Origin: Bacillus sp. FSL K6-3431
GTDB taxonomy: Bacteria; Bacillota; Bacilli; Bacillales; Bacillaceae_C
Direction of reading: 5' to 3'
Assembly (NCBI RefSeq): GCF_038002605.1
Contig: NZ_JBBOCT010000001.1
Span: forward strand, 868,001 to 932,000
DNA: 64,000 nt
The notes under the pieces are model-generated. The model saw only the letters and a program-made list of their open reading frames with translations, did not search any database and was not told the DNA's origin. Of the stretch, positions 1 to 64,000 are shown piece after piece; positions within the stretch are counted from its first letter, which is position 1; each line of letters begins with the position of its first letter. Made by a program: the position numbers and the translations under genes.

Positions 1-690
1 AAAGTGCCTATGAAGTGAAGAAACACTCATATTGGCTATTTCTGCAAGTTCCTCAATACGAAAAGACCTATCATAGTTACCTTTGATTTGTTCTATAACG
101 TCTCTGATTCGATAGGTATAGCTTCCTTCTATTGCAATTTGTTCCAGTGTAGCCCCATGTTGCCCTTGCAGAACCCGATAAAGTATTTCCTTCGTGAATA
201 GGGGCGCAAGTATCGGGATATCTTTAGGATTATCTAGCAAACGAACTAACCTGATTACCGCATCTAAAATAGATAACTCTATCGGACTGACAAACATAGC
301 ACGTTTAGCTTTTTCTTTAGGGACAATATCAATTTCAGAATCACTTAAAACCTCTAAGATTTGATTTGGTGTAAATTCAAGCTTGAAAGACAAATACGGA
401 ACGTTAGTAGATGCCTCGATGACTTGGCCAGTAACAGGTAAGTCAACGGATGCAATAAGGTAATCGCCGGGACCGTATAAAAAGCGTTCCTGTGCTAACA
501 ATACCTCCTTCGCACCTTGAACGACAATACATAAGGAAGGCTTTTGAACCCCGTAATTTGGTGCAGTAACATTAGGTTTATGAATTAAAAATAAAGATGG
601 AATAGCAGTTTCATGAACACCATCCTGCTCGGAATAACGCTCTATTAGCTTGGCGAGCTCATCCTGCTGTTTATATATTTGCTTAGACAT
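1..690 (-). CDS. AraC family transcriptional regulator (3' end outside window)
   Basis: A DNA-binding transcriptional regulator. The reading frame starts at ATG 690 behind a GAGGAGGATTGT ribosome binding site and stays open to the window edge, so only about 230 N-terminal residues are visible. An AraC-type cupin-like ligand/dimer domain covers roughly residues 20-160 (IPSLFLIHKPNV, LSFKLEF). It is followed by the start of the HTH domain, with IRDVIEQIKGNYDR and then IEELAEIANMSVSSLHRHF, the typical first AraC helix-turn-helix. The gene is divergent from an aldo/keto reductase relic and an MFS gene, which are plausible targets. The effector is unknown. Confidence 0.88.
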   Translation of the reverse strand, partial: MSKQIYKQQDELAKLIERYSEQDGVHETAIPSLFLIHKPNVTAPNYGVQKPSLCIVVQGAKEVLLAQERFLYGPGDYLIASVDLPVTGQVIEASTNVPYLSFKLEFTPNQILEVLSDSEIDIVPKEKAKRAMFVSPIELSILDAVIRLVRLLDNPKDIPILAPLFTKEILYRVLQGQHGATLEQIAIEGSYTYRIRDVIEQIKGNYDRSFRIEELAEIANMSVSSLHRHF

Positions 691-884
691 ACAATCCTCC
701 TCGTTTTTTCTTTATTGGTTCCATTATAATGCATATTTGTATGTTGAGTAAGTGTTGTGAGAGAATTAGGCAATCATTTGGGACAAAAGAGATAGCGCTT
801 GCTTTTTCATTCCTGTCATAATAATGATATATCTTTCATGTATGCATGGCATTTTTTGAAGGCATTATATTTTGCTTAGAAGGT

Positions 885-1312
885 GGTTGGACCCGATTTG
901 TATCAATGCAGGCTCATAGCAATCTATTATATTGTGAAAGAGAGATGCTGCAGATTTATAAAGAAGAAAAAGTCGGTGTGATTCCGTGGAGCCTGCTTGC
1001 AAAAGGAAGATTAATGTGTGATTAGAGGAAGTGATGCATCGTTCCGTATTCGCTAAAATTGTAAAAAGGTTTTACTTCATAACGTCCGAGTCAGTCCGAA
1101 AAGGTCGTTGAACGAATACCGGAAGTGTTGGGAAAGCGAGGTGTAACGGGACTTCAATTTGTACTTGGGCTAAAAACAGAATCAGTTACTTCTCTTGGGC
1201 TACAAAAAGTCACATCTCAAAATACGGTAGCAGCACTTTCAATTTAGTTAAAACCTACAAAACTTGTTCCTTGAAGAACCGTATTTTCCAGGTCAAGTGG
1301 TTGATTTGAAAT
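885..1312 (+). pseudogene. Aldo/keto reductase relic (C-terminal half)
   Basis: Broken copy of the intact aldo/keto reductase that begins at 2915. Matching segments appear in order in different frames: GWTRFVSMQ, then EREMLQIYKEEKVGVIPW, then EKVVERIPEVLGKRGV, VAALSI and FLEEPYFPG. Each aligns with the last 140 or so residues of the intact protein. In-frame stops (for example after RLMCD) and frame changes prevent expression. The N-terminal half is missing. Confidence 0.85.
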
Positions 1313-1373
1313 ATTTGTTGTTCCAATGAAAATAGGAATAGAACAGTTTTTTCACCTGAGGAGGAAATGAAAC

Positions 1374-2555
1374 ATGGAACGCCTATGGACGAGGTCCTTT
1401 ATTCTCATGACCGTCGGAATGTTTTTCCTATTCACCGGATTTTATATGCTGTATCCGACATTGCCGCAGTATATTAAGCAGATGGGAGGTAATGAATCGC
1501 AGGTCGGTCTGGCTATGGGTGCGTTTATGCTGTCTGCAGTTGTTCTTCGGCCGATTATCGGCGGCCTACTGGATCGCTTCGGCAGGCGTCCGTTTATCGT
1601 CTGGGGCCTCTTATTCTTTGCCGTGGCGATGTATATGTATGAATGGATTGGCGGAATCGTGATTTTGATGGCGCTTAGAATATTGCACGGAATGACTTGG
1701 GGCGTTACCACAACATCCATCCTTACGGCAGTTACGGATATGATCCCTTTGAAACGCCGCGGAGAAGGGTTAGGATGGTCCGGAATGGCGATGACTCTGG
1801 CTATGGCAATCGGCCCGATGTTCGGTATTTGGGTTTCAGGGAACTTATCGTACCATGCCCTGTTTCTTTTCGCCGCAGGCCTCTCTGCCACAGCGCTTCT
1901 ATTGACGCTTGGAGCAAAAATGCCTTTTCAGCCACAGTCTGGAGTAAGGAGAATTGAATTTTTCGAAAAGTCGGTCTTGCCTGTCACGACATCGGTTTTT
2001 TTCCTATTTATCGCTTATGGTGGCATCACTACCTTTATACCACTATTCGCTGAATCGATACAAGTCAATTCCGGCACATTCTTTCTGGTCTATGCCGCGA
2101 CACTTGTCTTGGTCCGTCCCATTGCTGGAAAGCTTTCAGACCGGTATGATGAAACATCTGTCATTGTACCGGGCCTGGTAATTACGATATCGGCTTTGGT
2201 AGCCTTAAGCTTTTCAACCGGATTGTTCGGTGTGCTCGTATCGGCAGTGCTTTACGGTATTGGTTTCGGCTCCGCGCAGCCGGCCCTTCAAGCTGCAACG
2301 ATACGTCTTGTTCGTCCAGAACGCACAGGGGTAGCTAATGCCTCTTTTACGACTGCTACCGACCTCGGCATCGGTCTAGGTGCAATGATACTAGGTTGGA
2401 TCTCACTGAACACGAGTTATCAGGTGCTTTTCACGGTCAGTGCCGTGTCGGTCGCGTTTTCCTTGATGCTTTATTCTTTCTTTGTAATACGCTTGTTGAA
2501 AAACAAAGGGTTTTCTCATCTGAAAAATGAATCCCTTCCCTCGGAAACAAGTTGA
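1374..2555 (+). CDS. MFS transporter (drug/H+ antiporter-like)
   Basis: Inner-membrane major facilitator protein of 393 residues, the usual MFS length, with about 12 hydrophobic segments. The signature loop between TM2 and TM3 is present as GGLLDRFGRRPF near residue 63, and an LxxRPIAGKLSDR-like repeat marks the second half. The substrate is not evident; efflux of a small toxic compound is a family-level guess. The start ATG follows TGAGGAGGAAATGAAAC. The gene is conspicuously GC-rich: two sampled lines counted 53% and 58% G+C, against 42% in a sampled line of the next gene. This suggests acquisition from a higher-GC relative. It sits between the broken and intact copies of an aldo/keto reductase. 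Confidence 0.88.
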   Translation: MERLWTRSFILMTVGMFFLFTGFYMLYPTLPQYIKQMGGNESQVGLAMGAFMLSAVVLRPIIGGLLDRFGRRPFIVWGLLFFAVAMYMYEWIGGIVILMALRILHGMTWGVTTTSILTAVTDMIPLKRRGEGLGWSGMAMTLAMAIGPMFGIWVSGNLSYHALFLFAAGLSATALLLTLGAKMPFQPQSGVRRIEFFEKSVLPVTTSVFFLFIAYGGITTFIPLFAESIQVNSGTFFLVYAATLVLVRPIAGKLSDRYDETSVIVPGLVITISALVALSFSTGLFGVLVSAVLYGIGFGSAQPALQAATIRLVRPERTGVANASFTTATDLGIGLGAMILGWISLNTSYQVLFTVSAVSVAFSLMLYSFFVIRLLKNKGFSHLKNESLPSETS

Positions 2556-2914
2556 AGTAGGTTCACTATAAGGTTGTCTCTTTTAAAATGTACAACATAA
2601 AAGAAGTGAAATATTCGTAATCTCGATATAGTCCGATTAGTATGTGTTCACCGGAAACGGAACATCATTTTTATCCCAAGCTTTTGAACGTGTATTCTTT
2701 GTTTTAAATCATCGTTTATGATCGAGTGATTCGGCGTTTTCTGTTGAGACTGACAGGAGGAAAATAATCTTAATGAATTACAGGAATTTGTTTTCCTTTT
2801 CTTCATTATAGATTTGTTCACTATTAAATAATTCTGGTTTAATTACGATTAAAAGTGTTTTCTTTCTATCTATAATTATAGAGAATCACAATATGGAAAG
2901 TGAGGTCCAAAGAG
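2556..2914. other. Intergenic region, no gene seen
   Basis: About 360 AT-rich bases between the MFS gene and the aldo/keto reductase. No convincing ORF, terminator or RNA motif was found. An isolated AGGAGG near 2756 precedes only a 12-codon ORF. Confidence 0.5.
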
Positions 2915-3895
2915 ATGGAATATATGAAACTTGGAAATACAGGCTTGGATGTATCACGGATTTGTCTTGGAACTATGGGATTTGGTGATGTGAGAAGCGG
3001 ATTTCATCCATGGGTGCTTGATGAGGAGAACAGTCGTCCTGTAATAAAAAAAGCCCTTGAGTTAGGGATCAATTTTTTTGATACAGCGAATGTGTATTCA
3101 AACGGAACAAGCGAGGAATTTGTTGGGCGGGCTCTGAAAGATTATGCCGATCGAGATGAAATTGTCCTCGCTACAAAGGTTCATTTTCGTATGCATGAAG
3201 GTCCAAATGGAGCTGGGCTTTCCAGAAAAGCCATTATGAGTGAAATGGATAAAAGTCTTATGAGACTAGGAACAGATTATGTGGATCTATACCAAATTCA
3301 CCGCTGGGATTACAATACTCCCATTGAAGAAACGATGGAAGCATTGCATGATGTGGTGAAGGCTGGGAAGGCAAGATACATTGGTGCTTCTGCAATGTAC
3401 GCATGGCAGTTTTCAAAGGCGTTACATGTAGCGGAGAAACATGGATGGACTCGCTTTGTATCCATGCAGAATCATTATAACCTCATGTATCGTGAAGAGG
3501 AGAGGGAAATGCTGCCACTTTGTAAGGAAGAAAAAATCGGTGTGATTCCATATAGTCCACTTGCATCAGGAAGATTGACGCGTGATTGGGAGGAATCAAC
3601 ACATCGTTCCGAAACCGATCAAGCTCAGAGAGCTAAATACGATGCTACTGCTGATGTCGATCGATTGGTTGTAGAGCGGGTTGCAGCAATCGCAGAAAAA
3701 CACAGTGTTCCACGTGTTCAAATTGCACTTGCCTGGTTGCTACAGAAAGAACCAGTAACAGCTCCTATTGTCGGTGCTACAAAATTGAATCATCTTGAAG
3801 ATGCAGTAGCTGCTCTTTCGATTACATTAACACATGAAGAAGTTGCATTTCTTGAAGAGCCGTATGCACCGCACCCTATAAGTGGTTTTAATTAA
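2915..3895 (+). CDS. Aldo/keto reductase
   Basis: NAD(P)H-dependent oxidoreductase that reduces carbonyl substrates, cytosolic, about 326 residues from the chosen start. The full catalytic tetrad is visible: D56 and Y61 (FFDTANVYSNG), K88 (LATKVHF) and H129 (YQIHRWD). The NADPH-binding end carries PYSPLASGRL and IVGATKLNHLEDAV. ATG 2915 was preferred over an in-frame GTG at 2900 because a GTGAGGT ribosome site lies 8-9 bases upstream of the ATG. It resembles the YhdN/Tas class of Bacillus AKRs; the substrate is unknown. A degenerate second copy lies at 885-1312. Confidence 0.92.
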   Translation: MEYMKLGNTGLDVSRICLGTMGFGDVRSGFHPWVLDEENSRPVIKKALELGINFFDTANVYSNGTSEEFVGRALKDYADRDEIVLATKVHFRMHEGPNGAGLSRKAIMSEMDKSLMRLGTDYVDLYQIHRWDYNTPIEETMEALHDVVKAGKARYIGASAMYAWQFSKALHVAEKHGWTRFVSMQNHYNLMYREEEREMLPLCKEEKIGVIPYSPLASGRLTRDWEESTHRSETDQAQRAKYDATADVDRLVVERVAAIAEKHSVPRVQIALAWLLQKEPVTAPIVGATKLNHLEDAVAALSITLTHEEVAFLEEPYAPHPISGFN

Positions 3896-3923
3896 TCAAG
3901 ATGTTGCTGTAAGAAAGAAGAAG

Positions 3924-3966
3924 AACGCAGAGATACCGTTTTTATCCATTCGGTATTTCTGTGTTT
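3924..3966 (+). terminator. Intrinsic terminator after the aldo/keto reductase gene
   Basis: Long inverted repeat with arms AACGCAGAGATACCG (3924-3938) and CGGTATTTCTGTGTT (3951-3965), 29 bases after the AKR stop codon. The 3' arm is T-rich, but no clean T run follows. Confidence 0.65.
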
Positions 3967-4060
3967 ACTAGTCACAACCAAATGAAAGATCAAATCTGAT
4001 AATATGATTTATCATCTTTTTTAATAAACTATTTGTGGATTCTTATAAGGAGGACAGAAC

Positions 4061-5281
4061 TTGTATACACGATTAAAAAATCTGTTTTCCATCAAAGGAT
4101 ATAGCGTATTAGTTATTAATATGCTGCTGATTGGTATTGGTATTTCTATTACATCGCCGTATATACCTCTGTTTTTAACAAAGGATTTTGGAATGAGCGC
4201 GGGAGCCTTTGGTATTTTCATGGCGATCAGTTCATTAAGCGGCGTGTTCGTGAACTCGCTCATTGCTAAACATTCGGATAGCGGAATGGATCGAAAATGG
4301 ATTATTATTTTTGCCACGCTTTCCGCTGCTTTAGGATACGCTTCGTATCTTGTGTTTAATAACTTCTTTATTCTACTGGTTGTTGTCACCCTTTTTATGG
4401 GATTAGCTTCACCGGCCATGCCGCAAATCTACGCATACGCACATGAATCGGCAAATGCAAGTAAATCCGATGACAAGACTTTTGCGATGTCTACATTACG
4501 TTCGCTTATTTCTCTCGGATTCCTAATAGGACCATTATGTGGAACGTTTATTTTAGCACTTGCTGGATACAAGGGAATCTTTCTTGGAACATCCGCCATT
4601 TATCTTACAGTTGCATCTCTTGTACTCTTGTTTTTACATAAACGAAAAGCGGTTCAAAGCAATACCAAAAAGAAAAAGAAATCAGGTACTTCTTGGTTCA
4701 AAAATAGGCAGATTAGACAGCCACTTATCGCCTTTTCCTTTCTGTTTGTCATCAATACCATTCACTTGATCATTACGCCGTTGTTTATTGTGAATGAACT
4801 GCATGGGACGCCTAGAGATGTCGGATTGGTAGTTAGTGTTTGTGCTGGTTTGGAAATTCCTATTATGCTTGCAATCGGTGCACTAGGAAAAAAGATATCG
4901 AATCATACCCTGCTGATTTATGGCTGCATCATCGCAGTGATCTATTACATCATTTTAAGTATATCAACGCACCCTTGGCAGTTGATCCCAGCGCAGCTTC
5001 TGCAGGCAACATTTGTAGCTATTGTCATGGGCAATGGACTAAGCTATTTCACGGAACGGCTGCCCGATTCACCGGGACTGGCCACAACCATCTTTTACAA
5101 CGGGTCCACGATTGGAAGGTTATTAGGTAGCTTGGTCGGAGGATTCATTGCCCAGTTTTTAGGGTTTCGTTATGTTTATTGGGTGTGTCTGGCACTTGCA
5201 ATTCTCTCGTTCTTTATCCTATGGAGAACAAGAACCCATGGAGAAATAGAAGTATCCACAGAACACACTCGATCTGTGTAG
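4061..5281 (+). CDS. MFS transporter, sugar efflux (SET)-like
   Basis: Twelve-segment MFS membrane protein of 406 residues. The N-terminal half (GIGISITSPYIPLFLTKDF, FGIFMAISSLSGVFVNSLIA, AKHSDSGMDRKW, ASPAMPQIYAYAHE, STLRSLISLGFLIGPLCG) follows the pattern of SetA/SetB-type sugar efflux transporters. A basic central loop (KRKAVQSNTKKKKKSG) near residue 200 separates the two six-helix halves. The start is TTG 4061, preceded by AAGGAGGACAGAAC. Efflux of sugars or glycosides is inferred from the family only. It stands alone, 165 bases after the AKR gene. Confidence 0.85.
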   Translation: MYTRLKNLFSIKGYSVLVINMLLIGIGISITSPYIPLFLTKDFGMSAGAFGIFMAISSLSGVFVNSLIAKHSDSGMDRKWIIIFATLSAALGYASYLVFNNFFILLVVVTLFMGLASPAMPQIYAYAHESANASKSDDKTFAMSTLRSLISLGFLIGPLCGTFILALAGYKGIFLGTSAIYLTVASLVLLFLHKRKAVQSNTKKKKKSGTSWFKNRQIRQPLIAFSFLFVINTIHLIITPLFIVNELHGTPRDVGLVVSVCAGLEIPIMLAIGALGKKISNHTLLIYGCIIAVIYYIILSISTHPWQLIPAQLLQATFVAIVMGNGLSYFTERLPDSPGLATTIFYNGSTIGRLLGSLVGGFIAQFLGFRYVYWVCLALAILSFFILWRTRTHGEIEVSTEHTRSV

Positions 5282-5546
5282 TCTACAATCATATATTTAC
5301 GCATATTTTAAAAGGGCAAGAATACATCAAGATAAGGAAGACACTATAAAAAAGGGTACCACCGTATTAGCACACTTTTTCATTTAATTTCTTTGTAGAA
5401 TCATTAAAATTGTGAGCTATTCTTCAAATTTTATAACTAACTAAAATAACAATCAAAAGAAAAAAACGCACCGAAACTACCCATTTATCCATTTTTCTCG
5501 ACAGTAATATTAATATAAAATTCGGTCCAATCTAAAAAGGAAGAAT

Positions 5547-5590
5547 AAGTAAAAGTAAAATGCTACCTCAAAAGCTCTTTACTTTTACTT
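5547..5590. terminator. Bidirectional hairpin
   Basis: Perfect 13-base inverted repeat AAGTAAAAGTAAA / TTTACTTTTACTT around an 18-base loop. It lies between the convergent SET-type transporter gene and the GNAT relic and probably terminates both. Confidence 0.6.
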
Positions 5591-5613
5591 AACTCCTGCA
5601 AGATTTCATTGCA

Positions 5614-6110
5614 TTATTCTATCCAAAATCATTTCACGACATTTCCATCTTCTTCGATAAAATCCGAATTTGGAATACCACCATTTTTAATCATATTTTT
5701 TAATGAATAGATATTATTCTTTTCGCAAACAGCAAATACTTTTCTTATATAATTCTTTAGTATTATCGATTGATAATGCTAAAGAATTATAGCGTATCCG
5801 TTTTGATTATCAGAGGGACGAATACCATAACCAATATGCCTCCACCACGCTTTATAATAAATCAGTTAATTGATGTCGTATTTTTACAACTCCAAATATT
5901 TTTCTATCTTCAGTTATTAACCAATAAGTTGAATCAGGTACCCTACCTTCTGAAAGATTCATACCATTTTTATTATCGGTCAAATACTTTATCAAACCTT
6001 CAAAGTTTGATTGGTATTTTTGTATAACTCAAGGTATCATGTTCTGTTCTCCCCACTGTCTATCCACTCATTATAATAAGAGAGATATTCCATTTTTAGA
6101 TCAACGTTAT
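5614..6110 (-). pseudogene. GNAT acetyltransferase relic
   Basis: Degenerate acetyltransferase of the Bacillus GNAT type. Ordered pieces in shifting frames on the minus strand are MEYLSYYNEWIDSGEN, NFEGLIKYLTDNKNGMN, YWLITEDRKIFGVVKIRH, GGGHIGYGIRPSDNQNGYA, then CEKNNIYSLKNMIKNGG and IPNSDFIEEDGNVVK. At least three frameshifts and a TGA replacing an expected Arg codon near the C-terminus show it is dead. The acetyl-CoA loop region is recognisable but altered. Confidence 0.82.
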
Positions 6111-6336
6111 TAATTTCAGCTGATTACTCATAAATGCCTCCCCTCTTTTTAATGTTTCTTCTAAATCCCTATAATTAAAGCTTCTCCTTAATGATTTAGT
6201 TTCTTCTTTTGCACGCAAACTTGAATTATTTATTCTAATGAACAGAATCCCTTTTTGATCTCAACAGTTTAATTTAATCAATTTCGAATAATCTATATAA
6301 TTAAAGCAAACTATTCTTTTATCCTATCTATTTGAA
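6111..6336. other. AT-rich region with an unexplained open frame
   Basis: On the minus strand an open stretch of about 50 codons (around 6095-6265) reads ...ILFIRINNSSLRAKEE and RRSFNYRDLEETLKRGEAF. It has no clear start or ribosome site and could not be assigned to a family. It may be a relic of a gene once joined to the GNAT locus. Confidence 0.3.
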
Positions 6337-6400
6337 TTGACATATTGTATACACCTGTATACAATTGACATTATTAACGCTCGTATACAATTGTATACGA
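6337..6400 (+). promoter_or_regulatory. Sigma-A promoter with twin palindromic operators
   Basis: A strong promoter, TTGACA (6337-6342), 17-base spacer, TACAAT (6360-6365). The spacer and -10 box lie inside palindrome 1, TTGTATACACCTGTATACAA (6345-6364). A second, perfect 20-base palindrome, TCGTATACAATTGTATACGA, lies at 6381-6400. The two centres are 36 bases apart. This is a classic repressor arrangement for the downstream two-gene operon. Confidence 0.75.
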
Positions 6401-6416
6401 AGAAAGGGGGATTATA

Positions 6417-6806
6417 ATGAGAAATGAAAAATTTAAGGATTTTAAGAAAGAAGGACATCATCGTGGTGAGCGTCACAAAGGGAAAGATGGTTCACAACAA
6501 CGCGGCGCAAAAACATTTCGCCGAGGGAGGGCAATTGCTTTTTTGGAGATGATGAATCTAAAGCGTGCAACCATTAAGCAACAGTTAGACGAACCAGAGT
6601 TTCGATCTATTAATCAAATTTTAGTCGGTGAATTAAAAGCCATTGATATGGTAATCAACGAATTTAATCATTTATTTGAAATACACGAAAGTGAAGCAAT
6701 GGAAATACCCAATAATAAAAATGAAGAAACGGAAACATCTGTAATGAATAGTAAAGTTTCTTTAGAGAATAGTGAGAAAGGAATTGATTTGAATGAAACA
6801 AATTAA
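6417..6806 (+). CDS. Conserved hypothetical basic protein, operon with O-methyltransferase
   Basis: Protein of 129 residues that I do not recognise as a named family. It has a very basic His/Arg/Lys/Gly-rich N-terminus (about residues 1-35, with HHRGERHKGKDG). An amphipathic helical block follows at about residues 36-85 (RGRAIAFLEMMNLKRATI, VGELKAIDMVINEF), and then an acidic tail. There is no membrane segment or obvious HTH. The start ATG follows AGAAAGGGGGATTATA. It is the first gene after the twin-palindrome promoter and overlaps the next gene by 14 bases, implying translational coupling. Nucleic-acid or partner-protein binding is only a guess from charge. Confidence 0.7.
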   Translation: MRNEKFKDFKKEGHHRGERHKGKDGSQQRGAKTFRRGRAIAFLEMMNLKRATIKQQLDEPEFRSINQILVGELKAIDMVINEFNHLFEIHESEAMEIPNNKNEETETSVMNSKVSLENSEKGIDLNETN

Positions 6807-7431
6807 CAGTTATATTGATTCAGTATTTCATAGCCAAGATGAGCTTTTGGAGGAAGTCGTTTTGTCCATAAAAGAAAATGGAATGCCTTCTATATCGGTA
6901 TCTCCCTCCTCTGGAAAACTTTTGACCATGCTTATATCAATTTCAGGGGCTAAAAATATTCTAGAAATAGGAGCTTTAGGGGGCTATAGTGGAATTTGTC
7001 TTTGTAGAGGATTCGGTAAAGAAGGAAAATTAACCTCTCTTGAATTGGAGGATAGATATGCAAAGTTAGCACACAACAATCTGTCTAAAGCTGGATTTGG
7101 CGAACGAGTATCGTATATTACTGGGCCAGCATTACAAAGTCTAGAAAAACTAGTTGGCAATAATAAGATTTTTGACTTTTTCTTTATTGATGCTGATAAA
7201 GAAAATTATGAAAATTACCTAGAGTATTGCATAACACTGGCGAAACCGGGTGCTTTATTAGTGACTGATAACGTACTTGCGGGCGGTAGTGTAGTAGACC
7301 AAAATGCTCAACCTAAACGTTATACTGAATTAATGAAGAAATTCAATGAAACTGTGGCTAATCATCCTAAATTAGAATCCTTGCTTATTCCAATCGGTGA
7401 TGGAATGACCATTTCAAAAGTAAAAAATTAA
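6793..7431 (+). CDS. Class I SAM-dependent O-methyltransferase (caffeoyl-CoA type)
   Basis: Cytosolic methyltransferase of 212 residues, normal for the YrrM/caffeoyl-CoA O-methyltransferase family. The SAM-binding motif I is ILEIGALGGYSG (about residues 56-67), with acidic motif TSLELED following. The metal/substrate site is FFIDADKENYENY, with D133 and D135, and DNVLAGG follows. Such enzymes usually need a divalent cation and methylate catechol-like hydroxyls; the substrate here is unknown. It overlaps the upstream basic protein gene by 14 bases and is under the same palindrome-controlled promoter. Confidence 0.88.
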   Translation: MKQINSYIDSVFHSQDELLEEVVLSIKENGMPSISVSPSSGKLLTMLISISGAKNILEIGALGGYSGICLCRGFGKEGKLTSLELEDRYAKLAHNNLSKAGFGERVSYITGPALQSLEKLVGNNKIFDFFFIDADKENYENYLEYCITLAKPGALLVTDNVLAGGSVVDQNAQPKRYTELMKKFNETVANHPKLESLLIPIGDGMTISKVKN

Positions 7432-7523
7432 AAAAACTGCGGGAACGCTGTCCTTCTTTTCTTTGAATCTTAATTATAGGTAAAAGAATTGTCATTTGAT
7501 GGCATAATCCCTTGTATAACATT

Positions 7524-7571
7524 AAATAAATTTACAAATCCTGTATTACTAAGGGATTTGTAAATTTATTT
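7524..7571. terminator. Bidirectional intrinsic terminator
   Basis: Perfect 18-base arms AAATAAATTTACAAATCC (7524-7541) and its complement (7554-7571), with A/T runs on both sides. It lies between convergent methyltransferase and GIY-YIG genes. Confidence 0.8.
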
Positions 7572-7574
7572 ATT

Positions 7575-7928
7575 CTATTCCTTTTCTTTGTTATATCCTT
7601 GTTCGCCATACGGTTGAAGTTGATTTAACCATTTATTCTCTAGTTCAAGCAATGCTTCTTTTTCATTAAAATACGGATCGTCTTTCTTTTTGAGTGTGTC
7701 TAATATGTCAAAACTGAAAGCGTCCTTTCCGAATTGGAGCCAATCAGCTTGAAGTGTTTTGTTCATGTATGCGTCATTTTCAAGACTGAATTTTATACCG
7801 TTTAATGTCTTTAAATTTTTTGTACTTCCGACAAAGATTTTTCCGTTTTCATTATTTTTAATTTGATATACCCCAGCCTCAACTGTTATTTCTTTATAAA
7901 GCTGCTTTAGTTGCTTTTTACGATCCAT
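7575..7928 (-). CDS. GIY-YIG nuclease-like small protein
   Basis: A 117-residue protein carrying a single GIY-YIG fold. AGVYQIKNNENGKIFVGSTK matches the GIY...YIG strands (here GVY...FVG), and ALLELENKWLNQLQP carries the C-terminal acidic helix. The usual Arg after the YIG strand is not obvious, so nuclease activity is uncertain. ATG 7928 was chosen because AAGGTAGTG precedes it. An ATG at 7946 that overlaps the upstream stop codon as TAATG is an alternative. It is co-oriented and essentially contiguous with the DUF2087 regulator gene, suggesting one operon. Confidence 0.75.
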   Translation of the reverse strand: MDRKKQLKQLYKEITVEAGVYQIKNNENGKIFVGSTKNLKTLNGIKFSLENDAYMNKTLQADWLQFGKDAFSFDILDTLKKKDDPYFNEKEALLELENKWLNQLQPYGEQGYNKEKE

Positions 7929-7945
7929 TCTATTCACTACCTTCA

Positions 7946-8701
7946 TTATTTTTTCAGCCAGTATTGGCTCCCGTCTGCTTTTCGATCAATCAATCCGTAT
8001 TCGATTAAATATCTCCTGATTAAAACATAATCCTCATAGACATCTTTCAAAATTTGATTTAATTCCTTTTCATCATAAGTACATTCACTTTCTAACCTCT
8101 TTGTGATTTCCCGAAGTATAACAAGTCTCTGCTTTTCCTTTGGAGGGAATTTTTTTAATCCTCCATTTAGTTCTTCAGGAAAGAATTTTTGAATGATTCC
8201 CTTTTGTTCTTCTTCTGTAATATTATATCGATCGTCCACCATTCTGGCTGTTTTATGAGGGGCTATAAAAGCTGGCGCATACTGGTCTTTTTCTTTTAAT
8301 AATTCCATAATTGTTAAAAAGGTCTTTGCTTGACGTTCTTTCTCTTTTAATGCAAAACGGTGATGCCTAATTGTAGAAGTACTTCCTATGCCTGTCTCCT
8401 CTTGGATCTCCTTATCACTTTTCCCCTGATAAAAAAGACGTAGGAGATGATTCTGATGGTCAGTAAGACCTGTCAGTTTCTTATCAAGTCCTATTAAGTA
8501 CTCGAATACCGATTCGTGGGTAACTTCAATATGAAGCCGCATATACCTTTCTGCTTCATAAAGAATATTCTCATGAGTATAAATAATTCCTTTTTCCATT
8601 TTCTCGCCACATAATAGGCATATATAAGAACCCGACTTTTGAATATATCCTTTTTTAAGTTCTACTATTGACGCGTTCCAAAAAAAGTCTGAAACATTCA
8701 T
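7946..8701 (-). CDS. DUF2087 transcriptional regulator with HTH
   Basis: A 251-residue protein. Residues about 25-65 hold a possible zinc site (CLLC ... H ... HIEVTH). Residues about 75-125 form a LuxR/sigma-r4-like helix-turn-helix (LTDHQNHLLRLFYQGKSDK, EIQEETGIGSTSTIRHH). Residues about 170-245 are a DUF2087 domain (FPPKEKQRLVILREI, then VYEDYVLIRRYLIEYGLIDR and DGSQYW). Such proteins are treated as transcriptional regulators; ligand and targets are unknown. The GIY-YIG gene follows with a TAATG junction. Confidence 0.85.
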   Translation of the reverse strand: MNVSDFFWNASIVELKKGYIQKSGSYICLLCGEKMEKGIIYTHENILYEAERYMRLHIEVTHESVFEYLIGLDKKLTGLTDHQNHLLRLFYQGKSDKEIQEETGIGSTSTIRHHRFALKEKERQAKTFLTIMELLKEKDQYAPAFIAPHKTARMVDDRYNITEEEQKGIIQKFFPEELNGGLKKFPPKEKQRLVILREITKRLESECTYDEKELNQILKDVYEDYVLIRRYLIEYGLIDRKADGSQYWLKK

Positions 8702-8888
8702 TATATAAACACATCCACTCTTTGTTATGTAATCTCGAAACGTAATCGTTAATCGTTTGCCCTATAACCAACATAATAACTAAAAGTTTATAAAAAATCA
8801 ATAGTCCATTAAATTTCATATTTTATATTCCATAGGAAAATTAGTTCAATTTTCAGGGGACTTAGCTAAAAAGTGACATTAGTTGAAT

Positions 8889-8932
8889 AAAAAAATCGAT
8901 TCCCGAACATATAGAAGGAAATCGATTTTTTT
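8889..8932. terminator. Intrinsic terminator
   Basis: Hairpin AAAAAATCGATT ... AATCGATTTTTT. It lies just past the stop of the HAD relic on the minus strand, where it was probably that gene's terminator. Confidence 0.65.
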
Positions 8933-8935
8933 GAT

Positions 8936-9146
8936 TTAAGTTTGTTTAGCATATAAAAATTCCAACAAGTTTGTCCTACCCATTTTATTTATGATGCATG
9001 GTATTTCCGCTAAATCTTCGCAGTAAAATCGCCATCAACTCTATCCAAATGAAAATTCTTTTTCCAAATACTTTTCATTCCGACAATTGTAAATGCATTA
9101 ACATCATTTACCGGATGATCTCCAACAATACGAATTGGGCAAAACC
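8936..9146 (-). pseudogene. HAD-family hydrolase relic (C-terminus)
   Basis: Only the last 65 or so codons survive, with a frameshift. PIRIVGDHPVNDVNAF, with TIVGMKSIWKKNFH, matches the HAD motif IV region (GDxxxND). EIPCIINKMGRTNLLEFL follows in another frame and ends in TAA at 8936. The catalytic N-terminal DxD half is gone. Confidence 0.78.
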
Positions 9147-9313
9147 ATCTTTTTATTAAATATATATTTAGTTTAAACAGTTAAAACCTGATTTTAACTA
9201 TTTAAATTAGGAGCGATGTTATATAAAAAATAGCGTTATTTTTTATATGGTCAACCTGTAGGTTAAGTAAACTTTATCTGAACTGCTTATTTGCAGCATT
9301 AACAAAAGAATCG

Positions 9314-9605
9314 ATGAATTTCGTAGAGAATGTAACACTTTTGAACTTGGTTGCAGTAATAATTGGCATTCTCATATTGAAGGAAAAGTTTACCGTTACG
9401 GTGGTGAAGGGCTATCAAGCAGAAGGAAAACCGGCTCAACGTTTGAAAGCTCGAGATGTAGTTGAAATCCCTGAAGGAGTTAAGCACTGGCAAGGTGCCA
9501 CAAATAGCTGGTTTGTTCATTTAGCTCTTATTGGTGACCCAACAAAACCTACATACTTGAATGGAACCAGTTAATGATGAACAATATAAAGAAGCAAATA
9601 AATAG
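9314..9605 (+). pseudogene. Cupin-domain protein relic
   Basis: Remnant of a small single-domain cupin. Frame-shifted pieces read WHSHIEGKVYRY, then GYQAEGKPAQRLKARDVVEI with PEGVKHWQGATNSWFVHLAL, then EPVNDEQYKEANK before a TAG at 9605. The cupin metal motif 1 (HSH) is in a different frame from motif 2, so no functional protein can be made. Confidence 0.78.
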
Positions 9606-9741
9606 TGTGTTAGTATACAAAAAACCTTGTCTTATGTCTAATGAATGCCAATTTAGGAGTATCTTGCACCTATTCTACCATAAATATATAGAAAAATACC
9701 TTAGTTGGCTACAAGAGAATTTAAAAACAAAGTGTTTTATA

Positions 9742-9828
9742 TTGACAAAAATTTTTATTTATGCTATAATTTACAGTTAAAATATTCTTGTATATAATAA
9801 GATTCTCCTGGCCAGGGGAATCTTATTT
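9742..9828 (+). promoter_or_regulatory. Consensus promoter followed by leader terminator (attenuator candidate)
   Basis: TTGACA (9742-9747), 17-base spacer, TATAAT (9765-9770). Start of transcription is expected near 9777. A hairpin follows at once, AAGATTCTCC (9799-9808) with its complement around 9814-9823, and then TTTTT. It precedes a GGGAGGATTAAGG ribosome site and the methyltransferase ATG at 9852. A terminator inside a 75-base leader implies regulated readthrough. Confidence 0.7.
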
Positions 9829-9851
9829 TTAGTATATGGGAGGATTAAGGT

Positions 9852-10769
9852 ATGAAGAATAAAGAATCAAGTTTAACTTCCTTAATATCAGCTTTTGGTC
9901 GAGCATACCACAGTAATTATGATACACCAAAAATTTTTGATGATTTTATTGCAAGAGACTTAATTACCCAAAAAGAATTTTCACATATTCGCGAGAACAT
10001 GATTAAAGGAATTCAATTTTTTAATAAAGAAATTGCAAAGAAACTTGAACATCATCCAGATGAAATTTTAAAATGGATTACCCAAGTCCAACTTTCTCCA
10101 ACTCCTTTAGCACGTGCTGCCTACTGCGAAAATGTATTACTTCATGAAATATCGCTAGGCTTGACACAGTATGTCATTCTAGGAGCTGGATTAGATACCT
10201 TTTGTTTCCGACATCCAGAATTAAACGACAGCTTAGAAGTATTTGAAGTTGATTATCCAGCCACACAAGACTCTAAAAAGATAAGGTTAGCAAATGCTAA
10301 TTATCAAAATTCGGAAAATCTTCATTTTGTTTCAATGGATTTCACCAAAGATTTTACTATTCAAAGTCTTGTTGAAGAATGTTTTATGCCTAATAGAAAA
10401 ACTTTCTTTAGTTTTTTAGGTGTTTCTTATTATTTAACTAAAGAGGAAAATGCCAACTTGATTAATAAATTATTTACCAAAGTTCCATCAGGAAGTTCTA
10501 TCGTTTTTGATTATGCAGACGACAAACTTTTCGAGGAAAAAGGAATGTCTAACCGAGTGCAAAATATGGTTAAAATGGCTTCAGCTAGTGGTGAGCCTAT
10601 GAAATCATGTTTTACTTATGATGAAATGGAGGAAATGCTAGAAAACTCAGATTTGCTTATTTATGAACATTTATCACCTATTTCTATTAATAATCAATTC
10701 TTTCGTAATCGTACAGACTATTTGTCTGCATTCGAAACGATTCATTACATCCATGCTGTAAAACAGTAA
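9852..10769 (+). CDS. Class I SAM-dependent methyltransferase, leucine carboxyl methyltransferase (LCM)-like
   Basis: A 305-residue cytosolic enzyme of the LCM/PPM-type methyltransferase family found widely in bacteria. LTQYVILGAGLDTFCFRHP is the family-specific SAM motif I, and VFEVDYPATQDSKK is the acidic loop plus motif II. SFLGVSYYLTKEENANLI is also typical. Its substrate is unknown; relatives have been annotated as polyketide-synthesis O-methyltransferases on weak grounds. It is monocistronic, with its own consensus promoter and leader hairpin and a strong terminator downstream. Confidence 0.87.
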   Translation: MKNKESSLTSLISAFGRAYHSNYDTPKIFDDFIARDLITQKEFSHIRENMIKGIQFFNKEIAKKLEHHPDEILKWITQVQLSPTPLARAAYCENVLLHEISLGLTQYVILGAGLDTFCFRHPELNDSLEVFEVDYPATQDSKKIRLANANYQNSENLHFVSMDFTKDFTIQSLVEECFMPNRKTFFSFLGVSYYLTKEENANLINKLFTKVPSGSSIVFDYADDKLFEEKGMSNRVQNMVKMASASGEPMKSCFTYDEMEEMLENSDLLIYEHLSPISINNQFFRNRTDYLSAFETIHYIHAVKQ

Positions 10770-10792
10770 TATTTCGGTTACTAACCGACTTA

Positions 10793-10822
10793 CCTCTCAA
10801 TCTTCCCTATGATTGAGAGGTT
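10793..10822 (+). terminator. Intrinsic terminator
   Basis: Perfect arms CCTCTCAATC (10793-10802) and GATTGAGAGG (10811-10820), followed by TTGTACTTATTTTT, just after the LCM-like methyltransferase. Confidence 0.8.
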
Positions 10823-11003
10823 GTACTTATTTTTATCTATGTTTATTTATTTTAAATTTCCTAACTATAAGTTATTCCACAAAATGATACCCATTTTTTT
10901 GTTTCTTACGCCACTTTCATGATAGCGAGATCGAATAGGAGGAAAGATACCCACATTAGTAGAATTATATAAACAACCAGTTAAAAATAAGAGGAAGTGA
11001 CCC

Positions 11004-11705
11004 ATGAACTACAAGGCAATTATTTTCGATTTGGATAATACTTTATTAAATTATTCTGTTAGCGAATTAAAATCGATGCAATACACAGTGCAAGAACATG
11101 GATTAATTCAAAATGAGGCGTTTATCTGGGATACTTTTTGGAAGGTCTATAGTAAAATCAATATGTCTTATTGGAATGCGAGAAAAAAAGCCGGCTATAG
11201 TATCTATCAAATGCTGGAATATTCCTTTCAAGACACGCTAAATGAGCTTAAACTAGACACTTCCGCATCAATGATATTAGCTAATTTATATTGGGATACA
11301 TTTTGTCAAGCATGTGATTTTGAAGACTATGCAAAGGATTTGTTATCTCAGCTACACGGCAAATATAGTTTAGCGATTATCTCTAATGGCATAGGTGAAG
11401 CACAAAGAGGTAGACTCGCAGCAGGAGGAATCGATCACTACTTTGATACATTGGTTATTTCAGATGAAGTTGGGCATTGGAAACCAGATAAAAAAATATT
11501 TGACGAAGCCTTAAAACGATTAAACATAAACCATACTGAAGCCTTGTTTATAGGAGACTCATTGATTGATGATTATCATGGCGCAGTAAACGCCGGATTA
11601 GATTTTTGTTATTATAATCGATCGGCAACACCTATTGTAAAGAATATTAGTCCCAAATATGTAATCGACAATTTAAAAGCAATCAGCAACTTTATTAAAG
11701 TTTAA
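11004..11705 (+). CDS. HAD hydrolase, YjjG-type non-canonical pyrimidine nucleotidase
   Basis: A 233-residue haloacid dehalogenase-fold phosphatase. Motif I is FDLDNTLL (nucleophile D9, acid D11), motif II is IISNG, motif III is the Lys of HWKPDKKIF, and motif IV is FIGDSLIDDYHGAVNAG. Length and motif context fit the YjjG/YfnB group, which dephosphorylates nucleoside 5'-monophosphates, including non-canonical pyrimidines that would otherwise be incorporated into DNA. The ATG follows GAGGAAGTGACCC. It stands alone on the plus strand. Confidence 0.85.
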   Translation: MNYKAIIFDLDNTLLNYSVSELKSMQYTVQEHGLIQNEAFIWDTFWKVYSKINMSYWNARKKAGYSIYQMLEYSFQDTLNELKLDTSASMILANLYWDTFCQACDFEDYAKDLLSQLHGKYSLAIISNGIGEAQRGRLAAGGIDHYFDTLVISDEVGHWKPDKKIFDEALKRLNINHTEALFIGDSLIDDYHGAVNAGLDFCYYNRSATPIVKNISPKYVIDNLKAISNFIKV

Positions 11706-11782
11706 TCTTTTCTGGAAAATTATTATGAAGTGGCGCTTGGCTTAAGCCTTCCATGTAGGTTAGATATGTTCTTCATTATTAA

Positions 11783-12643
11783 CTAAAGAATCTTAATCGC
11801 ATCTTTAAAAAATTCAATAAATATACTGGCTTCCTTTGTTTCAACTTTTGTTAAAATATAAGTTAAGGATGTTGGTGAGATAATACGATATGATCTTATT
11901 TCCAATAGTTAATTCTTTCTGATTTCATCTCTAACTATTGTGGATGGTGTATAAGATATTCCAAGTCAAGCTTCTATAAATCTTTTTGTAATTTCCATTT
12001 GGTTGACTACCATTGTTCGATATCCGGATAATGTTTTTTAATATCGCCGAGCAGAGTACCCCAATAGTCAGGATGATTATGTGTAATTAATCTATATTTC
12101 ACTAAGACGATGGGCTCATTGGACCTATCCCCTTTCAAATGCAGATTTGGTCCTACTAAAATGACAGGCTTGCACAATATGGAAATTTATATTTGATTGT
12201 ATCGGTTTTATTCAGCCAAGGTCAGCCCTTTCTGTATTGATTTCCTCCCCTATTTGATAGGATTTAAATACTTTTATAATGACTTCAATATTAGGGTTTG
12301 CCTTGATAAAAAGTCGGAAAAAAGATAGCTAGATAGATGATGCAATTTGTGGTGCCGATGCAATAACTAATTTACGATTATAGCCTTGTTTCCATGACTC
12401 AAAGTCCTCTAGTCCTTGCTCATATTTTGCCATTATATCTTTAGCATATGGAAGAAAATGAGGACCAGCAGATGTCAGAGCAATTGTTTTCGCGACTCTT
12501 TCTATAAGTGGATATGGAAGATCTTCTTCTAGTCCCTTTTTATTTTTCGTGATGGTGAACTCCGCTAGAAAAAGTTCTTCTGCAGTTTTACGGAAATTTT
12601 CATACATCGCAGTAATAAATGTTTTCAACCATTTTATATCCAT
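11783..12643 (-). pseudogene. LysR family regulator, broken
   Basis: Starts at ATG 12643 with a LysR HTH region (MDIKWLKTF, NFRKTAEELFLAEF), then ERVAKTIALTSAGPHFLPYA, DFESWKQGYNRKL, and a stop at 12329. The effector domain continues in other frames: NEPIVLVKYRLITHNHPDYW, GDIKKHYPDIEQW, then VRDEIRKN and IEFFKDAIKIL, with the final stop at 11783. Several frameshifts and stops, plus a damaged HTH (AEFTIT where AQPTVT would be expected), show it is inactive. Confidence 0.85.
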
Positions 12644-12791
12644 ATCATCTCTCTCATTGTAATAACAGTTAGTTATCAATAATCTCAACTTTTGTTAATA
12701 TTCATTATTATCTCTATCAAGTATAATGGAGTTAACAGGAATATACAGTAGATTTCGAAATTACTAAATACAAGGGATAGGGGAGATTCAG

Positions 12792-13574
12792 TTGAATAAA
12801 ATACAAAAGCAATCGACGAGAGATACCTGGAATGCTAATTTATACGATATAAAACATTCATTTGTTTCCAAGTATGGAGATACATTGGTGGATTTATTAG
12901 ATCCCAAAAAAGGAGAGAAGATCCTTGATCTTGGCTGTGGAACAGGAGATTTAGCTAAAAAGCTATATGACTTTGAAGTGAATATTATCGGTGTGGACAA
13001 ATCTGAAAATATGGTAACGCAAGCGATGCAAAAATATCCACATATAAAGTTTGCCGTTTGTGATGCAACAGAACTAGAATATGATAGTGAATTTGAGGCG
13101 GTATTCTCTAATGCCACACTTCATTGGATTAAAAAGCCAAAACAAGCCCTTCATTGTATTTTTAACAGCTTAAAGCCAGGTGGAAGATTTATCGCGGAAT
13201 TTGGTGGTAAAGGGAATGTGCAATCAATAACAGATGAGATTAGCAAGCAATTTAAATGCCTTGATCTTGAATACAAAGAGGAACAATTCCCTTGGTATTT
13301 CCCAAGCATTGGGGAATATTCAAGCTTAATGGAAGAAGTAGGATTTAAAGTTACCTTTGCACAACATTTTGACAGACCAACTCCGTTAGACGGTGATCAT
13401 GGATTAAGTAATTGGATAGAGATGTTTTGCATGGATATATTTAATGATGTGGACGAATATAGTAAAAACAGAATTATAATGAATGTCGAGAAGAAATTAA
13501 AAGATATATTATATCAGGAAGGTAATTGGATAGCTGATTATAAAAGGATTCGCGTAATCGGGATTAAAGTATAA
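12792..13574 (+). CDS. SAM-dependent methyltransferase (class I, Methyltransf_11/25 type)
   Basis: A 260-residue cytosolic methyltransferase. The glycine-rich SAM motif I is KILDLGCGTGDLAKKL (about residues 43-58), followed by IIGVDKSENMV (motif post I), FAVCDATELEY and FEAVFSNATLHWI. LHCIFNSLKPGGRFIAEFGG is the typical motif III region. It resembles trans-aconitate methyltransferase-like proteins, but the substrate cannot be told. Translation starts at TTG 12792 behind AGGGGAGATTCAG. It is divergent from the dead LysR gene, which may once have regulated it. Confidence 0.87.
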   Translation: MNKIQKQSTRDTWNANLYDIKHSFVSKYGDTLVDLLDPKKGEKILDLGCGTGDLAKKLYDFEVNIIGVDKSENMVTQAMQKYPHIKFAVCDATELEYDSEFEAVFSNATLHWIKKPKQALHCIFNSLKPGGRFIAEFGGKGNVQSITDEISKQFKCLDLEYKEEQFPWYFPSIGEYSSLMEEVGFKVTFAQHFDRPTPLDGDHGLSNWIEMFCMDIFNDVDEYSKNRIIMNVEKKLKDILYQEGNWIADYKRIRVIGIKV

Positions 13575-13598
13575 TGAAAAGAACTTAGCAATTCTCTA

Positions 13599-13622
13599 AA
13601 CCACCAATTTGGTGGTTTTTTC
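13599..13622 (+). terminator. Intrinsic terminator
   Basis: Perfect hairpin AACCACCAATTTGGTGGTT followed by TTTTTCT, 25 bases after the methyltransferase stop codon. Confidence 0.88.
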
Positions 13623-13748
13623 TACTAAATTGGAATATGGTTCATACATTATATCTATAAATCTCTTATTTAGTATTTAAGTAAAAGGTTTCTTCATTTA
13701 TGATAACCCATTTTAATAATAACTTTAATCGGCGTATCTTCCCTTATA

Positions 13749-13931
13749 TTAACGCATGCCCACGACCCCATACATAAACAAAAAGAGCAAGATAAAACTT
13801 AATACAGCACCCATTATTGTATTATTATGTGTACTCTTCTCCGCTTTTAGGTTTTTTAACAGTGAAGTAAGGTTTAGAAACCATAACATGCCTATGAAAG
13901 GTACTCCTATGAATAGTATGAGAAAGAACAA
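13749..13931 (-). CDS. Small two-helix membrane protein, unknown function
   Basis: A 60-residue protein with two predicted membrane helices (about residues 2-24 and 40-58) separated by a basic/polar loop (LKNLKAEKSTHNN). The start is a TTG at 13931, supported by a near-perfect AGAAAGGAGGG ribosome site seven bases upstream. An ATG closer to the Shine-Dalgarno is out of frame. It stands alone between terminators. No family was recognised; function unknown. Confidence 0.6.
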   Translation of the reverse strand: MFFLILFIGVPFIGMLWFLNLTSLLKNLKAEKSTHNNTIMGAVLSFILLFLFMYGVVGMR

Positions 13932-13964
13932 TACATGCCCTCCTTTCTAGTTGAAAATGAATAA

Positions 13965-14005
13965 TCCTCTATAACTACGTCCGTTTTAGATCGTTGTTAT
14001 AGAGG
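13965..14005. terminator. Terminator of leuA
   Basis: Inverted repeat TCCTCTATAAC (13965-13975) / GTTATAGAGGA (13995-14005), just past the leuA stop on the minus strand. Confidence 0.65.
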
Positions 14006-14014
14006 AGTTACACA

Positions 14015-15559
14015 TTAATTTATAAATGAGAAACTATTCTTATTTTCTTTTTGCTTATCTTTTTGTAAAATTTGATTAATGGCTGTTAAATAGGCTTTTG
14101 CGCTTGCTTTAATAATATCAGTATCCATACCTCTTCCAGAGTAGGAATGACCATCTTTTTCTACTTTTACTGTTACTTCTCCGACTGCATCTTTTCCAAT
14201 GTTTTTTGAGCGTATTGAGTAATCTTGTAGTTGAAATTGATCCCCTATTAACTTTTCAATTCCATTATAAAGTGCATCAATTACACCATTGCCTTGCGTA
14301 GTGTTTCGGGTGCGGTTTTGCTTTTCATCCATAAGTTCAATCGTTACTTCAGCCAGTTCATTTGGATAAGATATCGCTAGGTCAGTCAATTCAAAACGGT
14401 GTTGCATATTTATAAAATGTTTATTTATTAATAGATGAATATCGTCATCAATCACATATTTCTTTTTATCAATTACCTTTTTAAAGTTCTCAAAAGCATT
14501 CGCTAGTTCTACTTCTGTTAAGTTATAACCTAAGTTTTCCATCTTCTTTTTTAGTGCATGGCGCCCAGAGTGTTTTCCAAGAACAATGGTACTTGACGAA
14601 ACGCCAACCGTTTCCGGCTTAATAATTTCATATGTGGAGGATTCTTTCAGCATGCCATCCTGATGAATGCCTGATTCATGAGCAAATGCATGATCACCAA
14701 CAATTGCTTTATTCGCTTGGACTGTCATGCCTGTATACTGGCTTACAAGTTTACTTGTATTATATATTTCATTTAAAACGATATTCGATTTTGCTTGATA
14801 AATATCCTGCCTTGTTTCAAGTGTTAGGGCAATTTCTTCAATCGCTGTATTTCCCGCTCTTTCTCCGATACCATTGATTGTTCCTTCAATTTGATCTACT
14901 CCAGCATAAATAGCTGCCATCGTATTCGCTGTAGCCATGCCAAGATCATTATGACAATGTGTACTTAATAGTATATTATCAACTCGTGGCACATTTTCTC
15001 TCACTTTTCTAAACATATCCCCAAACGTTTCGGGAGAGGCGTATCCAACTGTATCGGGTAGGTTAATCACAGTTGCACCCGCTTGAATCGCGCGATCAAC
15101 GACTTGGTACATAAAGTCGAGCTCTGTTCTGCTTGCATCTTCTAATGAAAATTCAATTTCTGAAAAAAAGTTTTCGCCAAATTTAATTGCCATTTCCGCT
15201 GTTTCGATTACTTGATCTTTTGTCATATTTAGTTTATATTTTCGGTGTATGGGTGAAGTCGCAAGGACAATATGCAGACAAGGTGTTGCAGCACCTTTTA
15301 ATGCCGTTCTTGCGGCTTCTATATCATTTTTATGTGCTCTAGCCAAAACGGCAATGCTCGTGTTGCGTACTGCTTTAGATATTGCTTGCACATTATGGAT
15401 TTCCCCTGGAGAGGATGCTGGAAATCCTGCTTCAATTCGATCAATTCCCAGTTTTTCTAGCTGTAAAGCGATTTCGATCTTTTCTTCCGTTGTAAGATGG
15501 ACCCCTGGAGATTGTTCGCCATCCCGCAGTGTTGTATCAAACATATGAATTTTTCTCAT
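14015..15559 (-). CDS. leuA: 2-isopropylmalate synthase
   Basis: First committed enzyme of leucine biosynthesis: it condenses acetyl-CoA with 2-oxoisovalerate. The protein has 514 residues from ATG 15559, which sits behind GGAGGAATAACT; a longer frame to 15601 overlaps the T-box terminator and is unlikely to be translated. The TIM-barrel N-terminal domain shows DTTLRDGEQSPG (metal and substrate site), LSTHCHNDLGMA and the signature GTINGIGERAGNTAIEEI. A C-terminal allosteric domain covers about residues 390-514. No leuBCD or ilv genes follow, unlike the usual Bacillus ilv-leu operon. A Leu-specific T-box leader precedes it. Confidence 0.95.
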   Translation of the reverse strand: MRKIHMFDTTLRDGEQSPGVHLTTEEKIEIALQLEKLGIDRIEAGFPASSPGEIHNVQAISKAVRNTSIAVLARAHKNDIEAARTALKGAATPCLHIVLATSPIHRKYKLNMTKDQVIETAEMAIKFGENFFSEIEFSLEDASRTELDFMYQVVDRAIQAGATVINLPDTVGYASPETFGDMFRKVRENVPRVDNILLSTHCHNDLGMATANTMAAIYAGVDQIEGTINGIGERAGNTAIEEIALTLETRQDIYQAKSNIVLNEIYNTSKLVSQYTGMTVQANKAIVGDHAFAHESGIHQDGMLKESSTYEIIKPETVGVSSSTIVLGKHSGRHALKKKMENLGYNLTEVELANAFENFKKVIDKKKYVIDDDIHLLINKHFINMQHRFELTDLAISYPNELAEVTIELMDEKQNRTRNTTQGNGVIDALYNGIEKLIGDQFQLQDYSIRSKNIGKDAVGEVTVKVEKDGHSYSGRGMDTDIIKASAKAYLTAINQILQKDKQKENKNSFSFIN

Positions 15560-15589
15560 AGTTATTCCTCCTTCAAATTTTTTGAAATA

Positions 15590-15925
15590 AAAAAACTCCA
15601 TGTCATGCCCCTTGTATGTTTATACAAGGGGCGACAGGAGTTTTATTTCCAACGCGGTACCACCCTAATTCACTTTTTTAAGATTTCATAAAAAAGCCTC
15701 AGTTTCGTGCCCTTAACGCGGGTCAAACGGAGTTTCTTACTGTTTAGGAGACTAAACATTCGCTGTTGATAATAGTTATCTAGTATCAGCGGTTTTGTTC
15801 CTATACGTTCGGAAAATCAGCTTAAAGGTGAGTCGATAGAAGATTATCCTAATACTCTCAGCTCCGTATTAGTCTCTGTCCGATAATTTATTCTACCTTG
15901 ATCCTTCTCATCGCTGTTGGTTATA
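15590..15925 (-). promoter_or_regulatory. T-box riboswitch, Leu-specific
   Basis: Reading the minus strand, the leader contains a stem I with AGAGACTAATACGGAG. The specifier context GACTCACC gives a CUC (Leu) triplet at 15830-15832. The conserved T-box AGGGTGGTACCGCG is at 15653-15666. A strong terminator follows (arms within 15592-15643, then a T run). Uncharged tRNA-Leu should stabilise the antiterminator and switch on leuA. Confidence 0.92.
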
Positions 15926-15981
15926 TTTTCTAATACATTAAATGCTTTTGGATAAAATGTCAATACCAATAAATTTATTTA

Positions 15982-16230
15982 TTAGGACTCACTCATAAAA
16001 TAAAAAGATATTATTTCCGGATGAGATTGTTTGGCAAAGTGTTTTTCCATTGATTTCTTTCTTGGATTAGTCGGTAAGGATAGAGTATCAAATTTGCCTA
16101 AAAACATTGTATGTAGCATCTTAAGCAAGTGACTTTTACTCTTAATCCCAGGTGTACATCTGATATTCGTAGTACCGACTAAATCTCTTTGATTTTTCGT
16201 ACCCACAATTGCATTTGTATATTTTTTCAT
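15982..16230 (-). CDS. Possible small hypothetical protein
   Basis: An open frame of 82 codons from ATG 16230, with ordinary-looking composition (VGTTNIRCTPGIKSKSHLL, KMLHTMFLGKFDTLSLPTN, EKHFAKQSHPEIISFYF). The longer frame to 16302 overlaps the DDAH gene and is probably not used. There is no good ribosome site. I do not recognise the family. It lies between the DDAH gene and the leuA leader on the same strand and could be a real small gene or a relic. Confidence 0.35.
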   Translation of the reverse strand: MKKYTNAIVGTKNQRDLVGTTNIRCTPGIKSKSHLLKMLHTMFLGKFDTLSLPTNPRKKSMEKHFAKQSHPEIISFYFMSES

Positions 16231-16243
16231 TGAAAATACTGCT

Positions 16244-17101
16244 TTAAGAAATTCTAGCTTTTTTCCGTAAAACAGGTAGTGTGCAGCAACGAAAAGAACC
16301 ACCTGATTTTATAATTTCTGACAAGTCCACTTCAATAACAGTGTATCCACATCCCTTTAATTGCTTATTTATTTCTCTATTTACTGGTAGACTAATAATT
16401 TTTTTATTTCCAATGGATAGTACATTCGTTCCAAGTGTGAATTGTTCTTCCTTTGTCACTTCGATTAAATGAAAGCGAGCCGCCAGCATCTTTATTTCCT
16501 TATCTGCTAATGCCCCTGGAAAAACTAACGCTTCATCCGGCGATATAATATTAAAGACGCAATCTAAATGCAAATACTTTTCGTGAAATGGAATTGGAAC
16601 GATGTCGTATTCGGGCAATGCCATTTGTAACTGACTAAATGCTTGTTCATTTGTTCTACTACTGATGCCTACATAGATAGTGCTACGATCAATAATCACA
16701 TCTCCACCCTCAATTGAGCCTTTAGTAATATCTAAAAAAGGTATCTCATGGGCCTCCAACCGCTTTTTAAGCTCATCCTCTTCTCCCTGCCTTACCTCGC
16801 TAGCCATTTCAGCCACAAACAAGGTCTTGCCAATTGTAAAGCCAATATCACGTGTGAAAACCTGTTCAGGATATTTACGAAATGAAGGAAGCAAAATAAT
16901 CTCTACTTCATTTTCCCGTAATACTTGCGTAAGTTCGCGGTGTTCGATCATCGCACGTTCAATATCTATTTTTTTATAATGTTTTTGTGTTTCATTGATA
17001 ACCTCACGAATCGCCATATGTTGTGGTTCGCATAAAATTACTTTATGTAATAAATCATATTCGCTCCCACAGAATATTTCCTGATCTTGTATTGACACCA
17101 T
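16244..17101 (-). CDS. Dimethylarginine dimethylaminohydrolase-like (amidinotransferase superfamily)
   Basis: Cytosolic guanidine-modifying hydrolase of 285 residues, the size of Bacillus YkgA-type proteins. The catalytic triad of the DDAH/arginine deiminase fold is visible: EGGD near residue 131, H178 in YLHLDCVFN, and Cys 272 or 273 in SGGSFRCCTLPVLR. Arg/Asp substrate contacts (FTRDIGFTIG) are also present. DDAH enzymes make citrulline and dimethylamine from methylarginines; the true substrate of bacterial members is uncertain. The ATG follows CGGAAGGAGTAATATACA. It ends close to an unassigned small ORF. Confidence 0.87.
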   Translation of the reverse strand: MVSIQDQEIFCGSEYDLLHKVILCEPQHMAIREVINETQKHYKKIDIERAMIEHRELTQVLRENEVEIILLPSFRKYPEQVFTRDIGFTIGKTLFVAEMASEVRQGEEDELKKRLEAHEIPFLDITKGSIEGGDVIIDRSTIYVGISSRTNEQAFSQLQMALPEYDIVPIPFHEKYLHLDCVFNIISPDEALVFPGALADKEIKMLAARFHLIEVTKEEQFTLGTNVLSIGNKKIISLPVNREINKQLKGCGYTVIEVDLSEIIKSGGSFRCCTLPVLRKKARIS

Positions 17102-17254
17102 TGTATATTACTCCTTCCGACTTTTACACTATTTATATCCTCTCCTTGATTATGTTTAAATATGTTTTGTTTAAACGCCTTGAGGATAAGATAGTTATAT
17201 ATAGTTATCCCCATTTACAGCTTTCGAAAAACCTTTAACATTCCGTATCTAAAA

Positions 17255-17869
17255 TTAAATCCAAACCTTCCGAAATGCAGCCGCTACTTTATATGGATTT
17301 CCTGCTTTCATAATCGCAGAAACGACCGCTATCCCTGCAATTTTTTCATTTGGGAGTAGCTGCATGTTATTAAGTCCAATGCCACCTATTGCGACGACTG
17401 GGATCGATACAGCTTGTGCAATTTCTGCAAGCATCCCATTTGGAAGAAGATTTGCATCTGCTTTTGATTGTGTTGTAAAAACAGAACCAACACCGATATA
17501 TGATGCCCCATTTCTTTCCGCTTCCTGTGCCTCTTTTATTGTCGATGTTGATACTCCAACAATCATGGCCGATGGTACCATTTTTCTTATCGATGAAAGT
17601 GGAAGGTCATCTTGTCCTACATGAACGCCTGCTGCGCCAACCGTCAAGGCAATGTCTACGCGATCATTAATAATGAGCGGAATAGCGTATTGATCAAGCA
17701 AAGTTTTGACGCTTTTTGCCTTTTCATAAAAGCGTTTTCCTGTACTTCTTTTTTCGCGTAGCTGGACGATCGTTACTCCACCTTTTACAGCCTCTTCTAT
17801 TATTGGCAACAGTTTTTCTAGTGGGACTGATTCTTCTGTAACTAAATGCAATTCATATTTATTAGTCAT
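17255..17869 (-). CDS. thiE: Thiamine-phosphate synthase
   Basis: Joins HMP pyrophosphate and thiazole phosphate to give thiamine phosphate. The (beta/alpha)8 protein has 204 residues from ATG 17869. Motifs are TIVQLREKRSTGK, LIINDRVDIAL, GAAGVHVGQDDLP, IVGVSTSTIKEA, YIGVGSVFTTQSKADA and VVAIGGIG, all typical of ThiE. The ATG overlaps the thiM stop codon (ATGA) and has AAGGAG ten bases upstream. Last gene of the tenA-thiW-thiD-thiM-thiE operon. Confidence 0.95.
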   Translation of the reverse strand: MTNKYELHLVTEESVPLEKLLPIIEEAVKGGVTIVQLREKRSTGKRFYEKAKSVKTLLDQYAIPLIINDRVDIALTVGAAGVHVGQDDLPLSSIRKMVPSAMIVGVSTSTIKEAQEAERNGASYIGVGSVFTTQSKADANLLPNGMLAEIAQAVSIPVVAIGGIGLNNMQLLPNEKIAGIAVVSAIMKAGNPYKVAAAFRKVWI

Positions 17870-18669
17870 TTCAAGCGAACTCCTTTTTCCCAAATACCTG
17901 CGGTCATTAAAAAGATCTCATCCATTAGCTTCATTCGATAAGTACCTATTCCATCGTTTGTATCTAACTTATTCTTTGCATTTTCTCCCGCCACGCTCAT
18001 AACTGACATCCCGGCAACAGCTGCAGCAAAACAATCATTTGTGACACTTGCAAAACAGGCGATTAAAGACGCGGTCATACAGCCAGTCCCAGTTATTTTC
18101 GTTAACCATATATCTCCATTTTCTATTTGTACACTCCTTTTTCCATTTGATATGACATCATATTCACCACTGATTACAATTATTGCTTGTAACTTGTCTG
18201 CTGCTTTTAGCGCTAGCTCATCTCTTGAAACTGTTAGCTCACCAGCATCCACGCCGCGAGTGATTGCTTTTCCACCAACCAATGCGAATACTTCCGTCGC
18301 ATTTCCACGGACGATATTAACTTTTACTTTTCGAAGGAAATCTTTTGCTCTTTCTGTCCGAAAACGAGTGGCACCTACACCTACAGGGTCAAAAACGACC
18401 GGAATTCCTTTGCTATTCGCTGTCTGTCCAGCAAGGATCATTGCTTCATACATCCTCTGATCAATTGTACCAAAATTAATTACTAGGGCATTTGCTAGCT
18501 GTACCATATCAGATACTTCTTCGATACTTGTTGCCATTACAGGCGAACCACCTATCGCCAATGTCACGTTTGCACAATCATTGATCGTCACATTGTTCGT
18601 TAAATGGTGAATAAGTGGTTGCCGCTCCTTTATTTCCGAAAATAAACCTATGATAACGTCTTTGCTCAT
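17866..18669 (-). CDS. thiM: Hydroxyethylthiazole kinase
   Basis: Salvage kinase that phosphorylates hydroxyethylthiazole. The protein has 267 residues from ATG 18669 (ribosome site GAAGGGGTAAG); an upstream frame to 18738 lacks one. Ribokinase-like motifs are HHLTNNVTINDCAN, IGGSPVMATS, VFDPVGVGATRFR, NIVRGNATE and the anion-hole/catalytic KITGTGCMTASLIA. The stop codon overlaps the thiE start as ATGA, so the two are translationally coupled. Confidence 0.95.
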   Translation of the reverse strand: MSKDVIIGLFSEIKERQPLIHHLTNNVTINDCANVTLAIGGSPVMATSIEEVSDMVQLANALVINFGTIDQRMYEAMILAGQTANSKGIPVVFDPVGVGATRFRTERAKDFLRKVKVNIVRGNATEVFALVGGKAITRGVDAGELTVSRDELALKAADKLQAIIVISGEYDVISNGKRSVQIENGDIWLTKITGTGCMTASLIACFASVTNDCFAAAVAGMSVMSVAGENAKNKLDTNDGIGTYRMKLMDEIFLMTAGIWEKGVRLK

Positions 18670-18734
18670 TTTCTTACCCCTTCCGATTTCAGTCTGAGGA
18701 ACGACTCCTCCCCAGACCTTTTTCTCATTTACTA

Positions 18735-19544
18735 TCATTTAATTGATGCAAATTTTGCATGCTTATATAGATCATAAAAATGATGTACAGGTCCATGACC
18801 GTGACCAAGATCAAAGCTATGTGTAATTGCAGTCGTTATATAATCTTTGGCGATCTGAATCGCTTCAATCGGCGTAGCACCTTTGGCTAGATTTGCCGCA
18901 ATAACAGATGATAGTGTACAGCCAGTTCCATGTGTGTTTTTTGTATGAATTCTTTGTCCTTTTATCCAATGGAAGTCTGTTCCATCATAATATAAATCAT
19001 TTGGATCCCCATTTAGGTGACCACCTTTTAATAGCACCGTCTTCGCTCCACTTTCTCTCATCACTGCACATGCATGTTTCATATCTGCTTCTGTTATTAT
19101 TTTGCTGTTTGTTAATACCTCCGCCTCAGGAATGTTTGGTGTGATTAGTGTAGCTAGCGGAATCAATTTCTCTTTTAATGCTAAAATTGCTTCTTTTTGT
19201 AGCAGATGATGGCCAGCCTTTGACACCATGACAGGGTCTAAGACGATAAATCTAGGTTTATATGTTATTAAAGTGTGTGCAACAATATCAACTGTGTCTG
19301 CAGAAGAAAGCATACCAATTTTTACAGCATCCACACGAATATCATCAAATACGGCTTCGATTTGATCTTTGATGATGGAAAACTCTATGTTTTGCACAGA
19401 GCGAACCTCGGTTGTGTTTTGTGCGGTAACTGCAGTGATAACCGACATTCCGAATACCCCTTGCGCTGAAAATGCTTTTAAATCGGCTTGAATACCTGCA
19501 CCACCTCCAGAATCAGATCCTGCGATTGTTAGTGCTGTTTTCAT
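18735..19544 (-). CDS. thiD: Hydroxymethylpyrimidine/phosphomethylpyrimidine kinase
   Basis: Phosphorylates HMP and HMP-phosphate to the pyrophosphate used by ThiE. Length 269 residues, normal for ThiD. The N-terminal substrate motif is AGSDSGGGAGIQADLKAF, with VTAQNT after it; VLDPVMVSKAGHHLL and the C-terminal HGTGCTLSSVIA complete the ribokinase-fold active site. It starts at ATG 19544 inside the end of thiW (32-base overlap). Confidence 0.95.
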   Translation of the reverse strand: MKTALTIAGSDSGGGAGIQADLKAFSAQGVFGMSVITAVTAQNTTEVRSVQNIEFSIIKDQIEAVFDDIRVDAVKIGMLSSADTVDIVAHTLITYKPRFIVLDPVMVSKAGHHLLQKEAILALKEKLIPLATLITPNIPEAEVLTNSKIITEADMKHACAVMRESGAKTVLLKGGHLNGDPNDLYYDGTDFHWIKGQRIHTKNTHGTGCTLSSVIAANLAKGATPIEAIQIAKDYITTAITHSFDLGHGHGPVHHFYDLYKHAKFASIK

Positions 19545-20043
19545 GCATCATTCCTCCTACTGTTCTATTTTTAATGATTACTTTTAGTAGTCCATAACCC
19601 ATAATCGCCCCGGTAAAAGAGCTTAGCGTAAATACCGGAACAAGACCAAATAAAGTTGCTTCTGTCCCTAATAATAAAATGGCGATTGGATAAGTCGCAA
19701 TGGCACCAAGTATGCCAGTACCGATTACCTCACCAAGTGCTGCATATGTCATTTTCTTTGTTTTTGCATACATAAAAGCCGCTAAAAAAGCGCCAATCAT
19801 GCTGCCTGGATAAGCAAAAAGACTGCCCGTTCCAAGCATATTTCTTAGGGTGGATGAGATAAACGCTTGAGCAAGTGCATACCAAGGCCCAAGTAATACT
19901 GCTGATAAGATATTGGCAAAATGCTGTATCGGAAATATCTTCGCAAAACCTACTGGGATGTAAATAAATCCGCTTGCAACTGTCGTAATTGCTGCGATAA
20001 ATGCTGTAATTGTAAGCTTTTTCGTTTTCTGCACCTTTTTCAA
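19513..20043 (-). CDS. thiW: ThiW, ECF transporter S component for hydroxyethylthiazole
   Basis: Integral membrane substrate-binding subunit of an energy-coupling-factor transporter, 176 residues with five or six hydrophobic segments. It carries the ThiW pattern GFIYIPVGFAKIFPIQHFAN, LLGPWYALAQAFISSTLRNM, GTGSLFAYPGSMIGAF and GEVIGTGILGAIATYP. It would feed thiazole to ThiM together with the housekeeping EcfAAT module, which is not in this window. The start is TTG 20043 or GTG 20034; the GAGGGGGA ribosome site fits the GTG spacing better. It lies between tenA and thiD in the thiamin operon. Confidence 0.9.
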   Translation of the reverse strand: MKKVQKTKKLTITAFIAAITTVASGFIYIPVGFAKIFPIQHFANILSAVLLGPWYALAQAFISSTLRNMLGTGSLFAYPGSMIGAFLAAFMYAKTKKMTYAALGEVIGTGILGAIATYPIAILLLGTEATLFGLVPVFTLSSFTGAIMGYGLLKVIIKNRTVGGMMHENSTNNRRI

Positions 20044-20081
20044 TCCCCCTCTTGATGGAGCTCGATTATTTTATCTAATAT

Positions 20082-20771
20082 TTAAATCGGCCAGTCTTGT
20101 TTATAATAATTCATATCCCAAAATAAATATTCGTATCTAGATGTCATTTGAAAATGCCCCTCTAAGATAGCAAGTTCTCGTTCTGGTTTTCCTTCTGCAA
20201 GCTGATTCATCAGCTCAATTAACCATTTTGCACCTTCACCGAATGTTTCCGAATCATATGTTTCAATCCATTTTGCATAAGGATTTGTTGCTATTTGATT
20301 GCTGTATTGTTTTCTTAATAATTTACCAATCTCCCAATAATCCCATGCACAAGGAAGTAAGCATGCTACAACTTCCGCTAAGCTACCATTTTGCGCAACA
20401 TTTAACATGTATCGTGTATAAGCCATGTTGACAGGTGTTGGTTTTGTAGCAGCAAGTTCTTCTCGAGAAATCCCAAATTCCTCTGCAAACTTCCGATGTA
20501 ATTCCATTTCAAAGTGCAAAGTATCATGAAGGATGTGTGAAAATTTTTCCATTGTCTCTAAATCCTGTGCCTTTAATACACCTACAGCAAACAGCTTTGA
20601 ATAATCAATCAAATATGCATAATCTTGTTTCATATAGTAAATGAACTTTTCTTTATGTAAAATTCCTTTACCAATCTCTTGGACAAACGGATGATTGTGG
20701 TTTTTTTCCCAAATAGATTGTACATTTTCATATAATCTATCAGTGAATGTGCTTGTTTTAATTTGTGCCAT
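20082..20771 (-). CDS. tenA: Thiaminase II (aminopyrimidine aminohydrolase)
   Basis: Hydrolyses aminomethyl-HMP from degraded thiamin so that the pyrimidine can be salvaged. All-helical haem-oxygenase-like fold, 229 residues. Typical motifs are HPFVQEIGKGIL, FIYYMKQDYAYLIDYSK, the Cys-bearing ACLLPCAWDYWEIG (catalytic Cys probably C141), SETFGEGAKWLIEL and the C-terminal SRYEYLFWDM with the conserved Glu. ATG 20771 follows AGGAGGAATTTTC. First gene of the salvage operon, directly behind tandem TPP riboswitches. Confidence 0.95.
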   Translation of the reverse strand: MAQIKTSTFTDRLYENVQSIWEKNHNHPFVQEIGKGILHKEKFIYYMKQDYAYLIDYSKLFAVGVLKAQDLETMEKFSHILHDTLHFEMELHRKFAEEFGISREELAATKPTPVNMAYTRYMLNVAQNGSLAEVVACLLPCAWDYWEIGKLLRKQYSNQIATNPYAKWIETYDSETFGEGAKWLIELMNQLAEGKPERELAILEGHFQMTSRYEYLFWDMNYYKQDWPI

Positions 20772-20826
20772 GAAAATTCCTCCTGTTTATGAATTTGGGT
20801 TATATTCTTTTTTATTTTCATACGAA

Positions 20827-20967
20827 AAGAAAACCACTCTCCTCAGAAAGTGGTTTAGTAATTACGTATACAATAATCACGTAATTCATCTAAACTACTT
20901 CCCTACGCTAGTTCAAACTAGATCAGGTTCAAAGGGTTACTTCTCAGCCATAAAGGCGCCCCCAGTA
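20827..20967 (-). promoter_or_regulatory. TPP riboswitch 2 (proximal) with terminator
   Basis: On the minus strand the aptamer (20893-20967) shows the conserved GGGGGCGCC, GCTGAGAAG, ACCCTTTGAACCTGATCTAG and GCGTAGGGAAGT segments. The expression platform is a hairpin at 20831-20856 (AAACCACT ... AGTGGTTT, then TTTTC). TPP binding should terminate transcription before tenA. Confidence 0.95.
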
Positions 20968-21016
20968 GATTAATAGATTTGTATATGTGTTATTTCTAGA
21001 CGTTTTTATTCAAACA

Positions 21017-21171
21017 AAACCCCCCACCTAAATAAATGTTAAGTGGTGGGTTGATAGGTAAAATTAGTTAGTCAACCTTATACCACTTCCCTACGCCAGT
21101 ATTAACTAGATCAGGTTCAAAGGGTTTAGAACAGCCGTTCCTTCTCAGTCTTATTAAGACACCCCTAGTGC
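21017..21171 (-). promoter_or_regulatory. TPP riboswitch 1 (distal) with terminator
   Basis: A second complete aptamer (21082-21171) with AGGGGTGTC, GACTGAGAAGG, ACCCTTTGAACCTGATCTAG and GCGTAGGGAAGT. It has a longer P3 arm than its partner and its own terminator hairpin (21017-21052; CCCACCACTTA ... AGGTGGGGGG, then TTTTG). It lies in series with the proximal TPP switch, giving two-step control of the operon. Confidence 0.94.
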
Positions 21172-21314
21172 GAATATTCATACATATCATAGCATGTATA
21201 TTTATTTATGCAAATCAAATGAGTTATTTTTTATTAGGTGCATTTTATCTTGCTGAAAGTCGTGAGAAATCAAAGTTTCTCACGAATATATCAACAATCA
21301 TTAGTTCATAACAT

Positions 21315-21590
21315 TTAATTTTTATCTTCTTCGACTAACATTTCTTCAAAAGCTGCCGTTACTTTTTCGAATTCTTCGTCGTTCTCAATAGCAGCTAAAT
21401 CCCCATCTTTATCGATTTTTAAAAAGTAGACATCAATATCCTCGTTATCTTCTTGTTGTAGATCTTCAACAAAGCTGACAGCTGCATACTCTGTGCCTTC
21501 GAATTCAGTTGTTGCTAATACCTCAACCTCGTGCTCTTGTTCATCTTCTTCACTAATTGTGAAAATTTCCCCTACTTCTATTTTCTCCAT
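21315..21590 (-). CDS. DUF1292 family protein
   Basis: A 91-residue acidic cytosolic protein of the DUF1292 family (YrzB-like), function unknown. The pattern is EKIEVGEIFTISEEDEQEHE, VLATTEFEGTEYAAVSFVED, DIDVYFLKIDKDGDLAAIEN and a final EEFEKV helix. ATG 21590 was chosen because AAAGGAG lies nine bases upstream; a TTG three codons earlier touches the ribosome site. A CGTGAGAAA/TTTCTCACG hairpin at 21261-21284 follows. Confidence 0.82.
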   Translation of the reverse strand: MEKIEVGEIFTISEEDEQEHEVEVLATTEFEGTEYAAVSFVEDLQQEDNEDIDVYFLKIDKDGDLAAIENDEEFEKVTAAFEEMLVEEDKN

Positions 21591-21599
21591 AACTTCCAA

Positions 21600-21897
21600 C
21601 TCCTTTCATATAGATTAATTCCCATTATGAATCATTTTCATGCGCGAATATACAAGTTTCACCATTTAGATATAAAAATCTTTATTTTTTATATTGTATT
21701 ATAAGAGGGCGTTCAAAAAATCACCAAATGATAAACAGCGAACTTCTTCCTTGGCAATAGTACTTCTACCTCATTATGTTATACTCGTGTGACAACCATT
21801 GGGGAATGGATAGTCAATCCGTTATGATGGCTATGTTGCCTTGTCTATAAACGAATGGGACTTTCTAGTTTATGTAAAAATATAAAGGGGAATAAAT
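21600..21897. other. Intergenic region with a dispersed-repeat fragment
   Basis: Contains GGCGTTCAAAAAATCACC near 21712 followed by GCGAACTTCTTCCTTGG. This resembles parts of the repeats at 23515-23880 and 50588-50745 but is shorter and degenerate. No gene is seen. Confidence 0.4.
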
Positions 21898-22203
21898 ATG
21901 GACAAAAAAAATTTAGCAGATAAAATAATTGAAAACTATCAAAGCCAAGAGAATATGATGATTCTTGTGTTTGCTCAATGGTGTATAAATGCAGATTTAG
22001 ATCCGGAGGCATTATATTTGCAGGCATATCCGAACCAAGGGAAAAATCCAGCGTTACGGGATGCGCTAGAACTTACAGTATCAAAAAGTGAGTCGGGATA
22101 TATTAGTAACGATACATTATTTGAGGTATTATCTTTATTCGGGAATGATGATCTTGCGATTGTTGTTAATGAAGTAATCCAAAATCGTCAAAACCCTATC
22201 TAA
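21898..22203 (+). CDS. Conserved Bacillaceae protein of unknown function
   Basis: A 101-residue soluble protein, mostly helical in appearance (ADKIIENYQSQENMMILVFA, LDPEALYLQAYPNQGKN, LSLFGNDDLAIVVNEVI). No catalytic motif or membrane segment. The ATG follows ATAAAGGGGAATAAAT, a good ribosome site. It looks like a conserved Bacillus-type small protein, but I cannot name it with certainty. Transcribed alone and followed by a strong terminator. Confidence 0.7.
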   Translation: MDKKNLADKIIENYQSQENMMILVFAQWCINADLDPEALYLQAYPNQGKNPALRDALELTVSKSESGYISNDTLFEVLSLFGNDDLAIVVNEVIQNRQNPI

Positions 22204-22282
22204 AAAGTACGATGTCATCTGTATGTAATTTGTAATCCAATATAAACCTATTGTTATTTCTTAGCTATGCTAATATGAAATT

Positions 22283-22320
22283 GAATGAAGATAGCACAGA
22301 ATTAATTGCTATCTTCATTC
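22283..22320. terminator. Bidirectional intrinsic terminator
   Basis: Perfect arms GAATGAAGATAGCA and TGCTATCTTCATTC. It lies between the convergent 101-aa gene and metI. Confidence 0.8.
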
Positions 22321-22355
22321 ATTTTGTGAAAGTGCTCATACACTGAGCCTACGTA

Positions 22356-23477
22356 TTATTTTATGACTAATTGCTCTACCTGGCACTGCTGAAAGGCATG
22401 CTCGAGATCATTGATTAGGTCATCTACATGTTCAATTCCAACGGACACCCTTAACAAACGATTACAAAGTCCGTACTTATTGCGGATTTCTTCTGGAATA
22501 TCTGCATGTGTTTGTGTCGTCGGATAAGTGATTAAGCTTTCGACACCGCCTAAACTTTCCGCGAACGTAAATAATTGTATGGCTTTTAAAAATGGTGATA
22601 CCCATTCCTCTTTGATTATCTTAAAGCTGAGCATTCCACCTCTGCCTGGATATAGAACCTCACTAACAAACGGACTTGCTGATAGATAGTCTTTTATTTT
22701 TATTGCATTTTCTTCATGCTGTCTCATCCGTAAAGCGAGTGTTTTCATTCCTCTAATTAACAGCCAACAATCAAACGGTGCTAAAACAGCGCCCGCACCA
22801 TTATGATAGGCAAATAATTGATCGCTTATTTCTTTATCTCTTGCAACTACTAGACCAGCCAGTAAATCATTATGGCCACCCAAATATTTTGTTCCACTAT
22901 GTATGACGACGTGTGCCCCAAGTTCTATCGGCCTTTGAATATATGGAGTATAAAAAGTATTGTCGACAATAAGCAAGAGTCGATGAAGTTCTGCAATTTT
23001 TGCGATTTTTGCTAAGTCAGTTTCTCTCATTAATGGATTTGTTGGTGTTTCGATAAAAATCGCTCTCGTATTTTTTTTGATGAATGGATCAATATCACCA
23101 TCTGTTTCCTCATGCCAATAGGAAAAGCTTATTTTATACTTTTTTTCCAGCCATTCAAATAATCGGTAGGAACCACCATATATATCACGGGAAGCAATAA
23201 TATGATCGCCGGATTCAAATAACGAAAATACTAATTGAATGGCACTCATGCCAGAACTACAAGCAAATCCACGATCCCCATTTTCCAACCTAGCAATGGC
23301 TACTTCAAGAACATCTCGGGTCGGATTCCCTGTTCTAATATAATCATAACCGTTATTCATGCCAACATCTGGATGGCGAAAAGCTGATGATAAATAGATT
23401 GGCGTGTTAATTGCACCTACAGCTTCACTTTGTTGATTGCCAATTTGAGCAAGTGTTGTTTCTTTTTGATATGTCAT
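22356..23477 (-). CDS. metI: Cystathionine gamma-synthase / O-acetylhomoserine thiolyase
   Basis: PLP enzyme of methionine synthesis. It uses activated homoserine with cysteine (or sulfide) to give cystathionine (or homocysteine). At 373 residues it matches Bacillus MetI. The PLP lysine is K197 in VIHSGTKYLGGHNDLLAGL. Other family motifs are YDYIRTGNPTRD, ACSSGMSAIQLV, FIETPTNPLM, IVDNTFYTPYIQRP, and SLGGVESLITYPTTQTHADI. ATG 23477 follows GGGAGAAGGGTGTAG. The usual partner metC is not downstream here. Control is by a SAM-I riboswitch 430 bases upstream, from which it is separated by a repeat. Confidence 0.93.
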   Translation of the reverse strand: MTYQKETTLAQIGNQQSEAVGAINTPIYLSSAFRHPDVGMNNGYDYIRTGNPTRDVLEVAIARLENGDRGFACSSGMSAIQLVFSLFESGDHIIASRDIYGGSYRLFEWLEKKYKISFSYWHEETDGDIDPFIKKNTRAIFIETPTNPLMRETDLAKIAKIAELHRLLLIVDNTFYTPYIQRPIELGAHVVIHSGTKYLGGHNDLLAGLVVARDKEISDQLFAYHNGAGAVLAPFDCWLLIRGMKTLALRMRQHEENAIKIKDYLSASPFVSEVLYPGRGGMLSFKIIKEEWVSPFLKAIQLFTFAESLGGVESLITYPTTQTHADIPEEIRNKYGLCNRLLRVSVGIEHVDDLINDLEHAFQQCQVEQLVIK

Positions 23478-23514
23478 CTACACCCTTCTCCCTTACATAT
23501 TTTTTTAAGAGGAC

Positions 23515-23880
23515 CTTTTATAGGTGTTCAATAGTCCAGAAAAAGTTGCTGTTGAATGTTAGTTTCAGCTTACTTCTTCGCACCTTACGTATAGGAAATA
23601 AAATCTTCTGCAAACGAGAAGGAAGCTCTTTTAAGGTCGCTCACGCCCCATAAGCACTCAAAGTTCGGCACATCGTTTGCAAGTACGTCCTGTTAGCAAC
23701 ATTGAAGTCAAAACATCCTGTGCTAGTGCAGCAATGTTTTAAAGCTCGCTTCCTAGAACTTCGACAGATTGAAAGTCCTAGTACGGACGTTGCCACGCTA
23801 CTTGGCGGTCTTAGTCGGTCTCTGCAACTTTTATCCTTTCTTTGAAACGCTCTTTAACGGAGAAGACTGCGTCTTCCGTG
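23515..23880. repeat. Dispersed repeat in the metI leader
   Basis: Non-coding, locally GC-richer stretch that begins GTGTTCAATAGTCCAGAAAA and contains AAGGAAGCTC, GTTCGGCACATCG and AAGCTCGCTTCC blocks. The start matches that of the repeat at 50588 (TGTTCAAAAAGTCCGAAAAA). It has no RNA-gene or coding signal. Its position between riboswitch terminator and metI suggests insertion into the leader. Confidence 0.55.
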
Positions 23881-23907
23881 AACAATTTCTGCCTCCAAAA
23901 GCTATAC

Positions 23908-24066
23908 AAAAAAAGCCCTCTTCGACAAGAAGAAGGCCCTTTTACATAAAAGGGTTTCTTCTTATCTTTCAAGTTGTTTCCAACTTGTTGGATGTAGCAC
24001 CTTTCCGTCAAACGGTGGTTGCTGAGGTGTCGCAGGGCCATTTCCCTCAACCTCTCTTGATAAGAA
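23908..24066 (-). promoter_or_regulatory. SAM-I riboswitch (S-box) of metI
   Basis: On the minus strand: TTATCAAGAGAGGTTGAGGG, GGCCCTGCGACACCTCAGCA, ACC...GACGGAAAGGTGCTA and GATAAGAAGAAACC. These are the conserved S-box elements. The expression platform is the hairpin at 23908-23943 (AAGGGCCTTCTTCTTG ... GAGGGCTT, then TTTTT). High SAM should stop metI expression. Confidence 0.93.
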
Positions 24067-24125
24067 TATAATGTTATCTAATTACTAGTATCTATTCATT
24101 TCATATGACATTTATAAATGAACAC

Positions 24126-24171
24126 GAAAAAACCGAAAATACACCTTTTATGCAAAAGGTAGTATCTCCGG
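24126..24171 (-). terminator. Terminator of the sulfate operon
   Basis: Hairpin between cysI and the metI riboswitch: minus-strand CCGGAGATACTACCTTT / AAAGGTGTATTTTCGG, followed by TTTTTT. Confidence 0.75.
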
Positions 24172-24321
24172 TTGTCCGGTCGCTACTATTTATTTATTGT
24201 TCATTTAGTTTGTCATTCAATAGGATAGATTAAATGAATTATAGACAAATATTTGTAAATCGTCAAGCATTTTTTGAATTTTTTTCATTACTTAACAAGT
24301 GGACTTGATTGATTTGCCAAT

Positions 24322-26046
24322 TTATTTGTGAAAGTCTAGTCCTGAATGGACTGCTTTTACATACCCTGCACGAATGACAAAATCTCCAAAATGCTCATCT
24401 TCAAACCGTTCTTTCGCATAATGATCAATGATCGGCTTCAACTCATCTAAAATTTCTTTTTCACCGATATTTTCCCTATATAATTTATTTAATCGATCTC
24501 CGGAAAAACCTGCGCCGAGATATAAATTATATTTTCCTGGCGCCTTTCCAATAAACCCGATTTCGCCTAAAGCAGGTCTAGAGCATCCGTTAGGGCATCC
24601 TGACATCCGTATAACAATCTCTTCATCGCGTAGGCCTGCATCATCCAATAATAATTCTATTTTTTCAAGAAGGGAAGGTAGATATCGTTCCGCTTCAGCC
24701 ATCGCAAGACCACATGTTGGTAAAGATACACAAGCCATGGAATTTCTCCGTAATGCCGAGTGGCTTTTTCCGTCTGTTAGCCCATATTCTTTAATTAGTT
24801 CCTCGATTTGATGCTTTTTTTGATCAGGAATATTACCAATAATTAGGTTTTGATTTGCAGTAAGTCTGAAATCACCCAGATGAATCTTTGCAATTTCTCT
24901 GAGACCAGTCATTAAAAGATATTCATCTAAATCTTGAATACGTCCATTTTGAACAAAGAGTGTGAAATGCCATTTATCATTATTACCCTTAACCCAGCCA
25001 TAACGATCCCCGTTATGATCAAATTGGTACGATCGTGCTTCCTCAAGCTTCCATCCAATTCGGTCCGTTAATTCATCCAATAGCCAGTCAAGACCTCGCG
25101 CATCAATCGTATATTTAAAACGAGCATTTTTCCTGACGGATCTGTTTCCATAATCCCTTTGGATGGTCATTATTTTTTCAGCGACATCAATAATCTTGTC
25201 GACTGGGCTAAATCCAATGACTCGTGCCAACTGAGGATATGTTTCCGTATCCCCGTGAGTCATTCCCATACCACCACCGACAGCGATGTTAAACCCTTGT
25301 AGATTACCATTTTCGTAAATAGCAATTAAACCTAGGTCTTGGGAGAAAACATCGACATCATTGGAAGGTGGAACTGCAATTCCGATTTTAAATTTACGCG
25401 GTAAATATACCGGTCCGTAGATAGGCTCTGTTTCTTCATCATTATCCAAACTGTCCACTACTTTTTCTCCATCAAGCCAAATTTCATGATAAGCTTTTGT
25501 TTGTGGAGATAGATGCTCGCTTAATTTTTGTGACCATTCATATACTTCCGTATGAACTTCAGACTGATATGGATTGGGATTACACATGACATTACGGTTT
25601 ACATCACCGCAAGCTGCTAACGTATCCATAAGTGCTTTGTTAATTTCTTGTATATTCGCTTTCATGTTCCATTTTAATATTCCATGTAATTGAAATGACT
25701 GTCTTGTGGTCAAACGTATAGAACCATTTGCATATTTACACGCTACTCTATCCATTGCGAGCCATTGCTCTGATGAAGCAATCCCACCGGGTGCCCGTAC
25801 ACGTACCATGAACTGATAAGCAGGTTCAAGTTTCTGTCTTTGCCGTTCATTGCGTAGATCTCTATTATCTTGTAAATAGCTTCCATGGAATTTCATTAAA
25901 CGATTATCATCATCGGGTATACCTGCGCTCATTGGATCTGCTAATGTCTCCGCTAATGTCCCCCGTAAATAGTTACTTTCCGTCTTTATACGCTCCACAT
26001 CACTTGGTGGCCCATCTTGCGTTGAATTAATTTTATTTTTTAACAT
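24322..26046 (-). CDS. cysI: Sulfite reductase hemoprotein (beta subunit)
   Basis: Reduces sulfite to sulfide with electrons from CysJ, carrying siroheme and a [4Fe-4S] cluster. Length 574 residues. The cluster/siroheme cysteines are all present: C439 and C445 ([10 protein letters not shown]), C484 and C488 ([11 protein letters not shown]). Both ferredoxin-like repeats are seen ([33 protein letters not shown], and [17 protein letters not shown]). ATG 26046 follows GAGGAGAGATCGTATC, 33 bases after cysJ. Last gene of the sulfate assimilation operon. Confidence 0.96.
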
Positions 26047-26079
26047 GATACGATCTCTCCTCGCATTCGTTAACTCTGT

Positions 26080-27927
26080 TTAATATACATCACGTTGATA
26101 ACGTTTCTGTTGCTGCATCTCGGCAAGATATGTAGTTGCTTCTTCTGGACTCATGCTTCCTTCTTGTTCAAAAATTGTGGTAAGTGCAGCATGAACGTCA
26201 TTAGCCATATTTTTCTCGTCCCCACACACATAAACAACAGCACCTTCTATCAACCATTGATAAAGGTCTTTACTTTTCTCGAGCATCCTGTGTTGTACAT
26301 AAACTTTTTTGTCTGTATCGCGAGAAAAGGCGACATCCATCCGTGATAAGACACCGTTTTTCAGCCATCTTTGCCATTCAATTTGGTAAATAAAATCTGT
26401 TACATAGTGTTGATCTCCAAAAAATAGCCAAGATTTCCCTTGTGCCCCGATCTCTTCTCTTTCCTCAAGGAATGATCTAAATGGGGCAACACCTGTGCCT
26501 GGACCAATCATAATGATTGGAACTTCTGGATCAGCGGGTAGTTTAAAATTCGCGTTTCGCTGAATATAAACAGACAAGGAATCACCCGGCTGTACTCGTT
26601 CGGCACATTGTATGGAGCAGACGCCGCTGCGATCACGTCCATGCGATTCATAGCGTACCGCTCCAATCGTTAGATGTACCTCTTCTGGATTTGCCTTATA
26701 GCTGCTAGCAATGGAATAGAGTCGAGCAGGTAACTTTCGAAGGATATTAACAAAGTCCTCTGCTGTTATATCCCAAGGGGAAAAGTCCTGTACAAGATCC
26801 AATAAATCCCGCCCATGAAGATAATTTCTAAGTTCCTGCGCTTTTTCCGGCTGAATAAGTTCTTCCAGTCTTTTATGTGAATGAAACTGTGCTATTTTCT
26901 CTAATAAAGGTTTAGTCAATACAGTGATCTCAAAGTTATTTCGAAATGCATCTCTAAGTGAGCGCTTATCGCCCTGCTTACTCACTGTGACTAGTTCTTC
27001 TGGGTCCCAACCTAATTCGGCGATCAACTTTTCTACTAGCTCCAAATCGTTCTCGGGATAAATACCCAAGCTGTCGCCAGGTTCAAATTGAAGATTCGCC
27101 CCTTCAAGTGATACCTCAAGATGTCTTGTTTCTTTGTTCGATCCCCGGCCATTAAGATTTAAATTTTCAAAAACCTCGGCCTTAAAGGGATTTGTCCGTG
27201 AATATGCGGATTGCTCTGAGATTACACCAGCTGCAGAAGGGATTGTGGATATCACTTGTTTTTCGGATATGCCCCCCAACGATTCTATCAAACTACTCGA
27301 CACATTTTCTAGCCACTCTGCTGCAGCTTCATCATAATCCAAATCACAATCCGCGCGGAGGAATAGTCGCTTCGCACCCAATGCTTCCAGACGCTCATCA
27401 AATTGTTTACCAGTATGGCAGAAAAATTCATAGGAACTATCTCCCAATGATAGAACAGAAAATTGTAAGTCATTCAATTTTGGCGCCCTTCTGCCAAATA
27501 GGAATTCATAAAATGGTAAAGCATTATCAGGTGGATCACCTTCTCCATGTGTACTTACCACAATTAACAGATGCGTTAGTTTTTTTACATCATTTGGTTT
27601 AATATCGCTCATAGATGAAACATGTACCTGAAATCCTTGCTCTATTAATTTTTGTGACATTTCTTCAGCTAACGCTTCGCAATTACCTGTCTGAGACCCG
27701 TAAAGGATCGTTAGCTCTTTGGATGTTTTACTTGAATCTACTTCTAATACAGAGACTGGACTATCTTGTAAAGCAAGACCATCAGTAACTGTAGCTGTAT
27801 TTCCACTATTAGCGGTTAGATACCCGCTTAGCCAGATTTGTTGCCCTGCCGTTAACGTTGGCATTACACGATTGAGGAGCTCAATTTGCTCCTGGTTAAA
27901 AGGACTGTTCAATACTTGAAGTTGCAA
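26080..27927 (-). CDS. cysJ: Sulfite reductase flavoprotein (alpha subunit)
   Basis: NADPH-dependent diflavin reductase that supplies CysI with electrons, 615 residues. A flavodoxin-like FMN domain at about 72-215 has ILYGSQTGNCEALAEEM, VVSTHGEGDPPDNALPFYEF and LSLGDSSYEFFCHTGK. An FAD domain has LPARLYSIASS and GRDRSGVCSIQCAERV. The NADPH domain has IMIGPGTGVAPFRSFLEER and VYVCGDEKNMANDVHAAL, ending in the characteristic aromatic YQRDVY. It precedes cysI in the operon. Confidence 0.96.
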   Translation of the reverse strand: MQLQVLNSPFNQEQIELLNRVMPTLTAGQQIWLSGYLTANSGNTATVTDGLALQDSPVSVLEVDSSKTSKELTILYGSQTGNCEALAEEMSQKLIEQGFQVHVSSMSDIKPNDVKKLTHLLIVVSTHGEGDPPDNALPFYEFLFGRRAPKLNDLQFSVLSLGDSSYEFFCHTGKQFDERLEALGAKRLFLRADCDLDYDEAAAEWLENVSSSLIESLGGISEKQVISTIPSAAGVISEQSAYSRTNPFKAEVFENLNLNGRGSNKETRHLEVSLEGANLQFEPGDSLGIYPENDLELVEKLIAELGWDPEELVTVSKQGDKRSLRDAFRNNFEITVLTKPLLEKIAQFHSHKRLEELIQPEKAQELRNYLHGRDLLDLVQDFSPWDITAEDFVNILRKLPARLYSIASSYKANPEEVHLTIGAVRYESHGRDRSGVCSIQCAERVQPGDSLSVYIQRNANFKLPADPEVPIIMIGPGTGVAPFRSFLEEREEIGAQGKSWLFFGDQHYVTDFIYQIEWQRWLKNGVLSRMDVAFSRDTDKKVYVQHRMLEKSKDLYQWLIEGAVVYVCGDEKNMANDVHAALTTIFEQEGSMSPEEATTYLAEMQQQKRYQRDVY

Positions 27928-28052
27928 CTATATCCACCTCACATGACAAAATCATTTTCTATTTTAAATCCAATGTTATTTTGATCTTTTTTAGGATTAA
28001 GTCCCTGACCTTTTAGATTGGGTTCCCGATGTTTCAGCTTGCTAATACGAGT

Positions 28053-28199
28053 TCACTTCAATCTAATTTTTTCATTTTTCTCTATTTGGATGACCACATT
28101 ATCTTGGACGACTAATGTAATAGTTCCATATTTCATCGTATTAAGATGTGTCTTTACATTTTCGATCGCAAGTTCAAAATTATTTTTCCGCCCTCCCAT
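28053..28199 (-). CDS. yezD: YezD-like DUF2292 small protein
   Basis: A 48-residue protein too short for most gene finders. Its core, KYGTITLVVQDNVVIQIEKN, followed by EKIRLK, is the DUF2292/YezD pattern. ATG 28199 has AAAGGATGG upstream. The first 20 bases overlap the end of ylnF in another frame. Small DUF2292 proteins recur next to sulfur genes in Bacilli and here sit between siroheme and sulfite reductase genes. Molecular function unknown. Confidence 0.8.
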   Translation of the reverse strand: MGGRKNNFELAIENVKTHLNTMKYGTITLVVQDNVVIQIEKNEKIRLK

Positions 28200-28809
28200 T
28201 GTAAGCATCCATCCTTTCAAGGAAATCATTTTGTTTTACATTAGATTTTTTATAGTTTATATGAGTAATATCTTTTAATAATTGTCTTCTTTCTGTCTCA
28301 TCCCTTACCTTACGTAGTATTTCCTTTCGGGATTTCATAAGGAAGAGAAGATAATCCTCATATGAAACATCATACCTCTCGGCTAGTTCATTACGAATAT
28401 TTTGTGCAAGAATCGGACTTGCACCGCCCGTTCCTACAGCAATTGTTAGTTTCCCTCGTGTCAGCGTAGCCGGAACTTGGAAACTGCTATGCTCTTGATT
28501 ATCGATAACATTTACAAGCTGGGTACCAGAACAATTTTTGGCAATTTCCTCATTTAGCTTTCTATTATTTGTAGCTGCAATCACAATTAACGCTGTATCA
28601 ATGTCACATTGTTCAAACTCTTTAATCATCCAATGAATTTGTTGATTGAAATATAGCTCCTCGACTTGTGGATGGACCGTTGGGCTAATGACAATAACAT
28701 TGGCACCGGCTTTTAGTAGTCCAATTATTTTCCGGTAGGCAACTATGCCACCACCAACTACAACAGCATTTTTATTCTTCATGTTTAACATGATTGGATA
28801 AGATTGCAT
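28180..28809 (-). CDS. ylnF: Precorrin-2 dehydrogenase (siroheme synthase N-terminal type)
   Basis: Oxidises precorrin-2 to sirohydrochlorin with NAD on the way to siroheme, the CysI cofactor. Length 209 residues. The Rossmann dinucleotide motif is NAVVVGGGIVAYRKI; the catalytic-domain signature is IAVGTGGASPILAQNIR. It lacks the methyltransferase half found in CysG fusions; that activity is encoded by ylnD. The start is two bases after the ylnE stop codon. Confidence 0.92.
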   Translation of the reverse strand: MQSYPIMLNMKNKNAVVVGGGIVAYRKIIGLLKAGANVIVISPTVHPQVEELYFNQQIHWMIKEFEQCDIDTALIVIAATNNRKLNEEIAKNCSGTQLVNVIDNQEHSSFQVPATLTRGKLTIAVGTGGASPILAQNIRNELAERYDVSYEDYLLFLMKSRKEILRKVRDETERRQLLKDITHINYKKSNVKQNDFLERMDAYNGRAEK

Positions 28810-28811
28810 TT

Positions 28812-29576
28812 TTATATCGCCCGTATGAGGTCTGTTTTTTCAAGTAGTTCATTCACACGGTCCAAAAGCACTTCCTGGATATTCGGATGATAGCCCAGAC
28901 TTTCACAAAGAATCAACTGTTGCTCATTACCATTTAGTTGTCGTATTTTTTTTTCGATTCCATTCATTAAAAGACCTGTGAATAATAAATATGGGATGAT
29001 AAAAATTTGTTTGTGATTCGTTTGTTTAAGTAAGGGCAGTGAATCATTAAAACTTGGTTCTGCTCCATACAAAAAGCAAATATCAACTTGTCGGAAATGG
29101 TATTTATCCTGTAAGAGATCTCCGATTTCGGTTAGGTCTCGCTTTACCGCAGGGTCACTGCTTCCTCTCCCAACAAGTAAGATTACCGCGTCATCAGCAT
29201 TTTCCATTCCTTTTTCAGTAATTCGATCGTACAAACTTTCTATCATTTTCGGATGAATACCAAACGTTTTTCCATACGTAAACTGGATGCTAGGATATTT
29301 TCGCTTCGCTTTCTCCAATTCAAGTGGAATATCTTCATTTGCATGTACAGCTGTTAATAGCAGGATCGGCATAACAGCAATTTTAGTAGCACCGCGCTCT
29401 ACGCACTTCGCAATTCCTTCAAGAATACTAGGTTTGGCTAACTCTAAAAAACAAATTTCTTGAATAGATACATTGATTGCTTTTTTACTCTTTTCAATAA
29501 ATTGGATGGCTTCATCTACACCTTCTTTCATACGGCTTCCATGACCAATATAGAGCACTGCTTGCACTTGTTTCAC
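28812..29576 (-). CDS. ylnE: Sirohydrochlorin ferrochelatase
   Basis: Inserts iron into sirohydrochlorin to complete siroheme. Length 254 residues, a two-repeat CbiX-type chelatase. Metal-binding histidines are H12 (LYIGHGSRMKEGVDEA) and H78 (LLLTAVHANEDIPLEL); the second repeat starts DAVILLVGRGSSDPAVKRD. It is immediately upstream of ylnF and 67 bases after ylnD, all on the minus strand. Confidence 0.92.
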   Translation of the reverse strand: MKQVQAVLYIGHGSRMKEGVDEAIQFIEKSKKAINVSIQEICFLELAKPSILEGIAKCVERGATKIAVMPILLLTAVHANEDIPLELEKAKRKYPSIQFTYGKTFGIHPKMIESLYDRITEKGMENADDAVILLVGRGSSDPAVKRDLTEIGDLLQDKYHFRQVDICFLYGAEPSFNDSLPLLKQTNHKQIFIIPYLLFTGLLMNGIEKKIRQLNGNEQQLILCESLGYHPNIQEVLLDRVNELLEKTDLIRAI

Positions 29577-29643
29577 TCCTTTTTACATACATTGTTTAGC
29601 GGTTTGGTTGGCCTTCCACTTTGACCGATGCTTGGGCTTTTTA

Positions 29644-30417
29644 TTACACATTCACTATTTGTTGTCGTAATGCGGTTGGTTCAAACCACTGAATTTCCTC
29701 ACGTAACTTAACGACTTCACCAACAATTATCATACTGGGATTCTTTATTTCTGACTTTCTGGCAATTTCAACAATAGTAGAAAGTGTGCCCGTGATTGTA
29801 TATTGTTCCTCTGTTGTTCCCCAGTGAACCAATGCAACGGGTGTCTGATCCGACCGTCCGTATGTTAATAATTGTCGGCAAATATAAGGTAAATTCCCAA
29901 CCCCCATATATATAGCCAACGTGTCGACGCCCATTGCTAAGCTTTCCCACCTTACAGAATCGTCTTTACCTTCTTGCATATGTCCAGTCACAATCGCAAA
30001 ACTCGAACTAAAATCTCGATGAGTAACTGGAATTCCCGCATATGCAGGGGCTGCGATACCTGATGTAATGCCAGGTACTATTTCAAATGCAATCCCATGT
30101 GCTGCTAAAAACTGTGCTTCTTCTCCACCCCTCCCAAAGACAAAGGGATCTCCACCTTTTAGTCTTGTTACGATTTTTCCTTTTTGGGCGTATGTCACTA
30201 GTAACTGATTGATCTTCTCTTGTGTCTTTCCATGCAAGCCAGGAAGCTTTCCAGAATAAATAAGTTCAGCCCCTGTTTTCGCATATGTTAAGAGTTCTTT
30301 ATTTATTAAACGATCATACAGGATGACATCTGCTGCCTCTATGCATTTGGCGCCTTTTACTGTGATCAAATCTACATCACCAGGTCCAGCACCTACGATA
30401 TAAACCTTTCCCATCAT
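29644..30417 (-). CDS. ylnD: Uroporphyrinogen-III C-methyltransferase
   Basis: Transfers two methyl groups from SAM to uroporphyrinogen III to give precorrin-2. Length 257 residues. Family signatures are KVYIVGAGPGDVDLITVKGA, VILYDRLIN, VTRLKGGDPFVFGRGGEEAQ and PGITSGIAAPAYAGIPVTHR. Two adjacent ATG codons (30417 and 30414) are possible starts behind TTGGGGGCGAG. It acts with YlnE and YlnF to supply siroheme to CysI. Confidence 0.94.
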   Translation of the reverse strand: MMGKVYIVGAGPGDVDLITVKGAKCIEAADVILYDRLINKELLTYAKTGAELIYSGKLPGLHGKTQEKINQLLVTYAQKGKIVTRLKGGDPFVFGRGGEEAQFLAAHGIAFEIVPGITSGIAAPAYAGIPVTHRDFSSSFAIVTGHMQEGKDDSVRWESLAMGVDTLAIYMGVGNLPYICRQLLTYGRSDQTPVALVHWGTTEEQYTITGTLSTIVEIARKSEIKNPSMIIVGEVVKLREEIQWFEPTALRQQIVNV

Positions 30418-30451
30418 CTCGCCCCCAAACCTTTGTGTTTTTTCTACCTAC

Positions 30452-31600
30452 TTACCCTTGAACTGTTTCCTCATGCAGACCGGCAATCAATACCTCTACA
30501 ACCTCAGGTCTGCTAAATGTCGATGGTAATGGGTCGCCATTCCGAAGCTTTTCTCGCACTTTTGTTCCTGATAATATTTGATGATGACTAGAATCATGAG
30601 GGCATGTTTTCGGAGTAGCCATATTGCCGCATTTATTGCAATAAAAACTATGTTCGAAAAATAATAATGTAATTCCAAGTTCATCTGCAGTGAAATGACC
30701 AAATATTTTCTGCGCATCATATGTGCCATAATAATTGCCTACACCAGCGTGGTCTCGACCGACGATGAAGTGCGTGCAGCCAAAATTCTTTCTTACCATC
30801 GCATGGAATACAGCTTCCCTAGGACCGGCATAGCGCATTGCCGCTGAAAATACACCCAAAAACACATGATCCGCTGCATAATAGTTTTCCAGTAATATCT
30901 TATAGCTTTTCAACCGGACATCAGCTGGAATATCATCTTTCTTCGTTTCTCCTACAAGTGGATTTAAAAACAAACCATCGACAATTTCCAAGGCAGACTT
31001 TTGAATATATTCATGTGCACGATGAACTGGGTTTCTCGTTTGGAAACCAACTACCGTATTCCAACCAAGTGCTTTAAACCTTCTGCGTGTTTCGATTGGA
31101 TCAAAATGATAATCGGAAAATTGATTAGCAGGCAAGCGTTTGACAAGCGTAATTGGACCACCAACATATACAACAGAACGTTCAAATAGCTTTTTCACAC
31201 CAGGATGTTCACGATCTGTAGTTCTATATACAAGTTCAGCCTCATTTTCTTTGTCTGGTGTAAATATATTCGTTACTTCTAATACTCCGTAAACGGTTTG
31301 GTTCTTCACTAATTTTACAAGGCCACCAATAGTGAAAGTTTTAGCGTTCTCCGTTGTTGTTGGTAATGTAATTGGTATCGTCCATGGTTCCCCGGTGGAA
31401 AGCCTCATATTTGTTAAAACCGAATAATAATCTTCTTCACCTAGAAATCCATCTAATGGACTATATGCACCTGTTCCAATTAACTCCAAATCGCTAATTG
31501 CAATTTCATCCAACTCAATAGATTCTTTAATAAAATTATATGGATAGTCGGGATTCCAACGGTTAATTAATGTTCCACCATGTGGTTGACTTAAACTCAT
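30452..31600 (-). CDS. sat: Sulfate adenylyltransferase (ATP sulfurylase)
   Basis: Activates sulfate with ATP to adenosine 5'-phosphosulfate. 382 residues from ATG 31600, behind AAGGAGGAATATGAT; the longer frame to 31660 runs into cysH. Active-site motifs are [38 protein letters not shown] with HAGVG, and [12 protein letters not shown] Cys-rich patch ([16 protein letters not shown]) is typical of Bacillus-type enzymes. Located between cysH and ylnD. Confidence 0.95.
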
Positions 31601-31638
31601 ATCATATTCCTCCTTAGGTTTGTATACATTCATTATGG

Positions 31639-32349
31639 TTAATTTTGATGTAGTCCACATTCTGTTTTAGTATTGTTTGCCCAACGTCCAGACCGGGAGC
31701 CTGCCGCCATATCGCCTTTAAGAGTACAAGGTTGACATCCTATACTCGGATATCCTTGATCATGGAGTGGATTATATTCCAATTGATGTTGCTTAACATA
31801 ATCCCATATGTCTTGCCAAGACCAATGAATAAGCGGACATACTTTTATTGATTGAAAGTTTGTATCTTTATTTATAAAATTTGTATTTTTCCTTGTTGGT
31901 GATTGCTCCCGCCTTAGTCCTGATATCCATGCAGGAGCCTGACTTAATGCTTCGCGAAGTGGAATGACTTTTCTCATATGGCAGCAACGGTCTGGCTGCC
32001 TTTCCCATAGATTTGCACCATACTTTTCCGCTTGCTCATCAACTGTTAAAGCTGGCTTTTTCATTTCAATATTGAGCAAAGGATATCGTTGCTTTACTTT
32101 TTTGATTAAGTCATATGTTTCTTGAAAATGAAGTCCAGTATCAAGAAATACAACTTTGGCATCTTGTTTGATTTTTGAAATTAAATCAATTAGCACGATT
32201 CCTTCAATCCCAAAACTACAAGCATATACAAGTTCGTCATTGTATTCAGCATAAGCCCACGTCAAAACGTTCAACGCACCTTTATACTCATCATCAATAA
32301 CAAAATCAGTTTTATCTTCGGCCCATGATTCGTACGTTATTTTTGTCAA
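31639..32349 (-). CDS. cysH: Phosphoadenylyl/adenylyl-sulfate reductase
   Basis: Reduces PAPS or APS to sulfite using thioredoxin. Length 236 residues. The PP-loop region is [14 protein letters not shown]. The two Cys pairs that bind a [4Fe-4S] cluster in APS-type reductases are present as C122-C123 (RCCHMRK) and C205/C208 (GCQPCT). The catalytic Cys is in KTECGLH near the C-terminus. The cluster motif suggests APS can be used, although cysC is also present. ATG 32349 follows AGGAGGAAGGAGAAGC. Confidence 0.95.
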
Positions 32350-32388
32350 CTTAGCTTCTCCTTCCTCCTAACGAATCCTTATATAGAA

Positions 32389-32425
32389 AGACGACCTTAA
32401 TCAAACAATAGATTAAAGTCGCCTC
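32389..32425. terminator. Hairpin between cysC and cysH
   Basis: Imperfect inverted repeat GACGACCTTAATC / GATTAAAGTCGCC in the 210-base gap between cysC and cysH. The T run is better on the plus strand (CTATTTTTTA) than on the minus. It may attenuate, stabilise or process the operon transcript. Confidence 0.45.
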
Positions 32426-32560
32426 TATTTTTTATAGTCAGCGAATGTCACTCTCATTTATTTATTCTATATTATCGAATATTAATATAATTATTCCTAT
32501 GCGTCAACTATGTTTTGGGGAATAATTTTCCTATTTTTCAAATTGGATAGGATTTTGCTA

Positions 32561-33160
32561 TTATAAATATCTTTTTTGCTTCAAAAACGCGATGATTATT
32601 TCAATCGATTCATCAATTGTGAGAACATTTGTATCAAGTGTAATTTCAGGATCAAATGGCTCTTCATACGGTGCATCAATACCAGTAAAACCTTTTATTT
32701 CACCAGATCTAGCTTTTTTATATAATCCTTTAGGATCACGGGTTTCACATGTTTCTAAACTTGCTTTTACATATATTTCGATAAATTCATCTGCATTTAC
32801 AAGCTCGCGCACTAAAGTTCGATCTTCACGATATGGCGATATGAATGCAGTTAATGTAAATAATCCGGCATCAACCATTAGTTTTGAAACTTCACCAATT
32901 CTCCGGATATTCTCTGTCCTGTCTTCTGGACTAAATCCTAAATTCCTATTTAAACCATGTCGGACATTATCACCGTCAAGTCGATATGTGTGAATTCCTT
33001 GTATATATAATTCTTTCTCTAATGCTGTGGAAATGGTCGATTTACCTGATCCTGAAAGTCCGGTGAACCAAAGAACGGCACTTTTATGCTGCTTTAATTC
33101 CTGTCTATCTGACTTCGAAACCTCCGATTCATGCCACACAATATTTGTTGAAATTGTCAT
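32561..33160 (-). CDS. cysC: Adenylylsulfate kinase
   Basis: Phosphorylates APS to PAPS. Length 199 residues. The Walker A P-loop is [12 protein letters not shown] (G34-K40), with [41 protein letters not shown] and the lid region [20 protein letters not shown] with PYEEP. ATG 33160 has TAGGAGGAAGGAACG upstream. Second gene of the sulfate operon. Confidence 0.95.
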
Positions 33161-33205
33161 CGTTCCTTCCTCCTAAAAACTCCTATAGTATATAAGAAAA
33201 AATAA

Positions 33206-33967
33206 CTAAATTAGTTTAAAGCCACTAATTAATATCATTATAGCCATAATGGTTCGCAATGGCTTCGCTGGAAATTTGGACGATAAGGTACTTCCAATTA
33301 GTACACCCGGTATAGACCCCATCAACAGGTTTATCATTAGTAAGTAATCGACATTACCAAAGCCAGCGTGCATGAATCCAGCAGCTGTAACTAATAAAAA
33401 AGCATGAGCAATATCGGTTCCGACTAATTCCGAGGGCCTCATCCGATAAAGGTAAAGCATAGCCAAGGCGAACATAGAACCTGACCCAATCGAGGTCAAA
33501 CCGACAATAAAACCTAAAACTACTCCAACTACTATCGTTAACGTCCGTTTTTCATCCAAGGATTTCATTTGAAGTTTTGATTCAAATTTATTTTTTCGAA
33601 AAGTTTTAATAAGTGTTGTTACTGCAACTAAAATCAATGTATAACCTAGCGCATGTTTTATTATTAATTCTTGATTATGAAAAAAGGAATCAAATAGATG
33701 GAGGATTCCGACTGCACATATAGCACTTGGAATACTTCCGATGGCGAGATACTTAACTAACTTAAAATTAATGGTCTTTTGTCTCCAATGCTGAAAAGAA
33801 CCGAATAATTTCGTAATAGAATTGTATGCAAGATCTGTTCCTACAGCTATTGAGGGACTTATACCAAATAAGATTAATATAGGTGTTAACAAAGCAGCTC
33901 CTCCAACACCTGTTAATCCAACCATAAATCCAATAAAAAGTCCCATCGCGATAATACCAATACTCAT
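33206..33967 (-). CDS. TauE/SafE family membrane transporter, likely sulfate uptake
   Basis: Integral membrane protein of 253 residues from ATG 33967 (GGGGAGTGCGTTTA upstream; a GTG at 33976 is inside the ribosome site). It has about eight hydrophobic helices with the two TauE/SafE repeats (LFIGFMVGLTGVGGAALLTP and VVLGFIVGLTSIGSGSMFAL). TauE/SafE proteins move sulfite, sulfonates or sulfate. As first gene of a sulfate operon that lacks the usual CysP permease, sulfate import is the best inference; sulfite export cannot be excluded. Confidence 0.85.
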   Translation of the reverse strand: MSIGIIAMGLFIGFMVGLTGVGGAALLTPILILFGISPSIAVGTDLAYNSITKLFGSFQHWRQKTINFKLVKYLAIGSIPSAICAVGILHLFDSFFHNQELIIKHALGYTLILVAVTTLIKTFRKNKFESKLQMKSLDEKRTLTIVVGVVLGFIVGLTSIGSGSMFALAMLYLYRMRPSELVGTDIAHAFLLVTAAGFMHAGFGNVDYLLMINLLMGSIPGVLIGSTLSSKFPAKPLRTIMAIMILISGFKLI

Positions 33968-34184
33968 TAAACGCACTCCCCAGAAAAACCATTATAGATA
34001 GATCAGTTGGTGAAAAAGCGATGATTCCGATTGGTTTCCTATAGCTTGCCTAGTCACTGGTCAAGGTAAGAATCATCCTAAACGATATCATTGAACCCTA
34101 TCATTTATAGGTAAATTATTAGCAGAAAAATAGAATGTACACCTCATAATGATCAAAACCCCTCTCCTTTTACATTTATACAAA

Positions 34185-34273
34185 AAAGGCATCTTTTTAA
34201 TCGACACTTTGGTCGATTAGAAAGATGCCTTTAGTTGACTAATTGGCATGTATTACTACTTTCTTAAATTATA
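34185..34273 (-). promoter_or_regulatory. Second terminator and possible internal promoter in the sulfate operon leader
   Basis: Minus-strand hairpin AAAGGCATCTTT...ATCGAC / GTCGATTA...AAGATGCCTTT (34185-34232) followed by TTTT. It lies about 95 bases past the SAM-I terminator. A TATAAT (34268-34273) lies between the two, so a second, riboswitch-independent transcript is possible. Its -35 box is unclear. Confidence 0.55.
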
Positions 34274-34326
34274 TGACATTCTTTTAACAGCTCACATCTA
34301 CAGTCAAGATTATGTTTATGACCCAA

Positions 34327-34478
34327 TAAAACCCACTTCTACATGATTAAGAAGAGGGTTTTAAACATTTTTTCTCTTCTTATCTATTAAGCTTTCGCTT
34401 ATTGGAATTGGCACAGTACTATGCAGTCTGTTGCCGAGGATTCATTGGGCCACTCCCTCAACCTCTCTGGATAAGATC
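34327..34478 (-). promoter_or_regulatory. SAM-I riboswitch (S-box) of the sulfate operon
   Basis: Minus-strand S-box elements: TTATCCAGAGAGGTTGAGGG, GGCCC...CCTCGGCAACAG, AAGCGAAAGCTTAAT and GATAAGAAGAG (34373-34478). The expression-platform hairpin AAACCCTCTTCT ... AGAAGTGGGTTTT lies at 34328-34362. SAM should switch off sulfate assimilation. Confidence 0.92.
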
Positions 34479-34703
34479 TGATTTATTAAGTTGAGATTCA
34501 TATTACATGATTAAAATTCCAAAGTCAATGATTTTTCTGAATTTATTTTTAATCCCATCTGTTTTATCGGTTTTATACTTCTGCTAGCTATCATTTTTCA
34601 GTAAAACCTTAAAAATGAATAGTCTTTGTCTGTATAGAATCAATTTTTATAAAGCGTTTTTCAAGAAAAACAAGCTCGAAAGTCAGTATATCGACTTTCA
34701 AGC

Positions 34704-35303
34704 TTATTTAAACCAGCCTTTTTTCCTTGATTGGGTGATCGCTTCAATTCTGTTCGTCACCTCTAGCTTATCTAATATTTGTGAAATATAATTTCGTACT
34801 GTTCCAGATTTAATACTTAACTCTTTCGCAATCTCATTTGTGTTTCTTCCTTCTGCCACGAGTTCTAAAACAGCCTTCTCACGTTCAGTAAGTGGATTTT
34901 CTTCACTATAGAGGTCATCCATTAATTCTGGTGCATATTCACGCTTTCCCGCCATAACGTTGCGGATTGTATTAGCTAATTCATCACTAGGACTGTCCTT
35001 GAGTAAATAGCCCCTTACACCAGCTTTGATCGCTCGCTGAAAATAACCCGATCGTGCAAATGTAGTTAGCACGATAACCTTACAGCCCGTATTTTTTAAC
35101 TCTTCTGCTGCTTCCAGCCCACTCTTTTTTGGCATTTCAATATCCATAATACAAATATCCGGATTATGTTTTTTCACGAGTGCAATTGCTTCTACTCCAT
35201 TGCATGCCTTTCCGACAACTTCTATGTCATCTTCCAAGTTGAGCAATGATCCAAGAGCACCTAACATCATTTGCTGGTCTTCCGCAATAACGATTCGAAT
35301 CAA
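34704..35303 (-). CDS. desR: NarL/FixJ response regulator DesR
   Basis: Transcription factor of the membrane-fluidity two-component system. 199 residues: receiver domain with phosphoacceptor D54 (CIMDIEMPKKSGLEAAEEL), LTTFARSGYFQRAIKAGVRG, and a LuxR-type HTH at about 135-195 (NPLTEREKAVLELVAEGRN, IAKELSIKSGTVRNYISQIL). Near-collinear with Bacillus DesR. It starts at TTG 35303 behind AAGGAGGATGCGCA, overlapping the desK stop. In Bacillus it activates the des desaturase gene, which is not seen in this window. A hairpin at about 34671-34705 follows. Confidence 0.93.
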   Translation of the reverse strand: MIRIVIAEDQQMMLGALGSLLNLEDDIEVVGKACNGVEAIALVKKHNPDICIMDIEMPKKSGLEAAEELKNTGCKVIVLTTFARSGYFQRAIKAGVRGYLLKDSPSDELANTIRNVMAGKREYAPELMDDLYSEENPLTEREKAVLELVAEGRNTNEIAKELSIKSGTVRNYISQILDKLEVTNRIEAITQSRKKGWFK

Positions 35304-36424
35304 TGCGCATCCTCCTTAACTACACTAGGAACTTTCATAATAATTGTTGTACCATCTTCTGATATAATATCTAAGTTTCCATTAATAAATTCCAATCGTT
35401 CTCTTATTCCTTTTAAGCCATGCTTATCGGAAAGGTCCGTATTAGCGATCATTCCGCCCCCATTATCATGAACGGTAATGCATATATCATTGGTTGATTG
35501 TTTAATCGTAATATGGCAGGAAGTTGCTTTACTATGTTTTACAACATTTGTGACTGCTTCTTTCATACACATACTTAAAATATTTTCAAGAAATAAAGAA
35601 ACATTGGATAGGTTTACATGGTGATCCCCACTGAAATTAATTCCAGCTGCTTTAAGTATTTGTTTTACACGAATGATTTCTTCCTTTAATCGTATCCCAC
35701 GCATTTGTGAAACCATTGTTCTTACTTCATTTAGTGCTGTTCTGGCCGTTTGCTGGACATCTTTTATTTCTGACCGCGCTTGTTCTGGATCCTTATAGAT
35801 TAATTTCCTAGCCAAGTCGCTTTTTAAACCGATAAGCGAGAGTTTTTGACCGAGTGTATCATGTAAGTCGCGAGCAATTCGTTGTCGCTCTTCCTGTTTT
35901 ACAAGTTCAGATATTTTTGTATTAGCATCTTCTAGTTGTTCTTCTAGTTTATCTTGTTTTTTTCGATTATAAAGGTTAAATGGTAGTAAAATTACACTAA
36001 TCCAAATAATAATAATAAAAGGTAATTGGCTTAAAAATAATGGATTTTGGATGACAATATTATAATTAATAGAAACAGTCGTGAACACAAGATGGATGAT
36101 ATAAAGTGTTAAAAATGCAATTCGATTTTTAATATTTCCATTGTAATAAGCAATATAAAAAGCGAAATAGACATATTGAAAAATGATCGTCATCGTAATT
36201 GAAATAGCAATTAAAATACTCGTCCACAAATAGACGGGCCATTTCGTTGAGATGAACGCAAAACGATAGGCGATAAAAAATAAAATGGTCAGTATTAATC
36301 CAATGATGATCTCAATTGTTTTTGAAGATTGAAAGATAAAATAAAATGGCAAAATACTGAAAACCGTCCATATATAAGGAGATATACCTGAACCTTTTAA
36401 AGATTTAATCATTCTTTTTTTCAT
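35300..36424 (-). CDS. desK: Sensor histidine kinase DesK
   Basis: Membrane thermosensor kinase of 374 residues. Four or five N-terminal membrane helices (about residues 15-150) sense bilayer thickness and fluidity in Bacillus. A coiled-coil linker (KLEEQLEDANTKISELVKQ) follows, then the HisKA_3 dimerisation domain with phosphoacceptor H188 (RQRIARDLHDTLGQKLSLIG) and the ATPase domain (KEAVTNVVKHSKAT, VHDNGGGM, GLKGIRERLEFING). ATG 36424 follows AAGAGGTAGTTT. Translationally coupled to desR. Confidence 0.93.
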   Translation of the reverse strand: MKKRMIKSLKGSGISPYIWTVFSILPFYFIFQSSKTIEIIIGLILTILFFIAYRFAFISTKWPVYLWTSILIAISITMTIIFQYVYFAFYIAYYNGNIKNRIAFLTLYIIHLVFTTVSINYNIVIQNPLFLSQLPFIIIIWISVILLPFNLYNRKKQDKLEEQLEDANTKISELVKQEERQRIARDLHDTLGQKLSLIGLKSDLARKLIYKDPEQARSEIKDVQQTARTALNEVRTMVSQMRGIRLKEEIIRVKQILKAAGINFSGDHHVNLSNVSLFLENILSMCMKEAVTNVVKHSKATSCHITIKQSTNDICITVHDNGGGMIANTDLSDKHGLKGIRERLEFINGNLDIISEDGTTIIMKVPSVVKEDAH

Positions 36425-36541
36425 AAACTACCTCTTCTTTGAAAAACTTAGCTTTTTTTTCCATTATAACATAATGCTATCACTTCTATCAGGCAGGGAT
36501 AGTTTGTTCGTAACTGAATAAAGTTTAAATATAACAAAGCT

Positions 36542-37051
36542 CTAATTATTATGATTTAGTCTTGGAAGCTCGCTATAAATGGCTGCAATTTCCTCTATTG
36601 GTATCCTTACTAATCCACTAGATGATGGAGCGACAAAATCGAGTGTTCCGGGAATGACCGATTTTGTTTGCCCCCCCCACGGAAGCTTCTTCAGACCGCT
36701 GTATTGCTGGTATACTCCTTTTCCAACAAAGCAGACAATCTTTGGTTTATATTCATTAATTTTGGTTTTTAAACATTCTCTTCCTATCTGATATTCTTCG
36801 GGGGTAATTTCTTCTGCACTTTTCGTTGGTCTATCCACTATATTTGTAAGGCCATATCCAATATCTAGTAGCTTGAAATCTTCTGTCGGTTGATATTTTC
36901 TATCCGTGATTCCGGCTTTATGTAAAATGGTCCAAAATCGATTTGTTGGATTAGCAAAGTGATGACCTGTTTCACTGGACCGGATACTCGGATTAAACCC
37001 AACAAATAGCACATCTAAATTTACTCTTATATGGTCAGAGATTGGCTTCAT
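36542..37051 (-). CDS. mug: G/U mismatch-specific uracil-DNA glycosylase
   Basis: DNA-repair enzyme that removes uracil and ethenocytosine opposite guanine. 169 residues from ATG 37051 (an in-frame ATG 37063 touches the AAAAAGG ribosome site). Family motifs are LDVLFVGFNPSIRSSETGHH, FANPTNRFWTILHKAGI, LLDIGYGLTNIVDRPTKSA, and IVCFVGKGVYQQY, with SSSGLVR near the end. It stands between desK and a relic region. Confidence 0.88.
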   Translation of the reverse strand: MKPISDHIRVNLDVLFVGFNPSIRSSETGHHFANPTNRFWTILHKAGITDRKYQPTEDFKLLDIGYGLTNIVDRPTKSAEEITPEEYQIGRECLKTKINEYKPKIVCFVGKGVYQQYSGLKKLPWGGQTKSVIPGTLDFVAPSSSGLVRIPIEEIAAIYSELPRLNHNN

Positions 37052-37240
37052 GAAGTAACGCATCCTTTTTCATTTTGCGCTCTGTTCTATAAAGATTTAC
37101 TTAATTGAACAGAACTTTACTGTGTCTCAATTAAAGCATATATTCCTTGAAGCAGCAAAAGCATATTGAATATATAGTAGCTGTTGGCTTTAATTATTGA
37201 ATTAAACTTTCAGCTGCTGTAGCTATTTTAGAGCCCCCAT

Positions 37241-37490
37241 TCAAAAGAAAGTTCTTTTTGAAGCCCAGTGCTTAACTTTTTCGACTAAGTTATTCACGAA
37301 TGGCCCTTTAGCTATTTGATACTCATGAGTATTATCAGGAAACTGTTTTGCCAGTCTTACTTTTAGTTCCCCGTACCTTTTACCTTTCCGGTTTTTGGCA
37401 TGCGCCCTTAGTAATTGCAGGTGTTTTAAAATGATAACCAGATGTGACCGATTGGATATATTTCTTCCACATAGATAAAAAGCCCCCTTT
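37241..37490 (-). pseudogene. GrpB-like (UPF0157) relic
   Basis: Minus-strand remnant of a GrpB nucleotidyltransferase-like protein, C-terminal third only. It reads LCGRNISNRSHLVIILKHLQ, then LLRAHAKNRKGKRYGELKVR, LAKQFPDNTHEYQIAKGPFV and NNLVEKVKHW, with a stop at 37241. The run of about 75 codons is open but has no start or upstream domain. Confidence 0.6.
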
Positions 37491-37499
37491 CTTTAGTAA

Positions 37500-38214
37500 G
37501 AATATTATCTACGTCTTTTGTCAGATAAGGAAACCTTAATACTATTCGGTTATATCGACTGAAATGTTTCATTAATAACAGACATCTTTCTTATTGCACT
37601 TACTGAGCCTGTGTCACTTTGGCCAAAAATGGAAACAACTTAAGAAATGGGGGATACTTTATCTTCAAATCTGTCTTTCAATTAAAGATTTTAACGGATA
37701 AAAGCCTAATCACACCGTATTTTTATCGATGGCTTTATAATTTGAAATAATATAAAAAACATCAGATAGGTAAAGAATGAATTGGTTTTGAATTGTTCAA
37801 TCATTAAAATTCATTAGGTTTTGATACATAGTAACGAACTGCTTTGTCTGATCCAAATCCATTTTAACCTCAACGTTTTCCCAGTCAAATTCATCTGGAC
37901 TTTTTTTTTATTTTCTTCTTTTTCATGCTCTAGAAAAGGGGTCTGTCCCCCATCACGTAATAAGTGGTCTAAAAATATGAAGTTGTGAACTAAACGATGA
38001 AATAAAAAACAAAATAAGGAAACGAAAACGAGGTTAACAATATGTGGAATTTTCAAAGGAGAAACAAACAAGACAGGTAGAACGTAAGTTCTATCTGTCT
38101 TTATACACAACTATTATATCCGTGCAAGCCTTTTCCCTTTTGCATAATATATGCGCCAACATATTATTCTGTGAAACAAGAAAAGTCGGGGAGTGACAGG
38201 CACTATGTTCCCAA
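37500..38214. other. Relic-rich intergenic region with REP-like motifs
   Basis: No intact gene. It holds GGGGTCTGTCCCCC (near 37938) and GGGGAGTGACAGGCAC (near 38190), short motifs of the kind scattered in Bacillus intergenic DNA. A poly-T tract (near 37900) sits within an ORF of low coding quality on the minus strand. Confidence 0.45.
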
Positions 38215-38350
38215 GAAGAATGCTTAAAGAGATTAAGAGCCTATAACAATGAAAAGATGCGTTCTCTACATAATACTTATCAGATTTTAGTCAATGATTA
38301 CCTTCCCCGCCTTCAAAAATATGAACATCAAGTAGTGCTTTATATCGAGC
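38215..38350 (+). mobile_element. IS1182-type transposase fragment
   Basis: An open stretch reads ECLKRLRAYNNEKMRSLHN then TYQILVNDYLPRLQKYEHQ. This is the pattern I associate with the central part of IS1182-family transposases. About 45 codons remain, with no start and no ends. Confidence 0.6.
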
Positions 38351-38370
38351 TGCTTAATCTAAGAGCTGAA

Positions 38371-39663
38371 TCAGTTCTCTATCCAACTCTTTTGATCATC
38401 GATAACTGCCTTAACCCGATCTTCATATTCTCTTAAAATTTCTGGGACACTGTGACTTCCATTCGCTAGCTCTTCTATTAGATCACCTCTAAATTCATCG
38501 AGTACATTATCATAGATTGACCTTCGCTCTGGTCCACCATTATACATATGGTAAAAAAATGCTCCTGTATTTTTATCGGCCATACGTGGATCGTCTGCAT
38601 AAATTTGACTTTGAATCTCTTTATCGGCTAATGGTGTACTTAGCCCTTTTCTTACTTGCTTTATCTGATATTCATCTGATAAAAGATAGGTGAATGCTTC
38701 AAAAGCCTGTTCTTTATATTGACTAGTTGCAGAAACACCAATTGCCGCTCCACCTTGAACAGGGGTTATTCCAGGTAGATCCTCAAAAGTAGGCCACGAG
38801 ACCATATCCCAGTTCAACCCTGTATCCTCTTCCGCTTGAAGTAATGGCCCGACATCTTTGAAACGAGCAGACATCGCTGTTTGTCCATTCACCACCCATG
38901 AGGCTTCATTATTACCCGGTATTTGCCTCATTTCTTTAAATAAATCGAATCCCGCTCTTAAACCTGTTGAGTTGGTAAACACTGGTTCATCCGTATCTGG
39001 ATCAACATAGGTAACATCATACGCCTCACCCGGAAAGAATGGATTCCAAATTTCCAAACCATAGTATTGGGTACCATCATATTCCTTAGTTAGTTGTCTA
39101 GCCAGATTTAGTATTTCGTCCCATGTCATACCATCGGAAGGATATTCAACACCAAATAGATCAAATATGTCTTTGTTATAAAAAAGAGCTAAGAGATCTG
39201 GCTCATAAGGAAGTAAATACAATTCTTGATTAAGAGCATACGACCGAATTCGCGACAATAAGCCCGGCTCAATTCGCTCTAGGTCAAACCCCTGTGCCTC
39301 CACTAACTCATCCATATCATACGCTAACTGCGATTCCATATAAACCGGAATTCGATAGGCATTTAACGTATTATAAATATCAGGTTGAACTTGTGCTGCT
39401 AGCATTTCCTGTAAGCTTTCTCTGTTCGAATGTGCGGTATAAAACTCAATTGTAATATGCGGAAACTTTTCTTCAATTGCTTCTTTAGCTACCTCGTAGC
39501 GTTCCGGGTGATCGGATGCCCATATTAGAGTAATTTCTTCCTCATCAGTCGTTCCATCATTTTCAGCCTCACTATCAATATTGGCCCCTTCTTGTGTAGA
39601 GCATGCACTAAGGCTAAACAATACTATTATCAATAAGCTTATATTTAAGGTGAGCCGTTTCAT
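38371..39663 (-). CDS. ABC sugar-binding lipoprotein (extracellular solute-binding protein family 1)
   Basis: Exported lipoprotein of 430 residues that should bind a carbohydrate outside the membrane for an ABC importer. The signal peptide is MKRLTLNISLLIIVLFSLSA with the lipobox LSAC (Cys21), followed by an acidic linker. The mature part has the family 1 pattern (LIWASDHPERYEVAKEAIEE, YLLPYEPDLLALFYNKDIFD, GGAAIGVSATSQYKEQAFEA). ATG 39663 follows GGAGGTTAGGAG. No permease or ATPase gene is adjacent, so it is an orphan beside a dead GH2 gene; its usual partners may have been lost. Confidence 0.87.
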   Translation of the reverse strand: MKRLTLNISLLIIVLFSLSACSTQEGANIDSEAENDGTTDEEEITLIWASDHPERYEVAKEAIEEKFPHITIEFYTAHSNRESLQEMLAAQVQPDIYNTLNAYRIPVYMESQLAYDMDELVEAQGFDLERIEPGLLSRIRSYALNQELYLLPYEPDLLALFYNKDIFDLFGVEYPSDGMTWDEILNLARQLTKEYDGTQYYGLEIWNPFFPGEAYDVTYVDPDTDEPVFTNSTGLRAGFDLFKEMRQIPGNNEASWVVNGQTAMSARFKDVGPLLQAEEDTGLNWDMVSWPTFEDLPGITPVQGGAAIGVSATSQYKEQAFEAFTYLLSDEYQIKQVRKGLSTPLADKEIQSQIYADDPRMADKNTGAFFYHMYNGGPERRSIYDNVLDEFRGDLIEELANGSHSVPEILREYEDRVKAVIDDQKSWIEN

Positions 39664-39868
39664 CTCCTAACCTCCATTTTCAAAAAATATATACTAAAAT
39701 TGCTGAAACAATTCCACTACACAATCAACTTAACAGAAGAATCATTTAACACTTCTTCTTTTGTAGATGCCGATACTACACCCGGATAGGCTTTACAAGC
39801 CTACCTTGTCAAATTCCCCCATTACAAACTTCATATTCACATCGTCAATAATATTTGAATTTGACATC

Positions 39869-41640
39869 CTATTTCGTTATACTAGCATCATTAATTTCCT
39901 TTATATTTTCCAACGCAATTTTCGGCGTCCGATCTTCTCTTAATAAGCCGTTAATTTCTTGTTGCACATCAGTTATTTGTGTATAGAAATATCCACTTAT
40001 AAAGGGTATAGCTTTAATAGCATTGGTTATTTACCTATAGCGTTTTAAAAACGCTCCCTCTGTTTCTACTTGATTTCCATACCCCCAGCCACTACCATCA
40101 TTAAAAGCAATACCTCCATATTCAGTTAGCATGACAGGATGTCCCTATATTCATAACCTTCAGCAAATGCATATTTATGATTGTTGTGGGGAATTTCATT
40201 GTTTAGAATTCGCTCCTTATCCTTATACCGCTCGTAGAACACTTCACCTAACTCTTCATAATCATGCAATGCAATAATATCCGAAATCGTATGCTCCCAG
40301 TTGTCATTCACAATAACTGGACGGTCAGGATCGATTGATTTTGTTAGATAATAAATGGCCTCTGAAAATTTTTGCTGTTTTTCATCCGTAAGAATATTGG
40401 GTACTCCCCAAGATTCATTAAAAGGAACACAGGTAATGATAGAAGGATGATTATAATGTTGTTGTATAATCTACAGCCACTCTCGTATAAAGCCTTCAAT
40501 CGCCTCATCTGAAAATTCATAAGTGGCAGCCATTTCAGACCATACAAGTAATCCTTTTTTATCACACAAATATAAAAATTGCTCATCTTCAATCTTTTGA
40601 TGCTTTCGAACACCGTTAAAACCCATTTGAAGTGTTTTTTCAATATCCTCTATCATCGCTTCATCCGATGGAGGAGTCAGCATTGTATCTGTTCAATAAC
40701 CTTGATCTAACAAAAGCTTTTGGTAAAATGGTGAATTATTTAAAAGCACTTGCCCGTTTTTTATAGATATTTTCCTCATGCCAAAATAGGAATCTACTTC
40801 ATCTACAAGTTCACCCCCTACATATAAACGAAAGTTAACATCATACAGATTTGGGTGTTGCGGTGTCCAATGCATAACTTTCCACTCATGTATTTCTGAA
40901 GCAATCTCTACGTCAAGACTCATATGGGAACGATCTGGATTCATTGAAAATTGCTTTACCCTCTTACCAGCAAATGTAATAGTCGTTTCTAGTTTAGAAT
41001 CTTCAGTAATATCACCATGCAATTATAATCAAAAACAACAGATTTTCTATCTATATTGGGGGTAATCTTTACATGTTCAATGCTTTCTTGGTTTAAAAAT
41101 TCTAGCCAAACGGTTTGCCATATACCTGTGTTCTGGACATACCAGCAGCCAAAGTTCTTATCTATCCAACGCTGTTTCCCCTTGGCTGATAGCAACTTTG
41201 GCTATCCTCTACTTTTACGACCAACTCATTTTCTTTTGTGCTATCAACAGCATGGCTAATATCAAAAGAAAACCCAGCATCCCCCCTATGTGATTGCCTA
41301 TATAAATTCCATTCACCCATACTTTCGTTACATAATCAGATGCTTGGAATCGCAAGATAACTCTTTTACCTATATCCTCCTTTGGTATATCAAATGTCCT
41401 CTGATACCAAATATACGGATGAAACTGTTTCTCTCCTATACCCCTAGCTTTTGTTTCATAAGTAAAAGGTACTTGAATCTCTGAAGATAAAGATGGATTT
41501 TCATACCATAATACTTTTTCACCGATATTATGGTCATCAAATGCAAATTTCCAAACCCCGTTTAAGTTGACCCATGATTGTCGATGAAATTGTGGTCTCG
41601 GGTATTCCGTTCTTTGATATGTTGTTACAGTCGTCGTCAT
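39869..41640 (-). pseudogene. Glycoside hydrolase family 2, multiply broken
   Basis: Relic of a beta-galactosidase/glucuronidase-type enzyme of about 590 codons. Ordered pieces: MTTTVTTYQRTEYPRPQFHR and SWVNLNGVWKFAFDD (sugar-binding domain); RFQASDYVTKVWVNGIYIGN; YVQNTGIWQTVWLEFL; HWTPQHPNLYDV; GFNGVRKHQKIEDEQFLYLC, with GLLVWSEMA (TIM barrel); PFNESWG with the acid/base Glu; LTEYGGIAFNDGSGWGYGNQ; and a final stop at 39869. At least four frameshifts and in-frame stops separate them. Once expressed with the sugar-binding protein, now dead. Confidence 0.9.
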
Positions 41641-41718
41641 CTACCATACCCTCCCTTTATAATGTTTTCTCATTAAAGGGGATGCCAAAATAGCAACACC
41701 AAGTTCTGGTAACCTTGA

Positions 41719-41750
41719 AATAAACTATATTACAATAAAATTAGTTTATT
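41719..41750. promoter_or_regulatory. Inverted repeat upstream of the GH2 relic
   Basis: Nine-base arms AATAAACTA / TAGTTTATT with a 14-base spacer, 79 bases before the GH2 start. The ATAAAC core also occurs in the operator of the adjacent ArsR-type gene. Confidence 0.45.
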
Positions 41751-41849
41751 ACTGTTTTTCTGTAATTAACATAAAGAATACGTTTTCAATAATTAATTGT
41801 CAATATTTTTTTGTTATTTTGTAATTATTTCGTCATTTTGATTCTAATC

Positions 41850-41892
41850 AAAAAAATGCCCTTCTAATCTAATAGACTAGAAGGACATTCAT
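41850..41892 (-). terminator. Terminator of the ArsR-type gene
   Basis: Hairpin ATGTCCTTCTAGTC / GATTAGAAGGGCAT (minus strand) followed by TTTTTTTG. Confidence 0.82.
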
Positions 41893-41907
41893 TTAAGATT
41901 TCAACCT

Positions 41908-42834
41908 TTATGAATATTCTATTAGCAATTTTATATCCTGTGGATGGTCTCCAAATTCACGGCCAAATAAGTTTAAACCACCTTTGTGGATTGCATCTTC
42001 CTTTATGCCAATCTTACAAGACATAAACATACGATTAAATATACCTAATTCATCAATGATCACATCAGAAAGATGAAAATCATCAATGGTTGAATGCCTA
42101 TTTGTTACCTTCCACGTTTTCAATGCCCCATATTGCGTACAGGTTGATTCACTCCAATATTTAGGATTCAACTTTCCGGGGCGGCCCCCAAAATCTCCAG
42201 GACTAGTCCATGTTCCAATTTCAACTTCGTTTATCCATACAGTTATATCCGAAGGCCAATTATGATCATAATTAGGTGCCTCTGAACATATCTCCAAAGA
42301 AATTTGGACGTTTTCAATTGTTGCGTCAATTGGAATCACTAGCGGAAACTTATACTCAAAATACCCTTTTCTTGTCCATATAATCTGTGCTTCGGAACGA
42401 TTTGGATCATAAAAATGAACCGGGTCATCTTCCGGGATAATCATTCCTTCATGATTTGCCATCCCACAAGTAGGAGCAACATCAAAATCAATGTACTGTC
42501 CGATTGGCATTTCCAACTCTAAAGTTTTATGACTACTTTTCATAAAATTCTCTACGCGATTTAATTGTATATGAATATCATCAAAATTTCGTTTACATAC
42601 TTTCATGGCACCCCTACTAGCCGGACGAAGTTCTGTATTTATTAATCCTGATTTTTCGAGAATCTTAATATGCGAGGCAGTTGTTGAGACAGGTATATTC
42701 AAGCTTTCAGACAGCTGGTTTACATTCATATTACCTTTATTCAATAGGTTAATTATTTGTAACCGCACTTCTGACGACAGAGCATGTGCAATTTTCTGCA
42801 AGCTTTCAGGATCTTTCATAGATAGTTCTAACAA
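41908..42834 (-). CDS. ArsR-type winged-helix regulator with large C-terminal domain
   Basis: Transcriptional regulator of 308 residues from TTG 42834, chosen for the GGAGGAATCATT site; an ATG at 42855 lies upstream of it. A winged HTH is at about residues 5-75 (LQKIAHALSSEVRLQIINLL, LSESLNIPVSTTASHIKILE, GLINTELRPASRGAMKVCKR). The remaining 230 residues are a beta-rich domain (WTRKGYFEYKFPLVIPIDAT, ENVQISLEICSEAPNYDHNW, VWINEVEIGTWTSPGDFGGR), probably the sugar sensor. Similar proteins regulate glycoside utilisation in Paenibacillus-like bacteria; that link is inference. It lies next to the dead GH2 gene. Confidence 0.8.
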   Translation of the reverse strand: MLELSMKDPESLQKIAHALSSEVRLQIINLLNKGNMNVNQLSESLNIPVSTTASHIKILEKSGLINTELRPASRGAMKVCKRNFDDIHIQLNRVENFMKSSHKTLELEMPIGQYIDFDVAPTCGMANHEGMIIPEDDPVHFYDPNRSEAQIIWTRKGYFEYKFPLVIPIDATIENVQISLEICSEAPNYDHNWPSDITVWINEVEIGTWTSPGDFGGRPGKLNPKYWSESTCTQYGALKTWKVTNRHSTIDDFHLSDVIIDELGIFNRMFMSCKIGIKEDAIHKGGLNLFGREFGDHPQDIKLLIEYS

Positions 42835-42870
42835 AATGATTCCTCCAAATCCCATGTAATCTATACACCC

Positions 42871-42910
42871 ATTATATTATATGTATTTGTTTATTCTAAT
42901 ATAAACAAAT
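42871..42910 (-). promoter_or_regulatory. Promoter with perfect palindromic operator of the ArsR-type gene
   Basis: Perfect inverted repeat ATTTGTTTAT / ATAAACAAAT (42885-42910, 6-base spacer) overlapping the -35 region (TTAGAA). It lies 17 bases upstream of a minus-strand TATAAT (42871-42876). The layout fits autorepression. Confidence 0.65.
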
Positions 42911-43249
42911 AACATGAAACCGTCTACAATGTTTGTAATAAAACGCATTCATTAAGATTGCTATTCGTTTTAATTGAAATAGTAAAGAACCATTTCGATT
43001 ACAGAGTGTTCAAGAATATTGGATTGTTAATCCAATGTTGAGTTCAGTATCAGTATACGCCTTAAATGAAGAAGAGTTGTATATTCAGCACGATATAAAA
43101 ACTGAATTAGGTAATTTTTGAATGGTTTTCATGTTGATTTAAGAGAGATTTTTCAAAAAAAGCATGACGGAGAAAACGTCAGGCACCAATAAGTAAGTAA
43201 TTCATTGAAAACGTCTTATCGACTCTTTGTTTTTCTATATCGAAGAAAT
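42911..43249. other. Intergenic region, no gene seen
   Basis: About 340 AT-rich bases between the regulator operator and the repeat. It includes short open fragments and AAAACGTCAGGCACC, a REP-like motif, near 43170. No supported feature. Confidence 0.4.
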
Positions 43250-43360
43250 TGTCAGAGGATTATAGCAAAGCGCCGAGGAAGATCACGGCCCCACGAAAAG
43301 GCGTCCGTCTGGAGCGAAATAATCGACAAGGAAAGTAGGGCTTCTAAAAAGTCAGTGTTA
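43250..43360. repeat. GC-rich dispersed repeat
   Basis: The block GCAAAGCGCCGAGG, CACGGCCCCACG, AAAAGGCGTCCGTCTGGAGC and GACAAGGAAAGTAGGGC stands out from AT-rich surroundings. It resembles non-coding repeats I associate with Virgibacillus/Oceanobacillus-type genomes. Only one copy is in this window. Confidence 0.5.
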
Positions 43361-43390
43361 ATATAAATATAATAAAAAGAGGGGATAAAT

Positions 43391-44005
43391 ATGGATCTTA
43401 AAGAAATTACAAAAAGAATGCATAGTCAAAAACTCTATTATTGCAACGATGAGTCTTTAATCACAGAGCAATTGAAATATCTAGAATTACTATATGATTT
43501 TAATGGCACACGCCCAAGCGAACAGATCAAAAGAGATCATTTACTAAAGAAAATGTTCGCTAAAATAGGAGAAAATTGTTATATTGAGCCACCTTTTCAC
43601 GCCAATTGGGGAGGAAAAAATGTGCATTTTGGCAATGATGTATATGCTAATTTCAATTTGACGTTAGTTGACGATTGTGACATTTTTGTTGGTAACAATG
43701 TTTTGTTCGGACCAAATGTTACTGTTTCTGCTGGAACGCATCCTATACATCCAAAATTAAGGAGCAAGCAAGCACAGTACAATGTTCCGATTCATATAGG
43801 AAATAATGTCTGGATAGGTGCAAACTCTGTCATACTCCCAGGTGTACATATCGGAGAAAATACAGTTATCGGTGCTGGAAGTGTAGTCACGAAGAATATA
43901 CCTGCTAATGTCGTGGCTGTTGGCAACCCGTGCAGAGTTATTAGAGAAATTAATGACAAGGATATGAAATATTATTATAAAGACAAGGAAATAGATATAC
44001 AATAA
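43391..44005 (+). CDS. Sugar O-acetyltransferase (maltose/galactoside acetyltransferase family)
   Basis: Acetyl-CoA-dependent O-acetyltransferase of 204 residues. The N-terminal Mac domain is about 1-60 ([20 protein letters not shown]). A left-handed beta helix built from hexapeptide repeats follows ([54 protein letters not shown]). The catalytic His is in [10 protein letters not shown]. LacA/Maa members acetylate sugars to help export non-metabolisable ones, consistent with a sugar-use locus that has largely decayed. ATG 43391 follows AAGAGGGGATAAAT. Confidence 0.9.
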
Positions 44006-44152
44006 GGAAATATTTGCAGGCGAGAAGCCTCCATTTTTAATTAAAAATTTATTATCCGACAAAGAAGAGGTAGTTCCCAAAAGTCATGATTTATGAGTTT
44101 TTGTACATTTTAATGGGAATAGGATAAAATTTGCTTATAATTAGAACGATAA

Positions 44153-44191
44153 AAAACTATCCCATGAAATTTTCGTTTTAGGGATAGTTTT
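44153..44191. terminator. Intrinsic terminator
   Basis: Arms AAAACTATCCC / GGGATAGTTTT around a 17-base loop, between the acetyltransferase gene and the HxlR relic. Confidence 0.72.
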
Positions 44192-44261
44192 CATATTTAA
44201 TTAACTTATACAGTCAGATATTTTTATTAGGTTTTGCTCAACAAGTCCAAAAAAATTCACT

Positions 44262-44560
44262 TATTCTGCATATGTTTACCCCATTTTGCTAGATGATTCC
44301 AAGAATGGTACCAATTTCTTCCCTTCCTCAGTTAATGAATATTCAACACTTGGCCTATTCCATATACTGCTTGCGAAGGACTAGTCCATAACCATCCATT
44401 TCCTTTAATGTTTGAGACAACACCATATTTGTGATGCCATCGATATCCTGTTTCAATTCGTTGTAACCCATCGTTTTGTTTTTCCATAAAGCCCAAATAT
44501 AGGGAGTCTCCACTTCCCCAAATTAAATTCAACGCATATGTCAATGGACAGTGTTATAAT
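44262..44560 (-). pseudogene. HxlR family regulator relic
   Basis: Small winged-helix regulator broken by frameshifts and lacking its N-terminus. It reads LTYALNLIWGSGD, YLGFMEKQND, then IDGITNM, LKGNGWLWTSPSQ-like sequence, and EYSLTEEGKKLVPFLESSSK before a stop at 44262. The last segment is the typical HxlR C-terminal wing. Confidence 0.75.
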
Positions 44561-44649
44561 TTTTTTGTTCAGTTTCTTAATAAAAAATCTAAACAATCAT
44601 GTTTTTACTGACTTAGTCATAAAATACTGCATACTGTAAGAGTCAAGTA

Positions 44650-45642
44650 GAAATGGCTCTCACACTCTTTTGGTGAGTGCATCTTTTCAACATTTTTCGG
44701 GTAAACGGAAAGGTTGATGAAAGAGATGACGACATTTATCGGTAATTCGATCTCCGCTTTAGATGATAGCGTTCAAATCATTCATGAGGAGCAAATGAGC
44801 GAAGAAGTCGATTCGTCGTCTGCCAGAAGTCCTTCTTGCCACAAAGATTTCATGTCGTGCGCATAGACGTTACTGCCGTTATATTGATGAATTACCTATT
44901 TCAGATCGTCATGTCCATTTTCAGATCCTTCTCCACAAATGGTTTTGTGATGACACTGACTGCCAGGTGACTGTCTTTACTGAACGATTGTCTTGGCTAC
45001 AGCCATACAAAAGGAAGACCGATCGATTGGAGGAAGCCATCGAAAAAGTGGCATTTTCCACTAACTATCTAATTGCGCAAAAAGTATGCCGGGCGCTCCA
45101 TACTCCAGTTAGTCATGATACACTCCTGAGAAGGGTTAAGGCAGTTACCTTCGGCAAGAAGGTCTCTCCCTTTCGTTGGTATCGATGACTTTGCATTAAA
45201 AAAACGGATGGCTTACGGAACAAACCTCATTGATTTACAGACGAAAATACCCCTACTAAAGACTGGCAAGCAGAATGATGTGACTGAGTGGCCCAAAAAT
45301 CATCCCGAAATTGAATTGATTACACGCGATGGGTCCAAAACCTATGCCAAAGCTCTCACGGAAGCTTCTTCGACTATTCTTCAGGTGGGTGACCGTTGGC
45401 ATATCCTTCATCAGCTTTTCGAAGAGATTAAGAAAAGCATTTGCAGTTTTGTACCGGCAAAATGGACACCGATTCATTTGGGTAAAATCATTGTTAAAGA
45501 AAAAACAAACGAAAGACCTTTTCGTAAAGAAGAATACCAGCGATTACACAATGAAGATAAAAGATGGGTACGGATTCAACATGTCCAACTTTTGTATGAT
45601 CAAGGGTATACCGTATCAGCCACCCCGTTAACTACAAATTAA
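44650..45642 (+). mobile_element. ISL3-family insertion sequence, degenerate
   Basis: Relic of an ISL3/IS204-type element. The putative left end is GGCTCTCACACTCTTTTGG (from about 44657). The transposase starts near 44716, has stops before 44950, then reads ERLSWLQPYKRKTDRLEE, THDTLLRRVK-like sequence, IDDFALKKRMAYGTNLIDLQ, LITRDGSKTYAKALTEAS and QVGDRWHILHQLFEEIKKS (DDE region) to a stop at 45642. At least two frameshifts and loss of the C-terminus make it inactive. The right end was not found. Confidence 0.85.
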
Positions 45643-45765
45643 GTAATTTATTATGCTTGGAATTTTTCTTTTGGTGAAGTAAATGAGTGAACAAGGAATT
45701 CTATCAGTGGATGTAGAATAAGTTATTAATTACGAACCTCATCTTATTATTAACTAGATAACATA

Positions 45766-46587
45766 ATGACAAGTAAAGGAGAGATTGATATAAATACAAG
45801 CCCTACAAGGTTTTCAGATCTTAACAAACTTCTTATTAATCTAGTTACATCTACTAGAAATATACTTGGAGATAATTTTATTGGAGCATATTTACAAGGT
45901 TCTTTTGCAGTAGGTGATGCAGATATGGAAAGTGATTGTGACTTTCTAATATTCATTAATAAACAACTAAATGATTATCAAGAAAAGGAATTAAGAAAGT
46001 TACATGATGAAATTCCTACTCGGCAAGGACATTGGACACATCATTTGGAAGGATCCTATCCAATTGCCTCAGAATTCAAGACCCTAGAAAGGTTGGACGC
46101 GAAATGGTTGTATATAGACCATGGATGGAGAGAAATGCAATGGGATACTCATTGCAATAATTGTTGGGCAAGATGGTCATTAAGAGAAAAGGGTATCACA
46201 TTAATTGGACCTGATCCCAAAAACTTAGTAGATCCAATACCTAAAGAAATAATGAGAGATACAGCAAAAAAATTACTAGTTAATATGATTGAAGATACTC
46301 ACAGTTGGATGCCACCCACAATCGCATGGGGACAAAGATATATTGTTACAACAGCATGTAGGATGTTATACACAATAAAAACTGGTGAAGTAACATCCAA
46401 AGCACATGGTTTGGATTGGGCTGCAAAGAATTTAGATTCTCGTTGGTTGAAACTGTTAAGCCAGGTAAAGGAAGATAGAAAACTTGGATTTGACGAAAAT
46501 ACTTCGCCAAGAGCAGGAAGTTTGCAGGAAGCTTATTCCTTTGTAAAATATGTTCAATGTATTGGTATAGAAGAATGTCCATCATAG
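45766..46587 (+). CDS. Aminoglycoside-type nucleotidyltransferase with DUF4111
   Basis: A 273-residue protein with an N-terminal nucleotidyltransferase fold, motif GAYLQGSFAVGDADMESDCD followed by F (G45-S46, D57, D59), and a C-terminal helical DUF4111 domain (TAKKLLVNMIEDTHSWMPPT, QRYIVTTACRMLYTIKTGEV). The architecture matches ANT(9)/ANT(3'')-type adenylyltransferases, but its substrate and any resistance role cannot be inferred from sequence alone. ATG 45766 has no ribosome site; AAAGGAG lies inside codons 4-6, so translation might start at a non-AUG codon just after it. It follows the ISL3 relic. Confidence 0.8.
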   Translation: MTSKGEIDINTSPTRFSDLNKLLINLVTSTRNILGDNFIGAYLQGSFAVGDADMESDCDFLIFINKQLNDYQEKELRKLHDEIPTRQGHWTHHLEGSYPIASEFKTLERLDAKWLYIDHGWREMQWDTHCNNCWARWSLREKGITLIGPDPKNLVDPIPKEIMRDTAKKLLVNMIEDTHSWMPPTIAWGQRYIVTTACRMLYTIKTGEVTSKAHGLDWAAKNLDSRWLKLLSQVKEDRKLGFDENTSPRAGSLQEAYSFVKYVQCIGIEECPS

Positions 46588-46634
46588 CGAAACCATTCAA
46601 CAAAAATATATGCTAAGACAATTTTTGGAACATA

Positions 46635-46672
46635 AAAGCCTAATCTCCCTACCTTAAGGGAATTTAGGCTTT
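46635..46672 (+). terminator. Intrinsic terminator
   Basis: AAAGCCTAA...CCCT / AGGG...TTAGGCTTT hairpin after the nucleotidyltransferase gene. Confidence 0.8.
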
Positions 46673-46778
46673 AGTTATATTCAATGAATGGAAAGGATGT
46701 GAACTATTTTTACTATTAGAATTGAACTGTATTCATCAAAGATATTAACATGTTCTCTCTGCCTACTTTATGGCAAAA

Positions 46779-46808
46779 CTAGGCTATCAATGAGACAGCC
46801 TAGCCTGT
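46779..46808 (-). terminator. Terminator of proBA-ilvE
   Basis: Minus-strand stem AGGCTAGGCTGTCTC ... GATAGCCTAG followed by TTTTG, just past the ilvE stop codon. Confidence 0.7.
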
Positions 46809-46820
46809 TAAACTAGTTAA

Positions 46821-47894
46821 TTATTCCACCTTCACACTCCAACCAAACGGATCTTCTTTTATCCCAGTTTGTATGCCTGTTAATTCATCATATACTTTTT
46901 TCGATAATGACCCTGTTTCCCCATTATTAATAATGAGTTTTTCACCTTGCCAAAACAATTCTCCGATTGGTGAAATGACTGCTGCAGTCCCTGTTCCGAA
47001 AGCTTCCTCCAAAATCCCCTCTTGATGGGCGCGGAAAATTTCGTCAATTGAAATTTGTTTTTCAACAACAGGAATATCCCAATGCTCTAATAGTTCGATG
47101 ACAGACTTCCTAGTAATACCTTCTAAAATGCTACCATTTAAAGAAGGGGTCACCACTTCTCCATTGATTTTGAAGAAGACGTTCATGCTACCTACTTCTT
47201 CAATGTATTTCTTTTCTTTTCCATCAAGCCAAAGTACTTGAGAATATCCCTCTGCATCTGCAGCTACTTGAGCTTTTAAAGCTCCAGCATAGTTTCCGGC
47301 AGTTTTTGCATTTCCTGTACCACCCGGAACTGCACGAACATATTCACTTTCCACGGAAATTTTTACAGGATTGATGCCTTCTTTATAATACGCTCCAACG
47401 GGAGATAGTATAATCATGAATTGATACGTTTCCGAAGATGAAACACCTAAATACGGCTCCGTTGCGATAATAAATGGACGGATATACAACGATGTCCCCG
47501 CTACATTTGGAATCCATTCTTTGTCGACTGTTATTAGTTTTTTTAGGGCAGTAATCGCTAATTCCTCATCAATTTCAGGAATACATAAGCGTGTGCTTGA
47601 ACGATTTAGCCTTTTCATATTTTGATCTGGTCTAAATAACAAGATTTCTTTATCTTTCGTTACGTATGCTTTCAGTCCTTCAAAAACAGTTTGACCATAG
47701 TGAAAAATGATTGACGCTGGATCGAGCGTGATTGGTTGATAAGGGACAATTCTTGGATCATGCCATCCCGTACCTTCCGTATAATCTAGAATAAACATAT
47801 GATCTGTAAAGACAGTACCGAACGATAGATTGTTAAAATCAGGCTTTTCTTTCCTAGTTGAGCATAATTGAACGTTGATTTGATCATTTGTCAT
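46821..47894 (-). CDS. ilvE: Branched-chain amino acid aminotransferase
   Basis: PLP-dependent transaminase that interconverts Leu, Ile and Val with their keto acids. 357 residues, fold-type IV. The PLP lysine is K197 in PGGTGNAKTAGNYAGALKAQ. Other motifs are LDPASIIFHYGQTVFEGLKA, YIRPFIIATEPYLGV, YIEEVGSMNVFFKING and EEAFGTGTAAVISPIG. It begins 27 bases after proA on the same strand (site AAGGGGATAAGAG). It is probably the last gene of a proB-proA-ilvE transcript. Confidence 0.94.
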   Translation of the reverse strand: MTNDQINVQLCSTRKEKPDFNNLSFGTVFTDHMFILDYTEGTGWHDPRIVPYQPITLDPASIIFHYGQTVFEGLKAYVTKDKEILLFRPDQNMKRLNRSSTRLCIPEIDEELAITALKKLITVDKEWIPNVAGTSLYIRPFIIATEPYLGVSSSETYQFMIILSPVGAYYKEGINPVKISVESEYVRAVPGGTGNAKTAGNYAGALKAQVAADAEGYSQVLWLDGKEKKYIEEVGSMNVFFKINGEVVTPSLNGSILEGITRKSVIELLEHWDIPVVEKQISIDEIFRAHQEGILEEAFGTGTAAVISPIGELFWQGEKLIINNGETGSLSKKVYDELTGIQTGIKEDPFGWSVKVE

Positions 47895-47921
47895 ATCTCT
47901 TATCCCCTTGTCTTTTCTGAA

Positions 47922-49169
47922 TTAGTGACGAATTTGTCCATTTCCACAAATAATAAACTTGCTAGATGTTAACGCATGTAATCCCATCGGACCTCTTGCA
48001 TGTAGCTTTTGCGTACTAATGCCAATTTCAGCGCCGTAACCAAATTCAAATCCATCCGTGAATCGTGTAGATGCATTGTGGTAAACTGCAGCTGCATCGA
48101 CGTTTTGTAAAAACATGGCAGCATGCTTTTCGTTATTTGTAATGATTGCTTCTGAATGTTTTGTTCCATATTCGTTAATATGCTCAATAGCCTCGGTTAC
48201 ATCACCCACAACTTTTACACTAACGGATAATCCTTGATATTCTGTTCTCCAGTCTTCTTCGGTAGCTAATGTGGCAGCTTGAAAGGATGTTACGACTGTT
48301 TCATCCCCGAAAATGTCCACATCTTGAGTATGCAAATCTTCTAATAATTCTTTACCGAATTCCCCATACCATTTCTCATGAATTAAAATCGTTTCAATTG
48401 CATTGCATACGGATGGACGCTGCAGTTTTGCATTTAAAACAATCTCCATAGCCATCTGCTTTTCAGCACTTTCATCCACATAAATATGACAATTACCAGC
48501 TCCGGTTTCAATTACTGGAACCGTAGATTCCCGAATAACCGTTTCAATTAATTTTTTCCCGCCTCTTGGAATGAGGACATCTAAATACTCGTTTAAATGA
48601 AATAGTTCTTTTGCTGTTTCCCTACTCGTATCCTCGATTAATTGTACTGCATCTACAGGAAGTTCGCTTTTTTCAAGTGCACGATGAATCGATTTTACTA
48701 ATGCCATATTAGAAAATCTTGCCGAAGAACTACCGCGTAATATCACCGCGTTCCCTGTTTTTAACGATAGGGTTGCGGCATCTATTGTCACATTTGGTCT
48801 TGCTTCATATATCATACCAACAACACCAATTGGAACCCGTTTTTTCTGAATATGTAATCCATTATCTTTTTCAATTGTTTCCAATGTTTCACCAATTGGA
48901 TCATTTAACTTAACTAATAACTGAATCGCATCTGACATGTCTTGAATTCGATTTTCATTAAGCATAATTCGATCAAGTACAGAGTCTGTTAGCCCGATTT
49001 CTTTACCTAATTCTAGATCTTTTTGATTTTCTGCTAAAATAAATGACTGATCCAGTAGTAATTGTTCTGCGATGAATGCTAAGGCAGCATTTTTTTCCTC
49101 TGTAGTCACTGCAGATAATGAATAACTGGCTGCTTTTGCTTTTTTACCTTTATTATTTATTTCGCTCAT
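47922..49169 (-). CDS. proA: Gamma-glutamyl phosphate reductase
   Basis: Second enzyme of proline synthesis: NADPH reduction of glutamyl 5-phosphate to the semialdehyde. 415 residues, aldehyde-dehydrogenase fold. [48 protein letters not shown] and the catalytic C255 in [16 protein letters not shown] are visible, and [20 protein letters not shown] is the C-terminal signature. It starts 21 bases after proB. Confidence 0.95.
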
Positions 49170-49190
49170 TTTATTTCCCCTCCAAAAATA

Positions 49191-50291
49191 CTATATTTGC
49201 ACCCAACGATCGCGATGAATGATTTCTACTGAAGGTGTCGGTGGTAATGATGAATGTTCCTCCCTACGCTTTTCCATCTCTTTTTTTAAATGATCGGATG
49301 AACAACTCACTTCCCCTTTACCTAGCAAGCCATTTAGTCCATATACTTCTACGACATCACCCTTTTTGAAGGTACCACTCACTTTGAATACCCCAGCTGG
49401 CAATAAGCTTCTACCATTATATAAAATGGCTTCTTCTGCTCCTTGGTCGACATAGATTTTCCCAGCTGACTCAGAATGATAGGCAATCCATTGTCTGTTT
49501 GTATTGATTGAGTCGAGAGAATCATTAGAAATATACGTTCCATCACCACTGCCATGTAATATATTTAGTAGTTTCTCACTACCGACTCCATTACCAATAA
49601 AAACGGGAACCCCGAGTGATAGGGAGGTTTTTGCAGCTAATAATTTTGACTTCATGCCTCCGGTTCCTACCTTTGATCCCGGACCATCCGCAGATAACAA
49701 CATTTCATCTGTAATATCTTCCAAATGGTGTAGCTTATTAGCTATTCGATTTGTATGTGGATTTGCATCATAAATGCCATTAATATCCGTTAATATGATA
49801 AGTTGGTCAGCGTGAATGAAGCCACTAACTAGTGCTGAGAGCATATCATTATCACCAAAAGTCAATTCTTCGACGGATACAGTATCGTTTTCATTAATAA
49901 TTGGTAAAATCCCACGCTCAAGCAACTCTATAATTGTTGAAAATGCATTCCGATATTGCTCCCTGTTTGAAAAGTCATTTCTCGTTAATAAAATTTGAGC
50001 CGGAATAATGTTAAATGTACTAAACTTCTCAATATAGGATTCAATTAATAAACTTTGTCCTACAGCTGCAGCAGCTTGCCGTCCTTTAATAGTGACGGGT
50101 CTGGACGGATAGCCTAACATGGCAAAACCGGCCGCAACAGCACCTGAAGAAACTAGGATTACCTCATGTTTCGCTTTTCGGAGTGCGGCAACCGCGTTCA
50201 CATGATCTTGGAATTTTTCCTGATCAATTTCTCCCCTGTCATTTGTTAAAGAACTACTGCCAATTTTAACAACAATTCGCTTTTTCTTCAT
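49191..50291 (-). CDS. proB: Glutamate 5-kinase
   Basis: First enzyme of proline synthesis. 366 residues: an amino-acid-kinase domain (RIVVKIGSSSLTND, VILVSSGAVAAGFAMLGY, INENDTVSVEELTFGDND, VGTGGMKSKLLAAK) and a C-terminal PUA domain at about 275-350 (KIYVDQGAEEAILYNGRSLL, FKKGDVVEVYGLNG). ProB is feedback-inhibited by proline in characterised relatives. First gene after a Pro T-box leader. Confidence 0.95.
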   Translation of the reverse strand: MKKKRIVVKIGSSSLTNDRGEIDQEKFQDHVNAVAALRKAKHEVILVSSGAVAAGFAMLGYPSRPVTIKGRQAAAAVGQSLLIESYIEKFSTFNIIPAQILLTRNDFSNREQYRNAFSTIIELLERGILPIINENDTVSVEELTFGDNDMLSALVSGFIHADQLIILTDINGIYDANPHTNRIANKLHHLEDITDEMLLSADGPGSKVGTGGMKSKLLAAKTSLSLGVPVFIGNGVGSEKLLNILHGSGDGTYISNDSLDSINTNRQWIAYHSESAGKIYVDQGAEEAILYNGRSLLPAGVFKVSGTFKKGDVVEVYGLNGLLGKGEVSCSSDHLKKEMEKRREEHSSLPPTPSVEIIHRDRWVQI

Positions 50292-50342
50292 TTACATTAC
50301 TCCTACTCATTTATCCTAACATCTGTTATATAATGGTAAATA

Positions 50343-50585
50343 AAAAAAGCCCCACTCATCCCTATTATGAAAGGACGAAAGAGCTTGCTTCCGCGGTACC
50401 ACCAATTTTGGATGCATTCATATACATCCCGCTTAGCTTCATAACGCTGAAGATGCGCCTGAGTTTTTGCCCGGGACTTAGGAGGCAGGTTTTGTAGTTT
50501 GATTACTGCGAAATCTTCCAGCTAATAAATTTCGCTCTCTGTCGCATCAATATCTACATAATAATCCTCCGTCAACGATCTTTAT
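50343..50585 (-). promoter_or_regulatory. T-box riboswitch, Pro-specific
   Basis: On the minus strand the T-box sequence TTGGTGGTACCGCGGAAGC is at about 50390-50408. A terminator follows (AGCTCTTTCGTCC ... GGGATGAGTGGGGC, then TTTTTTT). The probable specifier is CCU in AAACCTGCC (triplet at 50487-50489), matching the proline genes downstream. Confidence 0.9.
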
Positions 50586-50587
50586 AG

Positions 50588-50745
50588 ACGATGTTCAAAA
50601 AGTCCGAAAAAAATGACACGGCGAAATTCTTCGTTGGCTTGCTTTTCCGTTACTCACGTATTAAAAGCATACGCAAAGTTACTCAAAGCTTTGTCGCCTC
50701 GAACTTCTTGGTCCTATTTATCCTCCTTTTGAACACTCACTTATA
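50588..50745. repeat. Dispersed MITE-like repeat
   Basis: About 155 bases with short inverted ends TGTTCAAAA / TTTTGAACA. Its opening TGTTCAAAAAGTCCGAAAAA matches the start of the repeat in the metI leader at 23537 (GTGTTCAATAGTCCAGAAAA). Non-coding. It abuts the upstream edge of the proB T-box. Confidence 0.6.
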
Positions 50746-50796
50746 TTATAGAATATTATGACGAGAAAAAAAGGTAAAGTCAAGGCTTATAGCCCT

Positions 50797-51078
50797 TTAT
50801 TCAATGTTTTCTTTACAATATTCAGTAATCATTTCTTCTTCTTCTTCAGATAAGGAAAAATCAAGAATATTGTTTGTTGACGGCTCAATAAAATGATACT
50901 GACTAACACGCGATTGATTTTCATTGACCGCAAAAATGACTCGCAACAATAATCCACCTTCTGTGAATGCCTCATCATCTTCCGGTAACTCTATGTTAAT
51001 AAAGAATTCATAACGTTCTCCCGTTAAAATCCCTGTTGGATCATGTAATTTCTCTCTAGAATGTGAAGTTATTTTCAT
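50797..51078 (-). CDS. Small conserved protein, probably DUF6509
   Basis: A 93-residue soluble protein (REKLHDPTGILTGERYEFFI, EGGLLLRVIFAVNENQSRV, then YHFIEPSTNNILDFSLSEEE and a helical end). It matches what I recall of the DUF6509 family of Bacilli; function unknown. The ATG at 51078 has only a weak upstream GAGAGGATT ribosome site. Alone on its transcript, downstream of dedA. Confidence 0.6.
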   Translation of the reverse strand: MKITSHSREKLHDPTGILTGERYEFFINIELPEDDEAFTEGGLLLRVIFAVNENQSRVSQYHFIEPSTNNILDFSLSEEEEEMITEYCKENIE

Positions 51079-51130
51079 ATATAGAATCCTCTCATCTGCT
51101 TAATAATAATAATTATACACTATTCGGATG

Positions 51131-51733
51131 TTAAAATCTGTTTTTATAAAACAGCCATAGAAAAAGAATGCCAATAATAGCTATCCCACTATAAATAACA
51201 GTAGAATATACATCCATTACGTTAACAATTGTTTGCCAAGAAGCCCCTACCGCTGCACCGATATTTATGAGGACAGCATTCCAAATAAATGTGCCAAAAG
51301 CAGTTAAAACAATAAAAACTCCAAAGTTCATACGTGACATGCCTGCAGGTATTGAAATTAAACTTCTGATTAATGGAATAAACCGACACAAAAACACTGT
51401 CCAGACCCCATATTTCTCAAACCATGTTTCTGCTTTATGTATGTCTGTTTTTTTTAGTCGGACAATATGCCCCCACTTGTCGGTAATCTGTTCTAATTTG
51501 TTAATATCAAGCAATGTGCCAATTCCATAAAGTAAAATCGCACCTAGTGTGGAGCCAATCGTTGAAAACAATATAACACCGGAAATTCTTAAACTTGTTC
51601 GCGTCGTCATAAATCCACCAAGCGTTAATATAACTTCAGAAGGAATCGGGGGAAATACATTCTCGAGTGCAATTAAGAAAAGAATCCCGAAATACCCATA
51701 TTGTTCCATTATCTGCGTGATCCACTGTTCCAT
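51131..51733 (-). CDS. DedA family membrane protein
   Basis: Polytopic membrane protein of 200 residues from ATG 51733 (TAGGGGTGGCTCAT upstream); a longer frame to 51772 lacks a ribosome site. The DedA/VTT pattern includes FLIALENVFPPIPSEVILTL, GAILLYGIGTLLDINKLEQI, FEKYGVWTVFLCRFIPLIRS and LISIPAGMSRMNFGVFIVLT, with the conserved Arg/Pro re-entrant motif. Family members flip phospholipids or undecaprenyl phosphate; the precise substrate is not evident. Confidence 0.9.
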   Translation of the reverse strand: MEQWITQIMEQYGYFGILFLIALENVFPPIPSEVILTLGGFMTTRTSLRISGVILFSTIGSTLGAILLYGIGTLLDINKLEQITDKWGHIVRLKKTDIHKAETWFEKYGVWTVFLCRFIPLIRSLISIPAGMSRMNFGVFIVLTAFGTFIWNAVLINIGAAVGASWQTIVNVMDVYSTVIYSGIAIIGILFLWLFYKNRF

Positions 51734-51859
51734 ATGAGCCACCCCTAAATAGTAGACAATCTTACTTATCATATCATATAGAATTTTTCAATGTTTTATA
51801 ACATATTGGCACAATAAAATAACCGCTCCGTTTAAAAGCGAAGCGGTTTAATAAGATCA

Positions 51860-52810
51860 TTATGTTTTCCACCTTAGGATGTCGTCGTCTTCTATGATTC
51901 CAATCGTTACATCCGCAATATCTGAATCTCTCAGTAAATGATCTTTTACTTTGAATTTAATATCATCTGCATCCGCTAGGGACATGCCTTTTACCAACTC
52001 AATGGTACTGTCGATATGAAACATTCTTCCTTCCTGGATAATTCTTAATTCATAAATATCAACTACTTCTGGTTGTCCCAGAATCATATTAGCAACTTTC
52101 TTTTCTACATCAGCAGGAGCTGCTACACCAATTAGTCCGACCATATTATCATAGCCGACACGAAAGGCTACAAAAAACATCAAAATCCCAATCAAAATAG
52201 AAACGACACCGTCAGCTTCTAACAGACCAAAGAACTGAGATAGGATAATTCCAACAATGGCTAGTACTGCACCTGATGTAGCAACTAAATCTTCATAAAA
52301 CACTAATCTTGTGGCAGGTGAAGCTTTAGGAGCTTGTTTAAAAGCGGTAAACAATATCATTCCTTTTGTTTCAGCACGTGTTTCTTTCAAAATTTCTTTC
52401 ATTGCTTTTAACAAAATAAACCCATCAACGAAAAATGCAATGATTAGAACGGCGAGATTTAATAAAAGTTTACTCGACTCCGTTGGATGAAACAGTAGAT
52501 GCCAACCTTCCTTTACTGTTTCATATGCCATGATAGTCACTACAATGACCGCGACCATACAGAAAATATTAACTACTCTCCCGAAACCGAGCGGGAACCG
52601 TTTGCTTGGCTTCATTTCTGAAATTGCACTTCCTATGAAAACAAACCCTTGATTGACCGCATCTGCCAACGAATGCATAGCGGAGGCGAACATCGTCCCA
52701 CTTCCACTGAATGCTGCCGCAAATCCTTTAATAATAGCAAGTGCTGCATTACCGAGGGCGGCAACTCCGGATGAAGTATTCCCTTTTTTCAATAATTGAA
52801 AAAAACTCAT
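51860..52810 (-). CDS. Cation diffusion facilitator (CDF) transporter
   Basis: Divalent-metal/H+ antiporter of 316 residues with about six membrane helices and a cytosolic C-terminal domain. The TM2 metal motif is H46...D50 (AMHSLADAVNQGF). A matching acidic pair occurs in TM5 (VFYEDLVATSGAVLAI). The cytoplasmic ferredoxin-like part has VVDIYELRIIQEGRMFHIDS. The metal cannot be decided. ATG 52810 has GGGAGATCTAAA upstream. Confidence 0.9.
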   Translation of the reverse strand: MSFFQLLKKGNTSSGVAALGNAALAIIKGFAAAFSGSGTMFASAMHSLADAVNQGFVFIGSAISEMKPSKRFPLGFGRVVNIFCMVAVIVVTIMAYETVKEGWHLLFHPTESSKLLLNLAVLIIAFFVDGFILLKAMKEILKETRAETKGMILFTAFKQAPKASPATRLVFYEDLVATSGAVLAIVGIILSQFFGLLEADGVVSILIGILMFFVAFRVGYDNMVGLIGVAAPADVEKKVANMILGQPEVVDIYELRIIQEGRMFHIDSTIELVKGMSLADADDIKFKVKDHLLRDSDIADVTIGIIEDDDILRWKT

Positions 52811-52889
52811 TTTAGATCTCCCAACTGTATGCTATATTTTTATCGCCATAATGAAGAAAGTCCCAAAAAACTCGGACTTCTATTGAGCA

Positions 52890-54077
52890 TTATACAATAT
52901 TGTAATAACTGCAAACTACTTGTCCTACTGATTTTGCAGCGACAAGCAATGCATCTTCATCAATGTCAAATTTCGGATGATGATTGAAGTATGCTGTGTC
53001 GACGCCTTTTGGTTTACAGCCAATAAAGAAAAAACAACCGGGAATTTTTGCCGCATAGTAGGAAAAATCTTCTGATCCAGAAAACTTTGGAAATTCAATG
53101 ACATTCTTTATATCCGGGTCATTCATCGACTTTAGGCTCGCTACAACATCTGCTGTGATAGCAGGATCATTATATAAAGGAGGATAATCTGAAGTGTACG
53201 TTAGCTCGCACTTCACTCCAAATTCAGTCTCGATTCCTCTAGCGATGCGATGAACTTCTTTATCTATCTTTTCCTGGGTGTCACTATTCATGTAGCGCAC
53301 ATCGCCTTCAAGAGTGACACTGTCTTTTATTACGTTGAAAGAACCTTTTCCATCAAAAGAACCGATCGTAACAACCCCAACCTCAAAAGGATCTAGACGT
53401 CTACTAATAATTGTTTGGACAGCGGTGATAAAATGAGAGCCAGCGACAATTGCATCATTCGCCAAATGTGGGGACGATCCGTGACCACCAACCCCTTGTA
53501 TGACTAACTTAAAATACGTCCTCCCTGCCATAGCAAAGCCGCTTCGGTATCCAACAACCCCCGTTGGATCAGTTGGGAATAAATGAGTCCCATACACAGC
53601 GTCTAAATCATCAAGCGCACCAGATTCAACAATACTTTTCGCTCCGCCTGGTGGTGTCTCCTCTGCATGTTGATGTATAATTTTAATTGTACCCGGAATT
53701 TGGTCCTTTAATTCGATCAGACAATCCGCAAGTATTAACAAATACGCTGTATGTCCATCGTGACCGCATGCATGCATGACACCTTCATTTTTAGATTTAA
53801 ATGGCACATCTGTTTCTTCTACAATCGGCAACGCATCGAAATCCGCACGCAGACCAATCGTTTTCCCAACCTTACCTCCATTAATCGTGACGATAATACC
53901 GAAGCCATTCCCAACATTGGTTTGAACTTCTACCTCTTTACCTTTATAAAAATCAACGATATATTGGGCTGTTTTTTCCTCATGAAAGCTAAGCTCTGGG
54001 TGTTCATGCAAGTATCTGCGAATGTCGACCATTTCTTCTTTTCTTTCTTCCAACATTTTTAATAGTTGATTCCTCAT
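52890..54077 (-). CDS. M20 family amidohydrolase (N-acyl amino acid hydrolase)
   Basis: Metal-dependent peptidase/deacylase of 395 residues from ATG 54077, behind AAAGGGAGAGTGT; upstream in-frame ATGs lack one. M20D motifs are YLHEHPELSFHEEKTAQYI, MHACGHDGHTAYLLILADCL (metal Cys-Gly-His-Asp-Gly-His), HAEETPPGGAK (acid/base Glu pair), VGGHGSSPHLANDAIV and FSGSEDFSYYA. Related Bacillus proteins (YhaA, YtnL) release amino acids from N-acyl forms; the substrate here is unknown. Confidence 0.92.
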   Translation of the reverse strand: MRNQLLKMLEERKEEMVDIRRYLHEHPELSFHEEKTAQYIVDFYKGKEVEVQTNVGNGFGIIVTINGGKVGKTIGLRADFDALPIVEETDVPFKSKNEGVMHACGHDGHTAYLLILADCLIELKDQIPGTIKIIHQHAEETPPGGAKSIVESGALDDLDAVYGTHLFPTDPTGVVGYRSGFAMAGRTYFKLVIQGVGGHGSSPHLANDAIVAGSHFITAVQTIISRRLDPFEVGVVTIGSFDGKGSFNVIKDSVTLEGDVRYMNSDTQEKIDKEVHRIARGIETEFGVKCELTYTSDYPPLYNDPAITADVVASLKSMNDPDIKNVIEFPKFSGSEDFSYYAAKIPGCFFFIGCKPKGVDTAYFNHHPKFDIDEDALLVAAKSVGQVVCSYYNIV

Positions 54078-54451
54078 TTTTACACTCTCCCTTTGTCTGG
54101 TATATACCTTTATTAGGTGCATCATCATTTGTTCTATATCTATGATTATGAAGCATCATAATCATGATAGAAAGTAATGTAGGTGTAGCGAAAATGACGT
54201 TAGTACTGCTACCCTTAGATGTTGCCACTTTAACACTTCCAATAAAACTCAGAAATACCAATTATGTATTATCTACAAGTATTTGTGTAAAGATCCACGG
54301 CAATACTGGAAAATAGTGCCACTTATTGATTGAATAGCAGTTCAATTGCATCAACTATTATTCACGTCTTTAGTCTTGAAGTAATAAATAAGATGATCGT
54401 ATTTTCCATACAAATATATTAATTTTTATAATGTTAAGGTATAATATATGT
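54078..54451. other. Intergenic region with a possible membrane-protein tail relic
   Basis: A minus-strand frame (about 54135-54261) reads FLSFIGSVKVATSKG then NVIFATPTLLSIMIMML and may be a decayed transporter C-terminus. No start, ribosome site or family assignment. Confidence 0.3.
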
Positions 54452-54592
54452 AGAAACTCCATACATTTAAAAGACCGTTTCGATGCTATAACATCGAAAC
54501 GGTAACGCAATAGCTGGTTCCCTTTAGGGGATCGACACTCGTGAAGAATTAATCCACCTGAGCGCCTAACTCAAGGGTGGGTTATTTTTTTT
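54452..54592 (+). ncRNA. Predicted type I antitoxin RNA
   Basis: A plus-strand RNA of about 140 bases is predicted from a TATAAT at 54440-54445 (weak -35) to a terminator CCACCTGAGCGCCTAAC...GGGTGG followed by TTATTTTTTTT (54554-54592). An internal 11-base perfect hairpin, CCGTTTCGATG / CATCGAAACGG, lies at 54475-54501. The 3' end overlaps the end of the convergent toxin gene, the layout of TxpA/RatA and BsrG/SR4. Confidence 0.65.
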
Positions 54593-54665
54593 GGTTAAAT
54601 GACAGAATAGCAATAATTAAGCTTGCAAATGCAATCGCAAACATTAATGCTTGAAAAACTGTCAT
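54582..54665 (-). CDS. Holin-like type I toxin peptide (27 aa)
   Basis: A 27-residue single-helix membrane peptide, MTVFQALMFAIAFASLIIAI then LSFNQKK. It has a hydrophobic helix at about residues 5-22 and a short Lys-ending tail, matching the putative holin-like toxin (Hol_Tox) peptides of Bacilli. ATG 54665 follows AAAGGGGGTGTTGCTG. That ribosome site is buried in a hairpin (CATCCCC / GGGGGTG, 54671-54692). Further upstream, CTCAAGGGTGG (minus strand, 54709-54699) can pair with CCACCCTTGAG just after the stop codon, a 5'-3' long-range clamp. A convergent antisense RNA overlaps the 3' end. Confidence 0.75.
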   Translation of the reverse strand: MTVFQALMFAIAFASLIIAILSFNQKK

Positions 54666-54890
54666 CAGCAACACCCCCTTTCATTTGGGGATGGCCGACC
54701 ACCCTTGAGAAATCTCATGCCATTGCTCTATAATAATAACATAGACAAAACTAGAACACATGTTCCTTTTGGACTATTTTATTCATATATTGACCGTTAT
54801 TATGATGAATAGTAGGAATATTTATTTATATAATTAATTCGTATTATTTCCAAAAGCAACGCTTGGATTTTTTCTTAGCGTTGCTTGCAA

Positions 54891-55460
54891 CTATATTTCA
54901 TTACCAACTTTTGTTTTTTGTATACAATATAAGCCAGAAATATGTTTTGGAAGAGTAACTAAACCATGTGTTGGCTTAGAAAATGCGATATCTGCTAGAT
55001 CACGAGTCAACTCAGCCACGTCCATTGATTTCATTTCATCATGGCTAAAAAAGCCCGCACCATCGACCTCTTCATTATCTGGATGTGGATAGCCTTCTAC
55101 GTACTCCATGGAAAATACAATGTACACATTGTGCGTATCTCGAGGTTGATCTCTAAGTGCTATGATTCCATTCACTTTAGAGATAATACCCGTCTCTTCT
55201 AATACTTCCCGGATAATGCAATTTTCAATCGGTTCATGCTGTTCGATAAAACCTCCTGGATTAGTCCATAAACCTTTTCCAGGGTTTTGGGCTCGACGGA
55301 CTAGCAGGAGTTTTTCATCTTTTATAACTAGTGCGCCGACACCAATACTATAATCCCCCCAAAAAACAAAGGGACAATTTGTACATGCTTTTCGATTTTC
55401 TCCCCCTATGTTACGAATCTCCATTGGGTGACCACAAGATAAACAATAATTAGCTTCCAC
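54891..55460 (-). CDS. Nudix hydrolase with zinc ribbon
   Basis: Pyrophosphohydrolase of 189 residues from GTG 55460, supported by AAGGGAGAATACTAC; the longer frame to 55520 has no ribosome site. An N-terminal zinc ribbon is formed by CLSCGHPM and CTNCPF. The Nudix box reads GGFIEQHEPIENCIIREVLE, then ETGI, matching Gx5Ex7REUxEExGU. RDTHNVYIVFSMEYVEG follows. The architecture resembles NAD- or ADP-ribose-type Nudix enzymes of the YjaD/NudC-like group; the substrate is not certain. Confidence 0.88.
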   Translation of the reverse strand: MEANYCLSCGHPMEIRNIGGENRKACTNCPFVFWGDYSIGVGALVIKDEKLLLVRRAQNPGKGLWTNPGGFIEQHEPIENCIIREVLEETGIISKVNGIIALRDQPRDTHNVYIVFSMEYVEGYPHPDNEEVDGAGFFSHDEMKSMDVAELTRDLADIAFSKPTHGLVTLPKHISGLYCIQKTKVGNEI

Positions 55461-55753
55461 GTAGTATTCTCCCTTACTATCAAAATAAAAACTCTTCAAA
55501 AAATATTTTGCTATTATCATACCATGCTAGATCACGAGATTATGTTATAGCATAATCTTGATAATTAAAACTTCCTCATCTTTATACCATCTCAGTGAGG
55601 TTTAAATGCAATTATATAATATTATACTAAATCCTACTCTTAAAGAATCACTTTTTAATGTTATTTCTTAGGGGATAGGGACATGCGAGTTAAATGGAAA
55701 GGAATCACTTTTTATAATAGTCTTTTTTTAAGGAGTATCGAGCAATTTAATGT

Positions 55754-56548
55754 TTAAGAGCCTACCGATTCAAGTACTTTTGTTCTTGGTCGAGTGGCTC
55801 TGAACCATTGCAAACAAAGAATAATTATCAGCATAATATCAATTGCATCCCCACCATAATACATTATCATACCCCCTATTTCAGCCTGTACAGCGAGTAC
55901 GCCAGTAGGTGGGTAAGCATAAATGTATTTTGATAAGATGCCATGACTAGCCAAAGCAATTATTAACACAATTGCCCGATATTTAAAACTAGACCTATGT
56001 GGTGTTGGATCAATATAAATCATCGATATGGTAAATAGATAGCCTGCAATGAAAACATGGAGGTGTATGAACAAATGAAGAAGAATATTTTGATGCATCG
56101 CCGAGAATAAATCCGTCGTATAAAGAACCCATAACCCACCCAAATTGAGCAAGGTTGCGATAATTGGATCACTAAGCGTTCGAACAGGCCTGCTCTTGAG
56201 CATACTTGAAATGCGTCGGGCTGTTTTCACATTGAGTGTTCGCAGAACAAGAGTCATTGGCGCTCCTAATACCATAAGAAGTGGTGCAAGCATTCCGAGA
56301 AGTAAATGACCAAGCATATGCACCGTGAAATCAATATGAGCACTATTCGCTAAGGGACCGACAACTGCTGAAGCCGCACAAAAAACTCCTAAGATCCAGA
56401 AGAAAGTTCGATATAACGGCCATCGTTTGTAACGACGATTTGATAAAACAGTAGCTAGGACATAGATAATCAATATCATTACAATCAATAACAACAGTAT
56501 AAACTCGAAAGGATTTCCACTTCCATCATAAATATGATTATTGTTCAT
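55754..56548 (-). CDS. Cytochrome c oxidase assembly protein, CtaG family
   Basis: Membrane protein of 264 residues with seven hydrophobic helices, of the caa3-type CtaG family. Typical parts are FWILGVFCAASAVVGPLANS, HIDFTVHMLGHLLLGMLAPL, MVLGAPMTLVLRTL, LHLFIHLHVFIAGYLFTISM and AEIGGMIMYYGGDAIDIMLI, with conserved His and acidic residues in the membrane. It may help copper delivery to haem-copper oxidases, although no ctaCDEF gene is nearby. It overlaps the upstream DUF2243 gene by 11 bases. Confidence 0.88.
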   Translation of the reverse strand: MNNNHIYDGSGNPFEFILLLLIVMILIIYVLATVLSNRRYKRWPLYRTFFWILGVFCAASAVVGPLANSAHIDFTVHMLGHLLLGMLAPLLMVLGAPMTLVLRTLNVKTARRISSMLKSRPVRTLSDPIIATLLNLGGLWVLYTTDLFSAMHQNILLHLFIHLHVFIAGYLFTISMIYIDPTPHRSSFKYRAIVLIIALASHGILSKYIYAYPPTGVLAVQAEIGGMIMYYGGDAIDIMLIIILCLQWFRATRPRTKVLESVGS

Positions 56549-57032
56549 TTACGGATCTACCTCTCAATAGTTTTGATTCTTTTCGCGTACGAAAAACTTG
56601 TAGCATACCAATTAAGACCATTACAGCAGCAACTATGTTCCATATCAAATCGTAAATAAGAATATTTTCTACGTAGCGTATCTGGTGTATTTTCATTATC
56701 TTGTGTTGGATTGTACCGTCGTATAACTGAAATGCACCACCCCCAAGCATCATTCCACCCCACCATCTTTTCAACCAAAATGCATTTCTGCGGCGAAGGT
56801 CACCAACCATGAATAACGAACTGATCGTCGCAAACCAACTAAAAGCATGAAAAAGACCATCTGAGACCAACCCAATATCCGTTGTGGATTTGTCATAGAA
56901 ATGATGCCAATGCAATAGTTGATGAAAAATAGTTTCGTCTATAAAGGCGGCTAGTCCTAGTCCAAACAGGATGCCCGACCAAAGATTACGGGTCAAGTAG
57001 GAAGACCGAGCTGTATTGATTCCAGTATCCAT
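56538..57032 (-). CDS. DUF2243 membrane protein
   Basis: A 164-residue protein with four hydrophobic helices, DUF2243 family (LWSGILFGLGLAAFIDETIF, HQLLHWHHFYDKSTTDIGLV, DGLFHAFSWFATISSLFMVG, YDGTIQHKIMKIHQIRY). Several conserved histidines in and near the helices suggest metal or haem binding, unproven. The ATG follows GAAAGGATACATTTA. Coupled to the CtaG gene, a pairing that recurs in Bacilli. Confidence 0.85.
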   Translation of the reverse strand: MDTGINTARSSYLTRNLWSGILFGLGLAAFIDETIFHQLLHWHHFYDKSTTDIGLVSDGLFHAFSWFATISSLFMVGDLRRRNAFWLKRWWGGMMLGGGAFQLYDGTIQHKIMKIHQIRYVENILIYDLIWNIVAAVMVLIGMLQVFRTRKESKLLRGRSVNEQ

Positions 57033-57448
57033 TAAATGTATCCTTTCTTATATAACTTCTTAGTATTTTTTCCTAGTCTATCCAAGATAAATAGGCTATA
57101 GACATTTTCTATATCGTAAGCGTAGTTCTACGACAATCCGCTATACCAAAGAATGAGGTGTTTTTTGTATTTCCTAGCATTTTGTCAATGAACATGATGA
57201 CTTAATCAATAGCCATGCAGGCTCAAAGGATTAGCTTACTTTTTTAGGTGCGAAGTTTGAGCTAATGATAATTATGTAGAATCTTCACAAGTGTTGGATT
57301 CATATTAACTTTCAAGGTAATACCGGATTAGTTCGAAAAATAGTGTGTCAGTAATTCTTTAAGGCTTTTAAAACTTCGTAAATGTAGTTAAAATTGGATA
57401 ATCGTCTTAAAAATAATTATTGGAATATTGCTACATTTTACTTTTTAG
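57033..57448. other. Intergenic region, no gene seen
   Basis: About 415 AT-rich bases between divergent DUF2243 and guanidine exporter units. Apart from a small CGTAG/CTACG inverted repeat near 57122, nothing recognisable. Confidence 0.45.
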
Positions 57449-57476
57449 TTGAATAAATTTCAATTTGGTATATAAT
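57449..57476 (+). promoter_or_regulatory. Promoter of the guanidine exporter operon
   Basis: TTGAAT (57449-57454), 16-base spacer, TATAAT (57471-57476). Transcription should begin just ahead of the riboswitch. Confidence 0.65.
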
Positions 57477-57504
57477 TGGAGTTAATCAAATAACTTAAAT
57501 GTTT

Positions 57505-57627
57505 TCTAGGGTTCCGCAATATGTGAGTTTGGTCTGGTCCGAGAGAAAACTCGCAGCTTTGCTGTGCCACGGAAGGATAAAAGCCTGGGAGAAACTGTTT
57601 TTAACAGTTATTTCCCAGGCTTTTTTT
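57505..57627 (+). promoter_or_regulatory. Guanidine-I (ykkC) riboswitch
   Basis: Conserved elements in order: CTAGGGTTCCGC, CTGGTCCGAGAGAAAACTC, GTGCCACGGAAGGATAAAAG and CCTGGGAGAAAC. The aptamer 3' part doubles as the 5' arm of a strong terminator (AGCCTGGGA...AACTG / CAGTT...TCCCAGGCT, then TTTTTT, 57583-57627). Guanidinium binding should prevent termination and turn on the exporter. Confidence 0.95.
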
Positions 57628-57666
57628 GTTTTTTTGGTAACAATAAAATCGGAGGTGTTACAAACA

Positions 57667-58008
57667 TTGAATTCGAATTGGATTAAAGTATTTATTGCTG
57701 CATTTTTTGAAGTTTTCTGGGTTATTGGCTTAAAACACGCAAATGATTTCTGGACTTGGTTTGGTACTGTTATCTCTATCATAATTAGTTTCTATTTAAT
57801 GATAATGGCTGGACGGAAACTACCCGTAGGGACTGTATATGCAGTTTTTGTGGGAATCGGCACAGCAGGAACTGTTTTTTCTGAAATCATATTCTTTGGA
57901 GAATCATTCAAGATAAGTAAATTAATTTTAATTTTACTTTTATTAGCAGGTGTCATTGGATTGAAATTAGTGACAGAAGACAAAGTTCAGGAAGGAAATG
58001 ATACCTAA
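57667..58008 (+). CDS. SMR guanidinium exporter subunit 1 (YkkC/Gdx-type)
   Basis: Small multidrug resistance protein of 113 residues with four membrane helices. The essential membrane Glu is E15 ([15 protein letters not shown]). The [16 protein letters not shown] segment is the typical TM3 motif. Translation starts at TTG 57667, nine bases after GGAGGTG; the longer frame runs through the riboswitch and is not coding. The gene lies directly behind a guanidine-I riboswitch and overlaps the next SMR gene as TAATG, so the products probably form a heterodimeric guanidinium/H+ antiporter. Confidence 0.92.
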
Positions 58009-58322
58009 TGGCATGGACTTCTTTAATTTTAGCTGGGGTGTTTGAAATGTTTGGTGTGGCCATGATTAATAAATGGCACAAGGATTCGAATTGGCAATCC
58101 TTGATTTTATTAATTCTGGGATTTGGAGCAAGTTTTCTGTTTCTTGCATATGCAATGAAAACACTGCCCATGGGGACGGCTTATGCCATTTGGACTGGAA
58201 TCGGGGCGTCTGGCGGAGCAATCTTAGGCATGTTTTTATATGGTGAATCAAAGGAATGGAAACGAATTATTTTTATTTCTATGGTTTTAGGTGCAGCAAT
58301 AGGATTAAAACTTGTCTCATAA
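58008..58322 (+). CDS. SMR guanidinium exporter subunit 2 (YkkD/Gdx-type)
   Basis: Second small multidrug resistance protein, 104 residues, four helices. The conserved Glu is E13 (AGVFEMFGVAMINKWHK), and TM3 carries MGTAYAIWTGIGASGG. Its ATG shares a base with the stop codon of subunit 1. As a pair behind a guanidine-sensing riboswitch it matches the YkkCD arrangement; an opposite membrane orientation of the two subunits is likely but was not derived here. Confidence 0.92.
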   Translation: MAWTSLILAGVFEMFGVAMINKWHKDSNWQSLILLILGFGASFLFLAYAMKTLPMGTAYAIWTGIGASGGAILGMFLYGESKEWKRIIFISMVLGAAIGLKLVS

Positions 58323-58428
58323 AGATGTATAGCTAATAACTGTTATCTTATTGTATTTGACAGAATGGAATCCTATAAGGTTATTATTTTGCGAAATACA
58401 GTTGGAAAAATCTTATTTAACATCAATC

Positions 58429-58456
58429 ATCCCTGTGCTTCCTATTGCACAGGGAT
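58429..58456. terminator. Intrinsic terminator
   Basis: Perfect arms ATCCCTGTGC / GCACAGGGAT between the convergent SMR and FGE-like genes. Confidence 0.78.
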
Positions 58457-58480
58457 ATAAATAATAAATAAGCATTTAGA

Positions 58481-59137
58481 TTAATAAGATTGGGCAAGAC
58501 GGAATCCAAGATCGTCTATGAAAAATGACGGATGGCTACGACGACGGCACGAAGCCCCACAACCCCTGGCCTCCTCAGCCCAGCTACCTCCTCGAAAAAT
58601 TCGGTAAGAGCCGTAAACTTGTTCATCATATATATCCCAACACCACTCCCAAACATTTCCTAACATATCATACAGACCCCATGCATTCGGTTCCTTTTTC
58701 CCTACTTCAAGGACTTTTCCTCCTGAATTTTCGCTGTACCAGGCAATCTTATCAAGCTCTCCATACCTATAACCAGTAGTCCCTGCTTTACATGCATATT
58801 GCCACTCCGCTTCTGAAGGTAGTCGATAACCGTTTGATCCCCAATCACAAATAATATTTTCCCCACCATTACTTATCGAATAACACTTTTTTAGTCCGAC
58901 TTCCTGTGAAAGTAAATTACAAAAATAAATGGCATCATTCCAAGAAATATTCACAATCGGTTTTAGTTCTCCGTCAAATGCGCGAGATGATTTATTTGCA
59001 ATAGCATGGTACAGGCCCGTAGGTACTGGATACGGAGCAAGAAGAAACGGTTTTATTTCAGCTTTCCATTTGCTTTTTATTCTATCGTCTCTTAATTCTA
59101 TTTCTCCCCCTGGAATTTTTACCATTGAATAATCCAT
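58481..59137 (-). CDS. Formylglycine-generating-enzyme (SUMF1)-like protein
   Basis: A 218-residue cytosolic protein of the FGE-sulfatase family. Family motifs are MVKIPGGEIEL, PIVNISWNDAIYFCNLL, GYRLPSEAEWQYACKAGTT, WGLYDMLGNVWEWCWD and FRGGSWAEEARGCGASCRRR, ending DDLGFRLA. Two cysteines (CGASC) lie where FGE holds its copper-binding pair, with four- instead of five-residue spacing. No sulfatase is nearby, so its target is unknown. ATG 59137 is 26 bases from the AGGAGG site; an ATT at 59155 has ideal spacing and may be the true start. Confidence 0.82.
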   Translation of the reverse strand: MDYSMVKIPGGEIELRDDRIKSKWKAEIKPFLLAPYPVPTGLYHAIANKSSRAFDGELKPIVNISWNDAIYFCNLLSQEVGLKKCYSISNGGENIICDWGSNGYRLPSEAEWQYACKAGTTGYRYGELDKIAWYSENSGGKVLEVGKKEPNAWGLYDMLGNVWEWCWDIYDEQVYGSYRIFRGGSWAEEARGCGASCRRRSHPSFFIDDLGFRLAQSY

Positions 59138-59155
59138 GTAACTTTTTATTTCAAT

Positions 59156-59508
59156 TACCCCTTCCTCCTCCTAACGATCTTTGTTTTACAAATTTTACAT
59201 ATTTAGAATCATTAAATCAATACAAAAATTACGTTTATTATTTACAAAGATCAGCCAAAAAGTTTAGTTTGATCTTTGTCATTTTGTAAATGATCCCCCT
59301 CCATCAAATGAAGATATATTCCATTTAATATAAAAATGTAGCATGGATGAAGTTTCATCTTGTTTATATACTCCTATCTATGTTGCTTATTTAAGCGTTC
59401 AATCATAAATATTCCCTTTATGTTTAAGTATTCATTGAAATATTTCCATCTTAAATACGTTCAAAATCACTGAATAAGGGTAATATGATGAGGAAGGGGC
59501 GTATGTGT
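59156..59508. other. Intergenic region with one inverted repeat
   Basis: Arms AAAGATCA / TGATCTTT lie at about 59243-59276. No clear sigma-A promoter or Rex-type site was found ahead of the cytochrome bd operon. Confidence 0.4.
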
Positions 59509-59604
59509 ATGTATAAAAACCATGAACGAAAGTTAATATGGCTTGCTTTTGGTGTAGCAGCGATTATGCTCATATCGATTTTTGGTAGGTTATTTGGCAG
59601 CTAA
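59509..59604 (+). CDS. 31-residue membrane protein upstream of cydA
   Basis: A 31-codon ORF, MYKNHERKLIWLAFGVAAIM then LISIFGRLFGS: a basic N-terminus and one membrane helix. ATG 59509 has AGGAAGGGG nine bases upstream (an in-frame ATG two codons earlier is closer). Its stop codon lies inside the ribosome-site region of cydA, so the two are probably coupled. Unrecognised; an accessory of the bd oxidase is plausible by position only. Confidence 0.6.
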   Translation: MYKNHERKLIWLAFGVAAIMLISIFGRLFGS

Positions 59605-59619
59605 GGAGGCGAATGATGT

Positions 59620-60966
59620 TTGGTAAATGAAGATGCATTATTTTATAGTCGGATTTTAACAGAACTTACCCTTTCATTCCACATTGTTTATGCCACGATT
59701 GGGGTAGGTATTCCGCTCATGATCATGATTGCTCAATGGGTTGGAATTAAGAAAAATGATGAACATTATATTTTACTGGCGAGAAGATGGACACGTGGTT
59801 TTGTTATAACTGTAGCTGTTGGCGTCGTTACAGGAACCGCCATCGGTTTGCAATTATCACTACTTTGGCCGAATTTCATGGAGCTTGCTGGAAATGTGAT
59901 TGCACTTCCTCTTTTTATGGAAACATTCGCATTCTTTTTTGAAGCGATCTTTTTAGGGATTTATTTATACACATGGGATCGTTTTGAAGATCAGCGTAAA
60001 CATTTACTGCTGCTAATTCCGGTTGCAATAGGCGCTTCTTTTTCCGCCGTATTTATTACGATGGTAAATGCGTTTATGAATGCACCACAAGGTTTTGACA
60101 TTGTGAATGGCAACCTTGTGAATGTTAACCCGTTAATAGCAATGTTTAATCCCGCAATGCCAACAAAAGTGACGCATGTTGTGGTAACAGCATTCATGAC
60201 ATCTGCATTTGTACTTGCATCGATTGCAGCATTCAGACTATTAAAAGGTTCCAATCATGTCTATCATAAAAAAGCACTCTTTTTAACAATGAAGCTCGGG
60301 CTTATTTTCTCTATTGCTACAGCTGTGATTGGAGATTTCTCTGGAAAATACTTGGCTGAATATCAGCCAGAAAAATTAGCTGCGGCTGAGTGGCATTTTG
60401 AAACGGAAGAAAAATCGTCTCTTATTTTATACGGTGTTTTAAAAGATGGTGAAGTGAAATACGCGATAAAAATTCCATTCGCACTTAGTGTGTTAGCACA
60501 TAATGATCCAACAGCTGAAGTTATTGGTTTGGACCAGTTTCCAGAAGATGAAATTCCCCCACTTTACATTCATTACTTATTCGATATTATGGTAACGATC
60601 GGGATGTGGCTGGTACTATTATCACTTGTTTTCTGGATTGGCATTAAGCGTGGTTGGCCAATCGTCCACACAAGATGGTTCAGATGGCTCATCGTGCTTG
60701 GAGGGCCCCTATCGATTATAGCTATTGAAGCTGGATGGTGGCTCGCAGAAGTTGGAAGACAACCTTGGGTACTTCGCGGAATAATGCGAACAGCTGACGC
60801 TGCGACTTCGAGCAATCAAGTGGATTTGATGCTCATGCTTTTTGCTGGTTTATACATTATTTTAGGAATTGGGACAATCGTTGTTTTAAGTCGAATGTTT
60901 AGAAGAAATCCAGTGGAACAAGAGCTAAAAGATCGTGAAGATGAAAAAGGCGGTGTGCGAACATGA
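59620..60966 (+). CDS. cydA: Cytochrome bd quinol oxidase subunit I
   Basis: Membrane quinol oxidase subunit carrying three haems, 448 residues. Haem ligands are at their usual positions: H21 (LSFHIVYATIG) for b595 and H186 (KVTHVVVTAFM) for b558; the proton-path glutamates E101 and E108 lie in METFAFFFEAIFLG. The Q loop is short, as in Bacillus YthA and cyanide-insensitive oxidases. GRQPWVLRGIMRTADA is the conserved C-terminal motif. It starts at TTG 59620 behind AAGGAGGCG and ends in an ATGA overlap with cydB. Confidence 0.95.
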   Translation: MVNEDALFYSRILTELTLSFHIVYATIGVGIPLMIMIAQWVGIKKNDEHYILLARRWTRGFVITVAVGVVTGTAIGLQLSLLWPNFMELAGNVIALPLFMETFAFFFEAIFLGIYLYTWDRFEDQRKHLLLLIPVAIGASFSAVFITMVNAFMNAPQGFDIVNGNLVNVNPLIAMFNPAMPTKVTHVVVTAFMTSAFVLASIAAFRLLKGSNHVYHKKALFLTMKLGLIFSIATAVIGDFSGKYLAEYQPEKLAAAEWHFETEEKSSLILYGVLKDGEVKYAIKIPFALSVLAHNDPTAEVIGLDQFPEDEIPPLYIHYLFDIMVTIGMWLVLLSLVFWIGIKRGWPIVHTRWFRWLIVLGGPLSIIAIEAGWWLAEVGRQPWVLRGIMRTADAATSSNQVDLMLMLFAGLYIILGIGTIVVLSRMFRRNPVEQELKDREDEKGGVRT

Positions 60967-61988
60967 ACTTAGAAATACTAGGGATTATGGTGCTCTGGAC
61001 GTTTCTATTCGGTTACGTTATCGTCGCTTCCATTGACTTCGGTGCTGGATTTTTTAACGCTTATAGTGCATTTACAGGAAAACAGCATATTTTAACAAAG
61101 ATTATTCAACGCTACCTATCGCCTGTTTGGGAAGTAACAAATGTGTTTCTCGTTTTCTTTTTCGTTGGGATCATTGGCTTTTTCCCAAAAACAGCATTTT
61201 ATTATGGAACCACCCTTCTCGTCCCAGTAAGCATTGCAATTGTTTTATTGGCCATTCGCGGTTCCTATTATGCATTTGAAACGTATGGGTCTAGAGGGCA
61301 TAAAGGCTATTCCTTCATGTATGGATTATCAGGGTTATTTATTCCAGCATCCTTATCTATTGTACTGACCATTTCCGAAGGTGGATTTATTTCAATAGTT
61401 GATGGAAATCCTGTATTGGATTATTGGGCATTATTTTCAAATCCTTTAACATGGAGCATCGTCGTTTTAAGCCTTGCTGCTGTCCTTTATATCTCAGCGG
61501 TTTTCCTCACCTGGTATGCAAATAAAGCGAAAGATGTAGCAGCAACCAATTTGATGAGAAAATATGCATTGATCTGGGCATTGCCGACAATTATTACTGC
61601 TGGTGGAATCATTTTTGAATTGAGCATCCACAACCAAGAGCATTTTCAACGAATGATAAATTTATGGTGGGTTTTCGGTTTATCCTTCTTGTTATTTATC
61701 GGAACAGTATGGCTTATTTGGAAACGTAGAAACTATGGAATAGCATTTGGTTTATTAGCAGGGCAATTTGCGTTTGCATTTTATGGCTATGGTTTTTCTC
61801 ATTATCCATACTTGCTATACCCTTATTTAACAATCTATGATAGTTTTACGAATCGAGCCATGGCGATTTCACTTATTGTCGCTTTTATTGCAGGACTAGG
61901 ATTATTGATTCCATCCTTATATTTATTGCTAAAACTATTTTTATTTAATAAAGATTATGTAAAAGGGGAAAAAAATCACCATCCTTAA
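60963..61988 (+). CDS. cydB: Cytochrome bd quinol oxidase subunit II
   Basis: Second large membrane subunit, 341 residues, about eight helices. Conserved parts are FLFGYVIVASIDFGAGFF (with the cofactor/quinone-side Asp25), YLSPVWEVTNVFLVFFFVG, IRGSYYAFETYG and YGYGFSHYPYLLYPYLTIYD. It is translationally coupled to cydA and followed by the small subunit gene. Confidence 0.94.
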   Translation: MNLEILGIMVLWTFLFGYVIVASIDFGAGFFNAYSAFTGKQHILTKIIQRYLSPVWEVTNVFLVFFFVGIIGFFPKTAFYYGTTLLVPVSIAIVLLAIRGSYYAFETYGSRGHKGYSFMYGLSGLFIPASLSIVLTISEGGFISIVDGNPVLDYWALFSNPLTWSIVVLSLAAVLYISAVFLTWYANKAKDVAATNLMRKYALIWALPTIITAGGIIFELSIHNQEHFQRMINLWWVFGLSFLLFIGTVWLIWKRRNYGIAFGLLAGQFAFAFYGYGFSHYPYLLYPYLTIYDSFTNRAMAISLIVAFIAGLGLLIPSLYLLLKLFLFNKDYVKGEKNHHP

Positions 61989-62004
61989 AAGAGGAGAGAT
62001 AATA

Positions 62005-62112
62005 ATGGGTAACTTTTTTATATTTATCGCCCCCTTCATAGTTTTGTTTGCTGCGATTGGATTCGCATTCTGGGCTGCACTGAAAGACGGTCCAATCACA
62101 AAAGAAAAATAA
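62005..62112 (+). CDS. cydS: Cytochrome bd small subunit CydS
   Basis: A 35-residue single-helix membrane protein, MGNFFIFIAPFIVLFAAIGF then AFWAALKDGPITKEK. Length, position right after cydB and the AFWxxLKD ending fit the CydS subunit found in the Geobacillus bd oxidase, which occupies a position comparable to CydX. ATG 62005 follows AGAGGAGAGATAAT. The operon terminates just downstream. Confidence 0.82.
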   Translation: MGNFFIFIAPFIVLFAAIGFAFWAALKDGPITKEK

Positions 62113-62118
62113 TGACGA

Positions 62119-62166
62119 ACAGTGTTCCGATAAAGCATATTTTGCTGAATGGAACACTGTTTTTTA
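62119..62166 (+). terminator. Terminator of the cydABS operon
   Basis: Arms ACAGTGTTCC / GGAACACTGT followed by TTTTTTAT. Confidence 0.88.
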
Positions 62167-62420
62167 TAAAAATGCCCTTTAAACCGACTTGTTTCTACAC
62201 CGTTTCTAGTGGTACGCACAAGTATAAAAAGTTATTAGGAGCAGCTACTAACATCCCTAAAAATAATTAGTACCAGGTATTAATCAATCAATATTCCCGC
62301 TTTTTAGAATAGTATTTTAAAATAACAATAAATCGTTATTCCAAAACTTAGCTGTCTAAAACCATACTTCTTACAGTTATAGATACGTAAAAATTCAAGT
62401 GATTTAAAGACATAAAAAAA

Positions 62421-62453
62421 CAAACAAGCACTTCATCAGTACTTGTTTGAAAA
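62421..62453 (-). terminator. Terminator of cwlJ
   Basis: Minus-strand hairpin TCAAACAAGTACTGATGAAG ... CTTGTTTG followed by TTTTTTT, directly after the cwlJ stop. Confidence 0.82.
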
Positions 62454-62457
62454 ATGA

Positions 62458-62886
62458 TTAAAATGTATTATAAACAGCTTCACATTCCTCAGCAGTAGGT
62501 TCGTAAAAACAGTGCAATTTATAACGGGCTACAAATGGTTGGTCATACCACGTAGGAGGACAATCACCAGGGGGCCTAAAATACCATAGGCTAAATTTGG
62601 CTGGCCAAATTCGATGACCTTGGATGGATCTTCTTGCTAACTTCTTTTCCTTTTCTCTCGCCCCCTGATAAAAATATCCATGTGTCACAGCTTCAAACGC
62701 ATGTGGCTGGTGAACCATTTGCGGGATAGTACGAATAGCTTTAAAGTCAGAACAATTTGCTCGAATTCGATTAATCCCTACATTGCCCACCATGAGCATT
62801 CCCTGTTGCCCTTCCCCTTCGGCTTCTGCTCTTAGTAGTCTTGCTAATAGGTTGATATCTGCTTCTCTGGCTTTAACTACAGCCAT
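62458..62886 (-). CDS. cwlJ: Spore cortex hydrolase CwlJ
   Basis: Cortex-lytic enzyme of the SleB/CwlJ hydrolase family, 142 residues, the same length as Bacillus CwlJ. It acts on cortex peptidoglycan during germination and is triggered by Ca-dipicolinate in characterised species. LARLLRAEAEGEGQQGMLMV carries the catalytic Glu; VGNVGINRIRANCSDFK, QPHAFEAVTHGYFYQGA and AKFSLWYFRPPGDCPPTWYD follow. No signal peptide, as expected for a coat-assembled protein. GGAGGTGGAGGT precedes the ATG. A strong sign that the organism forms endospores; no gerQ is adjacent. Confidence 0.95.
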   Translation of the reverse strand: MAVVKAREADINLLARLLRAEAEGEGQQGMLMVGNVGINRIRANCSDFKAIRTIPQMVHQPHAFEAVTHGYFYQGAREKEKKLARRSIQGHRIWPAKFSLWYFRPPGDCPPTWYDQPFVARYKLHCFYEPTAEECEAVYNTF

Positions 62887-62948
62887 ACCTCCACCTCCAT
62901 ATCACTACATCTTTATCTTATTGTAAGATGTCGTGATTGTTGACGGAG

Positions 62949-63968
62949 TTATTTAAAATGAACACGCGCTTTTTTAGCGATATCTTCAGGCGCTTTATAT
63001 GTAAGAGGCTCTTGTTGTAATGCTTGAAAAAAGTTAATATCACTCGTTCCGAGTTTACCTATTGTTAGACGCGGGATGACCCGTACGTGAATTGGTTGAA
63101 TAGATGTAGGATCTGTTGATATATTTAAAGATAAATTAAAGCTTGCAAACCCTTGTTCCTTTAATGTTGCAAAAATACATGTTAAGCCTTCAGCAAAATC
63201 ATGCCAATCCTGTTCTGTAATACTTTGCACAGAGGTAGATTGGGTAAAGATGCCAATAAAATCATTATGACTCTTAGGTGCATAGGCATGAATCCATGCA
63301 ACATTTCCTTTTTCACCAATCCATCTTTCACCAATTTCCTTTTCCATCTCGTAAAGCTCTGAAAAATATGCTTCCCCTATCTCGTTTGTATATTGCTTTT
63401 CTTTCTCGATTGTCATTGCTTGATAATTTGTCGGAAACTCTGATCCGATTATATGTAAATGAGGATGCAAAATACTGCCACCAGCATACGGGAGGTAATT
63501 CCAATTGATGGAGGCATATTGAGCTTTAGAATCTGATTTACTTACTCTATTAATATAGGTTTGTGCTGCTAAAAATGCATCACATATGACGGGCACTGTA
63601 AATTCATCTAGGCGAACATAATGCTGTCCAGAGAAAGCCACAACACCGTTATGTTTACTATATGGAAATAAATTCGGAAATAGTATCGCTTCGCCTTGCG
63701 TAATACGGCCTTCATCAGCAATTCCTTTCGTGAAAACTGGCGTCATCTTAAAGATGTTTTCTGAACAAAATGGGCAATTTTTGCCACCCGTTTTTTCCGC
63801 TTCATCCGTATAATTAGGTACTTCTGGTATTAGTCCTGGATCAAATACAAGACGTGAAGATTCTCCTGTCAGTGGATCAAAACGGACTTCTGTTTTTCTT
63901 TCAATCAATGTTTCTTTTCCATCATTAAAACTAAACCATTCTTCTTCTTTTCTGAAATGTATGGCCAC
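62949..63968 (-). CDS. Galactose-1-phosphate uridylyltransferase-like (HIT superfamily)
   Basis: A 339-residue protein from GTG 63968 (site GGGGGAGATAAT), with GalT-like features: zinc-site CPFC (GGKNCPFCSENI), LFPNLFPYSKHNGVVAFSGQ and the nucleotide-transfer triad region GGSILHPHLHIIGSE (HPHLH). It differs from canonical galT by length and local sequence and has no gal genes beside it, so a different nucleotidyl-transfer substrate is possible. It lies upstream of cwlJ on the same strand, 62 bases apart. Confidence 0.8.
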   Translation of the reverse strand: MAIHFRKEEEWFSFNDGKETLIERKTEVRFDPLTGESSRLVFDPGLIPEVPNYTDEAEKTGGKNCPFCSENIFKMTPVFTKGIADEGRITQGEAILFPNLFPYSKHNGVVAFSGQHYVRLDEFTVPVICDAFLAAQTYINRVSKSDSKAQYASINWNYLPYAGGSILHPHLHIIGSEFPTNYQAMTIEKEKQYTNEIGEAYFSELYEMEKEIGERWIGEKGNVAWIHAYAPKSHNDFIGIFTQSTSVQSITEQDWHDFAEGLTCIFATLKEQGFASFNLSLNISTDPTSIQPIHVRVIPRLTIGKLGTSDINFFQALQQEPLTYKAPEDIAKKARVHFK

Positions 63969-64000
63969 ATTATCTCCCCCTTGGTTTGAATATAACATGT

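Follow-up and report, generated by a model that had tools for sequence, protein, structure and literature searches.

Introduction

Sequestration of the Shine-Dalgarno (SD) sequence and a 3' overlap of 100-140 bp have been published for txpA, bsrE and bsrG (sections of PMC6562991), and RNase III cutting is described for the model system txpA/RatA (excerpts of PMC3531473 and PMC6562991). Besides its part in decay, the antisense RNA SR4 lengthens the SD helix of bsrG (excerpts of PMC6562991 and PMC7430163); antisense binding tightens the SD in the case of SR4 and not in that of SR5 (sections of PMC6562991). Here we describe a locus of Bacillus sp. FSL K6-3431 that lies in a window of 64,000 nucleotides (the whole stretch of DNA that was analysed; contig NZ_JBBOCT010000001.1, positions 868,001 to 932,000). 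It is very likely a type I toxin-antitoxin module of the BsrG/SR4 family, located on the chromosome of a Lederbergia-like member of the Bacillaceae, with a mechanism as published for bsrG/SR4. A limited literature search, from which absence is not implied, found no report of type I systems in Lederbergia.

Predicted toxin gene and transcripts

The locus comprises the following features (positions in the window):

54741-54733, minus strand: predicted toxin promoter, an extended -10 of the form TG-n-TATTAT (family norm TG-n-TATAAT)
54726-54470, minus strand: predicted toxin mRNA of about 255 nt, BsrG family RF01412, with ends placed from promoter and terminator
54726-54719 with 54514-54507, minus strand: outer helix of the predicted fold, involving the mRNA 5' end
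54709-54699 (CTCAAGGGTGG) with 54580-54570 (CCACCCTTGAG), minus strand: 11-bp 5'-3' clamp, pair probabilities 0.95-1.0
54693-54687 (CATCCCC) with 54678-54672 (GGGGGTG), minus strand: SD-masking hairpin, pair probabilities 0.97-1.0
54665-54582, minus strand: toxin ORF, 27 aa and stop, hydrophobic, with a match to Hol_Tox (PF16935)
54503-54474, minus strand: intrinsic terminator of the toxin mRNA, a 13-pair stem followed by CTTTT
54440-54445, plus strand: predicted antitoxin -10 box TATAAT
54452-54592, plus strand: predicted SR4-like antisense antitoxin of about 141 nt, with inferred ends
54551-54583 (approximate stem) and 54585-54592 (T8), plus strand: antitoxin terminator

The minus strand at 54726-54478 matched RF01412 (BsrG; Rfam 15) over the full model (positions 1-259), scoring 120.8 bits where the cut-off is 55, with an E value of 3.9e-28, and BsrG is the sole toxin-antitoxin family above the Rfam cut-off in the window. 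The toxin mRNA, whose start was set near 54726 because of the extended -10 at 54741-54733, is predicted to fold at -106.3 kcal/mol (z -8.89), with none of 200 dinucleotide shuffles as good. In this fold, the mRNA 5' end GCAATGGC pairs with the segment directly before the terminator to form the outer helix. A scan of positions 54000-55200 found four terminator-like sites (0.4 expected) and five promoter sites (5.8 expected).

Most of this architecture had been proposed in an initial annotation made from the letters of the sequence, and it held. The 27-aa ORF lies on the minus strand at 54665-54582 as annotated; the masking of the SD by CATCCCC/GGGGGTG and the perfect 11-base pairing of the mRNA ends both have the high pair probabilities listed above and belong to helices that co-vary in the family; and the proposed terminator hairpin is present as the 13-pair stem with CTTTT. 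On the plus strand, a promoter-like box and a terminator frame the predicted RNA at about 54452-54592, and the predicted overlap of about 119-123 nt between this antitoxin and the 3' end of the toxin mRNA agrees with the proposed duplex potential of about 120 bases.

The peptide passed the Pfam gathering cut-off of Hol_Tox (26.4 versus 23.3 bits, residues 1-23), the family with which the initial annotation had suggested comparing it, and missed the NCBIfam cut-offs of PepG1 (NF041589; 15.6 versus 70 bits) and ComI (NF052249; 11.8 versus 55 bits). Its suggestion of possible novelty for the peptide and the RNAs was not supported, as both fall in described families; novelty of the peptide was rejected, a peptide encoded on a Parageobacillus plasmid differing from it at 4 of 27 positions. 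The peptide has fewer replacement than silent changes: pN is 0.05 and pS 0.36 and 0.35 against L045 and L046, respectively, the best blastn matches, and the contrast is smaller against L041 (pN 0.10 versus pS 0.18), all of these figures being rough because RNA structure also constrains silent sites.

Conservation and co-variation in relatives

The covariance search of relatives put forward in the initial annotation as a check yielded RF01412 matches at E 0.01 or better in 48 of 60 related genomes, and loci over the cut-off in 34 of the 60. The largest number of matches in a single related genome was 12 (G057); three of its loci (L049, L050, L051) encode an identical peptide, which suggests recent spread. 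Counts of peptides, complementarity, codons and promoters are based on 90 of the at least 93 over-cut-off matches (89 distinct loci), from which the weak matches L005 and L006 were excluded. Co-variation was assessed in a MAFFT alignment of 45 of the 90 loci, the window among them, selected so as to exclude near-duplicate loci and those that diverge most.

Taken together, the clamp, the SD hairpin and the outer helix had 90.2% of cells paired in this alignment (shuffles 86.1 ± 0.3%; slid structures 40.5-53.8%), and both partners had changed in 16 of 28 pairs (8.1 ± 1.6 in shuffles). None of 500 shuffles reached the observed value on any of five measures and all slid controls were exceeded, in a test that involves loci related to one another and that leans towards the helices because the loci were collected with an Rfam model containing them. 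The SD hairpin had 94.6% of cells paired with both-side change in 3 of 7 pairs, the clamp 92.1% with both-side change in 5 of 11, and the seven-pair core of the outer helix 97.0% with both-side change in all seven; lengthening the outer helix by three further pairs is unsupported (36.3% of cells paired). In a count that does not depend on the alignment, 70% of the 90 loci had 5' and 3' pieces perfectly complementary over at least 8 nt, compared with 43% when pieces were swapped between loci and 2% after shuffling.

Most of ten aligned loci have an extended -10 (TG-n-TATAAT) directly preceding the toxin start, together with a TATAAT-like box that lies past the toxin terminator on the opposite strand. 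Near the model start, 87 of the 89 distinct loci have a toxin -10 that deviates by no more than one mismatch (shuffles about 52); these matches are most frequent at -12/-11 relative to the model start, and the TG extension was found in 79 of the 89, the shuffle control covering the -10 only. A second peak, of 27 matches, coincides with the model start, at which TACAAT is the reading in many loci, and the toxin box in actual use is therefore a prediction. The -10 of the window, TATTAT, departs from the family TATAAT, so that toxin expression could be weak. An antitoxin -10-like box was present in all 89 loci, but shuffles of this A+T-rich stretch gave about 75 of 89, so that clustering alone is informative: 56 matches lie 35-38 nt from the model end (38 nt in the window), and 34 form a second cluster at 14-16 nt.

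Predicted antisense RNA and terminator overlap

The predicted antitoxin RNA was delimited by the TATAAT at 54440-54445 and the terminator ending in T8 at 54585-54592. It is predicted to fold at -47.1 kcal/mol (z -5.47; 0 of 200 shuffles as good). The sequence of the toxin 5' clamp arm recurs within the 3' arm of the antitoxin terminator, where the complement of the clamp 3' arm (54570-54580) also falls; the toxin mRNA thus contains a substitute for a portion of the antitoxin.

On the other strand, the T8 corresponds to the last two lysine codons of the toxin and two bases of a glutamine codon, and 62 of the 80 toxins counted end in KK. The idea that this overlap of U-tract and lysines forces AAA codons was not retained: AAA accounts for 148 of 175 lysine codons (85%) among the five C-terminal positions of 80 toxins and for 588 of 786 (75%) in 40 long ORFs of the window, a mild excess that, among related loci, is not decisive. 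Nine of the 89 distinct loci were left out of the codon count because the script picked no ORF of 22-36 aa. Work on such an overlap was not found in a limited literature search, which does not imply its absence.

A separate observation concerns Bacillus methanolicus MGA3, for which a 43-aa 'BsrG' that contains VKGGLF is printed (excerpt of PMC4342826). This motif resembles the antitoxin-strand reading across the terminator in L030 and L035 (LKGGLFF), and the published MGA3 ORF, to judge from these fragments, may be on the wrong strand.

Paralogues and genomic setting

The genome (5.5 Mb, two contigs) contains four RF01412 loci over the cut-off and two further matches that are weak and partial (19.2 and 13.4 bits). 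The 19.2-bit match (L005:1501-1581; model positions 30-148; 81 matched bases) is perhaps a relic. Cognate toxin and antitoxin RNAs of the four paralogues gained -136 to -181 kcal/mol on co-folding, compared with -11.4 to -40.6 kcal/mol for the 12 non-cognate pairs. Non-cognate gains were largest in the following cases: the L004 toxin gained -40.6 kcal/mol with the window antitoxin, and the window toxin -33.0 kcal/mol with the L004 antitoxin (21 nt shared); the L003 toxin gained -30.5 kcal/mol with the window antitoxin, and the reverse pair -20.3 kcal/mol (24 nt shared). The window toxin mRNA is perfectly complementary to the L003 antitoxin at the clamp/terminator and to the L004 antitoxin in the outer-helix region. 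Cross-talk between paralogues is possible according to these models, with a predicted strength far below that of cognate pairing; that the four loci form a buffered network and not four independent switches, with antitoxins partly silencing the toxin mRNAs of other loci via the 21-24-nt complementarity, we consider unlikely.

The ORFs next to the locus, read by eye, resemble metabolic and membrane genes, without the look of a prophage. Among them is an M20-like gene, four of whose downstream neighbours are kept in L096 and L097 while its upstream gene is not. By blastn, the module was absent from all 79 M20-like-gene loci in other genomes (flanks of at most 3 kb), a search that a diverged copy could escape. 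The insertion site is therefore not shared within the searched flanks, and a conserved genomic position of the module was rejected.

Among plasmids and phages, tblastn with the window peptide gave no match, whereas DNA searches did find relatives. With the E limit set at 1, DNA matches were obtained in 232 plasmid records, Enterococcus accounting for 201 (the two Enterococcus rows among the matches listed covered just 21% of the query), and in nine phage records; one phage match (E 0.1, 11% of the query) is probably due to chance. All six copies fetched from the DNA-search matches exceeded the RF01412 cut-off. They stem from Mesobacillus, B. licheniformis, Parageobacillus and Halobacillus plasmids, from pBS72 and from phage SPbetaL8; the Halobacillus copy adjoins a ParA-family gene.

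Elsewhere in the window, other RNA elements were recognised: two tandem TPP riboswitch aptamers about 100 bases apart (20883-20973 and 21071-21176, minus strand), two SAM riboswitches (23959-24066 and 34377-34477, minus strand; Rfam) and a Guanidine-I riboswitch (57495-57593, plus strand; Rfam), just downstream of which lie two ORFs that, by eye, resemble small multidrug-resistance-type transporters.

Proposed mechanism and alternative explanations

By analogy with bsrG/SR4, the minus strand would give rise to an mRNA of about 255 nt for a 27-aa membrane peptide. This mRNA would be nearly untranslatable, with its SD enclosed in a GC hairpin and its ends clamped by the clamp and the outer helix, and the SD hairpin may render it latent, as in bsrG/SR4 (excerpts of PMC6562991 and PMC7430163). 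The plus strand would yield an antisense RNA of about 141 nt, some 120 nt of which would overlap the mRNA 3' end. Once the RNAs had paired, RNase III would cut the duplex. The SD hairpin may in addition be tightened on antisense binding, as happens with SR4, or the antisense RNA may act through decay only, as SR5 and RatA do. Should the antitoxin fall behind, the peptide would be expected to insert in the membrane and disturb the envelope. The locus is genuine, well conserved and probably functional; we infer its transcription and toxicity, along with duplex formation and RNase III decay, from the literature on bsrG/SR4.

The matches to RF01412 and Hol_Tox, the co-variation and the shared positions of promoter-like boxes sustain the type I toxin-antitoxin reading with a BsrG/SR4-like layout that the initial annotation had offered, and the co-variation of clamp and SD helix sustains its reading of the toxin mRNA as self-masking. 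The module reading is further favoured by the fold z values of both RNAs, the features shared with SPbeta bsrG, the pN/pS figures against L045 and L046, and the over-cut-off plasmid and phage copies; it is weakened by the TATTAT box, the lean of the co-variation test, the unsupported lengthening of the outer helix, the high rate of antitoxin boxes in shuffles, the small pN/pS contrast against L041, the unshared position and the scores below the PepG1 and ComI cut-offs. A bare reading of the sequence had thereby correctly picked out what is probably a genuine type I toxin-antitoxin locus, together with its RNA structure.

Short ORFs and promoter-like boxes are common, with five promoter sites found where 5.8 were expected, and a short hydrophobic ORF could in principle lie above unrelated palindromes by chance. 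The Rfam E value of 3.9e-28, the fold z of -8.9 and the co-variation refute this; four terminator-like sites for 0.4 expected also speak against it, and its probability is close to nil. It is also very improbable that the peptide has a non-toxin job, for instance as a ComI-like, competence-related membrane peptide, under an antisense RNA that is simply a regulator of the ordinary kind: a weak similarity to NCBIfam ComI exists (11.8 bits for a cut-off of 55), but the scores stay below the ComI and PepG1 cut-offs, and the RNA is built on the scaffold of bsrG, which encodes an established toxin (sections of PMC6562991).

An intact ORF, a pS of 0.35-0.36 versus a pN of 0.05 against L045 and L046, and the integrity of the clamp, the SD hairpin and the terminators all argue against a domesticated or weakening BsrG-family copy, still recognisable but with expression or toxicity largely lost (a weak BsrE-type toxin or a relic). 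Such a copy nevertheless has a minor but real probability, given that the toxin -10 reads TATTAT and not TATAAT, that the neighbouring ORFs appear by eye to be metabolic or membrane genes and not prophage genes, that L005, a partial match of 19.2 bits covering model positions 30-148, lies in the same genome, and that bsrE is toxic only on overexpression (sections of PMC6562991). We prefer the BsrG/SR4-type module, which extends the BsrG RNA family to a further genus with a chromosomal example present in several copies.

Comparison with known systems

The bsrG gene of SPbeta (NC_001884), which RF01412 found at 210.4 bits, has a 10-bp clamp where the window has one of 11 bp, and an SD hairpin of the same kind; its toxin ends in KKK and that of the window in lysines too, and the 3'-end antisense layout of bsrG/SR4 is also predicted for the window. 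Sizes differ (window values for the RNAs are predictions): BsrG has 38 aa and the window peptide 27 aa, SR4 180 nt and the window antitoxin 141 nt, and the bsrG mRNA 294 nt compared with about 255 nt (excerpts of PMC7430163). Whereas bsrG/SR4 resides in the prophage SPbeta, the window locus is chromosomal, and inspection of its neighbouring ORFs by eye showed no prophage.

BsrE (30 aa) and BsrH (29 aa) are short toxins like the 27-aa peptide (excerpts of PMC7430163), although the peptide sequences of bsrE/SR5 and bsrH differ from that of the window; the SR5 overlap of 114 bp (same excerpts) compares with about 120 nt predicted here. In txpA/RatA of the skin element, a 3' overlap of about 120 nt and a sequestered SD resemble the prediction for the window (excerpts of PMC3531473 and PMC6562991), whereas TxpA, with 59 aa (excerpts of PMC7430163), is a long toxin of a type to which the 27-aa peptide does not belong. 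The plasmid copies of Parageobacillus, B. licheniformis, Halobacillus and Mesobacillus are full RF01412 matches like the window locus, but sit on plasmid records whereas the latter is on the main contig, and the copies of pBS72 and SPbetaL8, like the window, combine a 27-aa hydrophobic ORF with a BsrG-family RNA.
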